Source of the DNA: Bacilli bacterium
GTDB lineage: Bacteria; Bacillota_I; Bacilli_A; RF39; UBA660
Length of the DNA: 64,000 nt
Assembly (NCBI GenBank): GCA_017432825.1
Contig: JAFRIJ010000012.1
Coordinates: 1-64,000, forward strand
Direction: 5' to 3'
Within the stretch, counting starts at the first letter, position 1. Every line of letters starts with the position of its first letter. The position numbers were made by a program, and so were the translations under genes. This document shows positions 1-64,000 of this stretch, piece by piece. Below the pieces are notes generated by a model, which had not been told where the DNA came from, searched no databases, and saw only the letters and a program-made list of their open reading frames with translations.

Positions 1-1
1 A

Positions 2-28
2 ACTGGAACTGGAACTGGAACTGGAACC
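2..28 (+). repeat. GGAACT hexanucleotide tandem repeat
   Basis: At least four tandem copies of a 6-bp unit (GGAACT) at the window edge encode alternating Thr-Gly. Because the unit is a multiple of three, gain or loss of copies changes linker length without a frameshift. The array may extend beyond the window. Confidence 0.8.
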
Positions 29-748
29 GATAATGGTTCAGGATCTGGTAACGGATCAGGAGTAGCAAATGGAACTACGCAATCAGGAACATCTAATTAT
101 AATAATAATTATGATAGTAACGTTTCTGATGCTGCCGTTGATGAGATAGTAAAGTCTACAAAAAACACTTCAGTAATTAGAGTAATACCAAAGATAAATA
201 GCATATCAGTTGATTACGTAGTATATGATCCTGATAATGAATATTTAAGTGTATATATTGAAGTAGAAAACACAAAAACATCACAAAAAAATATTGTATA
301 CTTGTCAAAAACAAATACAAATATAGTAATAGGAGATTTAACACCAAATGTGTATTATTATCTAACATTTAAATATACATATAAATCTGGAATGGAACAA
401 AAAGAATCAACATTTGATGATTTAGGAGTATATACAAGAGTTCCAAAAGTAGTAATTAATGTAGAAAAAATAGTAGACAAAAAAATATATTATTCATTAG
501 AATTTGATGATTACTATACTATAACTGGAGGAACATTGTTCTTATTAATGGATGGACAAGTAGTAAAAACAAATAGTATACCTACAGTGGGAAATACTAA
601 TAAAATCAATGAAGCAAATTGCTTTTTCGATATTTCAAGTATTAGCACAAAAAATTTAAATTCAAGTTTATTGACAATAAAGCTTGTAACACTAAGCTTT
701 AATACATATACTATAGAGCCAGATATAACATATAAATTTAGGTATTAA
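2..748 (+). CDS. Secreted or surface protein, C-terminal part (5' truncated)
   Basis: The frame is open from the first bases of the window to a TAA at 746-748, so this is the last 248 codons of a longer gene. The visible part starts with a low-complexity Thr/Gly linker encoded by perfect GGAACT hexamers, then a Ser/Gly/Asn-rich stretch, then beta-rich sequence with a pattern like a fibronectin type III domain (around visible residues 60-140). There is no C-terminal transmembrane helix or sortase motif. The linker and composition suggest an extracellular protein, but the family is not recognised. A TTG at 302 could be mistaken for a start; the continuous frame upstream argues against it. It is followed after 9 bases by a membrane protein gene in the same direction, probably co-transcribed. 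Confidence 0.7.
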   Translation, partial: TGTGTGTGTDNGSGSGNGSGVANGTTQSGTSNYNNNYDSNVSDAAVDEIVKSTKNTSVIRVIPKINSISVDYVVYDPDNEYLSVYIEVENTKTSQKNIVYLSKTNTNIVIGDLTPNVYYYLTFKYTYKSGMEQKESTFDDLGVYTRVPKVVINVEKIVDKKIYYSLEFDDYYTITGGTLFLLMDGQVVKTNSIPTVGNTNKINEANCFFDISSISTKNLNSSLLTIKLVTLSFNTYTIEPDITYKFRY

Positions 749-757
749 GGAGGATAT

Positions 758-1501
758 ATGGATAATAATAAAAATAAAATAATAAACTATTTGAAAGATA
801 ATTATAAATTAATGATTCCTATATCACTAATGATAGTAGTATTTATAGCAGCAATAATGTATTATAAAGTAACAATATTTGATAATTATACAAAAGAAAA
901 TGAAGAAAAAGTATATCAATGGCTATATGATCAAAAATATGAATATACAGGAACAGTTTCAACAAATAGAAGAAATGAAATAGTAAAATTTATTCCAAAA
1001 GATTTAGATATTCATCTGGATTCAACACCAATATATTATCAAAAAAAAGATAAAATAATATTTCCAAGTAATATGAGTGTTGTAATGCCAACTTTGAATT
1101 GTGCTGAATATTTAGCAAATAAATATTCATATGTAGTTGTTAAAGAAGAAAATAATATTTTAGTTTCAGAAAAATATAATAATAGGTTAGGTCATTACTT
1201 TTTATATGACGGATATGATTTATATTTCTTTCTAGACGAAGTAAAACTAACAATAAATGATACAAAAATTGTATTAAGTCCATTATCATATCTAATAGCA
1301 AAAAGTGGAAAATATATTTCTTATTATGATAAAAAAACAGATACATTTAAAACAATAAATAAAACATACAATAATATAACTGCTGAAACTAATTATTATA
1401 AAGTAAATGTAATTACAGACACCGTAGATTACTTTGGAACAGACGTAATACTAACAGGTAGAATTAGCGAATTAAACCCAATAAAAATGAAAGGAAATTA
1501 A
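758..1501 (+). CDS. Single-pass membrane protein with extracellular domain, unknown function
   Basis: A protein of 247 residues. The first 17 residues are basic and polar, one transmembrane helix spans about residues 18-37, and the remaining ~210 residues are predicted outside the cell (type II topology). No signal-peptidase site or lipobox is seen. The outer domain is rich in Tyr, Lys and Asn and has a single Cys; I do not recognise a family. The start at 758 has a strong AAGGAGG site just upstream. It follows the truncated surface protein by 9 bases and ends at a clear terminator, so the two probably form one transcript separate from the ATPase operon. A role at the cell surface alongside the upstream protein is inference from context. 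Confidence 0.75.
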   Translation: MDNNKNKIINYLKDNYKLMIPISLMIVVFIAAIMYYKVTIFDNYTKENEEKVYQWLYDQKYEYTGTVSTNRRNEIVKFIPKDLDIHLDSTPIYYQKKDKIIFPSNMSVVMPTLNCAEYLANKYSYVVVKEENNILVSEKYNNRLGHYFLYDGYDLYFFLDEVKLTINDTKIVLSPLSYLIAKSGKYISYYDKKTDTFKTINKTYNNITAETNYYKVNVITDTVDYFGTDVILTGRISELNPIKMKGN

Positions 1502-1502
1502 C

Positions 1503-1532
1503 AAAAAAGCGAAGAATAAACTCGCTTTTTTT
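1503..1532 (+). terminator. Rho-independent terminator
   Basis: A 10-bp stem (AAAAAAGCGA pairing with TCGCTTTTTT) with a 9-base loop and a T tract ends the upstream pair of genes, directly before the ATPase promoter. Confidence 0.85.
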
Positions 1533-1534
1533 CG

Positions 1535-1563
1535 TTGACAATAACTATGATTTTTGTTATACT
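1535..1563 (+). promoter_or_regulatory. SigA-type promoter of the F1-like ATPase operon
   Basis: TTGACA at 1535-1540 and TATACT at 1558-1563 are separated by exactly 17 bases, the best match to the vegetative consensus near this operon. Predicted transcription start is near 1570, which supports translation from 1609 rather than from the ATG at 1576. Confidence 0.85.
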
Positions 1564-1572
1564 TAAGTATAG

Positions 1573-1854
<282 letters not shown>

Positions 1855-1860
1855 TAAAAA

Positions 1861-2625
1861 ATGTTATACTTATTTATAATTTCTATACTTGTATTATGTC
1901 TATTAGTAGCACTAATGTTTTTCATATTAAGAAAAACAGTAAAAACAATCAACAATCAAACAAAATTATACTTTGTAGATAAAGTACAAGAATATGATTA
2001 TTTAATAACTCAAAAAGAAGAACAATTAGAAGAAATAGATAAAGAAATTAAGGAAAAAGAATCCCAAAAAGAAGAAAAAGAATTATATGGTGGTACTAGT
2101 AATTACGAATTTGATTATAATATAATTGATTTAATAAACAAAACAAAGTATCAAGATAAAAATATCTTTACTATAAATAAAAAAATAGATGAAAAGTTTA
2201 ATTTAGATTATGAAGCAATAATAAAAAAATTCTTAGAAAATACAAGTGGGAAAGAACAATATGATTTTTGTAATAATTTAAAGAATAAATTTACCAGCGA
2301 AATGATATATTTATTGAAAAGCTTACCAAATAATGATCAAGAACAAAAAATAAAAGAATTACTAAATGACCAAGAATATAAAATATATAAATTATATAAA
2401 GAAATAAACAAAAGTAATAATATTGATGGATTTATAGATTATTTAAATGAAATGTTAGATTTAAATAATCCTAAAATTATCGTTTATGTAGGGGATAAAA
2501 AAGAAAACTACGATCATATCAGTGAAAACATAAAAACTATATATAGAAATGATATTTATAAGGGTATTAAAATAAAATATCAAAATAGAATATATGATTA
2601 TAGTTTAAACGAAAGGAATGTATAG
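1861..2625 (+). CDS. Fused b/delta-like stator subunit of F1-like ATPase
   Basis: A 254-residue protein with one N-terminal membrane helix (residues 2-23), a charged Lys/Glu coiled-coil stalk (about 35-75), a helical middle, and a C-terminal segment whose end (around KGIKIKYQNRIYDYSL) resembles the closing beta element of F-type delta subunits and of V-type E/FliH stators, where a Gly-hydrophobic strand is followed by Asp-x-Ser-Leu. In canonical F-ATPases b and delta are separate proteins; here one gene occupies the place of both, between c and alpha. It would tie the top of F1 to the membrane. The assignment rests on architecture and gene position, not strong sequence identity. It lies 6 bases after the c-like gene. 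Confidence 0.65.
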   Translation: MLYLFIISILVLCLLVALMFFILRKTVKTINNQTKLYFVDKVQEYDYLITQKEEQLEEIDKEIKEKESQKEEKELYGGTSNYEFDYNIIDLINKTKYQDKNIFTINKKIDEKFNLDYEAIIKKFLENTSGKEQYDFCNNLKNKFTSEMIYLLKSLPNNDQEQKIKELLNDQEYKIYKLYKEINKSNNIDGFIDYLNEMLDLNNPKIIVYVGDKKENYDHISENIKTIYRNDIYKGIKIKYQNRIYDYSLNERNV

Positions 2626-2626
2626 C

Positions 2627-4033
2627 ATGAATAATGAAATAAAAGATAGTATTGATACTGCTATAGATAGCATAAAAGATAATAATAATGTATATCCAAC
2701 AGGAAGAGTAACAAAAGTAAATAAATATAATGTAGAAGTAACTGGATTAAATGATGTATCGTTTTATGAAGCAATTAGTATAGATAATAAAGCCAGTGGA
2801 TACGTAATGGGTATATATGCCAATAAAATAATTGTATCCCTAATTGAAAAAAAAGAAGAAATTATACCTGGAGATATAGTTTATGCTCTTAAAAAAGAAT
2901 TTAAGTGTAGTTTTAGCATCGATTCAATTGGAAAAGTAATTGATATATTTGGTAATGATTTAATTGCAGGGAAAAAATTTGATAAGCTAACCGATATTAG
3001 GATTGAAAATAAAACAACACCTATAATGGATAGAACAAATGTAAATGAAGAATTACTAACAGGTATTTCCGGAATAGACTTAATGTATCCAATTGGAAAG
3101 GGTCAAAGACAATTAATAATAGGTGATAAAAAAACAGGTAAAACTCAAATAGCATTGGATACAATAGTTAATCAAAAAGGGAAAAAAGTAATATGTATTT
3201 ATGTTGCAATAGGAAAAACTAAAAAAGAAGTAAAAGATATATATTTTGAATTAACCAAAAGAGGAGCTTCTAGTTATACAATTATAGTTGCATCATTTAA
3301 TGATGAATTACCTACAAGAACATATTTAACACCATATGTTGCAACCTCTATAGCAGAAAGTTTTATGCTTCAAAAATATAATGTATTAGTAGTATTTGAT
3401 GATTTAAAGAAACATGCAGATGTATATCGTGAAATAAGCTTAAACAGTCATAAAACACCTGGTAGAGATGCTTATCCATCAGATATATTCTATACACATT
3501 CTAGACTCCTTGAAAAAGGAGCAAAACATGTATGTGGTGGTTCGATAACGATGCTACCAATAGTAGAAACAAAAAGTGGAGACATAACAGATTATATATC
3601 TACAAATATAATATCAATATGTGATGGACAATTAGTATTATCAGCAAAGAATTTTGCTAAAGGAGAAAAACCAGCAATTGATTACGGACTATCTGTATCA
3701 AGACTAGGTGGTAACGTTCAAACAGATGATATGAAAAAAGTAGGTAGTAAATTAAGAAGAGAATTATTATCATACTTAGAAGTAAGAGAAGTATATGAAT
3801 TAGCAAACATTGATGAAATGAGCAAAGAACTACAAAAAAAATTAAAAGATGGACAAGAAATGTTAAATAAATTAAAACAATATAAGTTTAGTCCAAGAAC
3901 TAAAGAAGAAATGAAAAATGATTTTGCGTTTATATTTAATAAAGAAAACGTAGAGGAAACTAATAATAATCAACAAAATAATATTGTTGAACAAGCAAAT
4001 GAAATTAAAGAAGAATCACAAAAAGAAGAATAA
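2627..4033 (+). CDS. F1-like ATPase alpha subunit
   Basis: A 468-residue alpha-type subunit. It has the N-terminal beta-barrel, a P-loop GDKKTGKT following the typical PIGKGQRQLIIG approach, the VVFDDL segment in place of the usual DDLSK motif, PGRDAYPSDIFY, STNIISICDGQ, and the arginine-finger region LSVSRLGG. Length is below the usual ~500: the C-terminal helical domain is shortened and ends in an acidic, Asn/Gln-rich tail. In canonical F1, alpha binds non-exchangeable nucleotide and supplies the arginine finger to beta; all residues needed for this are visible. The ATG at 2618 lies directly on the Shine-Dalgarno sequence, so the start is placed at 2627 with GAAAGG 10 bases upstream. One base separates it from the stator gene. 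Confidence 0.9.
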   Translation: MNNEIKDSIDTAIDSIKDNNNVYPTGRVTKVNKYNVEVTGLNDVSFYEAISIDNKASGYVMGIYANKIIVSLIEKKEEIIPGDIVYALKKEFKCSFSIDSIGKVIDIFGNDLIAGKKFDKLTDIRIENKTTPIMDRTNVNEELLTGISGIDLMYPIGKGQRQLIIGDKKTGKTQIALDTIVNQKGKKVICIYVAIGKTKKEVKDIYFELTKRGASSYTIIVASFNDELPTRTYLTPYVATSIAESFMLQKYNVLVVFDDLKKHADVYREISLNSHKTPGRDAYPSDIFYTHSRLLEKGAKHVCGGSITMLPIVETKSGDITDYISTNIISICDGQLVLSAKNFAKGEKPAIDYGLSVSRLGGNVQTDDMKKVGSKLRRELLSYLEVREVYELANIDEMSKELQKKLKDGQEMLNKLKQYKFSPRTKEEMKNDFAFIFNKENVEETNNNQQNNIVEQANEIKEESQKEE

Positions 4034-4038
4034 AGTGA

Positions 4039-5638
<1,600 letters not shown>

Positions 5639-5640
5639 AT

Positions 5641-6183
5641 ATGAATAATAAAGAAATAATACAAGGATTAGTAAATTTTACAGCTGTATCAATAGTCTTT
5701 TTAATAGTATTATTAATAATATTTTCCATATTTTTAAAAAAATTTAAATTTAACAAGAAGAATATAGAAATATATGGCTTATTTCTAAATTTAGATACAA
5801 TCTCATTAATATCAATATCATCATTAACTATAAATTATTTATTCTTAGTATGGTGTACATTAAGTTTTCAAGGATTAAACATAATATACGTATCATTTAC
5901 CATAATATTAGTATTCTTAAGTGATGCAGTCAGCGATAATTTTAATAATTTACCAAAATCATTAGGGTTAACAGTAGTAAATTGCGCTGCAATACAAATA
6001 ACTTATTTAATATATAATCATCTAATGACAGAAAAATTTTCATATTTATTAGCAATTATTTTAGGACTAGTTGTTTTATTTGTATTTCTATATTATACAT
6101 ATAATTTACTAAGACAAATAAACAATATTGCTGTAAAACAAAAATATCAAAAAGAGAAAAAATATAAAAAATATAAAATATAA
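5641..6183 (+). CDS. Multi-pass membrane protein in F1-like ATPase operon, unknown
   Basis: A 180-residue integral membrane protein with about five hydrophobic helices (approximately residues 12-33, 45-75, 78-97, 107-125, 130-154) and a very basic C-terminal tail (Lys-rich, cytoplasmic by the positive-inside rule). It lies between the epsilon and gamma genes, 2 bases after epsilon and 12 before gamma. It is not subunit a: there is no conserved helix with the essential Arg, and no Asn/Gln pattern typical of that subunit. It is also larger than AtpI. As the only polytopic protein of the operon it is the best candidate for what replaces the ion channel or receives the mechanical output. No family is recognised. 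Confidence 0.75.
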   Translation: MNNKEIIQGLVNFTAVSIVFLIVLLIIFSIFLKKFKFNKKNIEIYGLFLNLDTISLISISSLTINYLFLVWCTLSFQGLNIIYVSFTIILVFLSDAVSDNFNNLPKSLGLTVVNCAAIQITYLIYNHLMTEKFSYLLAIILGLVVLFVFLYYTYNLLRQINNIAVKQKYQKEKKYKKYKI

Positions 6184-6195
6184 GGAGGTATTAAT

Positions 6196-6987
6196 ATGAG
6201 TAGCATAAAAAATGTCGTTAAAGTAATGAATTTCCACTCCTTACTTAGAGTTGACAAAGCAAGAAAAAAAGCTGAAAAATACTTAAGTGTAGGTAATGAA
6301 ATTACTAAGATATTAACAGAAATACTATATAATAAGAATTTAGTATTAGATAAACAAATATTAATACCAGATAAAAATAAACCAATATTAGATATCTATG
6401 TTGCAAATGATTATGGATATTGTGGTGATTTTAATTCAAGTGTAAGAAGAGCTATAATTGAAAATAAAGATCACTATAAAATAATTATTGGTAAAAAAAT
6501 ATTATATAAAGATGATAAAACAGTATTAAAAATAGAAAAAGATTTATTTAATGAAGAGTTTTTAAAAATACAACACTGTATAGAAAAATCGTTATTAGAT
6601 ATGTCATATAGTGAAATAAATATATATTATAATCACTATTATTCATCAACAACATTTGAATTCAAAAAAATAAATGTATTTCCAATAGAATTTAAAGGAG
6701 AATACTACGAAGGAACAGATTTTATTGCAGAAACAGATTTAAAGAAAATGTTAAAGAGTTTAATATCGTTTTATATATGTTACCAATTAAAAATGTGTGA
6801 GTGTATAAGTGAAGCAGCAGAAAATTTAAACAGAAACCAAATAACTAGTTTAGCACTAGATAAAATTGAAGAAATAGAAGAAGAACAATACAACACAGAA
6901 AGAAGAAAAATAAACGAAGAAGCATGTTTTAAAAATGTTGAAAACTTCAAAAAAATACTCCAAACAGCAGGTGATAACAATGAATGA
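6196..6987 (+). CDS. F1-like ATPase gamma subunit
   Basis: A 263-residue gamma-like protein. The N-terminal helix begins with the gamma-type pattern (SSIKNVVKVMNFHSLLRVDKARKKAEK), the central Rossmann-like part has YVANDYGYCGDFNSS matching the canonical SDRGLCGGLN segment, and the C-terminal helix contains a stretch equivalent to the end of the rotor shaft (NRNQITSLALDKIEEIEEEQYN). The normal closing EIVGGAEAL is replaced by a divergent end. Gamma is the rotating shaft inside alpha3beta3. It lies after the unknown membrane protein rather than between alpha and beta. An AAGGAGG site at 6183 supports the start. The last 8 bases overlap the next small gene. Confidence 0.85.
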   Translation: MSSIKNVVKVMNFHSLLRVDKARKKAEKYLSVGNEITKILTEILYNKNLVLDKQILIPDKNKPILDIYVANDYGYCGDFNSSVRRAIIENKDHYKIIIGKKILYKDDKTVLKIEKDLFNEEFLKIQHCIEKSLLDMSYSEINIYYNHYYSSTTFEFKKINVFPIEFKGEYYEGTDFIAETDLKKMLKSLISFYICYQLKMCECISEAAENLNRNQITSLALDKIEEIEEEQYNTERRKINEEACFKNVENFKKILQTAGDNNE

Positions 6988-7156
6988 TAATATTAAACCA
7001 AATGAAATATCACAAAGGATTGAAGAAATTCAAAAAGAAATACCAAATTTAAATGTGCCAACAATGGGAATAATTTCTGAAAAGAATAATATAAAAATAA
7101 ACAATAATGAGTTTATTAAAACTAAAGAAATAAAGGAGGATAAAGATGTTAAATAG
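6980..7156 (+). CDS. Small hydrophilic protein at end of ATPase operon, unknown
   Basis: A 58-residue, Asn/Lys/Glu-rich soluble protein with no membrane helix and no motif I recognise. The start at 6980 is chosen because it has an AGGTGA site and overlaps the gamma stop codon, a coupling typical of operon members; an upstream in-frame ATG at 6935 would lie deep inside gamma. Its own end overlaps the start of the pilin gene by 11 bases and contains that gene's AAAGGAGG site. Tight linkage on both sides suggests co-translation with gamma and the pilin. It could be a small regulator or chaperone of either; this is not shown by sequence. Confidence 0.6.
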   Translation: MNDNIKPNEISQRIEEIQKEIPNLNVPTMGIISEKNNIKINNNEFIKTKEIKEDKDVK

Positions 7157-7358
7157 AAAAGGACAAACATTAGTTGAATACGTCCTAATAATATCACTTG
7201 TCACCGTAGTTGCCATTGCGGCAGTAAGAATATTTGGAGGATATTTAAAAGACTCTGTAACAAAAATGAGTTGCCAAATGATTGGAAAAAAATATATAGA
7301 AGGAAAAAAAGTAGGTGAAGCCTACTGCGAAGGAGACGAAGATAAAATATTTAATTAA
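7146..7358 (+). CDS. Flp-type (class III signal) pilin-like protein
   Basis: A 70-residue protein with a basic N-terminus, a prepilin-type cleavage site RKG/QTLVEY, and a hydrophobic helix through about residue 27. Glu at +5 followed by Tyr is the hallmark of Flp/Tad pilins. The C-terminal part is short and basic then acidic, with two Cys (in SCQ and YCE) that could form a disulfide. Flp pilins are cleaved by a prepilin peptidase and polymerise into thin fibres. No Tad ATPase, TadB/C or peptidase gene is in this window; instead the gene is the last of the F1-like ATPase operon, overlapping its neighbour by 11 bases. A perfect AAAGGAGG site precedes it. Confidence 0.75.
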   Translation: MLNRKGQTLVEYVLIISLVTVVAIAAVRIFGGYLKDSVTKMSCQMIGKKYIEGKKVGEAYCEGDEDKIFN

Positions 7359-7359
7359 T

Positions 7360-7382
7360 CGCTTTATATAGCGGTTTTTTTA
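7360..7382 (+). terminator. Probable terminator of ATPase/pilin operon
   Basis: A short GC hairpin (CGCT/AGCG) directly after the pilin stop is followed by a run of seven T. The stem is only about 4 bp, so efficiency is uncertain. Confidence 0.5.
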
Positions 7383-7399
7383 TAATAGTTAACTAATAC

Positions 7400-7428
7400 T
7401 TGACAAAAAAAGTAATTTATAGTAAAAT
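7400..7428 (+). promoter_or_regulatory. SigA-type promoter
   Basis: TTGACA at 7400-7405 and TAAAAT at 7423-7428 with a 17-base spacer drive the two small genes that follow. Confidence 0.8.
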
Positions 7429-7452
7429 ATCAAACCATCAGGGGGAATTGGT

Positions 7453-7902
7453 ATGGAAAAGAGTAATAAAGATTTAATAATTGAAATTGCTTTTGTAACT
7501 ATTTTTTTACTAATAGTAGTTCCAGTGTGTGTAAATGCAAGTGCTAATTTTAGAGAAGCTAAGTTAAAAGCTGAATGTAGTAATAATATTTCAATAAATA
7601 TTGCAACAAAAAATTCAAATAAAATAATAGAGATGACAAATTTAAATAAAAAACCAAGTAAAACAAAATTAATATTAAAAATAACAAAATATATAAATGA
7701 ATATGCTATAAACTTAAATGATGAGATAAAAAAACTAAATGATATGGATCACACTGAAGATGATAATAATTATTATTTTAATTTAGGAACATATGAAGTA
7801 GAAAAATATAACGAAGTAAAATTTAAATTGTTATTAATAAACAATTTAGTTGATTCAGAAAATATAACATATAGTTTTATTACGGAGGAAGAAAGTTGTT
7901 AG
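7453..7902 (+). CDS. Membrane-anchored small protein, possibly pilin-like, unknown
   Basis: A 149-residue protein with an acidic/basic N-terminal segment, one hydrophobic helix (about residues 9-28) and an extracellular Lys/Asn-rich domain with Cys near both ends (residues 42 and 149), which could pair. The N-terminus lacks a Gly/Phe prepilin site, so pilin identity is only suggested by size, topology and closeness to the Flp-like gene. A GGGGGAA site precedes the ATG. It is transcribed from its own promoter just downstream of the ATPase/pilin operon and overlaps the next gene by 7 bases. Confidence 0.65.
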   Translation: MEKSNKDLIIEIAFVTIFLLIVVPVCVNASANFREAKLKAECSNNISINIATKNSNKIIEMTNLNKKPSKTKLILKITKYINEYAINLNDEIKKLNDMDHTEDDNNYYFNLGTYEVEKYNEVKFKLLLINNLVDSENITYSFITEEESC

Positions 7903-8141
7903 ATAATTATAACTATAAGAATTATTTGCGAGTAGATAATAAAAAGGGGCTACTAATTAATAGAAATGATATTTATGTACTAGATAAATATCATTTTGAT
8001 TATAAAAAATATAATAATCTAAGTAGTCTAATATTTGATATTGATAATTATTTAAATGATACTGATGAAGTATTGGAAGATTTAGAAGAAGTATTAATAA
8101 GATTAAGTGAATTTCATTATTACAATGAAACAAAAAAATAG
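7896..8141 (+). CDS. Small acidic protein, unknown
   Basis: An 81-residue soluble protein rich in Asp, Asn, Tyr and Leu. It appears to start at TTG 7896, because GGAGGAA lies just upstream (7884-7890) and the frame has no ATG in a suitable place. The start overlaps the previous stop codon, implying translational coupling. No motif is recognised. The C-terminal third looks helical. It ends inside a strong bidirectional terminator shared with RNase J. Confidence 0.6.
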   Translation: MLDNYNYKNYLRVDNKKGLLINRNDIYVLDKYHFDYKKYNNLSSLIFDIDNYLNDTDEVLEDLEEVLIRLSEFHYYNETKK

Positions 8142-8160
8142 TTCAATTTGAACTATTTTT
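8134..8160. terminator. Bidirectional terminator
   Basis: A perfect 12-bp stem (AAAAATAGTTCA / TGAACTATTTTT) with a 3-base loop separates two converging genes and has T tracts on both strands. Confidence 0.85.
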
Positions 8161-9835
8161 CTTTTATATAATTTTTAATATCCATTATAATTGGCATAAT
8201 TATAGGAACTCTACCAGTCGCTTTTAATAAGAAAGGCATAAGCCCATTTATTAATTCATTTTTTATATCATTATATGTAACATTTCTATCTTTTAGTTTA
8301 GTAGCAATAATTCTCTCAGCATTCTTCTCAATTTGTTTAATTAATGCTTCATTTTCATTAACTAATATATAACCTCTAGTAGTAACCATAGGAATACCTA
8401 ATAGTTTTTTATTATTAAAATCAATATTTGCAATAATAACCATTATTCCATTATTTGACATTAAATTTCTATCTTTAATAACAACATTACCCACATCACC
8501 AATTCTAGAACCATCAACATAAACATCACCTGCAGTGACTTTATTACCTCTAATAACTTTATTTTTAGTAAGCTTTAAAACATCACCATTTTCTAAAATA
8601 AAAGTATTATCTTTAGGAATATCACATAAATTAGCAATATCACAATGCATTTTTAACATTCTATATTCACCATGATAAGGGGCAAAATACTTAGGATTAA
8701 TTAATCTTATCATAAGTTTTAATTCATCTTGATTCGCATGCCCAGAAGAGTGAATATCACTATTTGTATTAGTATAAACTTTAACACCATTTAAATATAG
8801 TTTATTGATAGTCTTGGCAACACTAGCTGCATTACCAGGAATAGGAGAAGATGAGAATATAACAATATCATTAGGCATTAATTTGATTTGTCTATGACTA
8901 CCATTAGCAATTCTAGATAACGCTGCTAAAGGTTCTCCTTGACTACCAGTACACAAAAGGCATACTTGAGAAGGTTTTAAAGCCTTTGCTTCCTCAGTAC
9001 TAACAATAATATCTTTATCCTTAATATATCCACATTTAGCAGCTATTTCTATAGAAGTATCCATACTTCTACCAAACAAAGCAACCTTTCTTTTATTTTT
9101 TTTACATATCTCAATAATGTGTTTAAGTCTATAAATATTAGAAGCAAAAGTAGCTAAAATAATTCTACCATCTTTTTCATTTTCAAATATTTCACTTAAA
9201 TTTTCATCAACAACAGATTCACTAACTGAAGTACCAGGGACAATGGCATTAGTAGAATCACTCATAAGAAGTTTAACTCCCTTTTTCCCAATTTCAGCCA
9301 TTTTATGAATATCAAACATAGGACCAATTGGAGTTAAATCCATCTTAAAATCTCCAGTCATAACAATTAAACCATTTGGAGTATCAATTGATAAACCATG
9401 TGAATCTGGAATAGAGTGGGTTGTTCTAAAGAAATCTATTTTAAAAAACTTTGTTTTAATTCTAGTATTTTCATTGTAAATAACCATATTTTTATATTTA
9501 ATATTTCTTTCAATTAATTTCTTCTCAATTAAAGCAGCAGCTTGTGCTGGTGCGTATATCCTTGGAATATTAACACATTGAAGCAAAAAAGGAATACCTC
9601 CAATATGATCTTCATGTCCGTGTGTTATAACCAAAGCTTTAATTTTGCTTTCATTTTCTTTTAAAAACGTATAATCAGGAATAACGTAATCAATACCAAG
9701 CAAATCATCTTCTGGAAACATTACACCTGAATCAACAATTATTATTTCATCTTTATGCATTACACAATACATATTTTTCCCGACTTCGCCTAGTCCACCC
9801 AAAGCGAAGACCAAAGTATTATTTTCGTCTTTCAT
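8153..9835 (-). CDS. rnj: Ribonuclease J
   Basis: A 560-residue metallo-beta-lactamase/beta-CASP nuclease. The zinc-binding motif HGHEDHIGG is near residue 70, followed by the other expected motifs (MTGDFKMD, the beta-CASP region, and HSSGHANQDELK with the C-terminal metal ligands). Length equals the usual ~555. RNase J is a 5'-to-3' exonuclease and endonuclease central to mRNA decay and rRNA maturation in Bacilli. RNase Y and RNase III are also in this window. GAAAGGATG on the minus strand sets the start. Only one copy is seen here, and it cannot be told whether this corresponds to J1 or J2. Confidence 0.93.
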   Translation of the reverse strand: MKDENNTLVFALGGLGEVGKNMYCVMHKDEIIIVDSGVMFPEDDLLGIDYVIPDYTFLKENESKIKALVITHGHEDHIGGIPFLLQCVNIPRIYAPAQAAALIEKKLIERNIKYKNMVIYNENTRIKTKFFKIDFFRTTHSIPDSHGLSIDTPNGLIVMTGDFKMDLTPIGPMFDIHKMAEIGKKGVKLLMSDSTNAIVPGTSVSESVVDENLSEIFENEKDGRIILATFASNIYRLKHIIEICKKNKRKVALFGRSMDTSIEIAAKCGYIKDKDIIVSTEEAKALKPSQVCLLCTGSQGEPLAALSRIANGSHRQIKLMPNDIVIFSSSPIPGNAASVAKTINKLYLNGVKVYTNTNSDIHSSGHANQDELKLMIRLINPKYFAPYHGEYRMLKMHCDIANLCDIPKDNTFILENGDVLKLTKNKVIRGNKVTAGDVYVDGSRIGDVGNVVIKDRNLMSNNGIMVIIANIDFNNKKLLGIPMVTTRGYILVNENEALIKQIEKNAERIIATKLKDRNVTYNDIKNELINGLMPFLLKATGRVPIIMPIIMDIKNYIKEK

Positions 9836-9908
9836 TTAAACATCCTTTCTATATAATAAACCGTTAAATAAAATAAATTTCTTCTAGAAAAGTTCTACTA
9901 ATGTAATA

Positions 9909-9937
9909 ATTATACTATAAAATTGATAAAAATTCAA
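9909..9937 (-). promoter_or_regulatory. Promoter of rnj
   Basis: On the minus strand TTGAAT (9937-9932) and TATAAT (9914-9909) are 17 bases apart. This predicts a leader of about 65 bases before the rnj start. Confidence 0.7.
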
Positions 9938-9945
9938 GTAAACTA

Positions 9946-9974
9946 TTGAATTTTTAAAGTTAATATATTATAAT
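9946..9974 (+). promoter_or_regulatory. Promoter of the Pro/Glu-repeat protein
   Basis: TTGAAT (9946-9951) and TATAAT (9969-9974) with a 17-base spacer; it lies back to back with the rnj promoter. Confidence 0.7.
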
Positions 9975-10004
9975 TAAATAGATAATACGAAAGAGGTGCA
10001 AAAA

Positions 10005-11048
10005 ATGAATTTAACAGGAGCAAATAATTTTAGTGAGAATAATATTTATACTATATACACAATAAATAGCAATCAAAATGGTCAATATAGTGTAGTAATA
10101 CCAAAAAATATGAACGGACAAACATCAATGATAGTTGATATAAACATGAAAAATGATTTTGATGCTTTAGTATCAAATGCAATTTCAAAAGAATCGTTAT
10201 TAGATAAAATTGATAAAGAATACAACAAAATAAAGGCTACAAATCCAGATGGAATACTTGTAATACCTATGACTGATATGAACAGTTTAACTAATGCAGT
10301 AAATAGCAATGATAAACAAAAAATATTTGATGAAACTAAAAAAATCGGCGGAATTACCAGTGAATTATATAAAAATTTAACAGATTCTGGATTGGATAAA
10401 AGTAAAATAAATCAAAAAATAATGATAATTGAAAAAGATGAAATAGATACAAAATTTGTGGAATGGTTAAAAAATCAAATGCCAAATTTTGTAGATGGTT
10501 TAAAAGTAGCTTCTGATGCTCAAACAATAGAGCAAGCACCTGTAGAAAATAATGATCCATTTGCAGGATTTAACCCATTTGGAGAAGAAAATAATAGTGA
10601 GTTAGCACCAGCACAACCTGCTGAAGTAGTAGCATCACAAGAGCCAGTTACTCATGTTCCTGAGCCAGTAGCAGAGCCAACTCCAGTACCAGCACAACCT
10701 ACTGAAGTAGCAGCACCACAAGAGCCAGTAGCAGAGCCAACTCCAGTACCAACACAACCTACTGAAGTAGTAGCACCACAAGAGCCAGTTACTCCTGTTC
10801 CTGAGCCAGTAGTAGAAAATGAAACAATTCCAGAACCAACGCCAATCAATAGCGTTAGTCTAGAAAATACACAAGCAATACCACAACCAGAACCAACTCC
10901 AACTCCAGCACCAACTGCAACAGTAAACGATATTGATAAAAAAAGTGGAGGATTTGCTAATATATTAATATTACTAGTTATACTTGCAGTAGTTACAATA
11001 GGAAGTATAGAACTAGGAAAATTCTTATTTAACACATTCGGAGCATAA
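10005..11048 (+). CDS. Tail-anchored protein with Pro/Glu repeats, unknown
   Basis: A 347-residue protein with an N-terminal globular domain (about 1-180), a long Pro/Glu/Thr/Val-rich linker with near-perfect repeats (about 190-300), and a single C-terminal transmembrane helix (about 320-343) with almost nothing after it. There is no signal peptide, so the globular domain is predicted cytoplasmic and held at the membrane by the tail. The same layout, and similar N-terminal patterns (a VVIPK/ISIPN strand, then a hydrophobic strand, then IPM/TPL), occur in the protein at 49318, so the two are likely paralogues of an unnamed family. GTG at 9996 is part of the ribosome binding site, so ATG 10005 is the start. 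Confidence 0.75.
   Translation: MNLTGANNFSENNIYTIYTINSNQNGQYSVVIPKNMNGQTSMIVDINMKNDFDALVSNAISKESLLDKIDKEYNKIKATNPDGILVIPMTDMNSLTNAVNSNDKQKIFDETKKIGGITSELYKNLTDSGLDKSKINQKIMIIEKDEIDTKFVEWLKNQMPNFVDGLKVASDAQTIEQAPVENNDPFAGFNPFGEENNSELAPAQPAEVVASQEPVTHVPEPVAEPTPVPAQPTEVAAPQEPVAEPTPVPTQPTEVVAPQEPVTPVPEPVVENETIPEPTPINSVSLENTQAIPQPEPTPTPAPTATVNDIDKKSGGFANILILLVILAVVTIGSIELGKFLFNTFGA
10608..10826 (+). repeat. Pro/Glu-coding tandem repeats, 60-bp unit
   Basis: Three imperfect units (27, 20 and about 26 codons) share the core PAQPTEV-APQEPV-EPTPV. The middle boundary repeats at exactly 60 bp with few changes, so the array is young and probably varies in copy number. Confidence 0.85.
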
Positions 11049-11079
11049 AAAAAGCATCTATTTACTTAGATGCTTTTTT
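11048..11079. terminator. Bidirectional terminator
   Basis: A 13-bp stem (AAAAAAGCATCTA / TAGATGCTTTTTT) with a 6-base loop serves the plus-strand gene ending at 11048 and the minus-strand gene ending at 11058. Confidence 0.88.
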
Positions 11080-11585
11080 TCTAGCAGTATTTCATCAAAT
11101 GATTTATTAATATAATCAAATAATTCGTCAATTTTTTCAGTCTCATCAGCAGGAAAACTACCTGCTCCTAATTTGTATTCATATTTATTCATAGCAAAAA
11201 ATAATTTTAAATATTCTTTAATATCCTCAATGAATTTAAATCTTTGATTATCATCTTTATTCAATAAACTATTATAATAACCAATATTATTTAATAATTT
11301 GTTTTGAGTATCTTCATTTATATATAAATAATCAATATCATCGAGTAAAAATCTAATAAGCTTAATAAAATTATCACTATTATCATTATATTCTTTACTA
11401 ATAATAACACCAGCGAACAAGCTGACATCATCTTGTCTTAAAATTGCATTTTTAATATCATCGCCAATATTGTTATAAATAACGGTTTCATTACAACAAA
11501 AACATTTTCTAGTTGCTATACCTTTATTATTATTCAAAATAAAAGGTCCAAATTTATGTGTTACACTACATTTATTTTCTACCAT
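11058..11585 (-). CDS. Hypothetical protein with N-terminal Cys cluster
   Basis: A 175-residue soluble protein. Residues 6-28 carry Cys in the pattern KC...RKCFCCNE, and His11 is close by, so a small zinc site is likely. The rest is mostly helical, with many Leu, Ile, Asn and Asp. No known family is recognised. A GAGGAG site on the minus strand supports the start at 11585. It is a single-gene unit converging on the Pro/Glu-repeat gene. A regulatory or nucleic-acid role is possible for the Cys cluster but not shown. Confidence 0.65.
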   Translation of the reverse strand: MVENKCSVTHKFGPFILNNNKGIATRKCFCCNETVIYNNIGDDIKNAILRQDDVSLFAGVIISKEYNDNSDNFIKLIRFLLDDIDYLYINEDTQNKLLNNIGYYNSLLNKDDNQRFKFIEDIKEYLKLFFAMNKYEYKLGAGSFPADETEKIDELFDYINKSFDEILLEKKHLSK

Positions 11586-11694
11586 ATAATAATCTCCTCA
11601 TAAATATAAACAACTAAATTAATTCTAACACAAAAAAATATAAATGTATTAAAAGTTTACTAAAAAGTAAAATAATTAAAATATAAAAAAAGTA

Positions 11695-11724
11695 TTGTCT
11701 TTTCATATAATAGTTTGTTATAAT
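11695..11724 (+). promoter_or_regulatory. Promoter of tsaE-tsaB-rimI-tsaD operon (extended -10)
   Basis: TTGTCT (11695-11700) is 18 bases from TATAAT (11719-11724), which is preceded by TG to give the extended element TGTTATAAT. Confidence 0.7.
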
Positions 11725-11755
11725 AAGACTAGTGAAAAAGAAAGGTGATAAAAAG

Positions 11756-12208
11756 ATGGACAATACATATAAAGTAACAACAAATAGTGATGCAGAAACA
11801 ATAGAATTAGCAGAAAATTTAGAATCAGAAAAATTTCCTAACATGGTAATATGTTTAAATGGAGACTTAGGAAGTGGAAAAACAGTTTTTACTAAAGGAT
11901 TTGCAGGAGCAATGGGAATTGATGAAATAACATCGCCAACTTTTAATATAATTAAAGAATATGTAGGAGAATTACCATTATATCATATGGATGTATATAG
12001 AACAAACGGAGAAGTTGATAGCCTAGGACTAGATGAGTATTTCAATAAAAATGGTGTAACAATAATAGAGTGGGCAGAAATGATTGAGGATTATTTACCT
12101 AAAGAAAGATTAGATATTAGTTTTACAATAGTAGGTGAAAACAAAAGAGTAATAAAAATAACACCACATGGAGAAAAATATCAAAGCATGTGTGAGGCTG
12201 TATTATGA
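11756..12208 (+). CDS. tsaE: tRNA t6A biosynthesis ATPase TsaE
   Basis: A 150-residue P-loop protein with Walker A GDLGSGKT, the TSPTFNIIKEY motif and EWAEMI near the C-terminus, all typical of TsaE. It acts with TsaB and TsaD to transfer threonylcarbamoyl to A37 of ANN-decoding tRNAs. The start is ATG 11756 behind AAAGGTG; the GTG at 11732 is not used. The last 4 bases overlap tsaB (ATGA). It is first in an operon with its partner proteins; a TsaC/Sua5 gene is not in the window. Confidence 0.93.
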   Translation: MDNTYKVTTNSDAETIELAENLESEKFPNMVICLNGDLGSGKTVFTKGFAGAMGIDEITSPTFNIIKEYVGELPLYHMDVYRTNGEVDSLGLDEYFNKNGVTIIEWAEMIEDYLPKERLDISFTIVGENKRVIKITPHGEKYQSMCEAVL

Positions 12209-12828
12209 TATGTTTATTTATAGATACATCATCAATTGATGTATCTATTGCTATTATTAAAGCTAATAAGATAATATCTAGTATAACAAAATCTATTCCT
12301 AACGAACATTCTATATATACAACACAATTTATAGATGATGTATTAAAAGAAAGCAATTTAGAACCAAATGACATTGACAAAATAATGGTAGTAAATGGTC
12401 CAGGATCATTTACTGGAGTAAGAATAGGTGTAACAATTGCTAAAACAATGGCTTACTTACTAAATAAAGAAGTAATACCAATATCATCATTAAAAATGTT
12501 ATCACTATCTATAAATCATGATTATTGTCTATCTATATTAAATGCCAACCATAATAATTATTATTTTGGCCTATATGATAAAGATAATAACGAAATAATA
12601 AAAGAACAATTTAATACTAAAGAAAAAGTATTAGAAATAATAAAAAAATATAAACCAATTATTGTAAGTAACAATAACATAACAATAGATAATATAGAAA
12701 TATCTAAACAAGAATTAGATTATATAAATATAGTTAATTATTATTTAAATAAAGAATCCGTAAATTCACATTTATTAGTACCAAATTATTTAAAATTGCC
12801 GGAAGCTTTGGAGAAAAAAAGTGATTAG
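12205..12828 (+). CDS. tsaB: tRNA t6A biosynthesis protein TsaB
   Basis: A 207-residue ASKHA-fold protein with FIDTSSIDVSIAI at the N-terminus and the characteristic VNGPGSFTGVRIG segment (about residues 62-74). TsaB has no catalytic activity itself; it dimerises with TsaD. The C-terminal half is divergent and AT-rich in codon choice, as usual for this family. It overlaps tsaE by 4 bases and rimI by 8 bases, so the operon is translationally coupled. Confidence 0.92.
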   Translation: MICLFIDTSSIDVSIAIIKANKIISSITKSIPNEHSIYTTQFIDDVLKESNLEPNDIDKIMVVNGPGSFTGVRIGVTIAKTMAYLLNKEVIPISSLKMLSLSINHDYCLSILNANHNNYYFGLYDKDNNEIIKEQFNTKEKVLEIIKKYKPIIVSNNNITIDNIEISKQELDYINIVNYYLNKESVNSHLLVPNYLKLPEALEKKSD

Positions 12829-13177
12829 AGAAATAGAATATATAGAAGGACCAAACCCATATGCTAAAAGCATAGAATATTATGAAAATAATAAAGTAAT
12901 AGGATTTTTAAATTATTCTCTAATTTATGACAGAATAGAAATAGATAATATAGAAGTATTAGAAGAATACAGAAATAAAAAAATAGGTACTAAATTAATG
13001 ACATATTTGATATATAATGCAATAGATAAACATGTAATAAATATAACATTAGAAGTAAGAAAAAGTAATGAAATTGCAAGAAGATTATACAAGAACTTTG
13101 GATTTAGAGAAGTAGCATTAAGAAAACTATATTACGGAGATGAAGATGGAATTCTAATGGAAAAGCAGGTGATGTAA
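12821..13177 (+). CDS. rimI: GNAT N-acetyltransferase RimI-like
   Basis: A 118-residue GNAT enzyme. It contains the acetyl-CoA loop NKKIGTKLMTYLI (Q/RxxGxG/A type) and the closing NEIARRLYKNFGFREVALRKLYY segment typical of RimI, which acetylates the N-terminus of ribosomal protein S18 in E. coli. It is shorter than the usual ~150 residues, mainly at the N-terminus. It starts at GTG 12821 inside the tsaB end. Placement between tsaB and tsaD is the common Firmicutes arrangement. The substrate in this organism is not shown. Confidence 0.85.
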   Translation: MIREIEYIEGPNPYAKSIEYYENNKVIGFLNYSLIYDRIEIDNIEVLEEYRNKKIGTKLMTYLIYNAIDKHVINITLEVRKSNEIARRLYKNFGFREVALRKLYYGDEDGILMEKQVM

Positions 13178-14188
13178 ATGAAGGATATATATTGTTTAGC
13201 CATAGAAACAAGCTGTGATGAAACAAGTATGAGTATTATAAAAAATGGAACAGAAGAAATAGAAACTGTAATACTAACACAAATAGATATTCATAAGAAA
13301 TTTGGTGGAGTAGTACCAGAAATAGCAAGTCGTAGCCATATAGAAAGTATTACAATAGTATTGGATGAATTATTAGAAAAAAGCCATATGAAAATAAGTG
13401 ATATTGATATAATAGGAGTAACATATGGTCCTGGATTAATTGGTTCATTATTGATAGGATTACAATGTGCTAAGACAATATCCCTAATAACAGGAAAGCC
13501 ATTAATACCAGTTCACCACATAGCAGGACATATATACGCAAATAACCTAGAACAAAGATTATCTTTTCCTTTAATAGCACTAGTAGTAAGTGGAGGACAC
13601 ACTGAATTAGTATATATGGATAATGATTATTCATTTAAACGAATTGGTGGGACATTAGATGATGCAATAGGAGAAGCATATGATAAAGTAGCTAAAATAT
13701 TAGGATTAGAATATCCAGGAGGCCCAAAAGTAGATAAATTAGCTAGCCAAGGAAAAGATACATATAACCTACCATATCCATTAGATGATGACACTTATAA
13801 TTTTTCTTTTAGTGGAATAAAAAGTGCTGTAGTAAATTTAGTGCATAATGAAAAACAAAGAGGAAATAATATAAATGCAGAAGATATGTGTACTACATTT
13901 CAAAATAGAGTAATTTCAGTAATAACAAAAAAAACAATGAAAGCAGTAACAGAATTTAAAGTAAATAATTTGGTTATAGCTGGAGGAGTAGCAGCAAATA
14001 GAGGATTAAGAGAAAAACTAGAAGAACTATGTAAAGAAAAAAGTATTAATTTCTCAGTACCTAGAATAAAATATTGTACAGATAATGCAGCAATGATAGG
14101 TTCTGCAGCATATTATGCATATAAAAAAGGTATAATAGCTGATTTAAAATTAAACGCTAAAGCAACGGACAACTTATATAAATATTAA
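13178..14188 (+). CDS. tsaD: tRNA N6-threonylcarbamoyladenosine transferase TsaD
   Basis: A 336-residue ASKHA ATPase with the N-terminal AIETSCDETS motif, the metal-binding HHIAGHIYAN motif, SGGHTELVY and DDAIGEAYDKVAK. These are all diagnostic for TsaD/Gcp/Kae1. It transfers the threonylcarbamoyl group to tRNA A37. The start at 13178 has AGGTGATG immediately upstream and abuts the rimI stop. It is the last gene of the t6A operon; the tRNA-Asn that follows decodes AAY codons and is itself a t6A substrate, which is probably coincidence. Confidence 0.96.
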   Translation: MKDIYCLAIETSCDETSMSIIKNGTEEIETVILTQIDIHKKFGGVVPEIASRSHIESITIVLDELLEKSHMKISDIDIIGVTYGPGLIGSLLIGLQCAKTISLITGKPLIPVHHIAGHIYANNLEQRLSFPLIALVVSGGHTELVYMDNDYSFKRIGGTLDDAIGEAYDKVAKILGLEYPGGPKVDKLASQGKDTYNLPYPLDDDTYNFSFSGIKSAVVNLVHNEKQRGNNINAEDMCTTFQNRVISVITKKTMKAVTEFKVNNLVIAGGVAANRGLREKLEELCKEKSINFSVPRIKYCTDNAAMIGSAAYYAYKKGIIADLKLNAKATDNLYKY

Positions 14189-14206
14189 AAAAATTAAAAA
14201 AAGTCC

Positions 14207-14235
14207 TTGATTTCTCAAATATTTTATTATATAAT
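14207..14235 (+). promoter_or_regulatory. Promoter of tRNA-Asn
   Basis: TTGATT (14207-14212) and TATAAT (14230-14235) with a 17-base spacer, about 20 bases before the tRNA. Confidence 0.75.
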
Positions 14236-14255
14236 TAAGAAGTCATGTGACAAAT

Positions 14256-14331
14256 GCCTGATTAGCTCAGCCGGTAGAGCATTCGGCTGTTAACCGACAG
14301 GTCGTAGGTTCGAGTCCTACATCAGGCGCCA
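14256..14331 (+). tRNA. tRNA-Asn (GTT)
   Basis: A complete 76-base cloverleaf with encoded CCA. Acceptor arm GCCTGAT pairs with ATCAGGC; the D arm is GCTC/GAGC; the anticodon GTT is at 14289-14291 in loop CTGTTAA; the T arm is GTAGG-TTCGAGT-CCTAC. The 27-43 pair of the anticodon stem is a T/C mismatch. It stands alone, with its own promoter and terminator. Confidence 0.97.
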
Positions 14332-14340
14332 TTATGACAT

Positions 14341-14370
14341 AAACAAACTTAGTAATAAGTTTGTTTTTTA
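14341..14370 (+). terminator. Terminator of tRNA-Asn
   Basis: An 11-bp stem (AAACAAACTTA / TAAGTTTGTTT) with loop GTAA, followed by T. Confidence 0.88.
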
Positions 14371-14422
14371 TTGAAAAAAAAAGAATAATATGCTATTCTA
14401 TTAATAGAAAGAGTTGATAATA

Positions 14423-14923
14423 ATGAAGGAAAATAATAAAAAAAATAATAATATAATTAAAATTGTTGCTGTAGTAGCCATAGTAATAATACTAATTGTA
14501 GCACTTTCTTTGCTAAGTAATAATTCATCACAACCAAAAGGAAATAATAAAAAACTACCATTAGAAGGATATTACAGAGATACTGCATCAAATCCAGCTG
14601 GAACATATTTTGTAAGAGAAATTGAAATAAAAAATGATAAAACAGTAAATTATGTTATTGGAGAAGCTACTAATCCAGAGTATACTGATATAAAAATAGT
14701 AGCAAATTATACAGGAACATATACCAAAGATAAATATAATGATTCAGTTCTTTTGACAGCACCGATAAAATCAATTGATAAAAATTGTGTTGATAGTGAA
14801 AATTATAAATGCGAACAAACTATCATCCTAAGAAAATATAAAGATAAAGATTATATAAATCTAATTGAAGAGTCAACTTCTCCAACATATGATAGAATTG
14901 ATGATCCAATTTTAATTAAATGA
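14423..14923 (+). CDS. Membrane-anchored extracellular protein, unknown
   Basis: A 166-residue protein with a basic N-terminus, a transmembrane helix at about residues 12-31, a short Ser/Asn/Lys linker, and a beta-rich domain of about 115 residues outside the membrane. Two Cys residues in the second half (in NCVD and KCEQ) could form a disulfide. No family recognised. The start is ATG 14423; the TTG at 14414 is upstream in frame but less likely. The stop codon is TGA, evidence that TGA is not reassigned. It is a single gene between two terminators. Confidence 0.65.
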   Translation: MKENNKKNNNIIKIVAVVAIVIILIVALSLLSNNSSQPKGNNKKLPLEGYYRDTASNPAGTYFVREIEIKNDKTVNYVIGEATNPEYTDIKIVANYTGTYTKDKYNDSVLLTAPIKSIDKNCVDSENYKCEQTIILRKYKDKDYINLIEESTSPTYDRIDDPILIK

Positions 14924-14924
14924 T

Positions 14925-14947
14925 AAAAAGCCCAAGTAGGCTTTTTT
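14925..14947 (+). terminator. Terminator
   Basis: AAAAAGCC / GGCTTTTTT stem with a 6-base loop immediately after the stop codon. Confidence 0.85.
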
Positions 14948-14973
14948 ATAATGTAAACTATAAATAAATAAAC

Positions 14974-15003
14974 TTGAAAATAATAAATAATTCATGATAT
15001 AAT
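14974..15003 (+). promoter_or_regulatory. Promoter of parE
   Basis: TTGAAA (14974-14979) and TATAAT (14998-15003), spacer 18 bases. Confidence 0.65.
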
Positions 15004-15033
15004 TTAATAGCTTAAAAGAAAGTAGATGATTTT

Positions 15034-16944
15034 ATGCTAAAAAAAGATAATTATGATGAAAATTCAATAAAAATATTGGAAGGATTAGAAGCTGTAAGAA
15101 AAAGACCAGGTATGTATATTGGATCTACTGACAAAAGAGGATTACATCATCTAGTGTGGGAAATAGTAGATAATGGTGTAGATGAAGCCTTAAATGGATT
15201 TGGTAACCATATAAAAATAGTAATGCATAAAGATGGTTCAGTTAGTGTTACAGATTCAGGACGTGGAATTCCTACTGGCATGCACGAATCAGGAAAAAGC
15301 ACACCAGAAGTAATATATACAGTATTACATGCTGGAGGAAAATTTGAAAGTGGTGGATACAAAGTATCTGGAGGACTACATGGTGTTGGTGCTTCTGTTG
15401 TTAATGCTTTATCAAGTTGGATGGAAGTAACAACAAGAAGAGATGGATTTGAATACTTTATTAGATTTAAAAATGGAGGACATTTAGATCAACCACTAAA
15501 AAAAATAGGAACTACAAACAAAACAGGAACAACTGTAAGATTTATGCCGGATCCTGAAATATTTTCTACAATTGAATTTAATTTTTCAACTATTTGTGAA
15601 AGAATGCAGGAATGTGCATTTTTAATAGATGGATTAACAATAGAAATAATAGATGAAATAGAAGGAAAGCAAGAAAAGTATTTGTATGAAAATGGCTTAG
15701 AATCATTTTGTGAATATCTAAATGAAGGAAAAAATGAATTACATAAAGTATTATGTTTTAACGCAATAAAAGATAAAATAAACGTATCAGTAGCACTTCA
15801 ATATACAGATAGCTACTCTGAAAATATAGTATCATTTGTAAATAATGTTAAAACAAGTGATGGAGGAAGCCATGAAGTTGGGTTTAAAACAGCAATAACT
15901 AAAGTAATCAATGATTATGCTAAAGAAAATGGATTTATTAAAAATAAAGATAAATCTTTTGAAGGTTCTGACGTTAGAGAAGGACTGACTGCTATTATAA
16001 GTGTTCAAATACCAGAAGATATTTTACAATTTGAAGGACAAACAAAAGCTAAATTAGGCACACCAATAGCAAGAAGTGTAGTAGAAAACATAACAACAGA
16101 ACAATTAAAATTCTTTTTAGAAGAAAATAACAAAATAGCAACAACTATTGTTACTAAAGCTCTCAAAGGAAAAGAAGCAAGAGAAGCTGCAAGAAAAGCA
16201 AGAGAAGAAACAAGAAAAGGGAAAGATGCTAAAAAATTAGATAAGATATTAAGTGGCAAGCTAACACCTGCTCAAACAAAAGATAAAACAATAAAAGAAT
16301 TATTTATAGTAGAGGGAGACTCTGCAGGAGGCTCAGCTAAACAAGGTAGAGACAGAAAAACCCAAGCTATATTACCATTGAGAGGTAAAGTAATTAATAC
16401 AGAAAAAGCTAAACTAGAAGAAATATTTAAAAATGAAGAAATAAATACACTAATCCATACAATTGGAGCAGGATATGGAAGCAATTTTAATATAAAAGAT
16501 ATAAATTATGGTAAAGTAATAATAATGACCGATGCTGATGATGATGGTGCCCATATCCAGTGTCTACTATTAACTTTCTTCTATCGTTATATGAAGCCAT
16601 TAATAGAAGATGGTCATCTTTATATAGCAATGCCACCATTATATAGATTACAAATAGGTAATAAAGAACATTATGTATGGACTAATGAAGAACTAAAAGA
16701 ACTAACAAAAGGAAAATCTAATTATAAAATATCCAGATATAAAGGATTAGGTGAAATGAATGCATCACAATTATGGGAAACAACAATGGATCCGGAACAA
16801 AGAAGCTTAGTTAAAGTAAATATAGAAGATGTAGCACTAGCAGAAAAAAGAGTATCGGTTTTAATGGGAGATGCTGTAGAACCTAGAAAAAATTGGATAA
16901 ACGAAAATGTAATTTTCTCATTAGAAGATAATTATCAAATATAA
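15034..16944 (+). CDS. parE: DNA topoisomerase IV subunit B (ParE)
   Basis: A 636-residue type IIA topoisomerase ATPase subunit. It has the GHKL motifs VDNGVDEAL, DSGRGIPTG and GGLHGVGASVVNAL, the transducer domain, and the TOPRIM motifs EGDSAGGSAKQGRD and MTDADDDGAHI. The linker RKTQAILPLRGKVINTEKA and SRYKGLGEMNASQLWETTMDP are shared by GyrB and ParE; length, and the absence of the longer GyrB-specific pattern around the ATPase core, favour ParE of Firmicutes. ParE decatenates daughter chromosomes with ParC. No parC follows, although the two usually form an operon in Bacilli, so parC must be elsewhere. GyrB remains possible but less likely. Confidence 0.82.
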   Translation: MLKKDNYDENSIKILEGLEAVRKRPGMYIGSTDKRGLHHLVWEIVDNGVDEALNGFGNHIKIVMHKDGSVSVTDSGRGIPTGMHESGKSTPEVIYTVLHAGGKFESGGYKVSGGLHGVGASVVNALSSWMEVTTRRDGFEYFIRFKNGGHLDQPLKKIGTTNKTGTTVRFMPDPEIFSTIEFNFSTICERMQECAFLIDGLTIEIIDEIEGKQEKYLYENGLESFCEYLNEGKNELHKVLCFNAIKDKINVSVALQYTDSYSENIVSFVNNVKTSDGGSHEVGFKTAITKVINDYAKENGFIKNKDKSFEGSDVREGLTAIISVQIPEDILQFEGQTKAKLGTPIARSVVENITTEQLKFFLEENNKIATTIVTKALKGKEAREAARKAREETRKGKDAKKLDKILSGKLTPAQTKDKTIKELFIVEGDSAGGSAKQGRDRKTQAILPLRGKVINTEKAKLEEIFKNEEINTLIHTIGAGYGSNFNIKDINYGKVIIMTDADDDGAHIQCLLLTFFYRYMKPLIEDGHLYIAMPPLYRLQIGNKEHYVWTNEELKELTKGKSNYKISRYKGLGEMNASQLWETTMDPEQRSLVKVNIEDVALAEKRVSVLMGDAVEPRKNWINENVIFSLEDNYQI

Positions 16945-16957
16945 TATAATTAACAAA

Positions 16958-16990
16958 AAATATGACATTATACTTGTCATATTTTTTTTA
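16958..16990 (+). terminator. Terminator of parE
   Basis: A 10-bp stem (AAATATGACA / TGTCATATTT) and a T tract. The TATAAT at 16989-16994 overlapping its tail may be the -10 of the spoIIGA-sigE transcript. Confidence 0.85.
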
Positions 16991-17010
16991 TAATACAACT
17001 GGTGATTAAA

Positions 17011-17808
17011 ATGAAAATCTATATAGACTTAGTATTATTATTAAATTTTGGTTTTGACTTACTACTATTATTTTCTGTAGCGATAATATTAAGAAGACAA
17101 ACTACATTAAAAAAACTATTATTATCATCTACAGTAGGTTCAATAACAATTTTATCTATGTTTATAGAATTAAATAGCTTTTTATTATTTATAATAAAAA
17201 TAATAATATCATTATTAATGGTTTATATAACATTTGGATATAAAAATATAAAATATACACTAAAAAATCTGTTCTACTTATATACCTCAAGTATAATATT
17301 AGGAGGATTTTTATACTTTTTAAATTTACAATTTTCATATAAAAATAAAGGACTAGTATTTTATTTTAACGGATTATCGATAAATGTAATAGTACTAATA
17401 ATACTAAGCCCCACAATAATATATTTATACACTAAACAAGCATTGGAATTAAAAAATAATTATTCTAATTATTATAATATAGACATATATTTAAAAAATG
17501 GAAAAATAATTCCAACAACAGCATTTTTAGATACTGGCAACAAATTAGAAGATCCTTATAAAAAAAGACCAATTATTTTATTAAATAAAGAATTAATTAC
17601 AATAGATTATGACAAAGACAAAATATTATTAGTTCCATACGATACAATAAATAATCATGGTTTATTAAAATGCGTTATACCAGATAAGATATTCATTCAG
17701 GGAATAGGATTTAGGAATGATTTTTTAGTTGGAGTATCAAATGAAAAAATAAAAATGGATGGAATAGATTGTATATTAAATAGTAAATTATTAGAAAGGA
17801 TAAACTAA
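17011..17808 (+). CDS. spoIIGA: Sporulation sigma-E factor-processing peptidase SpoIIGA
   Basis: A 265-residue protein with about five N-terminal membrane helices (residues 1-145) and a cytoplasmic aspartyl-protease domain with the signature FLDTGNKLEDPYKKRPI (catalytic Asp about residue 173). SpoIIGA sits in the sporulation septum and cleaves the pro-sequence of SigE in the mother cell after a signal (SpoIIR) from the forespore. Length is slightly below B. subtilis (309). ATG 17011 is preceded by GGTGATT; the GTG at 17002 belongs to that site. Its last base overlaps the sigE ATG, as in the classical spoIIG operon. Confidence 0.95.
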   Translation: MKIYIDLVLLLNFGFDLLLLFSVAIILRRQTTLKKLLLSSTVGSITILSMFIELNSFLLFIIKIIISLLMVYITFGYKNIKYTLKNLFYLYTSSIILGGFLYFLNLQFSYKNKGLVFYFNGLSINVIVLIILSPTIIYLYTKQALELKNNYSNYYNIDIYLKNGKIIPTTAFLDTGNKLEDPYKKRPIILLNKELITIDYDKDKILLVPYDTINNHGLLKCVIPDKIFIQGIGFRNDFLVGVSNEKIKMDGIDCILNSKLLERIN

Positions 17809-18497
17809 TGAAAAAAATAATAGAATTAATATTAAAAGTATTAAAGAAAAAAAATTATATATTTTATTTAGGAAGCACAGATATATTACCACCCCCATTA
17901 ACCAAAGAAGAAGAAATAAGATATGTAGAAAAGAGTATGAATGGTGATAAAGAAGCAAGAAATATATTAATTGAACATAACTTAAGATTAGTAGTTTTTT
18001 TAGCTAAAAAATATGAAAATACCAAAATAGATTTAGAAGATCTAGTATCTATAGGAACAATAGGATTAATAAAAGGAGTAAACACTTATAAACTAGATAA
18101 AAATATAAAATTAGCAACATATGCTTCAAGATGCATAGATAATGAAATATTAATGTATCTAAGAAAAACGAAAAAGAAAAGAACTGAAATTAGTTTTGAA
18201 GATAGCCTAAGCTTTGACGCTGATGGAAATGAATTACATTTAGAAGATGTTCTTGGGACAGAACCAGATATTGTAACAAAAAATTTAGAAGAAAATTTAG
18301 ATAGAAAAATGCTTTATCAAGAAGTTAGTAAGTTAAAAGGAAGAGACAAAGAAATAATAGAATATAGATACGGATTAAACGGTAGAAAAGAAATGACACA
18401 AAAAGAAGTTGCAAATGTATTAGGAATATCTCAATCATATATATCTAGAATAGAAAAAAAAGTAATAAAAAAACTAAGTAATATAATAAAATCTTAG
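17808..18497 (+). CDS. sigE: RNA polymerase sigma-E factor (pro-SigE)
   Basis: A 229-residue sigma-70 family factor. It begins with a basic amphipathic pro-sequence of about 20 residues followed by GSTDILPPPL, equivalent to the region around the SpoIIGA cleavage site of B. subtilis pro-SigE. Region 2 (EHNLRLVVFLAKKYENT, LEDLVSIGTIGLIKGVNTY, KLATYASRCIDNEILMYLR) and region 4 (TQKEVANVLGISQSYISRIEKK) are complete. SigE drives early mother-cell genes in sporulation. It is adjacent to and overlaps its processing enzyme. In B. subtilis sigG follows; here it does not. Confidence 0.96.
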   Translation: MKKIIELILKVLKKKNYIFYLGSTDILPPPLTKEEEIRYVEKSMNGDKEARNILIEHNLRLVVFLAKKYENTKIDLEDLVSIGTIGLIKGVNTYKLDKNIKLATYASRCIDNEILMYLRKTKKKRTEISFEDSLSFDADGNELHLEDVLGTEPDIVTKNLEENLDRKMLYQEVSKLKGRDKEIIEYRYGLNGRKEMTQKEVANVLGISQSYISRIEKKVIKKLSNIIKS

Positions 18498-18718
18498 TTT
18501 AAATAATACCTAAAACTACATGGTTTAATTGATTCTATATCATATCCCATAATTGTTATATAATGAATAACTTTAGTTAATATTTTATTAGTCTCTCTAG
18601 AAGTAAAATTACCATACTTTTTTAAACATATCTTATATAGCTCTAAAAAGCTTTCATCACAAGTTTTATACGCCAACATATCTTTACTTATATTATTAGC
18701 TATTTCATCATAATTCAT
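18494..18718 (-). CDS. Small hypothetical protein
   Basis: A 74-residue soluble protein with three Cys and many Tyr, Lys and Ile, predicted helical. A good ribosome site (AGGAAGTGATG) precedes the ATG at 18718. It converges on and overlaps the last 4 bases of sigE, with no terminator between them, so sense/antisense interference with the sigE 3' end is possible. No family recognised. Confidence 0.6.
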   Translation of the reverse strand: MNYDEIANNISKDMLAYKTCDESFLELYKICLKKYGNFTSRETNKILTKVIHYITIMGYDIESIKPCSFRYYLN

Positions 18719-18766
18719 TACATCACTTCCTAAAAATAATAAAATATTCTATCATATAAAAAAAGT

Positions 18767-18799
18767 AAAATATGTAACCAATTCGGTTACATATTTTTT
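18767..18799. terminator. Isolated terminator-like hairpin between divergent genes
   Basis: A perfect 13-bp stem (AAAATATGTAACC / GGTTACATATTTT) with loop AATTC and T tracts on both strands. It lies between a minus-strand gene and lon, which diverge, so no obvious gene needs it. It could end a short untranslated RNA, act as a leader attenuator of the minus-strand gene, or insulate the two promoters. Confidence 0.7.
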
Positions 18800-18833
18800 A
18801 TAAATAAATAATATAAAAAAAGTAAAAATATTA

Positions 18834-18861
18834 TTGATATATTTTATATTTATGTTAAAAT
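18834..18861 (+). promoter_or_regulatory. Promoter of lon
   Basis: TTGATA (18834-18839) and TAAAAT (18856-18861), spacer 16. No CIRCE or CtsR-type repeat is seen around it. Confidence 0.6.
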
Positions 18862-18891
18862 ATTTAAACAAGACGAAAGGTGCTTGATAAT

Positions 18892-21198
18892 ATGGTTGAG
18901 ACTAATTTACCTATTGTATTATTAAAGAATATTATATTATTTCCTTATAATGAGATAAGAATAGAATTTAATTCTTCAAAAGAAAAACTAATATTAGAAA
19001 ATTCTGAAAAATATAATGACAACCATATACTATTAATAAACCTTTTAGATCCTTTAGAAGAAAATCCTAGTATTAAAGATTTACCAAACATAGGAGTATT
19101 AGGAAGAATAAAATCTAAAATAGAATTATCTAATGGAACAGTAAGAGTAGTAGTAGCAGGATTATCAAGAGTTGAAATCTTAAACTATATTGAAGGCGAT
19201 TATGGATATATTGAATCATTTGTAATACCAACAAAAGAATATGACTATGATGATGTAGAAGCTACTGCATTAAAAAGAATTTTATATAACGAATTAAATA
19301 ATTATGTTAATACTTCTCCAATGATGTCTAACAGTGTATTAGGAAGAATTAGTGGTGTTGATAATATAAGTAAATTAACTGATATTATAGCGTCAGAATT
19401 ACCATTTGATTATACTTCTAAATTAAAATATTTAAATATAGCAGATCCCATAAAAAGAATAAGACAAATAATAGAAGACTTAAACAGAGAAATAGAAACA
19501 GAACAATTAGAACAAGAAATAGAATTAACCTTAAAAGAAAAAATAGATGCATCACAAAGAGAATATTTATTAAGAGAAAAAATAAGAATAATAAAAGAAG
19601 AATTAGGAGAATCTACAATAAAGGAAACAGAAGTAGATAATCTTAAAAAGAAAATAAATGAAAAGAATCTTCCAGATAAAATAAGAAACAAAATAGAAGA
19701 TGAACTAAAAAGATATATTTTATCTTCAGATGCATCACCAGAAATAACAATAATAAGAACATATATAGATTGGCTTTTAAATTTACCATGGAATAATAGT
19801 ACTGAAGATAATTATAAAATAAAAGAAGTATCAGAATCTTTAAATGAAACCCATTATGGATTGGAAGAAATAAAAAAAAGAATAGTTGAATACGTAGCAG
19901 TAATGAAACATACTAATAATGTAAATAGTCCTATAATATGCTTAATAGGACCACCTGGAGTAGGTAAAACGACTCTAGCTAAATCAGTAGCCAAATCCCT
20001 TAATAAAAAATTTGTAAAAATAAGTGTTGGTGGAGTATCAGATGAAGCAGAAATAATAGGACATAGAAGAACATACTTAGGAGCTAATCCAGGAAAAATA
20101 ATTCAAAGTATGAAACAAGCCGGAGTAAATAATCCAGTATTCTTAATTGATGAAATAGATAAATTAACAAAAGATTATCATGGAGATCCAGCGTCAGCAT
20201 TATTATCTATATTAGATAAAGAACAAAATAAATCATTCTGTGATAATTATATAGAAGAAGAATTTGATTTATCAAACGTATTATTTATTCTAACTGCTAA
20301 TGATATAAATACCATTCCCAGTGCTTTAAAAGATAGATTAGAAATAATAGAATTATCAAGTTACACAAATCTAGATAAAAAAGAAATATGTAAAAAATAT
20401 TTAATACCTAAATTATTTAAGCAGTATAAAATAAGAGACTATAATATAAGTATTAATGACAATGCTATAAACAAGATAATAACAGATTATACCAAAGAAG
20501 CAGGTGCAAGAGAACTATCTAGAAAAGTAGAACAAATATGTAGAAAAATAATATATGAAGATATAAAAAATAAAATAATTAAGGTAAGTGATTTACCATA
20601 TTATTTGGGTCCTGTAAAATATCATCATCAAAAAAATGACGATTCTAATAAAAGTGGTGTAGTAAATGCTTTGGCATATACAATTTATGGTGGAGAGATA
20701 TTAAAAGTATCAAGTACAATGTATAAAGGTGATGGAAAAATAAAAGTCACAGGTTCTGTAGGAGAAGTAATGAATGAAAGTATTGATGTTGCTTTAAGCT
20801 ACATTAAACATAATGCTGATAAATTCGGTATAGATATAAAAACATTTAAAGAGAATGACTTTCATATTCATATAGAAGAAGGATCAGTAAAAAAAGATGG
20901 ACCTTCTGCAGGAATAACCTTAACAACTGCTATAATAAGTTTAATAAAAGATAAAATAATTTCTAATGATATAAGTATGACAGGTGAAATAACCTTAAGA
21001 GGAAGAATATTACCAATAGGAGGATTAAAAGAAAAATTAATAGCAGCCTCAGTAAATAACATAAAAAAAGTATTTATACCTATTGATAATAAACCAGATA
21101 TAGAAGAAATATCACCATCAATAACTAATAAAATAGAAATTATATATGTAAGAGATTATTTAGATGTATATTATTATTTATTTAATAAAGACGAATAA
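18892..21198 (+). CDS. lon: ATP-dependent protease Lon
   Basis: A 768-residue LonA protease: N-terminal substrate-binding domain (1-190), coiled-coil linker, AAA+ module with Walker A GPPGVGKTT and Walker B VFLIDEIDK, and a C-terminal peptidase domain with the serine motif KDGPSAGITL and the catalytic Lys in the following conserved helix. It degrades misfolded and regulatory proteins in the cytoplasm. The B. subtilis LonA is 774 residues. The start is ATG 18892 after GAAAGG; GTG 18880 lies on that site. Lon is a single-gene unit here; clpX, often next to it in Bacilli, is absent. Confidence 0.96.
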   Translation: MVETNLPIVLLKNIILFPYNEIRIEFNSSKEKLILENSEKYNDNHILLINLLDPLEENPSIKDLPNIGVLGRIKSKIELSNGTVRVVVAGLSRVEILNYIEGDYGYIESFVIPTKEYDYDDVEATALKRILYNELNNYVNTSPMMSNSVLGRISGVDNISKLTDIIASELPFDYTSKLKYLNIADPIKRIRQIIEDLNREIETEQLEQEIELTLKEKIDASQREYLLREKIRIIKEELGESTIKETEVDNLKKKINEKNLPDKIRNKIEDELKRYILSSDASPEITIIRTYIDWLLNLPWNNSTEDNYKIKEVSESLNETHYGLEEIKKRIVEYVAVMKHTNNVNSPIICLIGPPGVGKTTLAKSVAKSLNKKFVKISVGGVSDEAEIIGHRRTYLGANPGKIIQSMKQAGVNNPVFLIDEIDKLTKDYHGDPASALLSILDKEQNKSFCDNYIEEEFDLSNVLFILTANDINTIPSALKDRLEIIELSSYTNLDKKEICKKYLIPKLFKQYKIRDYNISINDNAINKIITDYTKEAGARELSRKVEQICRKIIYEDIKNKIIKVSDLPYYLGPVKYHHQKNDDSNKSGVVNALAYTIYGGEILKVSSTMYKGDGKIKVTGSVGEVMNESIDVALSYIKHNADKFGIDIKTFKENDFHIHIEEGSVKKDGPSAGITLTTAIISLIKDKIISNDISMTGEITLRGRILPIGGLKEKLIAASVNNIKKVFIPIDNKPDIEEISPSITNKIEIIYVRDYLDVYYYLFNKDE

Positions 21199-21230
21199 TC
21201 TCTTTTATTATATATTTTTTTATTATAATT

Positions 21231-21239
21231 TGTTATAAT
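21231..21239 (+). promoter_or_regulatory. Extended -10 promoter element
   Basis: TGTTATAAT directly upstream of the small gene and rnhB; no clear -35. Confidence 0.5.
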
Positions 21240-21255
21240 ATTAATAGGTGGTAAT

Positions 21256-21480
21256 ATGAATAATGAACAAGATTTAACAAGAATATTTGATAAAAGATGG
21301 AAAGTAAACAAAGAAACAAGTAGAAGAATTTCGGAACATAATAAAGAATTAAATGAAAAATTATTTGGAATAAAAGAACCAAAAAATAATATTCCTAACT
21401 ACAATGAAAATAGATTACAAAGATTAAATGAACAAATGGAAAATTTAAGAAATACTAATAGAAATAAATTTAGAGGTTAA
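21256..21480 (+). CDS. Small charged protein upstream of rnhB
   Basis: A 74-residue hydrophilic protein, Asn/Glu/Arg/Lys-rich and predicted helical, with no Cys and no membrane segment. A GGTGG site precedes the ATG. It ends 1 base before rnhB, so the two are co-transcribed. No family recognised. Confidence 0.6.
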   Translation: MNNEQDLTRIFDKRWKVNKETSRRISEHNKELNEKLFGIKEPKNNIPNYNENRLQRLNEQMENLRNTNRNKFRG

Positions 21481-21481
21481 A

Positions 21482-22111
21482 ATGGAAGATTTATATCATT
21501 ACGAAAAAGAATTAAACAAACAAGGAATAACTATTATTGGTGGAGTAGATGAAGTAGGTAGAGGACCACTAATAGGTAGTGTAATAACTTCCTGTGTAGT
21601 ATTACCTAAAAATTTTAAACTTGAAGGATTAACTGATTCTAAAAAACTATCTGAAAAAAAAAGAAATGAATTTTATAAAATAATTAAAGAGAAAGCTCTT
21701 GCTATAGGTATAGGAGAATGTACAGAAAAAGAAATAGATAAATATAATATTTATGAAGCAACTAAAATTGCTATGAAAAGAGCTATTAATGAAGCGAACA
21801 AACAAATTAAAATAGAACATATACTAATAGATGCTATGCCACTAGATATAGATATACCAACTACTTCAATTATAAAAGGAGATGCAAAATCTATTACTAT
21901 AGCAGCAGCATCCGTAATAGCAAAAGTAACAAGAGATAAAATGATGTATGAATTAGATGAGCAATATCCTATGTATGATCTAAAAAATAATAAAGGTTAT
22001 CCGACAAAAAAACATATAGAAGCTATAGAAAAATATGGAATAACAGAATTTCATAGATTAAGTTACGCGCCAGTGGCAAAATATAAAAACAAAAAGAACT
22101 TACAAAAGTAA
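21482..22111 (+). CDS. rnhB: Ribonuclease HII
   Basis: A 209-residue type 2 RNase H with the active-site motif GVDEVGRGPLIGSV near the N-terminus, DSKKLSEKKR, and ASVIAKVTRD carrying a later catalytic Asp. It removes ribonucleotides and RNA:DNA hybrids from DNA. The protein is typical in length. RNase HIII is also encoded here (26795-27730), as in B. subtilis. Its stop codon lies in the terminator that separates it from lexA. Confidence 0.95.
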   Translation: MEDLYHYEKELNKQGITIIGGVDEVGRGPLIGSVITSCVVLPKNFKLEGLTDSKKLSEKKRNEFYKIIKEKALAIGIGECTEKEIDKYNIYEATKIAMKRAINEANKQIKIEHILIDAMPLDIDIPTTSIIKGDAKSITIAAASVIAKVTRDKMMYELDEQYPMYDLKNNKGYPTKKHIEAIEKYGITEFHRLSYAPVAKYKNKKNLQK

Positions 22112-22118
22112 GTTCTTT
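22093..22118. terminator. Bidirectional terminator between rnhB and lexA
   Basis: An 11-bp stem (AAAGAACTTAC / GTAAGTTCTTT) with loop AAAA. Confidence 0.85.
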
Positions 22119-22122
22119 ATTA

Positions 22123-22749
22123 TTAAAAGCTTCTATATAATCCTATAGCTCTCCCCAATATTGTTACATTTTTTAAAATAATAGGTACCATATAATCGTT
22201 TTCAGGTTGTAATCTAAAATAATCTTTTTCTTTATAAAAAGTTTTTAAAGTAACTTCATTATTGTCATTCATAGCAACAACCATATCACCATTCTTAGCA
22301 GTATTAGTTCTTTCTACAATAATAATATCATTATCATATACACCAGCATTAATCATTGATTCACCACTAACTCTTAAAGTAAATACTTCTTTACCGGCAG
22401 GTATCATTTGTACTGGAATAGGAAAATATTCATCAGGATTTTCAATAGCTTCGATAGGATTACCTGCAGTAACCTTACCTAATAAAGGAATATTTACCAC
22501 TTCTTCATTATGACTAATAAATTCATTAGGTACCATTAATTCTAACATTCTATTATTATTAGAATTTCTTTTAATATACCCCTTATTAATTAAATTAGTT
22601 AAATGAACATGTACAGTAGCAGGAGAATTTAAATTAATACCTTTACAAATATCTCTTACAGAAGGAGTATAATTATTCTCTGCTATAAATTTTTTAATAA
22701 ATGTTAACACTTCATTTTGTTTACTAGATAAATCATCATATCTATTCAT
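22123..22749 (-). CDS. lexA: SOS repressor LexA
   Basis: A 208-residue repressor with an N-terminal winged helix (about 1-70), an Ala-Gly autocleavage site in GKVTAGNPIEA, the catalytic Ser in RVSGESMINAG and the catalytic Lys in EVTLKTF. LexA represses DNA-damage genes until RecA filaments trigger its self-cleavage. A palindrome (22791-22804) overlapping its own -35 predicts autoregulation. GGTGATG gives the ribosome site. Confidence 0.95.
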   Translation of the reverse strand: MNRYDDLSSKQNEVLTFIKKFIAENNYTPSVRDICKGINLNSPATVHVHLTNLINKGYIKRNSNNNRMLELMVPNEFISHNEEVVNIPLLGKVTAGNPIEAIENPDEYFPIPVQMIPAGKEVFTLRVSGESMINAGVYDNDIIIVERTNTAKNGDMVVAMNDNNEVTLKTFYKEKDYFRLQPENDYMVPIILKNVTILGRAIGLYRSF

Positions 22750-22764
22750 AACATCACCATCTTC

Positions 22765-22793
22765 ATAATATCATAGATATAATATTTTGTCAA
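22765..22793 (-). promoter_or_regulatory. Promoter of lexA
   Basis: On the minus strand TTGACA (22793-22788) and TATTAT (22770-22765), spacer 17. The -35 shares bases with the LexA-box palindrome. Confidence 0.8.
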
Positions 22794-22804
22794 ACAAATG
22801 TTTG
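22791..22804. promoter_or_regulatory. Candidate LexA box
   Basis: The perfect palindrome CAAACAAATGTTTG corresponds to the Bacillus box CGAAC-N4-GTTCG with CAAAC-N4-GTTTG, an AT-shifted variant. It overlaps the lexA -35. Confidence 0.75.
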
Positions 22805-22877
22805 TAAAAAAGAAAATAAAAACTATAGAAAAATACTTCTAAATATGTTATTATATTAATTAGAAATGGGTGATAAT

Positions 22878-23270
22878 ATGAGTACTTCCAGAACTAAAGC
22901 AAGAGAAAATGCAATGACTATTTTATACCAAATAAACTTATATAATAAAAATGAAATAAACTATGATATAAAAGACTTAATTGAAAAAATAGAAGATGAT
23001 TTTACAAAAGAAATAGTAGTAAACGTAATATCTAAGCAAAATCAATTAGATGAAAAAGCAAATAAATACTTGAATAATTGGAATATTTCTAGATTAGGAT
23101 TAACAGACGCTGCTATACTAAGAGTAGCTATATATGAATTACTATATACAGATACTCCAGAAAAAGTAGTAATAAATGAAGCTATAGAATTATCTAAAAA
23201 ATATTCAGATGATAAAGTAGTAAAAATGATTAATGGAACACTAGACAAAATATATCATAACAAAGGATAG
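22878..23270 (+). CDS. nusB: Transcription antitermination factor NusB
   Basis: A 130-residue all-helical protein with the family motifs SRTKARENAMTILYQ, the central NWNISRLGLTDAAILRVAIYEL and the C-terminal VVINEAIELSKKYSDDKVVKMINGTLDKI. NusB binds boxA RNA with S10 during rRNA transcription. The start at 22878 is chosen over 22866, as GGGTGA precedes it at the right distance. It is the first gene of an operon with xseA and xseB. Confidence 0.95.
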   Translation: MSTSRTKARENAMTILYQINLYNKNEINYDIKDLIEKIEDDFTKEIVVNVISKQNQLDEKANKYLNNWNISRLGLTDAAILRVAIYELLYTDTPEKVVINEAIELSKKYSDDKVVKMINGTLDKIYHNKG

Positions 23271-23278
23271 TGATTATT

Positions 23279-24556
23279 ATGCAAAATAATTACTTAACAA
23301 TAACGCAATTAAGTAAGTATTTAAAATATAAATTTGATGAAGATATAAATTTAAGAAAAGTATATTTAAAAGGAGAAATATCTAACTTTAAAGCCCATAC
23401 AAGAGGGCACTATTATTTTACATTAAAAGATGAAACAAGTAGGATAAATGCTGTAATGTTTGCCTCTAGTACAACAAAGTTAAAATTTCTTCCAGTAGAT
23501 GGTATGAAAGTAATGGTAGAAGGAAAAGTTACAGTATATGAAGCAACAGGTGGATATCAAATATATGTAAGTGATATGTTAGAAGACGGAGTAGGTAATT
23601 TATATATTGCTTTTGAACAACTTAAAGAAAAATTATCTAAAGAAGGATTATTCAATCCCGAAAGAAAAAGAAAAATAACTAAAATGCCTAAAAAAATAGG
23701 AATAGTAACAGCATCTACAGGTGCTGCTATAAGAGATATATTAACAACAATAAAAAGAAGATATCCAATTTGTGAAACAATTTTATTTCCTTCACTAGTT
23801 CAAGGAGAACACGCAGCAGAAGATATTGTAAAAAAGATTAATATAGCAAACACCTATGATATTGATACATTAATAGTAGGTAGAGGTGGAGGATCTATCG
23901 AAGATCTATGGCCATTTAATGAAGAAATTGTAGCAAGAGCTATATATAATTCCAAAGTTCCAGTAATTAGTGCTGTAGGTCACGAAATAGATTTTACTAT
24001 TGCAGATTTTGTAGCGGATTTAAGAGCGCCAACTCCAACTGCAGCAGCTGAATTAGCAGTAGTAGATATAAACACGGTAAGAGAATATTTAGAAACATCT
24101 AAAATTAGAAATTATAATGCGACAATAAACATTATAAATAGCTTAAAAGAAAAAATTAATAACTTAAAAGATAGTTATGTATTAAAAAAACCAAGTAATA
24201 TATATGAAGTAAAAGAACAAAAATTAGATATGTTAATAGATAGAATAAATATATCAATTAATAATATAATAGAATATAATAAAGTAAGATTATTTAAATT
24301 TAAAGAATCATATGTATTAAATAATCCAGAAATGTTATACAAATTTAAGAAAACAAAATTAGATAACATTATAAGTAAATTAGAAGTATTAAATCCTCTT
24401 AACACATTAAAAAGAGGATACTCTATAACCAAATTAGATAATAAAGTAATAAATAGTATAAAAAATGTAAAAAAAGATAGTATACTAACAATAAAAGTTA
24501 AAGATGGTATTATAGATACTAAAGTATTGAAAGTGAGTGAAGATAAAAATGGCTAA
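23279..24556 (+). CDS. xseA: Exodeoxyribonuclease VII large subunit
   Basis: A 425-residue XseA: N-terminal OB domain (about 1-105, with GEISNFKAHTRGHYYFTLKD), catalytic core with ASTGAAIRDI and VGRGGGSIEDLWPFN, and a C-terminal coiled coil. The C-terminal end ALNTLKRGYSI-type motif (NTLKRGYSITK) is present. It degrades single-stranded DNA with XseB. The start is 23279; GTG 23270 shares bases with the nusB stop. It overlaps xseB by 8 bases. Confidence 0.95.
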   Translation: MQNNYLTITQLSKYLKYKFDEDINLRKVYLKGEISNFKAHTRGHYYFTLKDETSRINAVMFASSTTKLKFLPVDGMKVMVEGKVTVYEATGGYQIYVSDMLEDGVGNLYIAFEQLKEKLSKEGLFNPERKRKITKMPKKIGIVTASTGAAIRDILTTIKRRYPICETILFPSLVQGEHAAEDIVKKINIANTYDIDTLIVGRGGGSIEDLWPFNEEIVARAIYNSKVPVISAVGHEIDFTIADFVADLRAPTPTAAAELAVVDINTVREYLETSKIRNYNATINIINSLKEKINNLKDSYVLKKPSNIYEVKEQKLDMLIDRINISINNIIEYNKVRLFKFKESYVLNNPEMLYKFKKTKLDNIISKLEVLNPLNTLKRGYSITKLDNKVINSIKNVKKDSILTIKVKDGIIDTKVLKVSEDKNG

Positions 24557-24776
24557 GAAAGAAGAACTAACATTTGAAGAAAAAATAAAAAAATTAGAAA
24601 GTATAGTTACAGAATTAGAAAGTGGAGAAGTAAATTTAGATGATGCTATAGAAAAATACACAGAAGCAATGAAATTATCTAAAGAATGTTCACAAAAATT
24701 AAATGTTGCCGCTGATAATGTCAATAAAATATTAAAAGATAATGGAGAATTAGAAAACTTTGAAATTAAAGAATAA
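24549..24776 (+). CDS. xseB: Exodeoxyribonuclease VII small subunit
   Basis: A 75-residue helical protein with LTFEEKIKKLESIVTELESG followed by a central helix containing DDAIEKYTEAMKL, which is the XseB signature. It forms a complex with XseA. The start overlaps xseA. It is last in the nusB-xseA-xseB operon. Confidence 0.95.
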   Translation: MAKKEELTFEEKIKKLESIVTELESGEVNLDDAIEKYTEAMKLSKECSQKLNVAADNVNKILKDNGELENFEIKE

Positions 24777-24803
24777 AATTAGGAGCTAAATCCTAATTTT
24801 TCT
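24775..24803 (+). terminator. Terminator of nusB-xseAB
   Basis: A 10-bp stem (AAAATTAGGA / TCCTAATTTT) with a 6-base loop and T tract. Confidence 0.87.
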
Positions 24804-24811
24804 TATTACTA

Positions 24812-24840
24812 TATACATATAATAATATTTTTGCTATAAT
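24812..24840 (+). promoter_or_regulatory. Promoter
   Basis: TATACA (24812-24817) and TATAAT (24835-24840) with a 17-base spacer precede the E2-like gene. Confidence 0.45.
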
Positions 24841-24864
24841 TAACTAAAAAGATAGGAGAATTAT

Positions 24865-25719
24865 ATGAGTAGTAGAAATGCTAAAAGAGTAAAAGAAAAT
24901 GGAATGGAACAAATAATGATTGATTTAAAACCAAGAAGATGTGATAGTTTTGTTTATTCCAATAAAGATTTAGATGTTACTAAATTAGTAAAATATATTG
25001 AAGAAAAGAAAAAAGAAAATAGTGATATAACATTCTTTCATGCCTTTGTAACAGCATTAGGCAAACTAATATACAATAGAAATAAATTAAATAGATTTGT
25101 TCAAAATAGACACATTTATGAACATAATGATATAATTATCTCTTTTGTAGCGAAAGTATCATTTGATGATAAAGCAGAAGAAATAATGATAATGGTACCA
25201 ATAAAAGAAAATGATAATATAAATACTATATGTAAATATATTAAAGATAAAGTAAGTGAAATAAGAAATGGTAAATTAAAAAAAGAAGGCGCTAATGATG
25301 CAATAGATATATTAGGCAAACTTCCAAATATTATAAGAATACCATTAATAGGCATATTAAAATGGAGTGATGACAAAGGAATATTACCTAAATCATTAAT
25401 ACAAGATAATTTATATTATAGTAGCACTATAGTATCTAATTTAGGATCAATAAAAAGTAATGCCATTCATCACAATATTACTAACTTTGGAACATGTTCT
25501 TCATTAATTACAATGGGAGAAATACATAACAAAGAAATAATAGATAATGATAATAATAAAAAAATAATAAAAGCATGTGATTGGGGAATGGCTTTTGACG
25601 AAAGAGTAGCCGATGGATTTTATTTAATTAAATCAATAGAATTATTACAATACATATTTGATAATCCAGAATTATTAGAACATAATGCAAGTGAAATAAT
25701 TGACTATCAAAAAAAATAA
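24865..25719 (+). CDS. Stand-alone 2-oxoacid dehydrogenase E2-like acyltransferase
   Basis: A 284-residue protein with the chloramphenicol-acetyltransferase/E2 catalytic fold and no lipoyl or subunit-binding domain. The C-terminal catalytic motif, usually DHRxxDG, reads DERVADG, so the general-base His is Glu. From memory, free-standing Firmicutes members of this family carry the same change, so it is probably a family trait and not decay. Substrate and activity are unknown; no E1 or E3 gene is near. The AGGAG site at 24853 supports the start. It may be co-transcribed with the slipin gene 31 bases downstream. Confidence 0.75.
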   Translation: MSSRNAKRVKENGMEQIMIDLKPRRCDSFVYSNKDLDVTKLVKYIEEKKKENSDITFFHAFVTALGKLIYNRNKLNRFVQNRHIYEHNDIIISFVAKVSFDDKAEEIMIMVPIKENDNINTICKYIKDKVSEIRNGKLKKEGANDAIDILGKLPNIIRIPLIGILKWSDDKGILPKSLIQDNLYYSSTIVSNLGSIKSNAIHHNITNFGTCSSLITMGEIHNKEIIDNDNNKKIIKACDWGMAFDERVADGFYLIKSIELLQYIFDNPELLEHNASEIIDYQKK

Positions 25720-25750
25720 TAATATAATTAATTAAGAAAGGAGTATGTAA

Positions 25751-26530
25751 ATGGAATTATTAATATTATTAGGAATTATTATACTTTTTGTTTTATTGTG
25801 TTCAATTAGACAAATTTCAGAATATGAAAGAGGAATATTATTTAGATTTGGTAAATTTTCTAGAATAATGAATCCAGGATGGAATATAGTACTACCTATA
25901 ATAGAATCTTATCAAAAAATAGATATTCGTACTAAAGCAGTAGATGTAGCAGAACAAGACGCTATTACAAAAGATAACGTATCTATAAGAATAAATGCTG
26001 TATTGTATTATAAAGTATTTGATGCATCAAAAGCAGTAATAGCAGTAGAACACTATCAATATGCTGTATCTCAATTAGCTCAAACAACTATGCGTAATGC
26101 CGTAGGAGCAGTATCGCTAGATGAATTATTATCAGAAAGAGATAAGATATCAACAGAAATATGTGATATTATTGATAAAGCAACAGATCCATGGGGTATT
26201 AAAGTAGAAAATGTAGAATTAAAAGATATTAAATTACCAGAAGAAATGCAAAGAGTAATTGCTAAAGTTGCTGAAGCTGAAAGAGAAAAAGCAGCAGTAA
26301 TTACTAAATCCAAAGGAGAAATAGAAGCAGCTAATAACTTAGCCAAAGCAGCAGAAACAATGTCAACTTCTCCAGGAGCACTTCACTTAAGAACATTATC
26401 TACTTTAAATGATTTATCAAGCGATCAATCAAATACAATTATATTTGCAATTCCATTAGAAGTATTAAGAGCATTTGAAAGTGCAGACTTAACAAAAGTT
26501 GCAAGTAAATTAAAAAAAGATAACAAATAA
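25751..26530 (+). CDS. SPFH/band 7 protein (slipin/stomatin-like)
   Basis: A 259-residue protein: one N-terminal membrane helix (1-18), then an SPFH domain (about 20-180) with the stomatin pattern ERGILFRFGKF, PGWNIVLP and VELKDIKLPEEMQR, and an Ala/Glu-rich coiled coil (180-215). These proteins form oligomers on membrane microdomains and influence local protein stability. The partner protease NfeD, usually adjacent, is not here. AAGGAG precedes the ATG. Confidence 0.9.
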   Translation: MELLILLGIIILFVLLCSIRQISEYERGILFRFGKFSRIMNPGWNIVLPIIESYQKIDIRTKAVDVAEQDAITKDNVSIRINAVLYYKVFDASKAVIAVEHYQYAVSQLAQTTMRNAVGAVSLDELLSERDKISTEICDIIDKATDPWGIKVENVELKDIKLPEEMQRVIAKVAEAEREKAAVITKSKGEIEAANNLAKAAETMSTSPGALHLRTLSTLNDLSSDQSNTIIFAIPLEVLRAFESADLTKVASKLKKDNK

Positions 26531-26553
26531 AGGACTACTTAAGTCCTTTTTTT
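26529..26553. terminator. Terminator (convergent)
   Basis: An 8-bp stem (AAAGGACT / AGTCCTTT) with a 5-base loop; it lies over the 3' ends of the slipin gene and sspI. Confidence 0.83.
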
Positions 26554-26744
26554 ATGTTATTTAAAATAGATAATTTCTCATCTTCACTAGAATTATTCCA
26601 CATAACCTCAAATAATACTCCAAGACCAATTAAAGGATCTTCATCCTTTGATTCAATAGAAGTAATAATAGATTGTTTAATATCCATAATATCATCATTC
26701 TTAAAATTATTAATAATATACTCTCTAACATCAATATTATTCAA
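26535..26744 (-). CDS. sspI: SspI-like small acid-soluble spore protein
   Basis: A 69-residue protein. The segment DPLIGLGVLFEVMWNNSSED matches the SspI signature LPGLGVLFEVIW and its flanks, and the helix before it (IKQSIITSIES) also aligns with SspI. SspI is a minor spore protein made in the forespore under SigG in Bacillus. TTG 26744 is preferred as start because GGTGATTAAA lies before it; the ATG at 26756 has no ribosome site. A TGTATA-N17-TATAATA arrangement upstream on the minus strand loosely resembles a forespore promoter, but would leave a very short leader. The neighbours rnhC and cvpA are also near sspI in Bacillus. Confidence 0.75.
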   Translation of the reverse strand: MNNIDVREYIINNFKNDDIMDIKQSIITSIESKDEDPLIGLGVLFEVMWNNSSEDEKLSILNNIKKGLK

Positions 26745-26767
26745 TTTAATCACCATTATTATTATAA

Positions 26768-26800
26768 TAAAAAATAGATAATTTATACATTTATCTATTT
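26768..26800 (-). terminator. Terminator of rnhC
   Basis: A 10-bp stem (AAATAGATAA / TTATCTATTT) with T on the minus strand; it covers the rnhC stop. Confidence 0.7.
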
Positions 26801-27730
26801 AATTATTTTAGAAGTATTCTTAAAATTATATTTACAAATACTTTTTAATTTATCTATACCATATTTATCTAATATTTTCTTAGCAACTTCATCAACAGAA
26901 GGATTAGCTCCTTTAGGTAATTTAATACCAACACTATCAGATAACTTATCCATTTCCTTAAGAAATATATATCTACTAATTAAAGAAGAACATGCTACAG
27001 ATAAACATTGATCTTCAGCCTTGGTAAGAAACATAATATCAGTTACTTTTTTGTTAGATTTACTTATATGATTAAAATAACTTTTAGGATTTTCAAACTG
27101 ATCAACAACAATATAGTCATAATTATATCCCATATTCTTAACTTCATATAACACTTTATTATGTAAAATAGCTTTCATAGCATTCATATTATAATTAGCA
27201 TAAGTATTATTATAATCATTATTATTTAAAATATATGTTTTATAAGGAATTCTTTTTATGATTTGTGGAACAATTTCCAAAATTTTATCGTCTGTAAACT
27301 TTTTAGAATCCTTTACTTTTAAATCCAATAAAAAATCTATATTATCACGCGAAACATAAGAAGCAGTAACAACTATAGGACCAAAATAATCACCCGTACC
27401 AACTTCATCAGAACCTATAGAATTAATTCTAATAGGAATAACTTTGTTTGGTTTATCTTCTTTCTTTTTATCATTAGAGTTAGTAGTCTCAGCATGACCA
27501 GAATTTATTTTTTCAGTTTCTATCCAAAAATCTGAAGATAAATCTGCATCTTTCCCTTGAAAAACAACTTTACCTGATTCATATAAAGTAACAACAGTAT
27601 CACCATCTATAGCTTGAAATACAGCATAAGGTGGTGTCTTTTCTCTTCTTAAATCATAAAAAAATTCAATCATTTGTTCACGTGTTTTATCAGAAACTTT
27701 TAACGTAATAGTAGTTTGACCAGGTTTCAT
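26795..27730 (-). CDS. rnhC: Ribonuclease HIII
   Basis: A 311-residue RNase HIII: N-terminal TBP-like substrate-binding domain (about 1-85), then a type 2 RNase H domain with the motif IGSDEVGTGDYFGPIVV (Asp and Glu catalytic), DSKKFTDDKI and a later Asp in VVDQFENP. It cleaves RNA in RNA:DNA hybrids. The start is ATG 27730 behind GAGGTGATT; the GTG at 27739 is part of that site. It is on the opposite strand to cvpA. Confidence 0.94.
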   Translation of the reverse strand: MKPGQTTITLKVSDKTREQMIEFFYDLRREKTPPYAVFQAIDGDTVVTLYESGKVVFQGKDADLSSDFWIETEKINSGHAETTNSNDKKKEDKPNKVIPIRINSIGSDEVGTGDYFGPIVVTASYVSRDNIDFLLDLKVKDSKKFTDDKILEIVPQIIKRIPYKTYILNNNDYNNTYANYNMNAMKAILHNKVLYEVKNMGYNYDYIVVDQFENPKSYFNHISKSNKKVTDIMFLTKAEDQCLSVACSSLISRYIFLKEMDKLSDSVGIKLPKGANPSVDEVAKKILDKYGIDKLKSICKYNFKNTSKIIK

Positions 27731-27823
27731 ATTAATCACCTCTAGAATAATTTTAACACAAAAAACTTTATTTTTAAATATTTTTATTATATAATAAATA
27801 TAAATAATATAAGGAGGTATAAA

Positions 27824-28540
27824 ATGAACTTAACACTAGTAGATGCAATAATTGCATTATTAATAATATTAGGCGCTATAGTAGGATTTAAAAATGGCGC
27901 TATAAAAGAAGGAGTAAAGTTTGTAGGTATAATAGTTGTCGTATTACTAGCTTTTGCATTTAAAGATGACTTAATGGTATTACTATACGAAAATTTACCA
28001 TTTTTTGATTTCTTTGGAGCAATAAGAGGATTATCCGCAATAAATATATTATTCTATCAAATAATTGCTTTTCTAATAATATTTGCTGCATTAACATTTG
28101 TATTAAGAGTATTATTAGTAATAACTGGTTTAATAGAATGGTTACTAAAATTAACAGTATTCTTAAGAGGAATATCGAAAGTAATAGGAATATTTGTAGG
28201 AGCACTAGAGTATTATGTCTACGTTTTTATAGCACTATATATACTAAGTACTCCAGCATTTAATTTAAAGTATATTAATGATTCTAACTTTGGAAATCAA
28301 ATACTATCAAATACACCTATATTAACTAAAATGACAGATAATACCATAAATGTTTATACAGAAGTATGGGATACTATTAAAAATAAAGATAATAAAACAA
28401 ACGAAGAAATAAATACAGAAATACTAATAACTCTACTAGATAATAAACTAATAAAAGTAAGTAGTGCCAAAAGATTAGTTGAATCAAATAAAATAAGTAT
28501 AAAAGATACAAGCTTCCTAGATAAATATACAACTGAATAA
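27824..28540 (+). CDS. CvpA family membrane protein
   Basis: A 238-residue protein with four membrane helices in the first 150 residues and the CvpA start pattern LTLVDAIIALLIILGAIVGFKNGAIKEG. The C-terminal part (about 150-238) is soluble and specific to this lineage. CvpA-type proteins (YshB in Bacillus) have no settled function; the E. coli protein affects colicin V export and bile or stress tolerance. Strong AAGGAGG site. Position beside rnhC is conserved in Bacilli. Confidence 0.85.
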   Translation: MNLTLVDAIIALLIILGAIVGFKNGAIKEGVKFVGIIVVVLLAFAFKDDLMVLLYENLPFFDFFGAIRGLSAINILFYQIIAFLIIFAALTFVLRVLLVITGLIEWLLKLTVFLRGISKVIGIFVGALEYYVYVFIALYILSTPAFNLKYINDSNFGNQILSNTPILTKMTDNTINVYTEVWDTIKNKDNKTNEEINTEILITLLDNKLIKVSSAKRLVESNKISIKDTSFLDKYTTE

Positions 28541-28542
28541 TT

Positions 28543-28590
28543 AAATAAAATAGTGTTAACTCAAATGTAAAAGTAACACTATTTTATTTA
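28543..28590 (+). terminator. Terminator of cvpA
   Basis: A 16-bp stem (AAATAAAATAGTGTTA / TAACACTATTTTATTT) with a 15-base loop. Confidence 0.75.
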
Positions 28591-28647
28591 CAAATAAAAA
28601 TAATTGCTTTATTATAATTATATATAATAGTTGATTGGGGGATTATT

Positions 28648-29574
28648 ATGCTACATAAAAGTGTTTTATTAAAAGAATCAATTGATAGCTTAAATATAAA
28701 AGAAAATGGAATATATATTGATGCTACACTAGGTTATGCAGGACATTCCAGTGAAATATTAAAAAAAATACCCAAAGGATTCTTATATGGAATAGATCAA
28801 GACGATTTTGCAATAGAAAAAAGCAATGAAATATTAAAAAAAATAAGTAATAACTATCATATAATTAGAAGCAATTTTTCAAATATGAAAGAAGAATTAA
28901 AAAAAATAAATATAAACAAAGTAGATGGAGTCTTATTTGATTTGGGAGTATCATCAGTACAACTGGATTTTGATGAAAGAGGATTCAGTTTTCATAAAGA
29001 TGCCAAATTAGATATGCGTATGGATACAACTAAAAATTTTAGTGCATATAACGTAGTAAATGAATACGACTATAGCAATTTAGTAAGAGTATTAAGAGAT
29101 TATGGTGAGGAAAAATACGCTTCTAGCATAGCTAAAAACATTATAAGAGAAAGAAATAATAAAAAAATAGAAACTACTTTAGAATTAGTAAATATTATAA
29201 AAAAAAGTATGCCCCAAAGAGAAATGAAAGAACATCATCCAGCAAGAAAAAGCTTCCAAGCTATAAGAATTGAAGTAAATAATGAATTAGAAGTATTAAA
29301 AGAAGGACTAGAACAAGCACTAGAATTAATTAATGTTGGAGGAAGAGTATCTGTAATAAGTTTTCATTCATTAGAAGATAAAATAGTAAAAAATATTTTT
29401 AATAAGTATAGTGAAATACCAGAAAATATAAAAAAACTACCATTTATACCAGAAAACTTAGAACCAAAATACAAGATAATATCTAAAGGAATAACTCCCA
29501 AAGAAGAAGAATTAATAGATAATAATAGATCACGTAGTGCTAGACTTAGAGTAATAGAAAGAATAAGGGAATAA
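28648..29574 (+). CDS. rsmH: 16S rRNA m4C1402 methyltransferase RsmH
   Basis: A 308-residue SAM-dependent methyltransferase with the RsmH motifs YIDATLGYAGHS, VDGVLFDLGVSSVQLD, ERGFSFHKDAKLDMRMD and HHPARKSFQAIRIEVN near the C-terminal half. It methylates N4 of C1402 in 16S rRNA. It heads a short division cluster (rsmH-ftsL-pbpB); mraZ, which usually precedes it, is missing. The start has GGGGGA upstream. Confidence 0.96.
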   Translation: MLHKSVLLKESIDSLNIKENGIYIDATLGYAGHSSEILKKIPKGFLYGIDQDDFAIEKSNEILKKISNNYHIIRSNFSNMKEELKKININKVDGVLFDLGVSSVQLDFDERGFSFHKDAKLDMRMDTTKNFSAYNVVNEYDYSNLVRVLRDYGEEKYASSIAKNIIRERNNKKIETTLELVNIIKKSMPQREMKEHHPARKSFQAIRIEVNNELEVLKEGLEQALELINVGGRVSVISFHSLEDKIVKNIFNKYSEIPENIKKLPFIPENLEPKYKIISKGITPKEEELIDNNRSRSARLRVIERIRE

Positions 29575-29575
29575 T

Positions 29576-29866
29576 ATGAAAAAGAAAAGAAAAAAACAAT
29601 TTCTAAGTGGATTTGAAAGAACAACCTATAAACTATGTATACTAATAATAATATTCTTAATATTAGGAATAGTATTTGGTAAAACTAAATTAGCTCAAAT
29701 AAATTTAGAAGTACAAAAACTAACAAGTAAAGTAAATGAACAAAAAAATAAAAATGAAAGTTTAGAAATGAAAATAGACGAAATGACTTCATTAGATAGA
29801 ATTAAAAAAGTATCAGAAGAAAATGGTTTAAAATATAATAGTGACAATATAAAGACAATTAAGTAA
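29576..29866 (+). CDS. ftsL: Cell division protein FtsL
   Basis: A 96-residue bitopic protein: basic cytoplasmic N-terminus, membrane helix at about 19-37, then a coiled coil with leucine/isoleucine heptads (about 42-75). Length, topology and position between rsmH and a class B penicillin-binding protein identify FtsL, which is poorly conserved in sequence. It links FtsQ/DivIB and FtsB/DivIC to septal synthesis. One base separates it from rsmH. Confidence 0.85.
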   Translation: MKKKRKKQFLSGFERTTYKLCILIIIFLILGIVFGKTKLAQINLEVQKLTSKVNEQKNKNESLEMKIDEMTSLDRIKKVSEENGLKYNSDNIKTIK

Positions 29867-29878
29867 GAAGGTGATAAT

Positions 29879-32029
29879 ATGGCTAAAAGAAAAATAAATA
29901 TAAACAGAATAAAGAGTAATTATATAATGATGTTAGGAATATTAGCCATATTCATTTTTTTCACTTTAAGATTAATTTATTTATGCACAGTAGATTACAA
30001 AGTAGGTAGTGTTACAATTACTGAATTTATAAAAAATAGAAATACTCAAGAAGAAATAATATTACCAAAAAGAGGAACAATTAGGGATAATAAAGGAAGC
30101 ATCCTAGCAGAAGACGTTGTAAGCTATACAATAATTGCATATCTAGACGAAAGTAGAAGCAAAAATAGCGAAACACCAAAACATGTCGTTGATGTAGACG
30201 CTACCGCCAAAATACTAGCCCCTTATGTTAATTTAGAAGAAAAAGTATTAAAAACGATATTAAGTAAAGACGCTTATCAAGTAGAATTAGGCCCAGGAGG
30301 AAAGAATTTATCTCAAATTCAAATGGAAACAATAAAAAAATTAAACTTACCTGGAATAGACTTTACCCAATCAACCAAACGATATTATCCTAATGGAGAT
30401 TTTGCATCATACGCAATAGGATATACAACAAAAGAAGAAGATAAAGATGGAAATATTTGGGAAAAAGGTGGATTAGGTACAGAAGAATATTTTGATGAAA
30501 CACTAAGAGGAACAAGTGGATACGTAACTTATGAAAAAGATAGATACGGCTATAAAATAGCAAACGGAAGAGAATATAAAGAAGATGCTAAAGACGGTGA
30601 AGATATATATTTAACTATAGATAGCAACATAGAACTATTTACCGAAAATGCAACAAAAAAAATGGCAGAAGATAGTGAAGCAGAATGGGGATTTATCACA
30701 GTAGCAGATGCCAAAACAGGTGCTATATTATCTTATTCAACCTTTCCATCATTTGATCCAAATACAAAAGAGATTGTAAATTATATAGATCCATTAACAG
30801 GTAATCCTTTTGAACCAGGAAGTACTATGAAAACATTTAGTTATATGTGTGCTATAGAAAACGGAAATTATAATGGAAGCAATACTTTTAAGTCAGGCTC
30901 TATTACATATGAAGCAACAGATGGAAAAAAGACAACAATTCATGACTGGAATAAAGAAGGATGGGGAAATATAAGCTATGATTTTGGATTTGCATTATCA
31001 TCAAACGTTGGAGCTTCAAACCTACTAGAAACAAATATAATAACGAAAAAGAATTTAACAGATTGTTACAATAAATATGGTTTTGGTAAAATAACAGATT
31101 TTACCATAAATAGAGAATCATCTGGAAGAGTTAAATTTAATTATGATATAGATGCTGCCAGTGCCACTTTTGGGCAAGGAATAACAGTTACACCAATTCA
31201 GATGATAAAAGCCTTAACCATAATAGCAAACGATGGAAGATTATTAAAACCATACTTAATAGATAAAATAATTGACAACGAAACAGGAGAATCAAATTAT
31301 GAAGCAACAACAGAAGTACTAGATACAGTAGCTAGTCCAGGAACAATAAATAAATTGAAGGAATTATTAAAAAGTGTTATTTGTGAAGAAAAAGAAAAAT
31401 GTACTGGTAGTGCTTATTATATGAAAGATTATCCATTAATGGGAAAAACAGGAACCGCACAAATATATAATGAAAAAACTGGTACTTATATGACTGGAGA
31501 ATCAAATTACATATATTCATTTGCAGGACTATATCCAATAGATGAACCACAAATTATAATATATTCCGCTATAAAAGAACCAAAGGATACAGAAAACTAT
31601 ATAGCAGTTGCTATAAAAGATATAGTAGTAAATATAAGTAAATATTTAAATATTGCAACTGATAACAATAAACAAGAAACATATAAAATTGATAATTATA
31701 TAAATAAAGATTTAGAAACAATTAAAACAGAACTGACTAAAAATAATATGCAAGTATATGTTTTAGGAACAGGAGATAAAATAATAAATCAGTATCCAAA
31801 AGAAAACAACAAATTATATAAAGGAAGTGTAGTAGCACTATTAACAAATGATTACGACAAAAAAGTTCCAAACTTTATAGGGCTTTCATATAAAGACTCA
31901 ACTAACATATTAAAACTAATGAATGTTAAGTATACAATTGAAGGGAAAGGATATGTTAAAGAACAAAGCATAAAAGAAGGAGACACTATAAAAGATGATA
32001 CTACTATTACCTTAAAATTAAATAAATAA
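29879..32029 (+). CDS. pbpB: Class B penicillin-binding protein with two PASTA domains (PBP2B/FtsI)
   Basis: A 716-residue transpeptidase: N-terminal membrane helix (about 16-36), dimerisation domain, transpeptidase domain with the active-site SxxK in EPGSTMKTFSY, SxN in ALSSNVGAS and KTG in MGKTGTAQIY, and two C-terminal PASTA domains (about 598-655 and 657-716). It cross-links septal peptidoglycan, so this organism has a cell wall. Length and PASTA count match B. subtilis PBP2B; SpoVD, its sporulation relative, has one PASTA. The rest of the dcw cluster (mraY, mur genes, ftsW) does not follow. Confidence 0.93.
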   Translation: MAKRKININRIKSNYIMMLGILAIFIFFTLRLIYLCTVDYKVGSVTITEFIKNRNTQEEIILPKRGTIRDNKGSILAEDVVSYTIIAYLDESRSKNSETPKHVVDVDATAKILAPYVNLEEKVLKTILSKDAYQVELGPGGKNLSQIQMETIKKLNLPGIDFTQSTKRYYPNGDFASYAIGYTTKEEDKDGNIWEKGGLGTEEYFDETLRGTSGYVTYEKDRYGYKIANGREYKEDAKDGEDIYLTIDSNIELFTENATKKMAEDSEAEWGFITVADAKTGAILSYSTFPSFDPNTKEIVNYIDPLTGNPFEPGSTMKTFSYMCAIENGNYNGSNTFKSGSITYEATDGKKTTIHDWNKEGWGNISYDFGFALSSNVGASNLLETNIITKKNLTDCYNKYGFGKITDFTINRESSGRVKFNYDIDAASATFGQGITVTPIQMIKALTIIANDGRLLKPYLIDKIIDNETGESNYEATTEVLDTVASPGTINKLKELLKSVICEEKEKCTGSAYYMKDYPLMGKTGTAQIYNEKTGTYMTGESNYIYSFAGLYPIDEPQIIIYSAIKEPKDTENYIAVAIKDIVVNISKYLNIATDNNKQETYKIDNYINKDLETIKTELTKNNMQVYVLGTGDKIINQYPKENNKLYKGSVVALLTNDYDKKVPNFIGLSYKDSTNILKLMNVKYTIEGKGYVKEQSIKEGDTIKDDTTITLKLNK

Positions 32030-32054
32030 AATATATCGCAAGATATATTTTTTT
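32029..32054 (+). terminator. Terminator of rsmH-ftsL-pbpB
   Basis: A 9-bp stem (AAATATATC / GATATATTT) with a GCAA tetraloop and T tract. Confidence 0.87.
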
Positions 32055-32081
32055 ATCATATAAAATTAACTAAATAAGCAC

Positions 32082-32110
32082 TTGACAACTTTAAAAAAGA
32101 CATATAAAAT
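32082..32110 (+). promoter_or_regulatory. Promoter of rny
   Basis: TTGACA (32082-32087) and TAAAAT (32105-32110), spacer 17; predicts a leader of about 65 bases. Confidence 0.8.
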
Positions 32111-32180
32111 TAAATTGTATAGTTTTAATTAATAATTTAATTTTAATTATAAAGCGAAAATAGAATGGAGGTGCAATAAG

Positions 32181-33734
32181 ATGAATGCAACACTAACTTC
32201 CATTGTACTATTTTTTGTAGGCTTAGTAATTGGAATAGTTTTAATAATAATAATTAATTACTTAAAAAATAAGTCAAAAGAACATAAAGCAATAGACATA
32301 GTAGAAAAAGCAAAGAAAGATGCTGAAAAGGCAAAAAGAGATTCAATATTAGAAACAAAAGAAGAAATACATAAATTAAAATTAGATGCTGATAAAGAAA
32401 TTAAAGAAAAAAAACTAGAAATAAAAGAAGCAGAAGATAGATTGTTACAACGTGAAAATAATATTGATAGAAGAGATGTAACTATTCAAAATAGAGAAGA
32501 CGCCGTCATTGAAAGAGAAAATGATTTACTAGAAAAGCAAAAAAAAGTACAAGATAAAGAAAGAGAAATGGAAGAAATAAAGAAAGAACAACTAGAAAAA
32601 TTAGAAGAAATCGCCAAATTTTCAAAAGAAAAAGCTCATGATTTAATCATGAAAAGAGTAGAAGAAACAATGAATAAAGAAATTGCTACATACATAAAAG
32701 AAAGAGAATCAGAGGCAAAATTAGAAAGTGATAATATTGCTAAAGAAATGATCGTAAGTAGTATGCAAAAGTATGCAGCAGATGTAACTAATACTCAAAC
32801 AGTTTCCGTAATAAGTTTACCTAATGATGAGATGAAAGGTAGAATTATAGGAAGAGAAGGAAGAAATGTAAGAACTATTGAGTCAGTAACGGGAGTTGAT
32901 TTAATAATAGATGATACTCCAGAAGCAATAGTAATATCTTCATTTGATCCATTAAGAAGAGAAATTGCTAAATTAACATTAGAAACATTAATAAGTGATG
33001 GAAGAATTCATCCAGCTAGAATAGAAGAAGTATATGATAAAACATGTAACGATGTAAACGCTATGATAAGAAAATATGGTAAAGATGCTATATACTCTTT
33101 AGGAATAAGTAAAATGGATGCTGAATTAATAGAAATAGTAGGTAAATTGCATTTTAGAACAAGTTATGGTCAAAATGCATTACAACACTCTATAGAAGTA
33201 GCAAATATTTCTGGATTATTGGCAGCAGAATTAGGAGAGAATGTAAATCTAGCAAAAAGAGCAGGACTACTTCATGATATAGGTAAAGCAATAGACTTTG
33301 AAATGGAAGGTTCACATGTCCAAATCGGAGCAGAATTAGCAAAAAAATATAAAGAAGATGATGTGGTTATTAATTCTATACTTTCCCACCATGGTGATGT
33401 TCAATCAACTAGTGTGATTTCTACAATAGTAGCAATTGCGGATACAATATCAGCTTCTCGTCCAGGAGCAAGAAATGATACCACAGATAATTATTTCCAA
33501 AGATTAGAGCAACTAGAAACAATTGGAAATGAAATAAAAGGTGTAGATAAAGCATATGCTATTCAAGCAGGAAGAGAATTAAGAGTGATGGTTAAACCAG
33601 AAGAAATAGACGATTTAACAAGTGTTCAAATAGCAAGAGATATTAAAAATAAGATTGAAGAACAATTACAATATCCTGGAACCATCAAAGTAACAGTTAT
33701 AAGAGAAACAAGAGCATGTGAAGAAGCAAAATAG
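32181..33734 (+). CDS. rny: Ribonuclease Y
   Basis: A 517-residue membrane-anchored endonuclease: N-terminal membrane helix (about 6-28), long coiled coil (30-190), KH domain with [15 protein letters not shown], and HD domain with [12 protein letters not shown] and SHHGD. It initiates decay of many mRNAs and is at the membrane. Length equals the B. subtilis protein (520). GGAGGTG precedes the start. Its stop codon lies within the 65-bp direct repeat that begins the accessory locus. Confidence 0.97.
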
Positions 33735-33760
33735 TTTGGTTATAAACCAAACTATTTTTT
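33728..33760 (+). terminator. Terminator of rny
   Basis: A perfect 14-bp stem (AAAATAGTTTGGTT / AACCAAACTATTTT), loop of 3 and T tract. An identical copy lies at 36575-36607. Confidence 0.9.
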
Positions 33761-33761
33761 A

Positions 33762-33790
33762 TTGACTATAAGGATAAAAAATAATATAAT
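33762..33790 (+). promoter_or_regulatory. Promoter of dockerin gene 1
   Basis: TTGACT (33762-33767) and TATAAT (33785-33790), spacer 17, inside the direct repeat. The same module is upstream of the genes at 36672 and (partly) 38984. Confidence 0.8.
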
Positions 33791-33815
33791 TAACACAGAA
33801 GAATATGGTGATAAG

Positions 33816-36185
33816 ATGAGAAAACTAATTAAAAAGATAATAATAGCAATCATATTAATACCATTAGAAATAAATGCTGAAACAATACTATCATCAGGAA
33901 CTCCTTATGGAACATACGAAGATGCTCAAAAAATGATAAAAGAAGTAATGAAAGCATATTATAATAGGGGTTCATATATACAATATAATTATGCAAAAGC
34001 TACATATGGCTTAGAAAGTCCTGAAGAAGCAACAAGTCAAGACATACGATATAATGTATGTGCTGCATATACATATGATGTTCTTACCGAAACGTTTGGA
34101 TTGACATATAAGCTAAATGAAACAGAAACTTCTTTTCCGCGTTATGCAAATGATATATTGAAAAGAGGAAAATATTTATATGAAAGCAACGATAATAAAG
34201 AATTAATTTATTATGAAAATACATCTAACAACACATATTATGTTAAAGGCTATAGTGGAACAGAAGACATTTCATTCAATGAATTTGTTAAAAAACTAAA
34301 ACCGGGAGACTTATTATCATTTAGTCATGCAATGATGGTTTATGATGTTGTAGATAGAAATAACGATGGAGAAGTAGATGATGCCTTATTATTAGCATCA
34401 TCAGGTCATTCTAAGGTTAATTCTCGTATTGGGGAAAATGATATTTATTTGTATTACGACAAAATTATTAACAAATCGAATGGAGTTATAAATACTCCAC
34501 CATACGGAAATAATTCTGGTGGTGGAATTTATTGGCAATGGCTAAGTAACAATGGAAACTTTGTTAACCAAGATAGTGAAAAAATAAAATGTAATAAAAC
34601 AGAGTGTGCAATCATAAGACTGTTTTATGAAGATACAAATAAAAATGCAGTCTTTAATTATACAATAGATACTGAACAATACAAAAAGGCTAAATTACGT
34701 ACTGAATATCCAGATATATTTATAGAAAAAACTGTAAATATTGGTGATAATAATAGTGTGTACATAGGAAATTCACTAACATATACAATAAACATAACTA
34801 ATAAAAGTAGCTTATCTTATGGTAACTTTAAAATTGAAGAAACAATAGGAGATAATGTAAAATATGTCTCTTCAGAAGGCGAAAGCACATATAATGAAAC
34901 GACTAATACAATTACATGGAATATATCAGGCTTAGCAGCCGGCGACAGCAAAACATTATCGTATACAGTAAACGTCAAAGAAATAAGCTTTGAGCCAGTT
35001 AAAGCTACAGGTAAACTTTATAAAAATAATAACCAAATATATATAACAACTGGAACTGTATCTAACCCAGTAGTTATACATTTTGCTATAAAACAATCGT
35101 ATCTATATTGCTATAATGAAAATAAAGATAATTATTCGAGCTTTGAACTAATTGATAAAATTATTGAATGTGCTCGTCCAGATACAGAAAGTAATATGCT
35201 CCAAAATATATTTAATATAAGTAATCCTTTTGAAGAATATATATATGATAAAATAGATACTACAAATAAAAATCAGGCAAACAGAATATTATTAAAAAAT
35301 GATAATAATAATGTTAAAAAAATCAAAAAAATGTTATTAAATAATTATTGGAGTGGATTAGTAAAAATAAAAAATACAGATAAACTCATTTTATCAAGAT
35401 GGTCAATATATGATGACCCAGCAAGAGCAAAAACAATTAATCCCAGTGATTTTGAAGATGGAGATATTCTAATATATTCGGTTGGAGAAAATTCCAGCAC
35501 AGCTGAAAATGGTATTTATGTTTATGTATATATTCAGAGTCTTGGAGGATTTATTGGAAAAAATTATACTGAATCTAGCAATGTTAGAGATAAATTTACA
35601 TATGACTATTATAGTGACATAAACTCACTATTTACTGAAAACACAACATTTGGACCATATAAAAAAGATAGTGATGACTATAATGAAGATGATAAAATAT
35701 TTATGAATTATCAAACGTTGTTTGATAAAGATTTTTATATAATATTAAGGCCTTCTATTTTAAATCTAAAACTTAAAACTACAAAATATAATTTAGATGA
35801 TGATAATAAAATTATTTATGGAATACCAATAAACACTGACATTAACACAATAAGTAGTAATTTTAATACAACAGGTGATATTAGCATAACAAATAACGAA
35901 AACATAAGTATTACCAATAATATATCCACTGGAAACACTTTTAAAGTAACATTTAGCACTAATAGAAGTTTAGAATACATTATATCAATAAAAGGAGATG
36001 TTGAAGGAGATGGCATCATTAATAGTAACGATGTTATAAAAGCATACAATATATTAATGAAAAAAATAACAGTAACAAAACTATATCAAGATACAGCAGA
36101 TACAACAAATGATGGCGAATTAAAAATAAATGATATAGCTAAACTATATCAATACACCAAAGGCATAATAAATAGCTTAGATTAG
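33816..36185 (+). CDS. Secreted NlpC/P60-like protein with DUF11 and dockerin domains
   Basis: A 789-residue secreted protein. A signal peptide ends near INA/ET (residue 21). Residues 30-220 look like an NlpC/P60-type Cys peptidase: Cys82 at a helix start (YNVCAAYTYDV), His171 after PGDLLSF (SHAMMVYDV), and a third polar site near His198. A DUF11-type beta domain follows (about 290-385). A second module (about 430-620) again has a GDILIY strand but no Cys or His, so it looks like an inactive copy. The C-terminus (726-789) is a two-repeat dockerin with calcium loop DVEGDGIINSND. The paralogue at 38984 has the same plan. Start is ATG 33816 behind GGTGAT; TTG 33762 is in the promoter. Likely acts on peptidoglycan or peptides; activity is inference. 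Confidence 0.8.
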   Translation: MRKLIKKIIIAIILIPLEINAETILSSGTPYGTYEDAQKMIKEVMKAYYNRGSYIQYNYAKATYGLESPEEATSQDIRYNVCAAYTYDVLTETFGLTYKLNETETSFPRYANDILKRGKYLYESNDNKELIYYENTSNNTYYVKGYSGTEDISFNEFVKKLKPGDLLSFSHAMMVYDVVDRNNDGEVDDALLLASSGHSKVNSRIGENDIYLYYDKIINKSNGVINTPPYGNNSGGGIYWQWLSNNGNFVNQDSEKIKCNKTECAIIRLFYEDTNKNAVFNYTIDTEQYKKAKLRTEYPDIFIEKTVNIGDNNSVYIGNSLTYTINITNKSSLSYGNFKIEETIGDNVKYVSSEGESTYNETTNTITWNISGLAAGDSKTLSYTVNVKEISFEPVKATGKLYKNNNQIYITTGTVSNPVVIHFAIKQSYLYCYNENKDNYSSFELIDKIIECARPDTESNMLQNIFNISNPFEEYIYDKIDTTNKNQANRILLKNDNNNVKKIKKMLLNNYWSGLVKIKNTDKLILSRWSIYDDPARAKTINPSDFEDGDILIYSVGENSSTAENGIYVYVYIQSLGGFIGKNYTESSNVRDKFTYDYYSDINSLFTENTTFGPYKKDSDDYNEDDKIFMNYQTLFDKDFYIILRPSILNLKLKTTKYNLDDDNKIIYGIPINTDINTISSNFNTTGDISITNNENISITNNISTGNTFKVTFSTNRSLEYIISIKGDVEGDGIINSNDVIKAYNILMKKITVTKLYQDTADTTNDGELKINDIAKLYQYTKGIINSLD

Positions 36186-36196
36186 CTAAGCTATTT
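36170..36196 (+). terminator. Terminator of dockerin gene 1
   Basis: An 11-bp stem (AAATAGCTTAG / CTAAGCTATTT) covering the stop codon, but the T tract is cut short where the inverted-repeat element begins. Confidence 0.7.
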
Positions 36197-36197
36197 A

Positions 36198-36576
36198 TTC
36201 AGAGTGTTGACAAAGTCAGAAGTTTTCTTTTATTATAAAATGTTGTATAATTAAATTGCGAGTAAAAACTTTATCGTAGCCGATTAAGTTTATCATATAT
36301 ACTCGCTTTTTTAGTGAAAAAATAGCCTAATTATTATAGGCTACGATAAAGGAGAATAAATATGATGAAGTTATAGAAAAAGTAGCTAAAGAAAGAAAAG
36401 AATGATTAGAAGATGAATAAATGAAGAAAGAAAAAGTTAGTGAAAAAACACTAATAAATACGTCAAAATATATGAAATATTTATAAAATTAAAGATGTTT
36501 TTAAAATTTGCTTTTCAAGAAAATATGTATAAGAAAATCCTTAGTAAAAAAAACTAGGGGTTGTCTACACTCTGAA
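36198..36576 (+). mobile_element. Decayed 379-bp element with 16-bp terminal inverted repeats
   Basis: The ends TTCAGAGTGTTGACAA (36198-36213) and TTGTCTACACTCTGAA (36561-36576) are inverted repeats with one mismatch. The interior has a structured leader, an AAAGGAG site and an ATG at 36362, then only fragments broken by stop codons; one readable fragment (DEVIEKVAKERKE) could be the remains of a transposase. There are no other genes in this stretch. The size and structure fit an internally deleted insertion sequence or MITE. The family (possibly IS1182-like) is a guess from the end sequence. No clear target-site duplication is seen. Confidence 0.7.
36258..36349 (+). promoter_or_regulatory. 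Structured leader with terminator and alternative pairing
   Basis: GCGAGTA (36258-36264) pairs with TACTCGC (36300-36306), followed by T6: a terminator. TTATCGTAGCC (36271-36281), inside its loop, can pair with GGCTACGATAA (36339-36349), and TAGCCTA/TAGGCTA (36323-36343) forms a third hairpin just before the AAAGGAG site. The structures partly exclude each other. This resembles leaders that limit transposase expression; whether it is still active is unknown. Confidence 0.6.
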
Positions 36577-36639
36577 AATAGTTTGGTTATAAACCAAACT
36601 ATTTTTTATTGACTATAAGGATAAAAAATAATATAATTA
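36575..36639 (+). repeat. 65-bp direct repeat, copy 2
   Basis: Identical to 33728-33792. Here the terminator half has no gene to end except the decayed element, and the promoter half drives the cohesin-like gene. Confidence 0.97.
36609..36637 (+). promoter_or_regulatory. Promoter of cohesin-like gene
   Basis: TTGACT (36609-36614) and TATAAT (36632-36637), spacer 17, within the second direct repeat. Confidence 0.8.
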
Positions 36640-36671
36640 TATTAGATATAAAATAAGTAAGGAGAATTGAA

Positions 36672-37943
36672 ATGAGTAAAAGAATAATCTTATTAACATT
36701 ACTATTTTTAATAGTGCCAATTAGAGTATACGCTATAGAAGGAAATACAACTCTAACTTGTGATAAAGGCACAACAGAAAAAGCACTGCCAGGAACAAGA
36801 ATTACATGTAATCTAACTGGAACAATTTCCAGTGGATTTCTAAACTCATACAATGGGAAAATACAATTAGGTAGTGATCTAACATTAGTATCAATTACTC
36901 CAGCAGCAGCAACATGGTCTAATAGTACACCTAATGAACTAACAATGGAATATAGTGCCAAAGAAGATATAACCGGAAACTATGAAATCGCAACTATTAT
37001 AATTGAGGCATCAAATTCAGTAACAACCGGAGTAGATACAAATATTGCGGTAGTAGACCAACAATATACTGGATTTACAGGACCAGACGATAGTGAAGGC
37101 CCAGATCACTTCTTACCACTTGCTAATAGAGTTCAAAATATAAGAATAGCCTCTACAAATAATTACTTAAGCACTATTACAATATCTGCAGGATCACTAT
37201 CACCAGAATTTAATAAAAACACAACAAGTTATACAGTTGATGTAGCATCAAATGTAACTACAGCTACAGTAAGTGCTACTCCAGAAGCAAGTTCTTCAAC
37301 AGTAACTGGTGGAGGTGAAAAAACATTAAATTACGGAACTAATGAAGTAACAATTACTGTAAAAAGTGAATCAAATAGCACTAAAGAATACAAAATATTA
37401 ATAAATAAGCAAGATAACAGAAGTACAGAAAGTAATTTATTAGACTTTGGGTTTTATAATTACGATATAAAATTTGATAAAGATACAACAAATTATACTT
37501 TAAAAGTAGATAATAATATAACAAAACTAGGATTATGTAAGGAAAAACCAACATTATCTGATACATTATGTATTAATTTAAATAATTCATTCACAGTAGA
37601 TGAAAAAGCATCTCTTGGTGAAGTTGAATATAATGGTACTAGCGTGTTAGCAAGAATCGAAGATGGAAATAATTATATCATAGGAGATATTAAAGAAGGA
37701 GAAAACATATTAAATATAGCTGTGTCAGCAGAAAATGAATCATCAAAAACATATAGAATTGCTATAGTAAAAGGTAACTCAAATAAAAACAACTCAAGTA
37801 CAACAAATACAACTGGTGCAAAAGGTACAATAGAAAATCCTAAAACTGGGAATACATTTGTATTTATCATTTTAGCAATATTAATTATTTCAATTACTTG
37901 TGTATTATACTATTATAAAAAAAATCAAAAAGCCAATAGCTAA
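36672..37943 (+). CDS. Surface-anchored protein with cohesin-like and cadherin-like domains
   Basis: A 423-residue protein: signal peptide (cleaved near VYA/IE, residue 22), a cohesin-like beta domain (about 23-160, with the pattern GTRITCNLTGTISSGFLNS, then SLVSITP-type strands and a late hydrophobic ATIIIEAS strand), a cadherin-like beta-sandwich (about 165-245; NKNTTSYTVDVASN and NYGTNEVTITVKS), a second related domain with insertions (250-365), and a C-terminal sorting signal: NPKTG (389-393), hydrophobic helix, Lys-rich tail. NPKTG fits a class B/D-type sortase signal. Cohesins bind dockerins, and dockerin proteins are encoded on both sides, so a scaffold role is likely but inferred. AAGGAG site present. 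Confidence 0.72.
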   Translation: MSKRIILLTLLFLIVPIRVYAIEGNTTLTCDKGTTEKALPGTRITCNLTGTISSGFLNSYNGKIQLGSDLTLVSITPAAATWSNSTPNELTMEYSAKEDITGNYEIATIIIEASNSVTTGVDTNIAVVDQQYTGFTGPDDSEGPDHFLPLANRVQNIRIASTNNYLSTITISAGSLSPEFNKNTTSYTVDVASNVTTATVSATPEASSSTVTGGGEKTLNYGTNEVTITVKSESNSTKEYKILINKQDNRSTESNLLDFGFYNYDIKFDKDTTNYTLKVDNNITKLGLCKEKPTLSDTLCINLNNSFTVDEKASLGEVEYNGTSVLARIEDGNNYIIGDIKEGENILNIAVSAENESSKTYRIAIVKGNSNKNNSSTTNTTGAKGTIENPKTGNTFVFIILAILIISITCVLYYYKKNQKANS

Positions 37944-37980
37944 TAATTAAAAAAACTGTAATAATTAGGGAGGATAGGTA

Positions 37981-38913
37981 ATGACAAAAAATAATAGTAA
38001 TAAAACAAGTAATGATAATAAATATATTGTTGCAGGAAGTATATTTATATTATTAATATTCACCTTAGTTATATACTTAATGTCAAATACATATGCGTTA
38101 GATGAATTTGGCAATATTAATATATCTTGTGATAAAGGAAAAATTAAAAAAAATGATATAGTTAGCTGCACAATAACCGGTAATGTTATTGCAGGAGCCG
38201 AAGTATCATCTTTAGAAATGCAAGCTAATACAAGTGAGAATTTAGAGATATTATCATTTACTAAAGATTCTTCATGGGAAGGCGATGAAGAGAGCGGTAA
38301 CATCCAATTATATACAGATATTAACAAAGAAAATACTTTTGCTATTGGAATATTACAAATTAAAGTAAAAAACACCATAAGCAATGTAAATGAAAATATA
38401 GAATTAAATAATATAGTTTTCTATAAGGGAGCAAACGATAACTACGAAGGAGTAAGTATTGACGGTAAAGAAATAGAATTTAATACTGAAACAACAACTG
38501 AAAATATTAATATAATAATAGATGAAGAAGAAAAAATAATATATAAAATTCCACTTAGTACAACTTATAATGAAGTAATTAGTAACATAGAAAAAGAAGG
38601 AACAATTACAATAAAAGATAAAAATAACCAAGATGTTTCTCTTGAAAATATAGCTAAAACAGGTGAAATTTTATCAGTAACTATTAATAACGAAACTACA
38701 ACATATAAAATATCTGTCTCAGGAGATCCAACAGGAGATGGATTATTATTAATAAATGATGTTGGTAAAACTTATCAATATTTAAAGAAAAGACTAAATA
38801 TGCCAAAAGAATGTGTTTTAGCGGCAGAAGTAACCAAAGATGGTGAAGTATTAATAAATGATGTTGGTAAAATGTATCAATATCTAAAAGGAAAACTAAA
38901 TAGCTTGGGTTAA
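37981..38913 (+). CDS. Cohesin-like plus dockerin membrane protein
   Basis: A 310-residue protein. A polar N-terminus precedes a membrane helix or signal anchor (about 16-36, ending near TYA/LD). Residues 38-165 resemble the cohesin-like domain of the preceding gene (SCDKGKIKKNDIVSCTITGNV here; TCDKGT...RITCNLTGT there). A small beta domain follows (about 168-245), then a two-repeat dockerin (about 247-310) with loops DPTGDGLLLIND and EVTKDGEVLIND. A protein with both cohesin and dockerin can act as an adaptor that links scaffold and enzymes. GGGAGGAT site. Co-directional with the gene before it, 37 bases apart, without a terminator between. Confidence 0.72.
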   Translation: MTKNNSNKTSNDNKYIVAGSIFILLIFTLVIYLMSNTYALDEFGNINISCDKGKIKKNDIVSCTITGNVIAGAEVSSLEMQANTSENLEILSFTKDSSWEGDEESGNIQLYTDINKENTFAIGILQIKVKNTISNVNENIELNNIVFYKGANDNYEGVSIDGKEIEFNTETTTENINIIIDEEEKIIYKIPLSTTYNEVISNIEKEGTITIKDKNNQDVSLENIAKTGEILSVTINNETTTYKISVSGDPTGDGLLLINDVGKTYQYLKKRLNMPKECVLAAEVTKDGEVLINDVGKMYQYLKGKLNSLG

Positions 38914-38928
38914 TCCAAACTATTTTTT
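38898..38928 (+). terminator. Terminator
   Basis: A stem of AAATAG/CTATTT and TTGG/CCAA with one internal mismatch, over the stop codon, then T6. Confidence 0.75.
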
Positions 38929-38929
38929 A

Positions 38930-38958
38930 TTGACTACATTCATAAATAATTATATAAT
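38930..38958 (+). promoter_or_regulatory. Promoter of dockerin gene 2
   Basis: TTGACT (38930-38935) and TATAAT (38953-38958), spacer 17. The 22 bases 38915-38936 are identical to the matching part of the 65-bp repeats. Confidence 0.78.
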
Positions 38959-38983
38959 TAATATAGAAAATAGGGTGATTAAA

Positions 38984-41380
38984 ATGAAGAAGCTATATAA
39001 ACTTATATTATTATTAATAATCACATTAGTACCAATAAAAATAGCCGCAGAAACAATACCTTCAGACACTCCTTATGGAACATATGAAGATGCGCAAAAA
39101 ATGATAAAAGAAGCTATAATAGACTATTATTTAAGAGGAACTAGTATTCAATATAATTACCCAAGAGCATCATGGTATTTACCAGAAGAAGCAACATCAC
39201 AAGATATGCATTACTTAGTTTGTGGGACATTTGTATATCAAGCTTATAGTTTAGCATTTGGTGCAAGTAATTTTCCTAAATATCAATCATCAGTAGAATC
39301 AAAAGCAAATACATACTATCAAAATAACGATCCATCATTAATATATTATTATGGAGATAATAATAATATTTATTATCCAAACGGAAACACTTCTGGTGAA
39401 ATGACAGTATCAGATTTTGCTCAATATATTCTTCCAGGGGATATATTTGATTATGATGGACACGTAATGTTGGCTTATGATAAAATTAAGAAAAGTGATG
39501 GAACATGGGATGTATTAATGATACATTCCCATCAAGAAAATGCTAACCAAGGATTATCTGGAGATGATATAAAAAATTATATTAAAGTACGTACAGGTAA
39601 CTCATCAGCAACAGCAAAACTATCATATAATACTTTTACCAATATTACAGGAGCAAATAGTTATCTAGATTTAGATATAGATGACACAATAGAAGAAAAA
39701 AAATTCCTAGAAGGATCAGTTCAAGCATTCTGGTTAAGTAATCAAAAAATGTTTGTAAATAAAGATACTAAGAAAATGCAATGCGCAACAGATTATAGAC
39801 CTTGTTCTGTAATAAGAATGTTTACGAATGATAATAATAATGCAAAATTCAATTTTGATATAGATACAGATAAATATAATAAAACCAAAGATATAAGAGT
39901 ATATTATCCAGGATTATATATAGAAAAAACAGTAGATAAAGATGACAATAACAGTGTTTATTTAGGAGATGTATTAACTTATACTATAAAGATTAAAAAT
40001 AAAAGCAAAGTCAATTATAATAGCAATTTTTATATAAAAGAAACTATAAATACAGAGTTAGTTGAATTTGCAGAAAATTATTCAAATATAAATAATAATA
40101 CAATAACTTTTACAGGAACAAAATTAAATTCTGGATCAGAAATATCATTTACATATAAAGTAAAAATCAAATATAATATTGATAATATAAATCAAACAAT
40201 AAAATCAACGGGAGAGTTTCTTAAAAACACAAATGACACATTAAATATATCAACAGGTACAATAGAAAACACCATAGTTCCCAAAGTAAATAGCAATAAA
40301 CAATTAAAAGATTATAGTACTTGCTACGAAGAAAAAAAAGATAATTATGATGGATTAAATCTAATTAATGAAATATATAAGTGCGCATGGAATACTGACC
40401 TTGAAATTAATAGTTTTAATATAAACAATTTATTTCAAGAAATAAATATATCATCACGTTCAACTTCAACAATATTATTAAAATGGGCAAGTGGAGATGA
40501 TTCAACAAAATATCAAAAAATGCTTTTAAACAATTACTATAATGTCTTTAAACACGCAAATGATTACTATCATCACTTACACTGGGCAGAATCAGGAAGC
40601 AAAACAAGCGTACAACAAAGAAGACAAAAAGAAATAGATCCATTAGACTTTAAGTTAGGTGATATATTAATATATCATTCACAAGGAAGTACTAATAATA
40701 CTGAAAATGGTTTGTACGCATATATATATATAAGAGAAAACAATAATAATAGATTTACAGGAATAAATTATAGCAGTACTACATCAGAAAGAAATTTATT
40801 TACCTCAAATTATTATACAAGTGAAAGTGGAGGTAGTAATTTAAACAATTTATATAGTGGTAATACTAAACTAGACTCTAATATTAAATCAAATGTATTA
40901 GAATATACAAATTATCAAACTTTATTTGATAAAGACTACTATATAATACTAAGACCAGAATTAATAATGGAAGACAAATACTATTATTATGATACAAGTA
41001 AAACATATAGACAAATAGAACCGCAAACAATATCTAATATAATAGATAGAATAGACACGCCTAGTATATTAGTATATGATATTAATAATAATTTAATAAA
41101 TAATTATAATAATAATATCGGAACAGGAACAAAATTAGAGTTTACTGATGGAGAAACATATGTATCAGTAATAGGGGATATTGATGGAAACGGTAATTCT
41201 AATCAAAATGATGCAGAAGAAGCATATAGTTATTTAAGAAACAAAAAAACATATACTAACAATCAAATAAAAGAAGCAGTAGAAGAATCAGTCGACACCG
41301 TAAAAGATGAAAATATAAAAATAAATGATATAGCAAAACTATATCAATATACCAAAGGAAAAATAAATAGTTTGGAATAA
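38984..41380 (+). CDS. Secreted NlpC/P60-like protein with DUF11 and dockerin domains, paralogue 2
   Basis: A 798-residue paralogue of the 33816 gene. The signal peptide ends near IAA/ET (residue 22), and the mature N-terminus SDTPYGTYEDAQKMIKEA is nearly the same. The NlpC/P60-like domain has Cys80 (YLVCGTFVYQ), His160 (DGHVMLAYD) and His181/His183 (MIHSHQ). A DUF11-type domain (about 315-410) and an inactive second module (GDILIYHS, about 560-640) follow. The dockerin (about 735-798) has an intact first loop DIDGNGNSNQND and a weaker second repeat. The start is ATG 38984 after GGGTGATT. Conservation of the putative catalytic residues in both paralogues supports real enzyme activity. Confidence 0.8.
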   Translation: MKKLYKLILLLIITLVPIKIAAETIPSDTPYGTYEDAQKMIKEAIIDYYLRGTSIQYNYPRASWYLPEEATSQDMHYLVCGTFVYQAYSLAFGASNFPKYQSSVESKANTYYQNNDPSLIYYYGDNNNIYYPNGNTSGEMTVSDFAQYILPGDIFDYDGHVMLAYDKIKKSDGTWDVLMIHSHQENANQGLSGDDIKNYIKVRTGNSSATAKLSYNTFTNITGANSYLDLDIDDTIEEKKFLEGSVQAFWLSNQKMFVNKDTKKMQCATDYRPCSVIRMFTNDNNNAKFNFDIDTDKYNKTKDIRVYYPGLYIEKTVDKDDNNSVYLGDVLTYTIKIKNKSKVNYNSNFYIKETINTELVEFAENYSNINNNTITFTGTKLNSGSEISFTYKVKIKYNIDNINQTIKSTGEFLKNTNDTLNISTGTIENTIVPKVNSNKQLKDYSTCYEEKKDNYDGLNLINEIYKCAWNTDLEINSFNINNLFQEINISSRSTSTILLKWASGDDSTKYQKMLLNNYYNVFKHANDYYHHLHWAESGSKTSVQQRRQKEIDPLDFKLGDILIYHSQGSTNNTENGLYAYIYIRENNNNRFTGINYSSTTSERNLFTSNYYTSESGGSNLNNLYSGNTKLDSNIKSNVLEYTNYQTLFDKDYYIILRPELIMEDKYYYYDTSKTYRQIEPQTISNIIDRIDTPSILVYDINNNLINNYNNNIGTGTKLEFTDGETYVSVIGDIDGNGNSNQNDAEEAYSYLRNKKTYTNNQIKEAVEESVDTVKDENIKINDIAKLYQYTKGKINSLE

Positions 41381-41398
41381 ATCCAAACTATTTTATTT
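41365..41398 (+). terminator. Terminator of dockerin gene 2
   Basis: An 11-bp stem (AAATAGTTTGG / CCAAACTATTT) over the stop codon; it also lies at the end of the converging minus-strand gene. Confidence 0.8.
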
Positions 41399-42265
41399 AT
41401 ACAATTCTTTTTCAAATAGACTAATATTATTTTTCATAACAGTTAAATAATTATCATTAGAATTAGATATATTACCATCTACACTATACATATCATTAAT
41501 AACAAGTAATTCACCACCAACATTTTTAATTAAATCCTTAACAATAGAATTACTTTCTTCATTAGTAGAATAAATATATTTAATTTTATTATCTTTAATT
41601 AATTTTTTTACTTCTTCTAAAGTGTTCAAACTATAATTACTATTATCTTCAAGTGAAATAACTTTTAAACCATATTTTTCTAAATATTTAAACATATCAC
41701 TATCAACAACTATAGTATTATAATTAGCATTTTTAACTAATTCTGTTAAATCAGCATCAATCTTAGAAACATCAAATTCTAATTTTTCAAAATTATCTTT
41801 AATTTCTTCTACTAAATATGGATTATTTATATATTCACTAAGACCTGCTTCAATATTCTCAGCTAACATTAAATAATTATAAGGATTTAACCATAATTCT
41901 TTTACATCATTAGTATAACTCATACCAGTAGATACATCAATTACTTTTAATTTAGAGTTATTATTAATCATTTTAACTGCATAGTCTCTATCTCTTTTTT
42001 CATCAAGACTATTAAATACAAATAAATCACTATTACTATATTCTTTAATTTTTCTATCAGATAGTTTATATGAACTAAGATCAACTCCTAAAGGATATAT
42101 ACTATAAATATGAGAATGTTTACCATATAAAACATCTAATAAATAATTTATAGGATAAATAGTAGTATAAATATTTATATCCTCCATATCATCAGACTTA
42201 AAACTACAACCGGTAAAGCAAAATAAAACAAAAATACTTAATATAATTTTTTTAAAATAATTCAC
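41393..42265 (-). CDS. TroA/ZnuA-type substrate-binding lipoprotein without metal-binding His
   Basis: A 290-residue lipoprotein with lipobox FTGC (Cys20) and the cluster A-I (ZnuA/TroA/PsaA) fold pattern: an early VYTTIYPINYLLD-type strand, the long backbone helix and a late INDMYSVDG-like segment. The usual metal ligands are missing: the first loop has PLGVDLSSY instead of a His after Pro-x-x-x-x-Pro, and KELWLNPYNY replaces HxWLDP. No permease or ATPase gene is adjacent. It may bind something other than Zn/Mn, or act as an adhesin-like surface protein. The start appears to be GTG 42265, with GGAG 11 bases before it. Confidence 0.75.
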   Translation of the reverse strand: MNYFKKIILSIFVLFCFTGCSFKSDDMEDINIYTTIYPINYLLDVLYGKHSHIYSIYPLGVDLSSYKLSDRKIKEYSNSDLFVFNSLDEKRDRDYAVKMINNNSKLKVIDVSTGMSYTNDVKELWLNPYNYLMLAENIEAGLSEYINNPYLVEEIKDNFEKLEFDVSKIDADLTELVKNANYNTIVVDSDMFKYLEKYGLKVISLEDNSNYSLNTLEEVKKLIKDNKIKYIYSTNEESNSIVKDLIKNVGGELLVINDMYSVDGNISNSNDNYLTVMKNNISLFEKELYK

Positions 42266-42401
42266 AATTATTACATCTCCTATCCTTAATATAACAACTT
42301 AATTTTACAATATTTTAAACAATTTGTAAACAATAACAAATTAATTAATAAAAAAATTAAAATCATGATATAATTACAATATATAAGAAAAGAGGAACAA
42401 T

Positions 42402-43049
42402 ATGGATATACTAAATAAATTAAATATAAAACCAAAGAATATCGATTTATATCAACAAGCCTTCACTCATACATCATATAGTAATGAACATGATGACTCC
42501 GAATCATATGAAAGATTAGAATTCTTGGGTGATGCAGTATTGGAACTCATAATAAGCGATTATTTATTTAATGAAAAGGCTTTAGAAGAAGGAATAATGA
42601 CTAAAATGCGTGCAAGCTACGTATGTGAGGAAGCATGTGCCACATACTCCAGAGAATTAAAGTTTACTAATTATATACGTCTAGGTAGTGGAGAAATAGA
42701 AGCAAATGAAACCATATTAGCAGATGTTTTTGAATCTTTCGTAGGCGCTACATATTTAGATCAAGGATTTTTATTTACCAAAGAAATGGTTTTAAAAATA
42801 ATAACTAAATACATGAATAAGGGAACAGATTTCTTACATGATTACAAATCAGAATTACAAGAATTAGTTCAGACGGTTAAAAAAAGTGTTATATATGAAA
42901 CAATAAATGAACAAGGACCTGCCCATGATAGAGTATTTACTTGTCAAGTAAAAGTAGATAACTTAATTATGGGAGTAGGAACAGGAAGTAGTAAAAAGCA
43001 AGCAGAACAAGAAGCAGCAAAAGTTGCTTTAAGTAAACAAGTAAAATAG
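42402..43049 (+). CDS. rnc: Ribonuclease III
   Basis: A 215-residue RNase III with the signature ERLEFLGDAVLEL (about residues 34-46), a later catalytic pair in ADVFESFVGATYLDQG, and a C-terminal dsRNA-binding domain (about 145-213, ending GSSKKQAEQEAAKVAL). It processes rRNA precursors and double-stranded RNA. AGAGGAA site. Single gene, although in many Bacilli smc and ftsY follow. Confidence 0.96.
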   Translation: MDILNKLNIKPKNIDLYQQAFTHTSYSNEHDDSESYERLEFLGDAVLELIISDYLFNEKALEEGIMTKMRASYVCEEACATYSRELKFTNYIRLGSGEIEANETILADVFESFVGATYLDQGFLFTKEMVLKIITKYMNKGTDFLHDYKSELQELVQTVKKSVIYETINEQGPAHDRVFTCQVKVDNLIMGVGTGSSKKQAEQEAAKVALSKQVK

Positions 43050-43081
43050 ATTAGTAATTAATACTAATCTATTATTTTTTT
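43046..43081 (+). terminator. Terminator of rnc
   Basis: An 11-bp stem (ATAGATTAGTA / TACTAATCTAT), loop of 5, T tract. Confidence 0.87.
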
Positions 43082-43115
43082 AATCTAAATAAATATAATT
43101 ATGTAGGTGACTAGA

Positions 43116-43862
43116 ATGATATATTTTCATCCTACATATTTATTATTAGCTTTAAGCTATATCTTAACAGGTTATTATATTAACTTAATAGTCTTAACAT
43201 CACTAATAGTTATACATGAATTAGGTCATTATACATTAGCAAAAATATTAAAATTTAATGTAGAAAAAATAATTATATATCCATATGGAGGAATTACTAA
43301 AATAAAAGATTTAATAAATAAAGATATAAATAAAGAACTAATTATATCAATATCAGGAATTATATTTCAATTATTATTTTTTTATTTAATAGTTTATTTA
43401 AATAAAGCAAATATAATAAGAGATTATACACTAAGTATTTATTTAAGGTATAATAAAGAATTATTATTATTTAATATATTACCAATTTACCCCCTAGATG
43501 GATCAAAAATACTTAATTTATTATTAAGTAAATACTTATATTTTAATTTATCTAATAAGTTAACAATAATTATATCTATATTAACAATTCTTATATTAAT
43601 TATAAATAAAATATATATTTGCAATTATGGATATATATTAACTTTATCAATACTAATAACATATCTTATAAAATACATAAAAAATATAAAATATATATAT
43701 AATAAATTCTTATTAGAAAGATACATTTATAACATAAACTATAAAAAAATAGCAATTATAAATAGTAAAGATAAAATGTATAAAAATAAAACTCATTTAA
43801 TTAAAGAAAATAACAAATACATAAAAGAAAAAAATTATTTAAAAAAATATTTTTCTAAATAA
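43116..43862 (+). CDS. spoIVFB: SpoIVFB-like intramembrane M50 metalloprotease
   Basis: A 248-residue site-2-type protease with about six membrane helices. The zinc motif HELGH is in the second helix (about residue 40), and the third ligand is in NILPIYPLDGSK (about 125-136). The C-terminal ~65 residues are Lys/Asn-rich and cytoplasmic; the CBS domain of B. subtilis SpoIVFB is reduced or missing. SpoIVFB cleaves pro-SigK in the mother cell. No SpoIVFA gene is adjacent. The start is ATG 43116 after AGGTGA; the GTG at 43107 is part of that site. Another M50 enzyme role cannot be excluded, but length and sequence pattern favour SpoIVFB. Confidence 0.8.
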   Translation: MIYFHPTYLLLALSYILTGYYINLIVLTSLIVIHELGHYTLAKILKFNVEKIIIYPYGGITKIKDLINKDINKELIISISGIIFQLLFFYLIVYLNKANIIRDYTLSIYLRYNKELLLFNILPIYPLDGSKILNLLLSKYLYFNLSNKLTIIISILTILILIINKIYICNYGYILTLSILITYLIKYIKNIKYIYNKFLLERYIYNINYKKIAIINSKDKMYKNKTHLIKENNKYIKEKNYLKKYFSK

Positions 43863-43882
43863 TATACATTTTCTATTTTTTT

Positions 43883-43891
43883 TGTTATAAT
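43883..43891 (+). promoter_or_regulatory. Extended -10 promoter element
   Basis: TGTTATAAT about 28 bases before the hybrid kinase gene. Confidence 0.55.
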
Positions 43892-43918
43892 ATAAACATA
43901 ATAGAGGAGTTGGTATAA

Positions 43919-45694
43919 ATGATATTTACTTTTCAATTATTAGGAATAATAATATTAACAGGATTAATAATTATAACCTATATAAAAGAAACTAAAGATA
44001 TATTGTTTAAAAATATATTAACTACATTATATATATCACAATTATTGTATACAACAAGTTATATAGCAATAAATCAAAATATAAATAAAGAAATATTTAT
44101 AAAAGCATATTTAATATCATTAACAATATCATATTCATTTTTAGCGATTTATTACATAATTAAAGGATTAAAAAATAAATATTCAAGCAAAGAAACAATT
44201 TGTGATAATAAAACAAAATTAGCTAAAAAATTGTTTATATTTTTAAATTTAATAACAACTATCTTAATAATAATAGCAAAATTAGATATAAACTATAACC
44301 AAATATCAGGAAAAGCAATATTAGTAACAGAATTATTTATATTAATGTATTCCATTATAAATATAATAAGTTTAAAAAGCTATAATTATACAAAACATGA
44401 TAAACTAAATATTATTATCATAACGATAATTAGTATTATGTGTAATATAATAAGTTATAGCTTTATAAGAATACCCGCTGTAAATTCATCTATAACTCTA
44501 ATAGCATTAATTTTATTCTATAGCATGAATAGTAATAATGATAAAGAAATAGAAATATTACAATTAGAAAGAGAACATTCAATAAAGAATAATTTTGATA
44601 AAAGCAAATTTTTAAAAGAATTATCTCATGAAATTAGAACGCCTCTAAATACAATTGATGGTTTTTGCCAGGTAATAGAAGATTCTGACAATATAGAAAG
44701 CATCAAAGAAGACACTAAAGATATAAGAAAAGCATCAAAGGATCTAATTGAAATAATAAATGGAATTATAGATATGGCCATAATTGAATCAGGTAATTTA
44801 GAAATAATAAATGAAGCATATAATACAAAAGATTTAATAAATAATATTATTGATATAACAAATTCTAAGTTAAAAGAATCTAAAGTAAAATTTAATACCA
44901 AAATAGACAATGATATACCATCTATATTAATAGGAGATACAGAAAGAATAGAACAAGTATTACTTAGTATTATAAGTAATTCAATAAAATATACAGAACA
45001 AGGACACATAGATTTTAATATAGATTCTATTAATTCTGAAACTTTATGTAGACTTAAAATAACTATTTCTGATACAGGAATAGGTATTAAAGAAGAAGAA
45101 TTAAAGAATATATTTGATAATAATAATGATAATAATTTAGAAAAAAATAATCTAAGTTTAAGATATGCTAAAAAATTAATAGACTTAATGGACGGAAAAA
45201 TAGATGTTCAAAGTAAAGAAAATGAAGGTACAACCTTTACTATAACAATAGATCAAAAAAATACTAGTGAAATAGAAACGGTAAAGGAAAAGAAAAGTTT
45301 AAAAACATTTAGTGCCGAAGGAAAAAGAATATTATTAGTAGATGATAATAAATTAAATGTTAAAGTTGCTACTAAATTATTAGAATCATATAAAGTTGAC
45401 ATAACAGAAGCTAATAGTGGAAAAGAATGTTTAGATATATTAGAAAAAGATAATAATTATGACCTAATATTAATGGATGACTTGATGCCTAATATGAGTG
45501 GAACAGAAACTCTAGAGATATTAAAGAAAATAGAAAGAATAGAAGGATATAAAATACCAGTAGTAGTACTAACAGCAAATGCAGTACATGGAATGAAAGA
45601 AAAATATATAAATAAAGGTTTTGATGATTATCTAGCAAAACCAATTGACAAATATGAATTAAATAGAGTATTAAATAAATATTTAAAAAAGTAA
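43919..45694 (+). CDS. Hybrid sensor histidine kinase with C-terminal receiver
   Basis: A 591-residue protein: about seven membrane helices (1-205) with little outside sequence, a HisKA domain with the phosphoacceptor His237 (ELSHEIRTP), a HATPase domain with N-box NSIKYTEQG, G1 DTGIGI and a further Gly-rich box NEGTTF, and a receiver domain (about 472-590) with phospho-acceptor Asp520 (LILMDDLMP) and the conserved Lys in LAKPIDKYEL. The sensor helices suggest detection of a membrane signal. It is followed 9 bases later by a separate Hpt protein, so a His-Asp-His relay is expected. No response regulator with a DNA-binding output is nearby. GAGGAG site. Confidence 0.92.
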   Translation: MIFTFQLLGIIILTGLIIITYIKETKDILFKNILTTLYISQLLYTTSYIAINQNINKEIFIKAYLISLTISYSFLAIYYIIKGLKNKYSSKETICDNKTKLAKKLFIFLNLITTILIIIAKLDINYNQISGKAILVTELFILMYSIINIISLKSYNYTKHDKLNIIIITIISIMCNIISYSFIRIPAVNSSITLIALILFYSMNSNNDKEIEILQLEREHSIKNNFDKSKFLKELSHEIRTPLNTIDGFCQVIEDSDNIESIKEDTKDIRKASKDLIEIINGIIDMAIIESGNLEIINEAYNTKDLINNIIDITNSKLKESKVKFNTKIDNDIPSILIGDTERIEQVLLSIISNSIKYTEQGHIDFNIDSINSETLCRLKITISDTGIGIKEEELKNIFDNNNDNNLEKNNLSLRYAKKLIDLMDGKIDVQSKENEGTTFTITIDQKNTSEIETVKEKKSLKTFSAEGKRILLVDDNKLNVKVATKLLESYKVDITEANSGKECLDILEKDNNYDLILMDDLMPNMSGTETLEILKKIERIEGYKIPVVVLTANAVHGMKEKYINKGFDDYLAKPIDKYELNRVLNKYLKK

Positions 45695-45703
45695 GGTGAT
45701 AAT

Positions 45704-46057
45704 ATGGAATTCTTAAAAGAAAACAATATTGATATTGAAAATAGTATAGAATTATTAGGAAGTATTGATACATATAATGAAATACTAGAAGAGTTTTTAA
45801 ACAACATTAATGATAGATTATCTAAATTAGAACAATTCAAAAATGATAATGATATGGAAAACTACAGTATAGAAGTACATGCATTAAAAAGTGATTCAAA
45901 ATATTTAGGATTTACCAAATTAGCAGAATTAGCACTAAATCATCAAACAAAAAGTGAAGAAAAAGACAGTGATTATATTAATAACAACTATGAAGAATTA
46001 ATCAATGAAGCTAATAAGATAATTGAGATTACAAAAAAATATTTAGAGAATAAATAA
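45704..46057 (+). CDS. Histidine phosphotransfer (Hpt) protein
   Basis: A 117-residue all-helical protein with the Hpt signature VHALKSDSKYLGFTKLAELA, phosphoacceptor His59 followed by Ala-Leu-Lys-Ser. It should take a phosphoryl group from the receiver of the preceding hybrid kinase and pass it to an unlinked response regulator. AGGTGATAAT site. The two genes form one operon ended by a strong terminator. In this spore-former Spo0A is an obvious candidate for the final target, but that is inference. Confidence 0.88.
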   Translation: MEFLKENNIDIENSIELLGSIDTYNEILEEFLNNINDRLSKLEQFKNDNDMENYSIEVHALKSDSKYLGFTKLAELALNHQTKSEEKDSDYINNNYEELINEANKIIEITKKYLENK

Positions 46058-46088
46058 AGTAACTAGAAGAAATTCTAGTTGCTTTTTT
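46056..46088 (+). terminator. Terminator of kinase-Hpt operon
   Basis: A 13-bp stem with one T/G pair (AAAGTAACTAGAA / TTCTAGTTGCTTT), loop GAAA, T tract. Confidence 0.87.
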
Positions 46089-46156
46089 AGTAAACCAAAA
46101 GTATAAAAATATTTACATAATATAATAGATTATTTATAATTAAATTGGTGATTAAA

Positions 46157-46780
46157 ATGAATAAGCAATATGAAATAAATGAATATGGTTTATATAACAT
46201 AGATGAAATAACTAAAGAATTTGATCAAATAATTGGTATACCTTATAACGAATTAATAAATTATTTTAATGAATTATCAAATAAAATAATAAAAAAAGAA
46301 GATGTAATTGAATATTGTAACAATAATTATAATAATCTAAGAGAAAGCAAATATAAAAAAGAAATAGATGATAATATCATAAATAAAAGAATAAGTGACT
46401 ATGATATTTTATATAAAGTACTAAATATATATAAAAACAAAGGAGAAAAAATAGTAAGGATATTTCAACTATTAAAACAAAATAATACTAGTAAAGAGTT
46501 TGAAGATTATCTAAAAGAACTAGATATTAATCATTATAATATTATTGTAGTAGGAAGAGATTTAATTAGATTAGTAGAAACACTAAAAAATATAATAAGT
46601 AAATATAATTACTATTTTGAAATAATAAATAATTTTAATACTTATAATATCGAAAATTATGATGCGTTATATATAAAATATGCAAATGCATTTCCTTATG
46701 AAAATATACTAAATTCTGATGAAAACGAATTTGATAGAAGCAGTTTAACAAGAACAAAAAAGAAAAGTTATAAATTGTAG
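46157..46780 (+). CDS. Hypothetical cytoplasmic protein
   Basis: A 207-residue soluble protein, predicted mostly helical, rich in Asn, Ile, Tyr and Lys. Around residues 125-180 there is a short alternating strand/helix part (HYNIIVVGRDLIRLVET, then DALYIKYANAF) that could be a small alpha/beta fold. The C-terminus is basic. No family recognised. The start is ATG 46157 after GGTGATT; TTG 46145 is rejected. Single gene. Confidence 0.65.
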   Translation: MNKQYEINEYGLYNIDEITKEFDQIIGIPYNELINYFNELSNKIIKKEDVIEYCNNNYNNLRESKYKKEIDDNIINKRISDYDILYKVLNIYKNKGEKIVRIFQLLKQNNTSKEFEDYLKELDINHYNIIVVGRDLIRLVETLKNIISKYNYYFEIINNFNTYNIENYDALYIKYANAFPYENILNSDENEFDRSSLTRTKKKSYKL

Positions 46781-46798
46781 AAATGTGTTTCTATTTTA
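46778..46798 (+). terminator. Weak terminator
   Basis: A 6-bp stem (TAGAAA / TTTCTA), loop TGTG, T4, overlapping the stop codon. Confidence 0.5.
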
Positions 46799-46836
46799 AG
46801 TTAAATATGATATAATCTTATTGAAAGTGAGGGAAT

Positions 46837-48804
46837 ATGGCTAAAGTTAATGATAAATTAATGATAAATGATATAAGAAGTTTAGCACTTGATATGATTA
46901 ACGAAGCTGGAAGCGGGCATCCCGGAATAGCTTTAGGAGCAGCACCAATAATTTATACATTGTTTTCTAAACATTTAGTATTTGATCTAAACAAAAAAGA
47001 TTGGTGTAATAGAGATAGATTTGTTTTATCAGCAGGGCATGGTTCTGCGTTATTATATGCCATGTTATTTTGTATTAATGAAACAGAATATACATTAAAT
47101 GATTTAAAAAATTTTAGAAACATATATTCACATACTCCAGGCCATCCGGAATACAATTTAGATTACAGAATTGAAACAACCACTGGACCATTAGGACAAG
47201 GATTTGCTAATGCTGTAGGTATGGCTATGGCAGGAAAGTATCTAGATGATAATTTTAGCAACAAAAAATTAAGCTTATTTGATTATAATGTCTATACATT
47301 AGTTTCAGATGGAGATTTAATGGAAGGAATAAGCTACGAAGCAGCTTCAATAGCAAGTAAATATAAGCTAGATAACTTAATTGTATTATATGATAGTAAT
47401 AATGTAACATTAGATAGTAATTTAGAAGAAGATTATAGAGATAAAATATATGATATGTATCATGATTTAAATTGGAACGTAATTGAAGCTAAAAATACAG
47501 TTAAAGATATTGATAAAGCAATAAGTATTGCAAAGAAATCTAAAGAACCAAGTTTAATAATAGTAGATACCATAATTGGCGAATATTCTAAATATGAAGG
47601 AACTAATAAAATACACGGAAAATTAGAACAAGATGATTATATAGAAATAAAAGAAGAATTAGAAAATCCTGAAAAATGGGAATATGATAAAAAGAATATG
47701 CAACTATTTAGGAAAGAAATAAAAGAAAGATTAGATGGCAGTTACAATTATTGGTATAGAGATTATGAAGAATACATAAAAGAAATAGATGAAAATAAAA
47801 TAAATATTCTAAACAGTATAATAAATAATGATAATATTACATTAAAACTAGATAAAGTAATAGATACATCAAAATTATTTACAGATAGGGACCTAAGAGA
47901 TATTAACTATCAAGTGATGAATGTTATAGCAGCATTTACACCGAACTTTCTAGGCGGTACTGCTGATGTCAGCAGCAGCACTAAAACATATTTAAAAGGA
48001 AAAGATGATTACAGTATTGATAACTATAGTGGAAAAAACATAGCTTTTGATATAAGAGAACACGCTATGGGAGCAATACTAAATGGTATGGCATTATGTA
48101 ATTTAAGAGTATTTGGTAGTACGTTCCTAGTATTTGCAGATTACTTAAAACCTGCAATAAGAATGAGTGCCATAATGAATTTGCCAGTTACATATATCTT
48201 TACTCATGACAGTATATTAGTTGGACAAGATGGAAAAACACATCAACCAATTGAACAATTATCTATGCTAAGAACTATACCTAACTTTAGTGTATATAGA
48301 CCCGCTGACTATAAAGAATTAATTGGATGTTGGAACGAAATACTAGCAAATGCCAAACCATGTGCATTAGTATTGCCAAGAGGACATGTAGAAACTCAAG
48401 AATTTACCAATCCTTTGGGAATAGAATATGGAGCTTATATAATAAGTGAAGTTAAAAAAAGTCTTGACGTTATTTTGGTAGCAAGTGGTAGCGAAGTAGA
48501 ATTAGCAATGAATTTAAAAGATGAATTACTAAAAAACTATATTGAAGCAAGGGTAGTAACAGTTCCTAACTTAAACAATTTTTTAAACCAAAATAAAGAG
48601 TATAAAAATGAAGTTCTTCCTAAAGGATATAAGAAAGTAGTTATAGAGTTTTCTAATGATCCAACATGGTATAAGTTATTAAATGAGGATGATGAATTCA
48701 TATCAATAAATAAATTTGGCTTATCAGGAATGCCAGATGATTTAATGAAAGAATATGAAGTAGATATTCCAAGTTTAGTAATGAAAATAAAAAATAAAAT
48801 ATGA
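46837..48804 (+). CDS. tkt: Transketolase
   Basis: A 655-residue thiamine-diphosphate enzyme of full length. It has SAGHGSALLYA, the cofactor motif VSDGDLMEGISYEAASIA (Gly-Asp...Asn-type binding region ending LYDSNNVTLD), and the C-terminal half with FDIREHAMGAILNGMAL and THDSILVGQDGKTHQPIEQL. It moves two-carbon units in the non-oxidative pentose phosphate pathway. The stop is TGA. GAGGG site. It overlaps nothing but is followed after 10 bases by mscL, which suggests co-transcription. Confidence 0.97.
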   Translation: MAKVNDKLMINDIRSLALDMINEAGSGHPGIALGAAPIIYTLFSKHLVFDLNKKDWCNRDRFVLSAGHGSALLYAMLFCINETEYTLNDLKNFRNIYSHTPGHPEYNLDYRIETTTGPLGQGFANAVGMAMAGKYLDDNFSNKKLSLFDYNVYTLVSDGDLMEGISYEAASIASKYKLDNLIVLYDSNNVTLDSNLEEDYRDKIYDMYHDLNWNVIEAKNTVKDIDKAISIAKKSKEPSLIIVDTIIGEYSKYEGTNKIHGKLEQDDYIEIKEELENPEKWEYDKKNMQLFRKEIKERLDGSYNYWYRDYEEYIKEIDENKINILNSIINNDNITLKLDKVIDTSKLFTDRDLRDINYQVMNVIAAFTPNFLGGTADVSSSTKTYLKGKDDYSIDNYSGKNIAFDIREHAMGAILNGMALCNLRVFGSTFLVFADYLKPAIRMSAIMNLPVTYIFTHDSILVGQDGKTHQPIEQLSMLRTIPNFSVYRPADYKELIGCWNEILANAKPCALVLPRGHVETQEFTNPLGIEYGAYIISEVKKSLDVILVASGSEVELAMNLKDELLKNYIEARVVTVPNLNNFLNQNKEYKNEVLPKGYKKVVIEFSNDPTWYKLLNEDDEFISINKFGLSGMPDDLMKEYEVDIPSLVMKIKNKI

Positions 48805-48814
48805 GGTGATAAAA

Positions 48815-49243
48815 ATGGAAAAAGAAAATTTAAAAGAAAAAGCAAAAAAACATAAGAAAGTATTAGATGAATTTAAAGAGTTTATTTCAAAAGGAAACGT
48901 ATTAGACCTAGCAATTGGTGTAATTATTGGTGGAGCATTTCAAGGATTAGTTAAATCATTAACTGATAATTTAATATCTCCAATATTAGGTTGCTTCTCA
49001 GAGGTAGATTTTTCTTCATTTGTATTAAGAATTGGTAAACTAAATCTAAGATATGGAGCATTCCTTACTGACGTAATTAATTTCATTATTATGGCCTTTG
49101 TAGTATTCTTAATTATTAAAGCCGTAAATAAAATATTAGTTAAAAAGCCAGCACCACAAGAAGAAATAGTTGAAATTGAAAGTGATGAAGTAAAAATCTT
49201 AAAAGAAATTAGAGACGAACTAAAGAAAAATAAGAAAAATTAA
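48815..49243 (+). CDS. mscL: Large-conductance mechanosensitive channel MscL
   Basis: A 142-residue channel subunit: N-terminal amphipathic helix with DEFKEFISKGNVLDLAIGVIIGGAF leading to the first helix, a loop, a second membrane helix (about 78-102), and a charged C-terminal bundle. It opens under hypo-osmotic stress as a safety valve. The start is ATG 48815; the upstream GTG at 48806 lies in GAGGTGATAA. The N-terminus is about 10 residues longer than usual and Lys-rich. Confidence 0.95.
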   Translation: MEKENLKEKAKKHKKVLDEFKEFISKGNVLDLAIGVIIGGAFQGLVKSLTDNLISPILGCFSEVDFSSFVLRIGKLNLRYGAFLTDVINFIIMAFVVFLIIKAVNKILVKKPAPQEEIVEIESDEVKILKEIRDELKKNKKN

Positions 49244-49255
49244 TAAAATAATAAC

Positions 49256-49282
49256 AAGATAATGACAAATTATCTTTTTTTT
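49256..49282 (+). terminator. Terminator of tkt-mscL
   Basis: An 8-bp stem (AAGATAAT / ATTATCTT), loop of 5, T8. Confidence 0.82.
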
Positions 49283-49290
49283 GTTATAAT
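49262..49290 (+). promoter_or_regulatory. Promoter overlapping terminator, extended -10
   Basis: ATGACA (49262-49267) and TATAAT (49285-49290), spacer 17, with TGTTATAAT; the -35 lies in the loop of the upstream terminator. Confidence 0.65.
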
Positions 49291-49317
49291 GAATACATAA
49301 TAAGATAGGGTGGTAAG

Positions 49318-50019
49318 ATGAGTCAAGATTTAATTACTAATGTAAATAATACAAGTGTATATTATATTAATGATGGACAAGTTCCATTTTATATAAGTAT
49401 ACCAAATGCTAAACAAGTATCAATTGTAATTAACTTAATAGATAATCCTGATGAAATAAATGGAAGAAAAGTTGGATTAAAAGATATTACAAGCAAAATA
49501 ACTGATATTTATAAGCTGTTTAGGCAAGATAATATTGCAGTAGTTACTCCTTTAATTGAGGGAGCGTTCATGGATAAAATAAAGGAAAATGCAGAACCAA
49601 ATTATACAAGTTATCTTAACAAAGTATTAGGTTATTTAATTAATAAATCATATAGTACACTAAAGCAAAATGGTAAAGAAGTATTTCAACAAATAAAATT
49701 AAATAATAATGAATCATATAAATCATTTAATGAAAAATTTACATCAATGTACCCTGAAAGAATACAATTAGCAAAATATGATATAGCACCAGTTAATTTA
49801 ACAAATCAACCAACTAATATAAACGTTGCAACACTTACACCACCAACAGAACCACTAGCTAATACAATAAACATAGCATTAGAGGATACAAAAGAAGAAT
49901 TATCTCAAAATAACAAACACGTAAAAACATTAAAGAGAGAACCGGGCTTTGTATCTTATGTATTATTAGGAGTAATAGTAGCAATACTATCTCTAATTGG
50001 ATTATATTTATTATTATAA
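49318..50019 (+). CDS. Tail-anchored protein, paralogue of the Pro/Glu-repeat protein
   Basis: A 233-residue protein with an N-terminal domain (about 1-155), a Pro/Thr-rich linker (about 160-205) and one C-terminal membrane helix (about 213-232) ending at the last residue. No signal peptide. Layout and N-terminal strand pattern (FYISIPNAKQVSIVINLI, then AVVTPLIEG) match the protein at 10005, but the linker here is short and without repeats. Function unknown; the shared design suggests cytoplasmic domains held at the membrane. GGTGG site before ATG 49318. Single gene. Confidence 0.72.
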   Translation: MSQDLITNVNNTSVYYINDGQVPFYISIPNAKQVSIVINLIDNPDEINGRKVGLKDITSKITDIYKLFRQDNIAVVTPLIEGAFMDKIKENAEPNYTSYLNKVLGYLINKSYSTLKQNGKEVFQQIKLNNNESYKSFNEKFTSMYPERIQLAKYDIAPVNLTNQPTNINVATLTPPTEPLANTINIALEDTKEELSQNNKHVKTLKREPGFVSYVLLGVIVAILSLIGLYLLL

Positions 50020-50049
50020 AAAAACTGTAATCGCTTGATTACAGTTTTT
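50020..50049. terminator. Bidirectional terminator
   Basis: A 13-bp stem (AAAAACTGTAATC / GATTACAGTTTTT) with loop GCTT between converging genes. Confidence 0.9.
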
Positions 50050-50320
50050 ATCTATTAAAACTATATGAAATAGTAGCAATAACAGATCCAATCATTAAGA
50101 TAAGCATTACTATAGCAAAGATTCTACCAGCTAAATTAGTTTTATAAGTAGAATTCTTTTTTTTCTTTTTATTCTTAACTTTCTTAACTGATTTTTCTTT
50201 TTCTTTCATTTTTCTTTCTTTATTTAAATCATACAATTCTTTTTTAGAAAGAGTAGATTCATCAATAGTTTCTTCTAATTCATCATTTTTATTATGCTTA
50301 ATCTTATACTTCTTGCCCAT
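50048..50320 (-). CDS. Small basic tail-anchored membrane protein
   Basis: A 90-residue protein with a highly charged N-terminal part (about 1-63, with a Lys run at 51-56) and a single C-terminal membrane helix (about 68-86). Such proteins occur in Firmicutes as DUF4044-like small membrane proteins, but I cannot confirm the family. GAGGTGG precedes the ATG on the minus strand. It diverges from spoIIM. Confidence 0.7.
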   Translation of the reverse strand: MGKKYKIKHNKNDELEETIDESTLSKKELYDLNKERKMKEKEKSVKKVKNKKKKKNSTYKTNLAGRIFAIVMLILMIGSVIATISYSFNR

Positions 50321-50398
50321 TTTTCCACCTCAAATATATTATATAAAATTTTAGGAATATTTACAAGAATAAATGAGTATATTTAAGTGGTGATACAT

Positions 50399-51025
50399 AT
50401 GAAGAAAAAAATGAAGCTTAGTGAAATTATTTTACCTAACAAAAAAATAAACTACTTTGTTATAACAATATTATTACTAGGAGTAATATCAGGATCAATA
50501 TTTTTAATAGCACTAAATAAAATTGATAAAAACAACACAATATCGCAAATTAAAAACTTTATTTCAAACATTAATTCAAATAGTATTAATAATGTACAAG
50601 CCTTAAAAAATAGTCTTATTATAAATAATACTTTTACAATAATAATATGGATATTAGGCTTAACTATAATAGGAATATTATTTAATGTATTCCTTACATA
50701 TATAAAAGGATTTATAACAGGTTTTAGCATATCATCTATAATATTAACATATAAATATAAAGGTTTATTAATGGCTTTACTATATATATTTCCAAGTGTA
50801 ATATTTAACTTAATAGTAGTAACAACTCTAGCAATTTATAGTATAATGTTTAGCCATAATTTATTAAAAATAATAATATCTAAAAAGAATAATTCAAGAC
50901 TGATGTTAAAAAAATATATAGTAATATTATTATTATGTATATTATTAAGTTTCATATCTTCATTATTTGAAGTATATATATTTCCATATTTATTAAAGAT
51001 GATAATCTCTCTATATATAAAGTAA
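50399..51025 (+). CDS. spoIIM: Stage II sporulation protein M
   Basis: A 208-residue polytopic protein with about five membrane helices. The first helix (about 21-40, GVISGSIFLIAL) follows a short basic segment, and the C-terminal end LSSLFEVYIFPYLLK-type (ISSLFEVYIFPYLLKMI) matches SpoIIM LSSLFEAYLSPVLMK. With SpoIID and SpoIIP, SpoIIM drives engulfment of the forespore by remodelling septal peptidoglycan. The start is ATG 50399 after GTGGTGAT. The neighbouring genes are not sporulation genes, apart from spoIVFB 7 kb upstream. Confidence 0.85.
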   Translation: MKKKMKLSEIILPNKKINYFVITILLLGVISGSIFLIALNKIDKNNTISQIKNFISNINSNSINNVQALKNSLIINNTFTIIIWILGLTIIGILFNVFLTYIKGFITGFSISSIILTYKYKGLLMALLYIFPSVIFNLIVVTTLAIYSIMFSHNLLKIIISKKNNSRLMLKKYIVILLLCILLSFISSLFEVYIFPYLLKMIISLYIK

Positions 51026-51065
51026 TAAATATATAAAATTAGTAAATATTATTACTGGTGGTAAT

Positions 51066-52121
51066 ATGACTAATAAAAATATATATAACACATTTTTATT
51101 TTTATCTAATTTAACTAGAAACTTAATAGAAGTATATTCAGTAATAATATTATATAATAAAGGATATACAATAAGTAATATCCTTTTCTTTTTATTAATA
51201 GTGTATTTTATTGCTATAACAAGTAATTATATTTCTTTAAAAATAAATTACAAAATATCTTTAATAATATCATTTATATTATATGGAATATCATATATAT
51301 ACTTATCACTAATGAATAATAATAAAATCAATCTTATTATTATAGCGATTCTATTATCTATTAGTATAAATACCTATCATACAATTAAACATTATCTAGG
51401 AATGAATTTAATATCATATAATAAAGGGAAAAATACATTAAAAATATTAATAATAACTTATATATCAACAATTATATCTAATATAATTGGAATAGTATTA
51501 ATTAAAAAAATACCAATAAAAATAACAACGATTATTATAACTATATTATCAATAATATCCATTTTTCCAATATTAAAAATTAAAATAAAAAATAATAATT
51601 ATAGTAACAAAATAATAATTAATAAAAATAAAATAATATATAGTATATTAGAACAATTTAAAGTTATATTAATTGAACTACAACCATTATATATTTATAT
51701 ATATTTAAAAAATAGTATTTCATTTATTGGATTATTTAATATTATAATTAATATTTCTAGTTTAATAACAGTAATAATAATAGATAAGTTTTTAAAAAAC
51801 AAATATTATAAATATATAAGTATTATTTTAGGAATAGTATTAATAATAAAACTAAATACAAAAAATAATATCTTGTTACTTTTAATAGCACTATTAGAAG
51901 GAATAGGAATGAAAATATATGAAAAAAATAGCATTAATAATCTATATAATAGAGGAAATAATAATATAAAAAAATATTTAATTATAGAAGAATCAATATT
52001 CTTTATTTCAAAATTTATAATAATGTTATTATTTATTTTATTAATAAAAAAATTAAAAATAATACTTTATATATGTATAATTGGACTAGTTATAAGTACA
52101 TTTTACTTAGAAGAAAAATAA
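51066..52121 (+). CDS. MFS-like multi-pass membrane protein
   Basis: A 351-residue protein with about ten to eleven membrane helices, very rich in Ile, Leu, Asn and Lys. The 6+central loop+6 like layout (Lys-rich loop near 170-185) suggests a shortened major facilitator protein, but no MFS motif A (GxxxDRxGRR) is clear. Substrate unknown. GGTGG site. It follows spoIIM by 40 bases and may share its transcript; a link to sporulation is only positional. Confidence 0.6.
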   Translation: MTNKNIYNTFLFLSNLTRNLIEVYSVIILYNKGYTISNILFFLLIVYFIAITSNYISLKINYKISLIISFILYGISYIYLSLMNNNKINLIIIAILLSISINTYHTIKHYLGMNLISYNKGKNTLKILIITYISTIISNIIGIVLIKKIPIKITTIIITILSIISIFPILKIKIKNNNYSNKIIINKNKIIYSILEQFKVILIELQPLYIYIYLKNSISFIGLFNIIINISSLITVIIIDKFLKNKYYKYISIILGIVLIIKLNTKNNILLLLIALLEGIGMKIYEKNSINNLYNRGNNNIKKYLIIEESIFFISKFIIMLLFILLIKKLKIILYICIIGLVISTFYLEEK

Positions 52122-52173
52122 CATTGTTTTAATACTTATTTTGTTGTATAATAAAAAAAAAGGACGTGACAAA

Positions 52174-52515
52174 ATGAGTGTAAAAATAGATAGGCTTGAA
52201 CATAAATTTGCAATAGAAATAAGTACTATAATAGAAGAGGAAATAAAAGATGAAAGAATTGATTTTGTAACTATCACAGCAGTATCAATTACAAACGATT
52301 TATCATTTGCTAAAGTATACGTTACAGTATTAGATGATAGCAAAAAAGAAGAAACTATAAAAGCATTAAACAATGCAAGTAAATTTATTGAAATGGAATT
52401 ATCTAAAAGAGTAGAAATAAGAAAAATGCCAGAATTAAAATTTGTTTATGATGAATCAATAGAATATAGTAATAACATTGAGAATATTATAGAAAGAATT
52501 AATAAAAATGAATAG
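52174..52515 (+). CDS. rbfA: Ribosome-binding factor A
   Basis: A 113-residue KH-like protein with the RbfA patterns EISTIIEEEIKDERIDFVTITAVSITNDLSFAKVYVT and ELKFVYDESIEYSNNIENII. It helps 16S rRNA 5'-end maturation and cold adaptation. The start at 52174 is behind GGACGTGA; an in-frame ATG at 52141 lies in the promoter. It overlaps the DHH phosphoesterase gene by 8 bases. The rbfA-nrnA-truB order is conserved in Firmicutes, though infB is not directly upstream here. Confidence 0.93.
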   Translation: MSVKIDRLEHKFAIEISTIIEEEIKDERIDFVTITAVSITNDLSFAKVYVTVLDDSKKEETIKALNNASKFIEMELSKRVEIRKMPELKFVYDESIEYSNNIENIIERINKNE

Positions 52516-53470
52516 TGAAATAGAATTAGATAAATTAATAAATTTAATTAATAATAATAATAAATTTGCTATATTCACTCATGAATCACCAGATGGAGAC
52601 GCTATAGGAAGTAGTTTAGCTTTATATATGGGATTAAAAGAATTAAAAAAAGAAGTAGACATAATAACAGATGAATACCCTGATTGTTTTAATTTTTTAA
52701 AAGAAAGAGATAAAATTATATCTAAAGGGAAAAAAGACTATGATGTGTGCATAGCATTAGATTGTGCTACTGAAAAAAGATTATATGATCCAACTAAAGC
52801 ATTTTATAAATCAATCCATACAATATCAATTGATCATCATGCAAGTAATACCTTTTATGCAGAATGCAATTATGTAGAAGATAAAAGTCCTGCAACATGT
52901 AAAACATTAGTTAGAATATTTAAAAAATTAAATATAGCTATAACAAAAGAAATAGGTGAAGCCATAATGATGGGAATAATAACAGATTCAGGAGGATTTA
53001 GATATGATACAGTAGATGATGAAACTTTTGAAATAGCTGCAGAAATGTTAGATGTAGGAGTAAACATAAGTAATATTTATAGAAATACATTTGATAAACA
53101 AACAAAATCACAATTCGAATTATCTAAAATAGCAACTTCAAGATTAAAATTTATTAATGAAGATAGAATTGCAATTACATACATAACATTAGAAGATATA
53201 AAAAAAACTAATGCCAAAACTGGAGACCACGAAGGTATAGTTAATATAGGAAGAAAAGTAGAAGGAGTACTTGTATCAATATTTTTAAGAGAAACAGAAA
53301 AAAACATATATAAAATATCTCTAAGAAGTAATTCAGATGATATTAATGTATCTGAAATAGCAGAAGCATTTGATGGAGGCGGACATAGTAAAGCAGCAGG
53401 ATGCATTATAAATGGATCTTTAGAAAAAGCTATAAATGATTTAATAAAGGAAACAAACAAAAAAATATGA
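52508..53470 (+). CDS. nrnA: DHH-family oligoribonuclease/pAp phosphatase (NrnA)
   Basis: A 320-residue DHH/DHHA1 phosphoesterase with HESPDGDAIGSS, CIALDCA, the DHH motif in SIDHHASNTFY, and DHHA1 ending GGHSKAAGC. NrnA degrades very short RNAs and dephosphorylates pAp. It starts inside rbfA without its own strong ribosome site, so translation is coupled. It overlaps truB by 4 bases (ATGA). Confidence 0.92.
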   Translation: MNSEIELDKLINLINNNNKFAIFTHESPDGDAIGSSLALYMGLKELKKEVDIITDEYPDCFNFLKERDKIISKGKKDYDVCIALDCATEKRLYDPTKAFYKSIHTISIDHHASNTFYAECNYVEDKSPATCKTLVRIFKKLNIAITKEIGEAIMMGIITDSGGFRYDTVDDETFEIAAEMLDVGVNISNIYRNTFDKQTKSQFELSKIATSRLKFINEDRIAITYITLEDIKKTNAKTGDHEGIVNIGRKVEGVLVSIFLRETEKNIYKISLRSNSDDINVSEIAEAFDGGGHSKAAGCIINGSLEKAINDLIKETNKKI

Positions 53471-54315
53471 ATGGAATATTAGTAATAAATAAAGAAAAAG
53501 ATTATACAAGCAGGGATGTAGTTAATATTGTAAGTAAAGAATTGAACACTAAAAAAGTTGGACATACAGGGACTTTGGATCCTATAGCAACAGGAGTATT
53601 AGTTTTGTGTATAGGTAAATGTTTAAAATTATCAGAATTATTAACATCTAATGATAAAGAATACATTGCAAAAGTAAAACTAGGTGTAGAAACTGATACA
53701 CTTGATATAACAGGAACTATTACTTATAGAAAAGAGAATATTAGTATAAATAAAGAAGATATTATAAATTGTTTAAAACATTTTAAAGGTAAGATAAAAC
53801 AAGAAGTACCTAAGTATTCGGCCGTAAAAGTAAACGGAAAAAAACTATATGAATATGCAAGAAAAAATCAAGAAGTAAAACTACCAATAAAAGAAGTAGA
53901 AATACATAGTTTAGAATTAATAAGTGATATAGAAGATAATGAATTTTATATAAAATGTAACGTAAGTAAAGGAACATATATCAGAAGCTTAATAAGAGAT
54001 ATAGGTAGATATCTAAATACTTATGCTACAATGACAGAATTAACAAGAATAAGGCAAGGATTATTTACAATAGAAAATTCTTTTACATTAGAAGATATAA
54101 AAAGCAATAAATACAAATTATTAAATCCCAAAGACGTAATAGATTTGCCAAAGAAAAAAGTAGATGATTATCTAGCAAAAAAAATAAAAAATGGAATGGT
54201 ATTACCTTCGTTCTTTAACGAAGAAAAAGCTATAATTCTTGATAAAGATGATAATTTATTAGCAATTTATAAACATATAGATGATAATAAAGTAAAACCA
54301 TATAAAATGTTATAG
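53467..54315 (+). CDS. truB: tRNA pseudouridine-55 synthase TruB
   Basis: A 282-residue pseudouridine synthase with KVGHTGTLDPIATGVLVLCIG (catalytic Asp in TLDP), the later KGTYIRSLIRDIG motif and the insertion between them. It makes the universal U55 of tRNAs. It is usually followed by ribF; here a degenerate YugP-like gene follows. Length is slightly short at the C-terminus. Confidence 0.96.
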   Translation: MNGILVINKEKDYTSRDVVNIVSKELNTKKVGHTGTLDPIATGVLVLCIGKCLKLSELLTSNDKEYIAKVKLGVETDTLDITGTITYRKENISINKEDIINCLKHFKGKIKQEVPKYSAVKVNGKKLYEYARKNQEVKLPIKEVEIHSLELISDIEDNEFYIKCNVSKGTYIRSLIRDIGRYLNTYATMTELTRIRQGLFTIENSFTLEDIKSNKYKLLNPKDVIDLPKKKVDDYLAKKIKNGMVLPSFFNEEKAIILDKDDNLLAIYKHIDDNKVKPYKML

Positions 54316-54327
54316 GGAAGTGATATT

Positions 54328-54936
54328 ATGATTAGTAATATAATATTAATAATATGTATTATTCTAACAATAGTCCCTTATATATTATTATTAATAACAT
54401 ATTTTACAAACAATAAGGATTATAAAATTACTGCAAGTGAAAACATTTTAAAATTACTAGATAATGATAACAACATTAATTTCATAGAAAACAAAGATTC
54501 ATATTTTAGCCATTACAATATAAAAAGAAGAATAATTAAATTATCTTCAAAAACTTATGATAGTAAAAAATATTTTCATATAGCAGTATCCTCTTTATTA
54601 GCGGGTTATTCATTGATAAAGATTAAATCGATGGATTATTTATCATATATAATTAATAAACTAAAAATAATAACTATATTACCAATAATAAGCATTATAT
54701 TAAGTATATATGCCCGCAACACAAAGGATGCTAAAATAGCAATTATAATATTAGTATTAATAGGAATAATACAATATCTAATAAATACATTAACTACATT
54801 ATCTATAAATACTGTTAAAATAAAAGAAGAAAGAATAAATAAAATATTAAATGTATTTTTAGTAAACACAAAAATATACTTTATATGTACACTATTACAA
54901 ATATTAAGATTAGTAATAGTAGTTTTAAATATATAA
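54328..54936 (+). CDS. YugP-like membrane protein lacking the HExxH zinc motif
   Basis: A 202-residue protein with four membrane helices (about 3-26, 112-130, 136-158, 180-200) and a cytoplasmic part in which ITASENILKLL, then SHYNIKRRIIKLSSKTYDSK, then HIAVSSLLAGYSL align with the zinc metallopeptidase YugP (A-x-x-IL, then LTDHYDPR...LRLS, then AVAAHEVGHA). The zinc site HEVGH is replaced by LLAGY at residues 90-94, so no metal peptidase activity is expected. The gene is intact, with a GGAAGTGAT site, so it is likely kept for a non-catalytic role. Assignment is from motif pattern and needs a profile search. Confidence 0.6.
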   Translation: MISNIILIICIILTIVPYILLLITYFTNNKDYKITASENILKLLDNDNNINFIENKDSYFSHYNIKRRIIKLSSKTYDSKKYFHIAVSSLLAGYSLIKIKSMDYLSYIINKLKIITILPIISIILSIYARNTKDAKIAIIILVLIGIIQYLINTLTTLSINTVKIKEERINKILNVFLVNTKIYFICTLLQILRLVIVVLNI

Positions 54937-54952
54937 TATATATGTTATAATA

Positions 54953-54961
54953 ATAGAGGTG
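54953..54961 (+). promoter_or_regulatory. Extended -10 promoter element
   Basis: TGTTATAAT just before the ribosome site of the next gene; the predicted leader would be very short. Confidence 0.4.
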
Positions 54962-54966
54962 ATAAT

Positions 54967-55419
54967 ATGAAAAAAGATAATAATTGGAACGCTGTATTAA
55001 CAGTTGCTGTATTCTTTATATTAGTGGGAATAGCAGTATTTATAATACAAAGCACAACCAAAAAAGAAATAAACTTTGAAGATAATAATGATAAAACAGA
55101 AACAAAAGAAATTATAAATAATGAAGAAACTAAGGAAGAAGAGTATGATGAAACAGAAGAATTTACTAACCAAGATGGAGAAGAAGTAAAAGTAAGTGGA
55201 GACAAAGTAGTAAGTGCTACAGGATTTGCAGGAGCCTCTAACTATAAATTCTATCTAAGAAATGGAACCCTATATTTTAAAAACATATCCAAAGATGATG
55301 AAGAGGAAATTATTGCGACTGGAGTAAAGGATTTATATTTAGAGAACAAAGAAGTAACAGCAGAATTAGGAGAAAATGGTAAGATAGTAAAGGAAAATAA
55401 CTATGTAACTTATAAATAA
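54967..55419 (+). CDS. Membrane-anchored acidic protein, unknown
   Basis: A 150-residue protein with one N-terminal membrane helix (about 9-29), an acidic Glu/Thr/Asp linker (about 35-75) and a compact beta-rich domain outside (about 76-150). No Cys. No family recognised. AGGTGATAAT site before the ATG. Single gene with a strong terminator. Confidence 0.65.
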   Translation: MKKDNNWNAVLTVAVFFILVGIAVFIIQSTTKKEINFEDNNDKTETKEIINNEETKEEEYDETEEFTNQDGEEVKVSGDKVVSATGFAGASNYKFYLRNGTLYFKNISKDDEEEIIATGVKDLYLENKEVTAELGENGKIVKENNYVTYK

Positions 55420-55444
55420 TACTAGAAATAGTATTATTTTTTTA
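55415..55444 (+). terminator. Terminator
   Basis: A 10-bp stem (AATAATACTA / TAGTATTATT) with loop GAAA, T tract. Confidence 0.85.
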
Positions 55445-55548
55445 CTTTACACAAATTTAAATAAAAAAAGTAAAATATTAAAAATAATAGAAATAAATGT
55501 CGAAGTTTGATATAATTAAAATAGTATAAAGAGAAGTAGGTGAATTTA

Positions 55549-57909
55549 ATGAAAAAGAATTATAAATTATTAATATTATTTATAGCATTATTATTTATTT
55601 TTTCATTAGATGTACAAGCCCTAACAGGAATAGTTAATGTAAACGATTCTTTAACTCTAAGAGATAGACCAACTACTAGTGGTTCATATATAACAAGTTT
55701 TTATAATAATACAGAATTAAATATTTTAGATACTAATGCCGGAACAGGAAATGGATGCGACAACAACTGGTATAAAGTTAATTATGGAAACTATACCGGA
55801 TATTCATGTGGAACATTTATTAAATTAAATAGTACAACAACAGTAAATAATTCTGAATATAGTGACGATAGTTATGTAAAAGAAAAATACGATAGTAAAC
55901 CCGATGGTGATGGGACAATCTTATGTTACGAAGATACTGGCGATGTAACACTAAGAAGTACAGCCGGAGGAAGTAGTACAGGAAAAACTGTTAGCTGTGG
56001 CGTTTCAGTAAAAATAAATGATATAAAAGAAAATACAGGAAATACATGCCCATATTATTATAATGTTACTAGTGGAGGCAACACAGGATGGATATGCGGA
56101 TATTTTGTTAATACTACAAAATTAAGTAAAACAGCACAAAATTATTATTATACTAAAGAAAATTTAAATAATTATTATTCATCACTAAAAAACAAAGGAT
56201 TTCCAGATAGTTATTTAACTTATTTAGCAGAAATTCATGCTAGACATACAAACTGGACATTTGAAGCTGAAAAAATTAATCTAAACTATAATGACGTAGT
56301 AAATGCCGAAGGTATATATGGAAGAAATTTACTAGAAGGTGGAGCTTTTGATATAGGATATTATTCAATGGATTCCAATACTTACAATATAGAAACTAAT
56401 AAATTTAGCTATTATCCAACAGAATATAATTGGTACAACGCTTCTAAAGAAGCAATTGCTTATTATATGGATCCAAGAAATTATTTAAATGAAAAATATA
56501 TATTTGCTTTTGAAAGCTTAAAATACAATAGTGCTCATGACACCTCAACAATATCACAAATATTATCAGCTCAATCTTTTTGGCCTACTGTTTACAAAGG
56601 ATATTCTAATAATGTAGAGACGGATATCGTTGATGCTACAAAGAAAGTAGGCATTAGTTCTGTTCATATAGCAAGTCGTATAAAACAAGAAATATCAGGA
56701 TTATCTACATCTGATCCAAGACTAGGAGGAACATTTACATATAATAGTAAGAACTATTCTGGTTATTATAATTTCTTTAATATTAATGTTTATGGAACAA
56801 ATAAAGTTTTAAACGGAATGATCCATGCTATGAATAATGGATGGAATACTCCATATAATGGAATATATGGTGGTTCATTATTTATATACAATGAATATGT
56901 TGGAATAAATCAAGATACGATGTATTATGAAAAATTTGATATATCTACAAATAATGGTCATTATGATCATCAATATATGCAAAATTTAGCAGCAGCAGTA
57001 CAAGAAACTAACTCAGCATATAAATCATATGTATCATTAGGAAATTATCTAAATAAAAGCATAACATTTACAATACCAGTTTATAACAATATGTCTAATT
57101 ATGCAGTAACAGCACCTAAGTTAGGTAATCCAAATAACTATTTAAAAGAATTAAAAGTAAACAATTCTTTAGTATCAGGATTTAAATATAATACTTATAA
57201 TTATAACGTTTATTTAAAAAGTGATGTAAAATCTGTAAGTATAAACGCAACACCTATTGTTAGCACTTCTAAAGTAAATGGTACAGGTAATATTACAATT
57301 AATTCAAATAACCAAACTCAAAAAATAACTATAACATCACAAAATGGTAAAAACAAAACGTATACAATAAATTTCATAAGAGAGGAAGCAACTATCCAGG
57401 ACAATAATTCCAATACTACATCACAAAATAATAATCAAGCTACTAATAATGAAACAAAGCCAGAAGAAAATATGAAACCAGTAGCAGATATTATGAATCA
57501 TTCAGGATTTAAGTATAATGGAGATTATTTATTTGGAATAAGCGTTGGTACAAATGTAGCAAAATTGATTTCTAATGTTATAAGCTATAATAAATATGTT
57601 ACAATAACAATTAAATCAGCAAATAATAATGTTAAAACAGAAGGTATATTCAAAACAGGAGATACTATAACTATTACAGGTAGTGACGGAACTAAGACTT
57701 ATACTGCAGTAATATATGGAGACATCAATGGAGATGGACAAATAAATAAAGATGACTGTCTAACAATCTTAAGGCAAATAAATGGTTATACGAAACTAAA
57801 TGGTGCATATTCTACTTCTGCTGATGCTAATAAAGATGGCAAAATAGATAAAGATGACTGTTTAGCAATATTAAGACAAATAAACGGATATACTGATTTA
57901 AACAAATAG
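55549..57909 (+). CDS. Secreted N-acetylglucosaminidase with SH3b, cadherin-like and dockerin domains
   Basis: A 786-residue secreted protein: signal peptide (about 1-25, VQA/LT), two SH3b domains (about 27-100 and 120-190, each with TLRxxP/A-like starts and Cys pairs), a glucosaminidase domain (about 215-510, with EIHARHTNWTFEAEKI and NAEGIYGRNLLEGGAFD, as in LytD-type autolysins), a cadherin-like beta-sandwich (about 520-610), an Asn/Thr/Gln linker and a beta strand repeat, and a C-terminal dockerin (about 722-786) with two clear calcium loops DINGDGQINKDD and DANKDGKIDKDD. It should cut peptidoglycan glycan strands. The dockerin suggests attachment to a cohesin. The start is 55549; GTG 55540 lies in AGGTGAAT. 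It forms an operon with the next gene. Confidence 0.88.
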   Translation: MKKNYKLLILFIALLFIFSLDVQALTGIVNVNDSLTLRDRPTTSGSYITSFYNNTELNILDTNAGTGNGCDNNWYKVNYGNYTGYSCGTFIKLNSTTTVNNSEYSDDSYVKEKYDSKPDGDGTILCYEDTGDVTLRSTAGGSSTGKTVSCGVSVKINDIKENTGNTCPYYYNVTSGGNTGWICGYFVNTTKLSKTAQNYYYTKENLNNYYSSLKNKGFPDSYLTYLAEIHARHTNWTFEAEKINLNYNDVVNAEGIYGRNLLEGGAFDIGYYSMDSNTYNIETNKFSYYPTEYNWYNASKEAIAYYMDPRNYLNEKYIFAFESLKYNSAHDTSTISQILSAQSFWPTVYKGYSNNVETDIVDATKKVGISSVHIASRIKQEISGLSTSDPRLGGTFTYNSKNYSGYYNFFNINVYGTNKVLNGMIHAMNNGWNTPYNGIYGGSLFIYNEYVGINQDTMYYEKFDISTNNGHYDHQYMQNLAAAVQETNSAYKSYVSLGNYLNKSITFTIPVYNNMSNYAVTAPKLGNPNNYLKELKVNNSLVSGFKYNTYNYNVYLKSDVKSVSINATPIVSTSKVNGTGNITINSNNQTQKITITSQNGKNKTYTINFIREEATIQDNNSNTTSQNNNQATNNETKPEENMKPVADIMNHSGFKYNGDYLFGISVGTNVAKLISNVISYNKYVTITIKSANNNVKTEGIFKTGDTITITGSDGTKTYTAVIYGDINGDGQINKDDCLTILRQINGYTKLNGAYSTSADANKDGKIDKDDCLAILRQINGYTDLNK

Positions 57910-57921
57910 AGGTGTGTTACT

Positions 57922-59235
57922 ATGAAGAAAATATCTAAAATATTATTTATACTATTTTTGTTTATAACATTAAAAAATAACGCATATGCTTCAAGTGTTA
58001 CAATAAAAAGTAGTAACAGTACAATTAATAAAGGAAATCAAGTTACAATTACTGCAACAATATCTGCAGATTCAGGTATATACACAGCAGCAGGTAGTAT
58101 ATACTGTAGTGGCGCTGGAGTGGGTAATGGTATAGATTTAACTTATGAAGATCTAAATACTGCTAATAAATCTCTTACAAGAAGCGTTAAAGTAGTACCA
58201 ACATCTAGTGGTACGATAACATGTAAAACACAAAATGTAAGATTAAGAGAATTAGCTAAAGATGGAGAATATTCATTAAAAGATGAAAGTATTACAATAA
58301 CTGTAACAAACAATAACTCTAGTGGTGGAACTGGAACAACTAACGAAACTAAAAATAGTATTAAAGAAAAAAGCAGCGATAATACTCTATCTAATTTAAG
58401 CGTTGAAGGATATGAAATAAGTCCTAAATTTAATAAAGACACATTAGAATACATATTAGAAGTAAACGAAGACGTAGAAAAGATAAGTATAAAAGGAACA
58501 ACTAACGATAAAAGTGCCGAAATAAAAGGAACTGGAGAAATAACTCTAACTGAAGGAGAAAATAAGGTTGAAATAAAAGTTACAGCAGAAAATGGTAATG
58601 AAAAAAAATATATAATAACAGTAACAGTAAAAGATTTAAAGCCAATTAATGTAACAATTAATAATAAAAATTATACTGTAGTTAAAAAGAAAAATGATAA
58701 CATAAAAAAATTAGAATACTACGAAGAAGAAAAAATAAAAATTGATAATCAAGATGTTATATCATACATAAATAAAGTAACAAAAACAAGATTAGTAGTA
58801 TTAAAAGATCAAGATAATAAACTAGAATATTTCATATATAACGAGAATAATAAAGAATACAAAGAATATAAATACATAAATGTAGGAAATACTTTCTTAC
58901 AACTTGTGGACTATAATAAAACATTAAATAATTATAAGAAATACAGTATAAAAATAGACGAACAAGATGTAGATGTATATAAGACAAATGAAAAAGAAGA
59001 ATTTAGTCTAATATATGGTATTAATGTAGCTACTGGTAATAAGGCATTTTATCAATATGATGAAAAAGAAAAAACAATAGCTAGATATAATGACAAAGAG
59101 TTAAGTATTTATAAAAAAACAAATGAGGATTATAGGAAATATATAATACTATTAATAGGAGTAACGTTATTAGTCACAATAGTAACAATAATAGTCTCAT
59201 TAACTAAAAGTAAAAAAAGGAAGAGAAGTCAATAA
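57922..59235 (+). CDS. Membrane-anchored protein with cohesin-like/Ig-like and cadherin-like domains
   Basis: A 437-residue protein: signal peptide (about 1-23, AYA/SS), an Ig- or cohesin-like beta domain (about 24-135, INKGNQVTITATISADSGI and a Cys pair), a Ser/Gly/Thr linker, a cadherin-like domain (about 153-238; FNKDTLEYILEVNED, EGENKVEIKVTAENG), a Lys/Tyr/Asn-rich domain (240-400), and a C-terminal membrane helix (about 408-428) with a basic tail. No sortase motif. It resembles the 36672 protein in plan and, like it, is next to a dockerin protein, 12 bases downstream, so it may be the membrane scaffold for it. GAGGTG site. Confidence 0.72.
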   Translation: MKKISKILFILFLFITLKNNAYASSVTIKSSNSTINKGNQVTITATISADSGIYTAAGSIYCSGAGVGNGIDLTYEDLNTANKSLTRSVKVVPTSSGTITCKTQNVRLRELAKDGEYSLKDESITITVTNNNSSGGTGTTNETKNSIKEKSSDNTLSNLSVEGYEISPKFNKDTLEYILEVNEDVEKISIKGTTNDKSAEIKGTGEITLTEGENKVEIKVTAENGNEKKYIITVTVKDLKPINVTINNKNYTVVKKKNDNIKKLEYYEEEKIKIDNQDVISYINKVTKTRLVVLKDQDNKLEYFIYNENNKEYKEYKYINVGNTFLQLVDYNKTLNNYKKYSIKIDEQDVDVYKTNEKEEFSLIYGINVATGNKAFYQYDEKEKTIARYNDKELSIYKKTNEDYRKYIILLIGVTLLVTIVTIIVSLTKSKKRKRSQ

Positions 59236-59250
59236 TAATTGACTTCTCTT
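59221..59250 (+). terminator. Terminator
   Basis: A 12-bp stem (AAGAGAAGTCAA / TTGACTTCTCTT) over the stop codon; the following T tract is interrupted. Confidence 0.75.
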
Positions 59251-59273
59251 TACTTTATAATAAATAAATTGTA

Positions 59274-59302
59274 TTGACATAGAAAATCGTTTAATATATA
59301 AT
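59274..59302 (+). promoter_or_regulatory. Promoter of ftsA-ftsZ
   Basis: TTGACA (59274-59279) and TATAAT (59297-59302), spacer 17: both hexamers match the consensus fully. Predicts an ~90-base leader. Confidence 0.88.
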
Positions 59303-59307
59303 TATTA

Positions 59308-59328
59308 TGTATGGTGGCATACCATAGC
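59308..59328 (+). other. Hairpin in the ftsA leader
   Basis: ATGGT/ACCAT with a short loop lies at the expected 5' end of the ftsAZ transcript. It may protect the mRNA end from RNase J, or mean nothing. A six-codon ATG frame overlaps it but has no ribosome site. Confidence 0.4.
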
Positions 59329-59397
59329 ATATATTTATTGTATAAAATGAAAATTTTGTCTTAAATTGCTAGTTCATTCATTTAGGAGATAGATAAT

Positions 59398-60657
59398 ATG
59401 AAAAAAATATATACAAGTATTGATATTGGTACATATTCAATAAAGATAATAGTTGGTGAATATATAAATGATAAATTACATATTTTAGCAAGCACATGTG
59501 TAAAATCAAAAGGATTAAAAAAGGGATTAATAGTAGAAGCTAGCTATGTAATAGAATCAATTAAAAATGCCATAAAAGAAATAAATGAATCACTAGGAAT
59601 ACCAATTAAAAAAGTAATAGTAAATGTTCCTGATTATAATGCCAAATTCAAAAAAGTAAAAGGCATAATAGATATAACAAATGAAGACAAAATTATTACA
59701 AGTAATGATATAAATAGAGCAATAAAAGATTCAATATACAATCAAATAGATGAAGGCTACGAATTAGTAACTGTAATACCTACGGAATACATAATTGATG
59801 AAAAGGAAGGAATTAGTAAACCGGTAGGTAAAAATGGACAAAAATTAGAAATTAAAGGTATAATGATATCAACACCAAAGAAGAATATTTATTCAGTTTT
59901 AGGAGTAGTAGAAGCAGCAGGATTAGAAGTGGTAGATATAACTCTATCAGGATTATCAGATTACTTCGAAGTAAGAAACGATAAAATTGATAAATTAACT
60001 GGTGCAATAATAGATTTAGGTCATGAAACAACAAATGTAAGCATCTTTGAAGAGGGAGTAATTACTGATAACAATACTTTACAAATTGGTGGAGTTAATA
60101 TAGAAAAAGATATTTCATATGTATTTGGAGTAAATATCTTTGATGGAAGAGCTCTAAAAGAAAAATTTGCAAGTAGTCATAAAAGATTTTGTCAGTTAAA
60201 TGAAACATATGAAGTTAAAAACAGCATAGGGGAATTAGTAAAATTAAATCAATTAGAAGTATCGGAAGTTACAATGAGCAGAATGCAAGAAATATTATCT
60301 TTAGCAAAAAAACAAATAAGAGCATTAACAGATAAAAATATAGATTATATTGTTCTAACTGGTGGTTTAACGGAAATTAAATCATTTAAAAATATAGCTT
60401 ATGAAGTATTTGGGAAAGATGTAATTATATATAATTCGACAACTTTAGGAGCAAGAGACAATAAATATGTAACTGCTTTAGGAATGATAAAATACTTTGC
60501 ATTCAAAATGGAATCAAGAGAAAGAGAATACACAATGTTTGATATAGAAGAAGAAACAAAATTGGTGACTCCAAATAATAAATTAAAAAAAGACAATGCG
60601 ATATTAAATAAAATTTTTGGGGGATTTATAGTGGGTAAGGAGGATAAAAATGAATAA
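59398..60657 (+). CDS. ftsA: Cell division protein FtsA
   Basis: A 419-residue actin-like protein with [15 protein letters not shown] at the N-terminus, the 1C domain, [16 protein letters not shown] (phosphate 2) and [13 protein letters not shown] (adenosine) motifs, and a C-terminal amphipathic helix (about 400-416) for membrane binding. It tethers FtsZ filaments to the membrane. TTAGGAG site. It overlaps ftsZ by 8 bases. Confidence 0.95.
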
Positions 60658-61732
60658 TATGGAAGGATTGGAAATGGACCAATTAGCTAAAATAAAAGTC
60701 ATCGGAGTTGGTGGTGGAGGATGTAACGCTATCAATAGAATGATTTCATCGGGCCTTAAAGGAGTAGATTTTATTGTAGCTAATACAGATGTTCAAGCCT
60801 TAAATAAATCATTAGCAGAAACTAAATTACAAATTGGAAGTGAATTAACAGATGGCCTTGGAGCAGGAGCAAATCCAGAAATAGGAAGAGAAGCTGCCCA
60901 AGAAAGTAAGGCTGCAATAGAAGATGCTCTAAAAGGAGCAGACATGGTATTCGTAACATGTGGTATGGGTGGAGGTACTGGAACAGGAGCAGCACCAGTA
61001 ATTGCTGAAATAGCTCAAGATTTAGGCGCTTTAACTGTTGGAATAGTAACTAAACCATTTAGTTTTGAAGGAAAGAAAAGAATGGATCAAGCCCTAGCTG
61101 GACTAGAAGAATTAAAAAAACACGTTGATACCATAATTGTTATTCCAAATGATAGATTGAGAGAATTAATTGACAAGACTACACCAATGTTAGATGCCTT
61201 TAGAGAAGTAGATAGTGTACTACATAGAGGTGTACAATCAATATCTGACTTAATAGCAGTAGCAGGATTGGTTAACCTTGATTTTGCTGATGTAAAAACA
61301 GTAATGAAAGACAGAGGAAATGCTTTAATAGGTATTGGTGTAGGTTCAGGAGAAGGAAGAGCTGTAGAAGCAGCAAAACAGGCAGTATCAAGTCCATTAT
61401 TAGAAACTTCTATTGATGGAGCTACAGATGCTATCATTAATGTAACAGGTGGAGCTTCATTAACATTATTCGAAGTTGAAGAAGCTGCTGAAATAATAAG
61501 AAGCGCTGCTAATACAGATATAAATACAATCTTTGGAGCAGTAATAAATGAAAATTTAAATGATGAAGTAATTGTAACAGTAATTGCTACAGGATTCGAA
61601 GAACAAAGTGAACCACTATATCATAATATAAATGGAAAAAGAGAAGAACTATATAAAGATGTAACAAGTAGAGAAGATTTAGACAGTGATTTTGATGTTC
61701 CTCCATTTTTAAGAGATAGAAATGATTTATAA
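60650..61732 (+). CDS. ftsZ: Cell division protein FtsZ
   Basis: A 360-residue tubulin-like GTPase with [17 protein letters not shown], the tubulin signature [13 protein letters not shown], and the T7-loop [11 protein letters not shown]. The linker is short (about 318-345) and the C-terminal peptide [11 protein letters not shown] is conserved for FtsA/SepF binding. It forms the division ring. AAGGAGG site just inside ftsA. In B. subtilis bpr-spoIIGA-sigE follow; here spoIIGA-sigE are 43 kb away. Confidence 0.98.
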
Positions 61733-61763
61733 AAAAGAAAGTTTAAATAACTTTCTTTTTTTT
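61732..61763 (+). terminator. Terminator of ftsAZ
   Basis: A 12-bp stem (AAAAAGAAAGTT / AACTTTCTTTTT) with a 5-base loop. Confidence 0.85.
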
Positions 61764-61794
61764 ATAAAATATGTCTAATAAAATGTAAAATCAC

Positions 61795-61823
61795 TTGTCT
61801 TTTTTTTTATATTGTATTATAGT
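61795..61823 (+). promoter_or_regulatory. Promoter of rpoZ
   Basis: TTGTCT (61795-61800) and TATAGT (61818-61823), spacer 17. Confidence 0.55.
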
Positions 61824-61852
61824 AATTATATAATAAAGAGGAGTGTGAAATA

Positions 61853-62053
61853 ATGATATATCCATCAATAGATAAGATATTAAATGTAGTAGATTCAAAA
61901 TATGCATTAGTTTATATTGTTGCAAATAGAAGCAAAGAAATGACAAAAACTAATTATTACCAAATGGATCTAAAAGACTATAAGTCAGAAAAACCAATAG
62001 GAAGAGCATTAGAAGAGGTATATGAAAATTTAATTCATATAAATAAAGAATAA
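61853..62053 (+). CDS. rpoZ: RNA polymerase omega subunit
   Basis: A 66-residue protein with MIYPSIDKILNVVDSKYALVYIVANRSKE and the closing KPIGRALEEVYENLI, both typical of RpoZ. Omega aids folding of the beta-prime subunit. It usually follows gmk, but here it stands after ftsZ and is coupled (one-base overlap) to a pilin-like gene. GAGGAG site. Confidence 0.9.
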   Translation: MIYPSIDKILNVVDSKYALVYIVANRSKEMTKTNYYQMDLKDYKSEKPIGRALEEVYENLIHINKE

Positions 62054-62427
62054 TGAATAATAAAGGATTTACTTTAACTGAAGTATTAGCTGCTTTAGTT
62101 ATTATATCAATAGCTTTAATAGTAGTAGCAAAAGAAATAGGAAAAACACTAAGTGTAACAAAGAATGAATCATATTCACTAATGAAAAACAACATAATAA
62201 AAGCATCTAATTTATATATAAAAGAATGTGATAATAGAACTATTGAATGTAATATTACTTGGAAAGATAATAAAACAAGATTTAAAGTAAGCATACTAAA
62301 AGAAAAAGGATATTATAATAATTTTACAAGTCCAATCGATAATAAAGAATTAAGCGATTGCCTTGTAATTGAATCAGAAAAACATAATGGTGTTGTTAAT
62401 ACCAAAATAATAGACAATTGCTACTAA
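62053..62427 (+). CDS. Type IV pilin-like / competence pseudopilin-like protein
   Basis: A 124-residue protein with a canonical prepilin start NKG/FTLTEVLAAL (Gly5/Phe6, Glu at +5), a hydrophobic helix to about residue 27 and a small outer domain with four Cys, three of them in DNRTIECN, LSDCL and DNCY contexts. It would need a prepilin peptidase (ComC/PilD), not in the window. It is a lone pseudopilin, not part of a comG cluster, and overlaps the rpoZ stop (TAATG). Function could be DNA uptake or a minor pilus component. Confidence 0.82.
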   Translation: MNNKGFTLTEVLAALVIISIALIVVAKEIGKTLSVTKNESYSLMKNNIIKASNLYIKECDNRTIECNITWKDNKTRFKVSILKEKGYYNNFTSPIDNKELSDCLVIESEKHNGVVNTKIIDNCY

Positions 62428-62609
62428 TAATATATAGGATAAGAATAATAAGGCATTGGTCTAGGTGGATAATAATAAGGTCTAGGATAAAAGGCTGGAG
62501 CAAGCAAACCACCAGTGATTCCTCCTAAAATAAAGGGAACAGCAAATCCACCGCCAACAAATCTATTATTATTAGGAATAGGTCTATATCTAAAATTTGA
62601 ATTATACAT
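62424..62609 (-). CDS. Small Tyr/Pro-rich glycine-hinged protein
   Basis: A 61-residue protein: a polar Asn/Arg N-terminus, a central hydrophobic Gly-rich part (about 18-37, GGGFAVPFILGGITGG), and a C-terminal Tyr/Pro/Arg tail with repeated PRPYY-type units. AAGGAGAT precedes the ATG. Small Tyr- and Pro-rich proteins of this kind are common in spore coats and envelopes of Bacilli, so a coat role is possible; not proven. It converges on the pilin-like gene with a 4-base overlap. Confidence 0.7.
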   Translation of the reverse strand: MYNSNFRYRPIPNNNRFVGGGFAVPFILGGITGGLLAPAFYPRPYYYPPRPMPYYSYPIYY

Positions 62610-62685
62610 AATTATCTCCTTTCATTTTATTATATAAAAAAAAAGAAAAAAGTTTAATCAAAGTATTTTATTTTAATTTATTTTT

Positions 62686-62694
62686 TGTTATAAT
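62686..62694 (+). promoter_or_regulatory. Extended -10 promoter element
   Basis: TGTTATAAT about 23 bases before the lipoprotein gene. Confidence 0.55.
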
Positions 62695-62716
62695 AAAAAA
62701 GAGTAGGTGGCTATTT

Positions 62717-63364
62717 ATGCATAAAAAAATAATTTTTATTATGTTATTAGTTATACTCTCTACAGGATGTACAAGAATAGAAAAAGAAGATAATAATTAT
62801 AACGATATTATTATAGAATGTCTTTCAAAAAAGATAATAACAAATGAAGTAGCAAGAGGATATAAATTCTATATACCAAAGGGAGTAAAATTAATTAAAA
62901 ACTACGACTATAATCAAAAATTTTTAATAGACAATGACGATATATATTTATACGTTGATATAGTAAGCTATTATTATAAAAAAGAATTAACATATGAAGA
63001 AGAAATAAATAGTTATTATTATAAAAAAATAAGTTATAATGGTAAAAAAGGTTATATAAAAATAACAGAAGAAGACAATAAGTATTTAGTAAAAATAGTA
63101 TATAACTATTCTAAAATAGAAGCGTACACAACAAAAGATAAATTAAATAAAGTAGTTACATTAGGTACAATAATATTAAATAATATAGATTATAATGATA
63201 AGATAATTGAAAAAACAATAGATGAAAGTGTAGGAACGTTTAGAGAAGTAACATATGAATTAGATAAGCCGGAAGATGCTAGTAACAAATTTAGAGAATA
63301 CCTAGAAGAATATGTTCAAAAGGAAAAGGAAGAAGAAAAAGTAATACAACTTCCTGATGAATAG
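62717..63364 (+). CDS. Lipoprotein, unknown
   Basis: A 215-residue lipoprotein with a short signal peptide and lipobox LSTGC (Cys18). The mature protein is Lys/Tyr/Asn/Ile-rich, alpha/beta in prediction, and ends in an acidic Glu-rich tail. No family recognised. GTAGGTGG site. The next gene starts 22 bases downstream in the same direction, so both may be one unit. Confidence 0.7.
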   Translation: MHKKIIFIMLLVILSTGCTRIEKEDNNYNDIIIECLSKKIITNEVARGYKFYIPKGVKLIKNYDYNQKFLIDNDDIYLYVDIVSYYYKKELTYEEEINSYYYKKISYNGKKGYIKITEEDNKYLVKIVYNYSKIEAYTTKDKLNKVVTLGTIILNNIDYNDKIIEKTIDESVGTFREVTYELDKPEDASNKFREYLEEYVQKEKEEEKVIQLPDE

Positions 63365-63386
63365 TTGAAGAAAGAGGTGCTTGTTA

Positions 63387-64000
63387 ATGGGATTAATGGA
63401 GAAGTTTAAAAATTTATTTACTGATGAAGAAGTAATTGAGGAAGACGAGCCTGTCAAAATTAAGGAAATAAAAAAAGAAGAAACTAAAGAACACAAATTA
63501 CCAACTTTTATGAGAGAAAAAATAGAAAAAGAAGAAAAAGAGAAAAAAAGCAAATTAGGAAAAAGTAAAACAAAAGAAGAAAAAACAGATAAAGAAAAAG
63601 AAGAAAAAGATAATCCAATAATAACAGAAGAATTTAAGCCAATGGATGCTGAAATAAAAGAACCAAAAGAGAATACTTTTAAATTTCCTGTTTTTGAAGA
63701 TAGTGATTTTATTGAGCCAACAAGAGCAAGTAGACATACACCTCAAATTGAAGAAGAACCAAAACCAGTAAGTTATAATAAAATAATAGAAAAAGAAGAA
63801 CCAAAATTAGAAACAAAAGTTTCTAAGCTATATAAGGATAAAAAAGAAGATGCTGAAGAAATTAAAAGATTTAAGGCCTCACCAATTATTTCACCAATAT
63901 TTGGGGTATTAGATAAAAATTATATTCCAAGTGAAGTAGCGACAAGAAAAGGTGGAAATTATGAAATTAGTAGACATTCTAAAAATGTAGATTTTGATAG
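63387..64000 (+). CDS. Highly charged cytoplasmic protein, 3' truncated by window
   Basis: Open from ATG 63387 (GAGGTGC site) to the window end, at least 204 residues. The first ~75 residues are mostly Lys/Glu and probably a coiled coil or disordered; a more ordered part begins near residue 165 with KRFKASPIISPIFGVLDKNY. That phrase looks like a conserved motif of Firmicutes proteins with long charged N-termini, but I cannot name the family. No signal peptide. Position after a lipoprotein and 1.6 kb from ftsZ gives no firm role. Confidence 0.7.
   Translation, partial: MGLMEKFKNLFTDEEVIEEDEPVKIKEIKKEETKEHKLPTFMREKIEKEEKEKKSKLGKSKTKEEKTDKEKEEKDNPIITEEFKPMDAEIKEPKENTFKFPVFEDSDFIEPTRASRHTPQIEEEPKPVSYNKIIEKEEPKLETKVSKLYKDKKEDAEEIKRFKASPIISPIFGVLDKNYIPSEVATRKGGNYEISRHSKNVDFD

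Follow-up and report, generated by a model that had tools for sequence, protein, structure and literature searches.

A solitary Flp-type pilin gene at the end of an F1-like ATPase operon in a Bacilli genome

Genes and boundaries of the ATPase-pilin operon

The window analyzed here, a stretch of 64,000 nucleotides, is the start of a contig in a 1.16-Mb draft genome (93.5% complete) whose nearest named relatives are uncultured gut Bacilli. It carries genes for an F-type c-like subunit, a 254-aa membrane-anchored protein, alpha, beta and epsilon-like subunits, a membrane protein, a gamma subunit, a 58-aa protein and a Flp-type pilin, in this order (Table 1). The gamma gene and the 58-aa gene share 8 nt, the 58-aa gene and the pilin gene share 11 nt, and the ribosome site of the pilin, AAAGGAGG, is located inside the 58-aa gene. 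A scan of the + strand from 6630 to 7400 detected no promoter-like site, and a terminator-like hairpin only after the pilin. Both the gene overlaps and the absence of a promoter or terminator between gamma and the pilin, as proposed in an earlier sequence-only reading of this DNA, were thus borne out. The two top promoter-like sites of the + strand (11/12 each) lie at 1535-1563 and 7400-7428, and the c-to-flp operon is most likely co-transcribed from the former. Behind the pilin, two small genes (7400-8141; 149 and 81 aa) are conserved in three loci of the same genus, with a very similar TTGACA-17-TAAAAT promoter upstream.

Table 1. Features of the operon ending with the pilin gene, with their positions in the window.
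Feature	Position	Strand	Basis or remark
Likely promoter of the c-to-flp operon	1535..1563	+	TTGACA-17-TATACT with TG ahead of the -10; top promoter-like site of the region, 11/12
F-type c-like subunit	1576..1854 (start may be 1606)	+	PF00137 E 4.7e-9; helix 2 without acidic residue
Membrane-anchored protein in the b/delta place	1861..2625	+	No family match
F1 alpha-like subunit	2618..4033	+	PF00006 E 7.4e-71
F1 beta-like subunit	4048..5400	+	TIGR01039 atpD above cut-off
Epsilon-like small subunit	5387..5638	+	Position and conservation in the locus only; no Pfam or NCBIfam match
Multi-span membrane protein	5641..6183	+	Position conserved in the locus
F1 gamma-like subunit	6196..6987	+	Pfam PF00231 E 6.5e-22
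58-aa "linker"	6980..7156	+	Predicted to be a shortened counterpart of the C-terminal tail found in post-gamma proteins of sister genera; own copy assigned by position and 40% identity
Flp-type prepilin, 70 aa	7146..7358	+	Probable major pilin of a Tad pilus; sole Flp gene found in the genome
Terminator-like hairpin closing the operon	7357..7376	+	Directly behind the pilin

The alpha/beta pair of this operon is the only one found in the genome. Helix 2 of the c-like subunit was placed from the conserved NPE motif, with an E. coli c sequence as anchor; on this placement, all 64 relatives carry T, A, S or M at the ion-binding position, and the helix is acid-free throughout in 63 of them, the last one (L181) having a D close by. 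No match to subunit a (PF00119) was found in the 93.5% complete draft genome. The F1-like ATPase therefore looks unable to pump ions, as judged from these sequences. The motor had been described as lacking ion-channel parts, which holds for the ion-binding acid and subunit a, neither of which was found, but not for the c-like subunit, which is present (PF00137). Related ATPase loci (L149-L223) are distributed in Bacilli, Lachnospiraceae, Clostridia, Peptococcaceae and one Coriobacteriales genome. Their usual partners are a protein of 1000-1950 aa and a 470-aa protein, joined in many loci by a protein of about 2300 aa. A search of the open-licence literature for F1-like ATPases in Lachnospiraceae returned nothing relevant.

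The last gene of the operon was confirmed as a Flp-type pilin. Its product carries the class III signal of Flp/Tad major pilins (MLNRKG/QTLVEY, cut at the slash), with G before the cut, E at +5 and Y at +6. It matches Class_IIIsignal (PF04021) above the cut-off (E 4.7e-6) and Flp_Fap (PF04964) below it (E 1.3e-4). The signal motif and two cysteines are common to the pilins at every genomic site compared. The pN/pS ratio is 0.16 for the pilin, 0.15 for gamma and 0.59 for the 58-aa gene, the fastest-evolving of the three; the pilin value is close to that of gamma and points to purifying selection, so the pilin is not a decaying copy.

The 58-aa gene has a different affiliation. Post-gamma proteins of sister genera are 86-640 aa long, and many end with a tail like DIILPTMGLTNNEKVDVPIVSENYI. 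A profile of this tail detected six of the seven small genes of the genus above 1400 shuffled controls. The E-values ran from 4e-9 for the best match to 8e-3 for the weakest, which narrowly beat the top shuffle (0.02). The copy encoded in the window is not among the tail-profile matches listed, and was assigned by its position and by 40% identity to one orthologue of the genus. On this basis, the 58-aa gene is a putative reduced accessory gene of the ATPase and not a part of the pilus; the idea of a "linker" acting as a pilus component was dropped in favor of this reading, given the tail profile in 6/7 genus copies.

Tad machinery and pilin location in this genome and its relatives

The pilus assembly genes are located on other contigs. 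Contig 10 carries a TadZ-TadA-TadB-TadC locus together with two TadE pseudopilins, and no Flp gene was found beside it. A search of the whole genome for Flp returned one true gene, at 7146-7358, and two other matches that are TadE pseudopilins; since the draft is 93.5% complete, a second Flp gene could be missing. A single prepilin peptidase, on contig 3, adjoins a T2SSF gene; it has both A24 domains (A24_N and A24) and is PilD-like, unlike the short TadV. The statement of the sequence-only reading that TadA is not here applies to the window only: TadA, TadB/C and a prepilin peptidase are all encoded by the genome. The same reading had envisaged a full tad locus carrying its own pilins, with the window gene as a stray copy. 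A tad locus does exist elsewhere, but it is without Flp. With TadA in the genome and a sole Flp gene found, the window pilin is the only apparent major pilin of TadA. It lies outside the tad locus of this genome, a situation common in the family, and residence in that locus is not required of a Tad pilin.

Other genes of these contigs deserve mention. A PilB-like gene is present on contig 9 (L005), with PilC- and PilD-like genes on contig 3 (L141), and from this gene content the genome may encode a second type IV filament. At a distance of about 8 kb from the tad genes, L004 (16740-18572) encodes a 610-aa coiled-coil protein homologous to the post-gamma protein of sister genera. A membrane protein on contig 3 (L141, 1-1701), similar on visual comparison to the 470-aa ATPase partner, is encoded close to the prepilin peptidase, with no ATPase in its neighborhood.

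In several relatives, a pilin orthologue (49-60% identical) heads a tad operon with the order flp-TadE-(TadE)-TadZ-TadA-TadB-TadC. Elsewhere the pilin is solitary, at a site that varies with the genus: behind murG-murB-ftsQ or pnp, or in the vicinity of feoAB or ireB-yqgF-mltG (neighbor names read from the sequences by eye). No tadA lay within 6 kb of the pilin in 64 of 115 genomes checked, an upper bound given the short draft contigs. Most relatives having both a pilin and a gamma locus carry the pilin away from gamma, at such housekeeping sites or at the head of tad. Within this genus, the order gamma-small gene-pilin was found in all seven loci read, where the small gene and the pilin gene either overlap or lie no more than 2 nt apart and the genes downstream vary. 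Because it recurs in seven loci, the arrangement is not an assembly accident. Conservation of this order, raised as a check on the original proposal, thus holds throughout the genus and fails in most homologous operons, which lack the pilin; neither outcome named as refuting the proposal, absence of the pilin from homologous operons or a stray copy beside a full tad locus, was cleanly obtained. One genome (G312) contains two similar gamma-linker-pilin units, which 5% contamination could explain. Another genome of the genus (G123) has tad genes and neither the pilin nor the ATPase; a neighboring gene was likewise not found, the absence is likely an assembly gap, and this genome could not be used as a natural loss of both.

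We further compared gene presence in 386 genomes of the same family, with thresholds of E up to 1e-10 for the pilin, up to 1e-60 for tadA and under 1e-30 for gamma. The pilin was present in 182 genomes, tadA in 208 and a gamma of this kind in 33. Pilin and tadA occurred together in 171 genomes, the pilin alone in 11, tadA alone in 37 and neither in 167 (odds ratio 70, p 5e-57, related species being counted as separate). The association with gamma was weak (odds ratio 2.8), with both genes in 23 of the 386 genomes, the pilin alone in 159, gamma alone in 10 and neither in 194. Among the 33 gamma genomes, the pilin was found in 23 of the 24 with tadA and in none of the nine without (p 2.6e-7), so that nine of the ten gamma genomes lacking the pilin also lack tadA. 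Counting related species separately makes these p-values too small, while the direction is plain: pilin presence tracks tadA rather than the gamma subunit of the ATPase.

A second clade (L175-L178, L180) also carries the pilin directly after gamma. This genus and the second clade are apart in the gamma tree, and the adjacency needs two changes. In the pilin tree, which has few columns and weak forks, the second clade groups with a solitary pilin from the same chromosomal site. The grouping at a shared site, together with the separate gamma clades, suggests that the ATPase probably arrived beside a pre-existing pilin. Four of the five second-clade loci show, by eye, a promoter (TTGACA and a -10 box) that overlaps the 3' end of gamma and gives the pilin its own likely start. 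For these reasons, we did not accept the second clade as proof of an ancestral functional operon. The probability that such an adjacency would arise by chance a second time in some ten genera is roughly 0.004-0.017, which hints at some functional pull towards the ATPase.

Probable co-production, rather than mechanical coupling, of the motor and the pilus

Taken together, these gene contents make it likely that the window gene encodes the major pilin of a Tad pilus, an orphan made together with an F1-like motor and built into a fibre by TadA, which is encoded on another contig. As the pilin is the last gene of the ATPase operon in this genus, its synthesis would be set by the operon promoter and by coupled translation. 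The prepilin would probably be cut by the single PilD-type peptidase of the genome and polymerized by TadA/B/C with TadZ and TadE, encoded on the other contig. Co-expression with the ATPase would then be regulatory rather than mechanical, the motor and the pilus probably being co-produced surface machines rather than one driving the other. Against this explanation, we counted the PilB, PilC and PilD genes of the genome, whose products may be an alternative assembler.

The same Tad-pilin identity is kept if a mobile orphan pilin gene landed by chance behind the operon and shares its promoter without functional consequence; only the meaning of co-expression differs. The solitary pilins lying behind unrelated genes in sister genera (ftsQ, pnp, feoAB, ireB-yqgF-mltG) and the frequent distance from tadA (up to 64/115 genomes) make such a relocation a serious contender, to which we give somewhat less than an even chance. 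It fits less well with the overlap or near-overlap kept in 7/7 genus loci despite changed neighbors, and with the head-to-tail gamma-pilin adjacency of the second clade. That the pilin is a stray or decaying copy of one from a tad locus is extremely improbable: a tad locus does exist elsewhere in the genome, but it lacks Flp, the genome search gave no second Flp, and the pilin is under purifying selection.

The sequence-only reading had suggested that the F1-like motor may power the fibre, and this proposal was not supported by the wider comparison. The pilin tracks tadA, the TadZABC, TadE and PilD genes are present elsewhere in the genome, and the same pilin heads tad operons in relatives; with tadA in the genome, the motor as a replacement for TadA was rejected. 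A mechanical action of the motor on the fibre (assembly, retraction, rotation or movement) would agree with the coupled genes of the genus, the independent adjacency in the second clade and the analogy with related mycoplasma F1-like ATPases, which work with surface proteins (PMC8406192, PMC11864180, PMC12994834). As the ATPase looks unable to pump ions, its torque would have to act on something else. We nonetheless regard this action as very unlikely, since a nearby pilin is missing from most homologous operons, whose constant partners are instead the giant surface proteins and the 470-aa protein, gamma genomes without tadA have no pilin, TadA, TadB and TadC are intact in this genome, and four of five second-clade pilins have their own promoter at the gamma stop. 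A more speculative view would make both a single surface machine in this genus: the motor would work on the base of the pilus or on giant surface proteins bound to it, for example rotating or retracting the fibre, and the sole major pilin would be produced only when the motor is; we hold this to be highly improbable.

Our preferred reading, an orphan pilin co-expressed with the motor, implies that control of an essential fibre subunit can pass to an unrelated surface machine once its gene has moved out of the assembly locus. The case also cautions against inferring function from a single operon. It further draws attention to a widespread, little-studied F1-like motor of gut Bacillota, with giant surface proteins as constant partners and a c-like ring predicted to be unable to carry ions in the usual way.

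Comparison with known ATPases and pili

The ATPase resembles F1Fo ATP synthase in its alpha, beta, gamma and c-like subunits, and differs from it by the missing acid of c helix 2, the absence of a subunit a match in the genome and the lack of a b/delta match; the pair formed by subunit a and a carboxylate-bearing c was thus not found. With the Mycoplasma type 2 (gliding G1) and type 3 (MIB-MIP) ATPases, it shares alpha, beta, gamma and a small epsilon-like gene alongside membrane and large surface proteins. The NCBIfam models MMOB1660 and MSC_0618 match alpha/beta strongly yet below their curated cut-offs (386.9/600 and 409.8/570 bits). The published mycoplasma clusters comprise seven genes, including one for a 12-span membrane protein, and lack a c subunit (PMC3369863, PMC12994834), a content not found at the window locus, which has a c-like subunit and other membrane genes. 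Gliding (PMC8406192, PMC11864180) and antibody cleavage (PMC12994834) are processes in which the mycoplasma ATPases work with surface proteins, and no pilin is described in the portions consulted of these papers (PMC3369863, PMC8406192, PMC11864180, PMC12994834).

The pilin agrees with the Tad/Flp (type IVc) pilus in its G/X4-E-Y prepilin signal and in the TadZ, TadA, TadB, TadC and TadE genes of the genome, and differs by a longer C-terminal part with two conserved cysteines. In the open-licence literature searched, nothing relevant was found on an F-type ATPase and a Tad pilus in one operon, nor any report of a sole Flp gene ending an F1-like ATPase operon. Bdellovibrio (PMC5430801) and Sinorhizobium (PMC10934763) are known to carry Flp genes away from the tad locus, and flp-less tad operons have been described in Gram-positive bacteria (PMC3244431). 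As both situations have precedents, the novelty resides in the host operon: the only Flp gene found here closes an operon for an F1-like ATPase.
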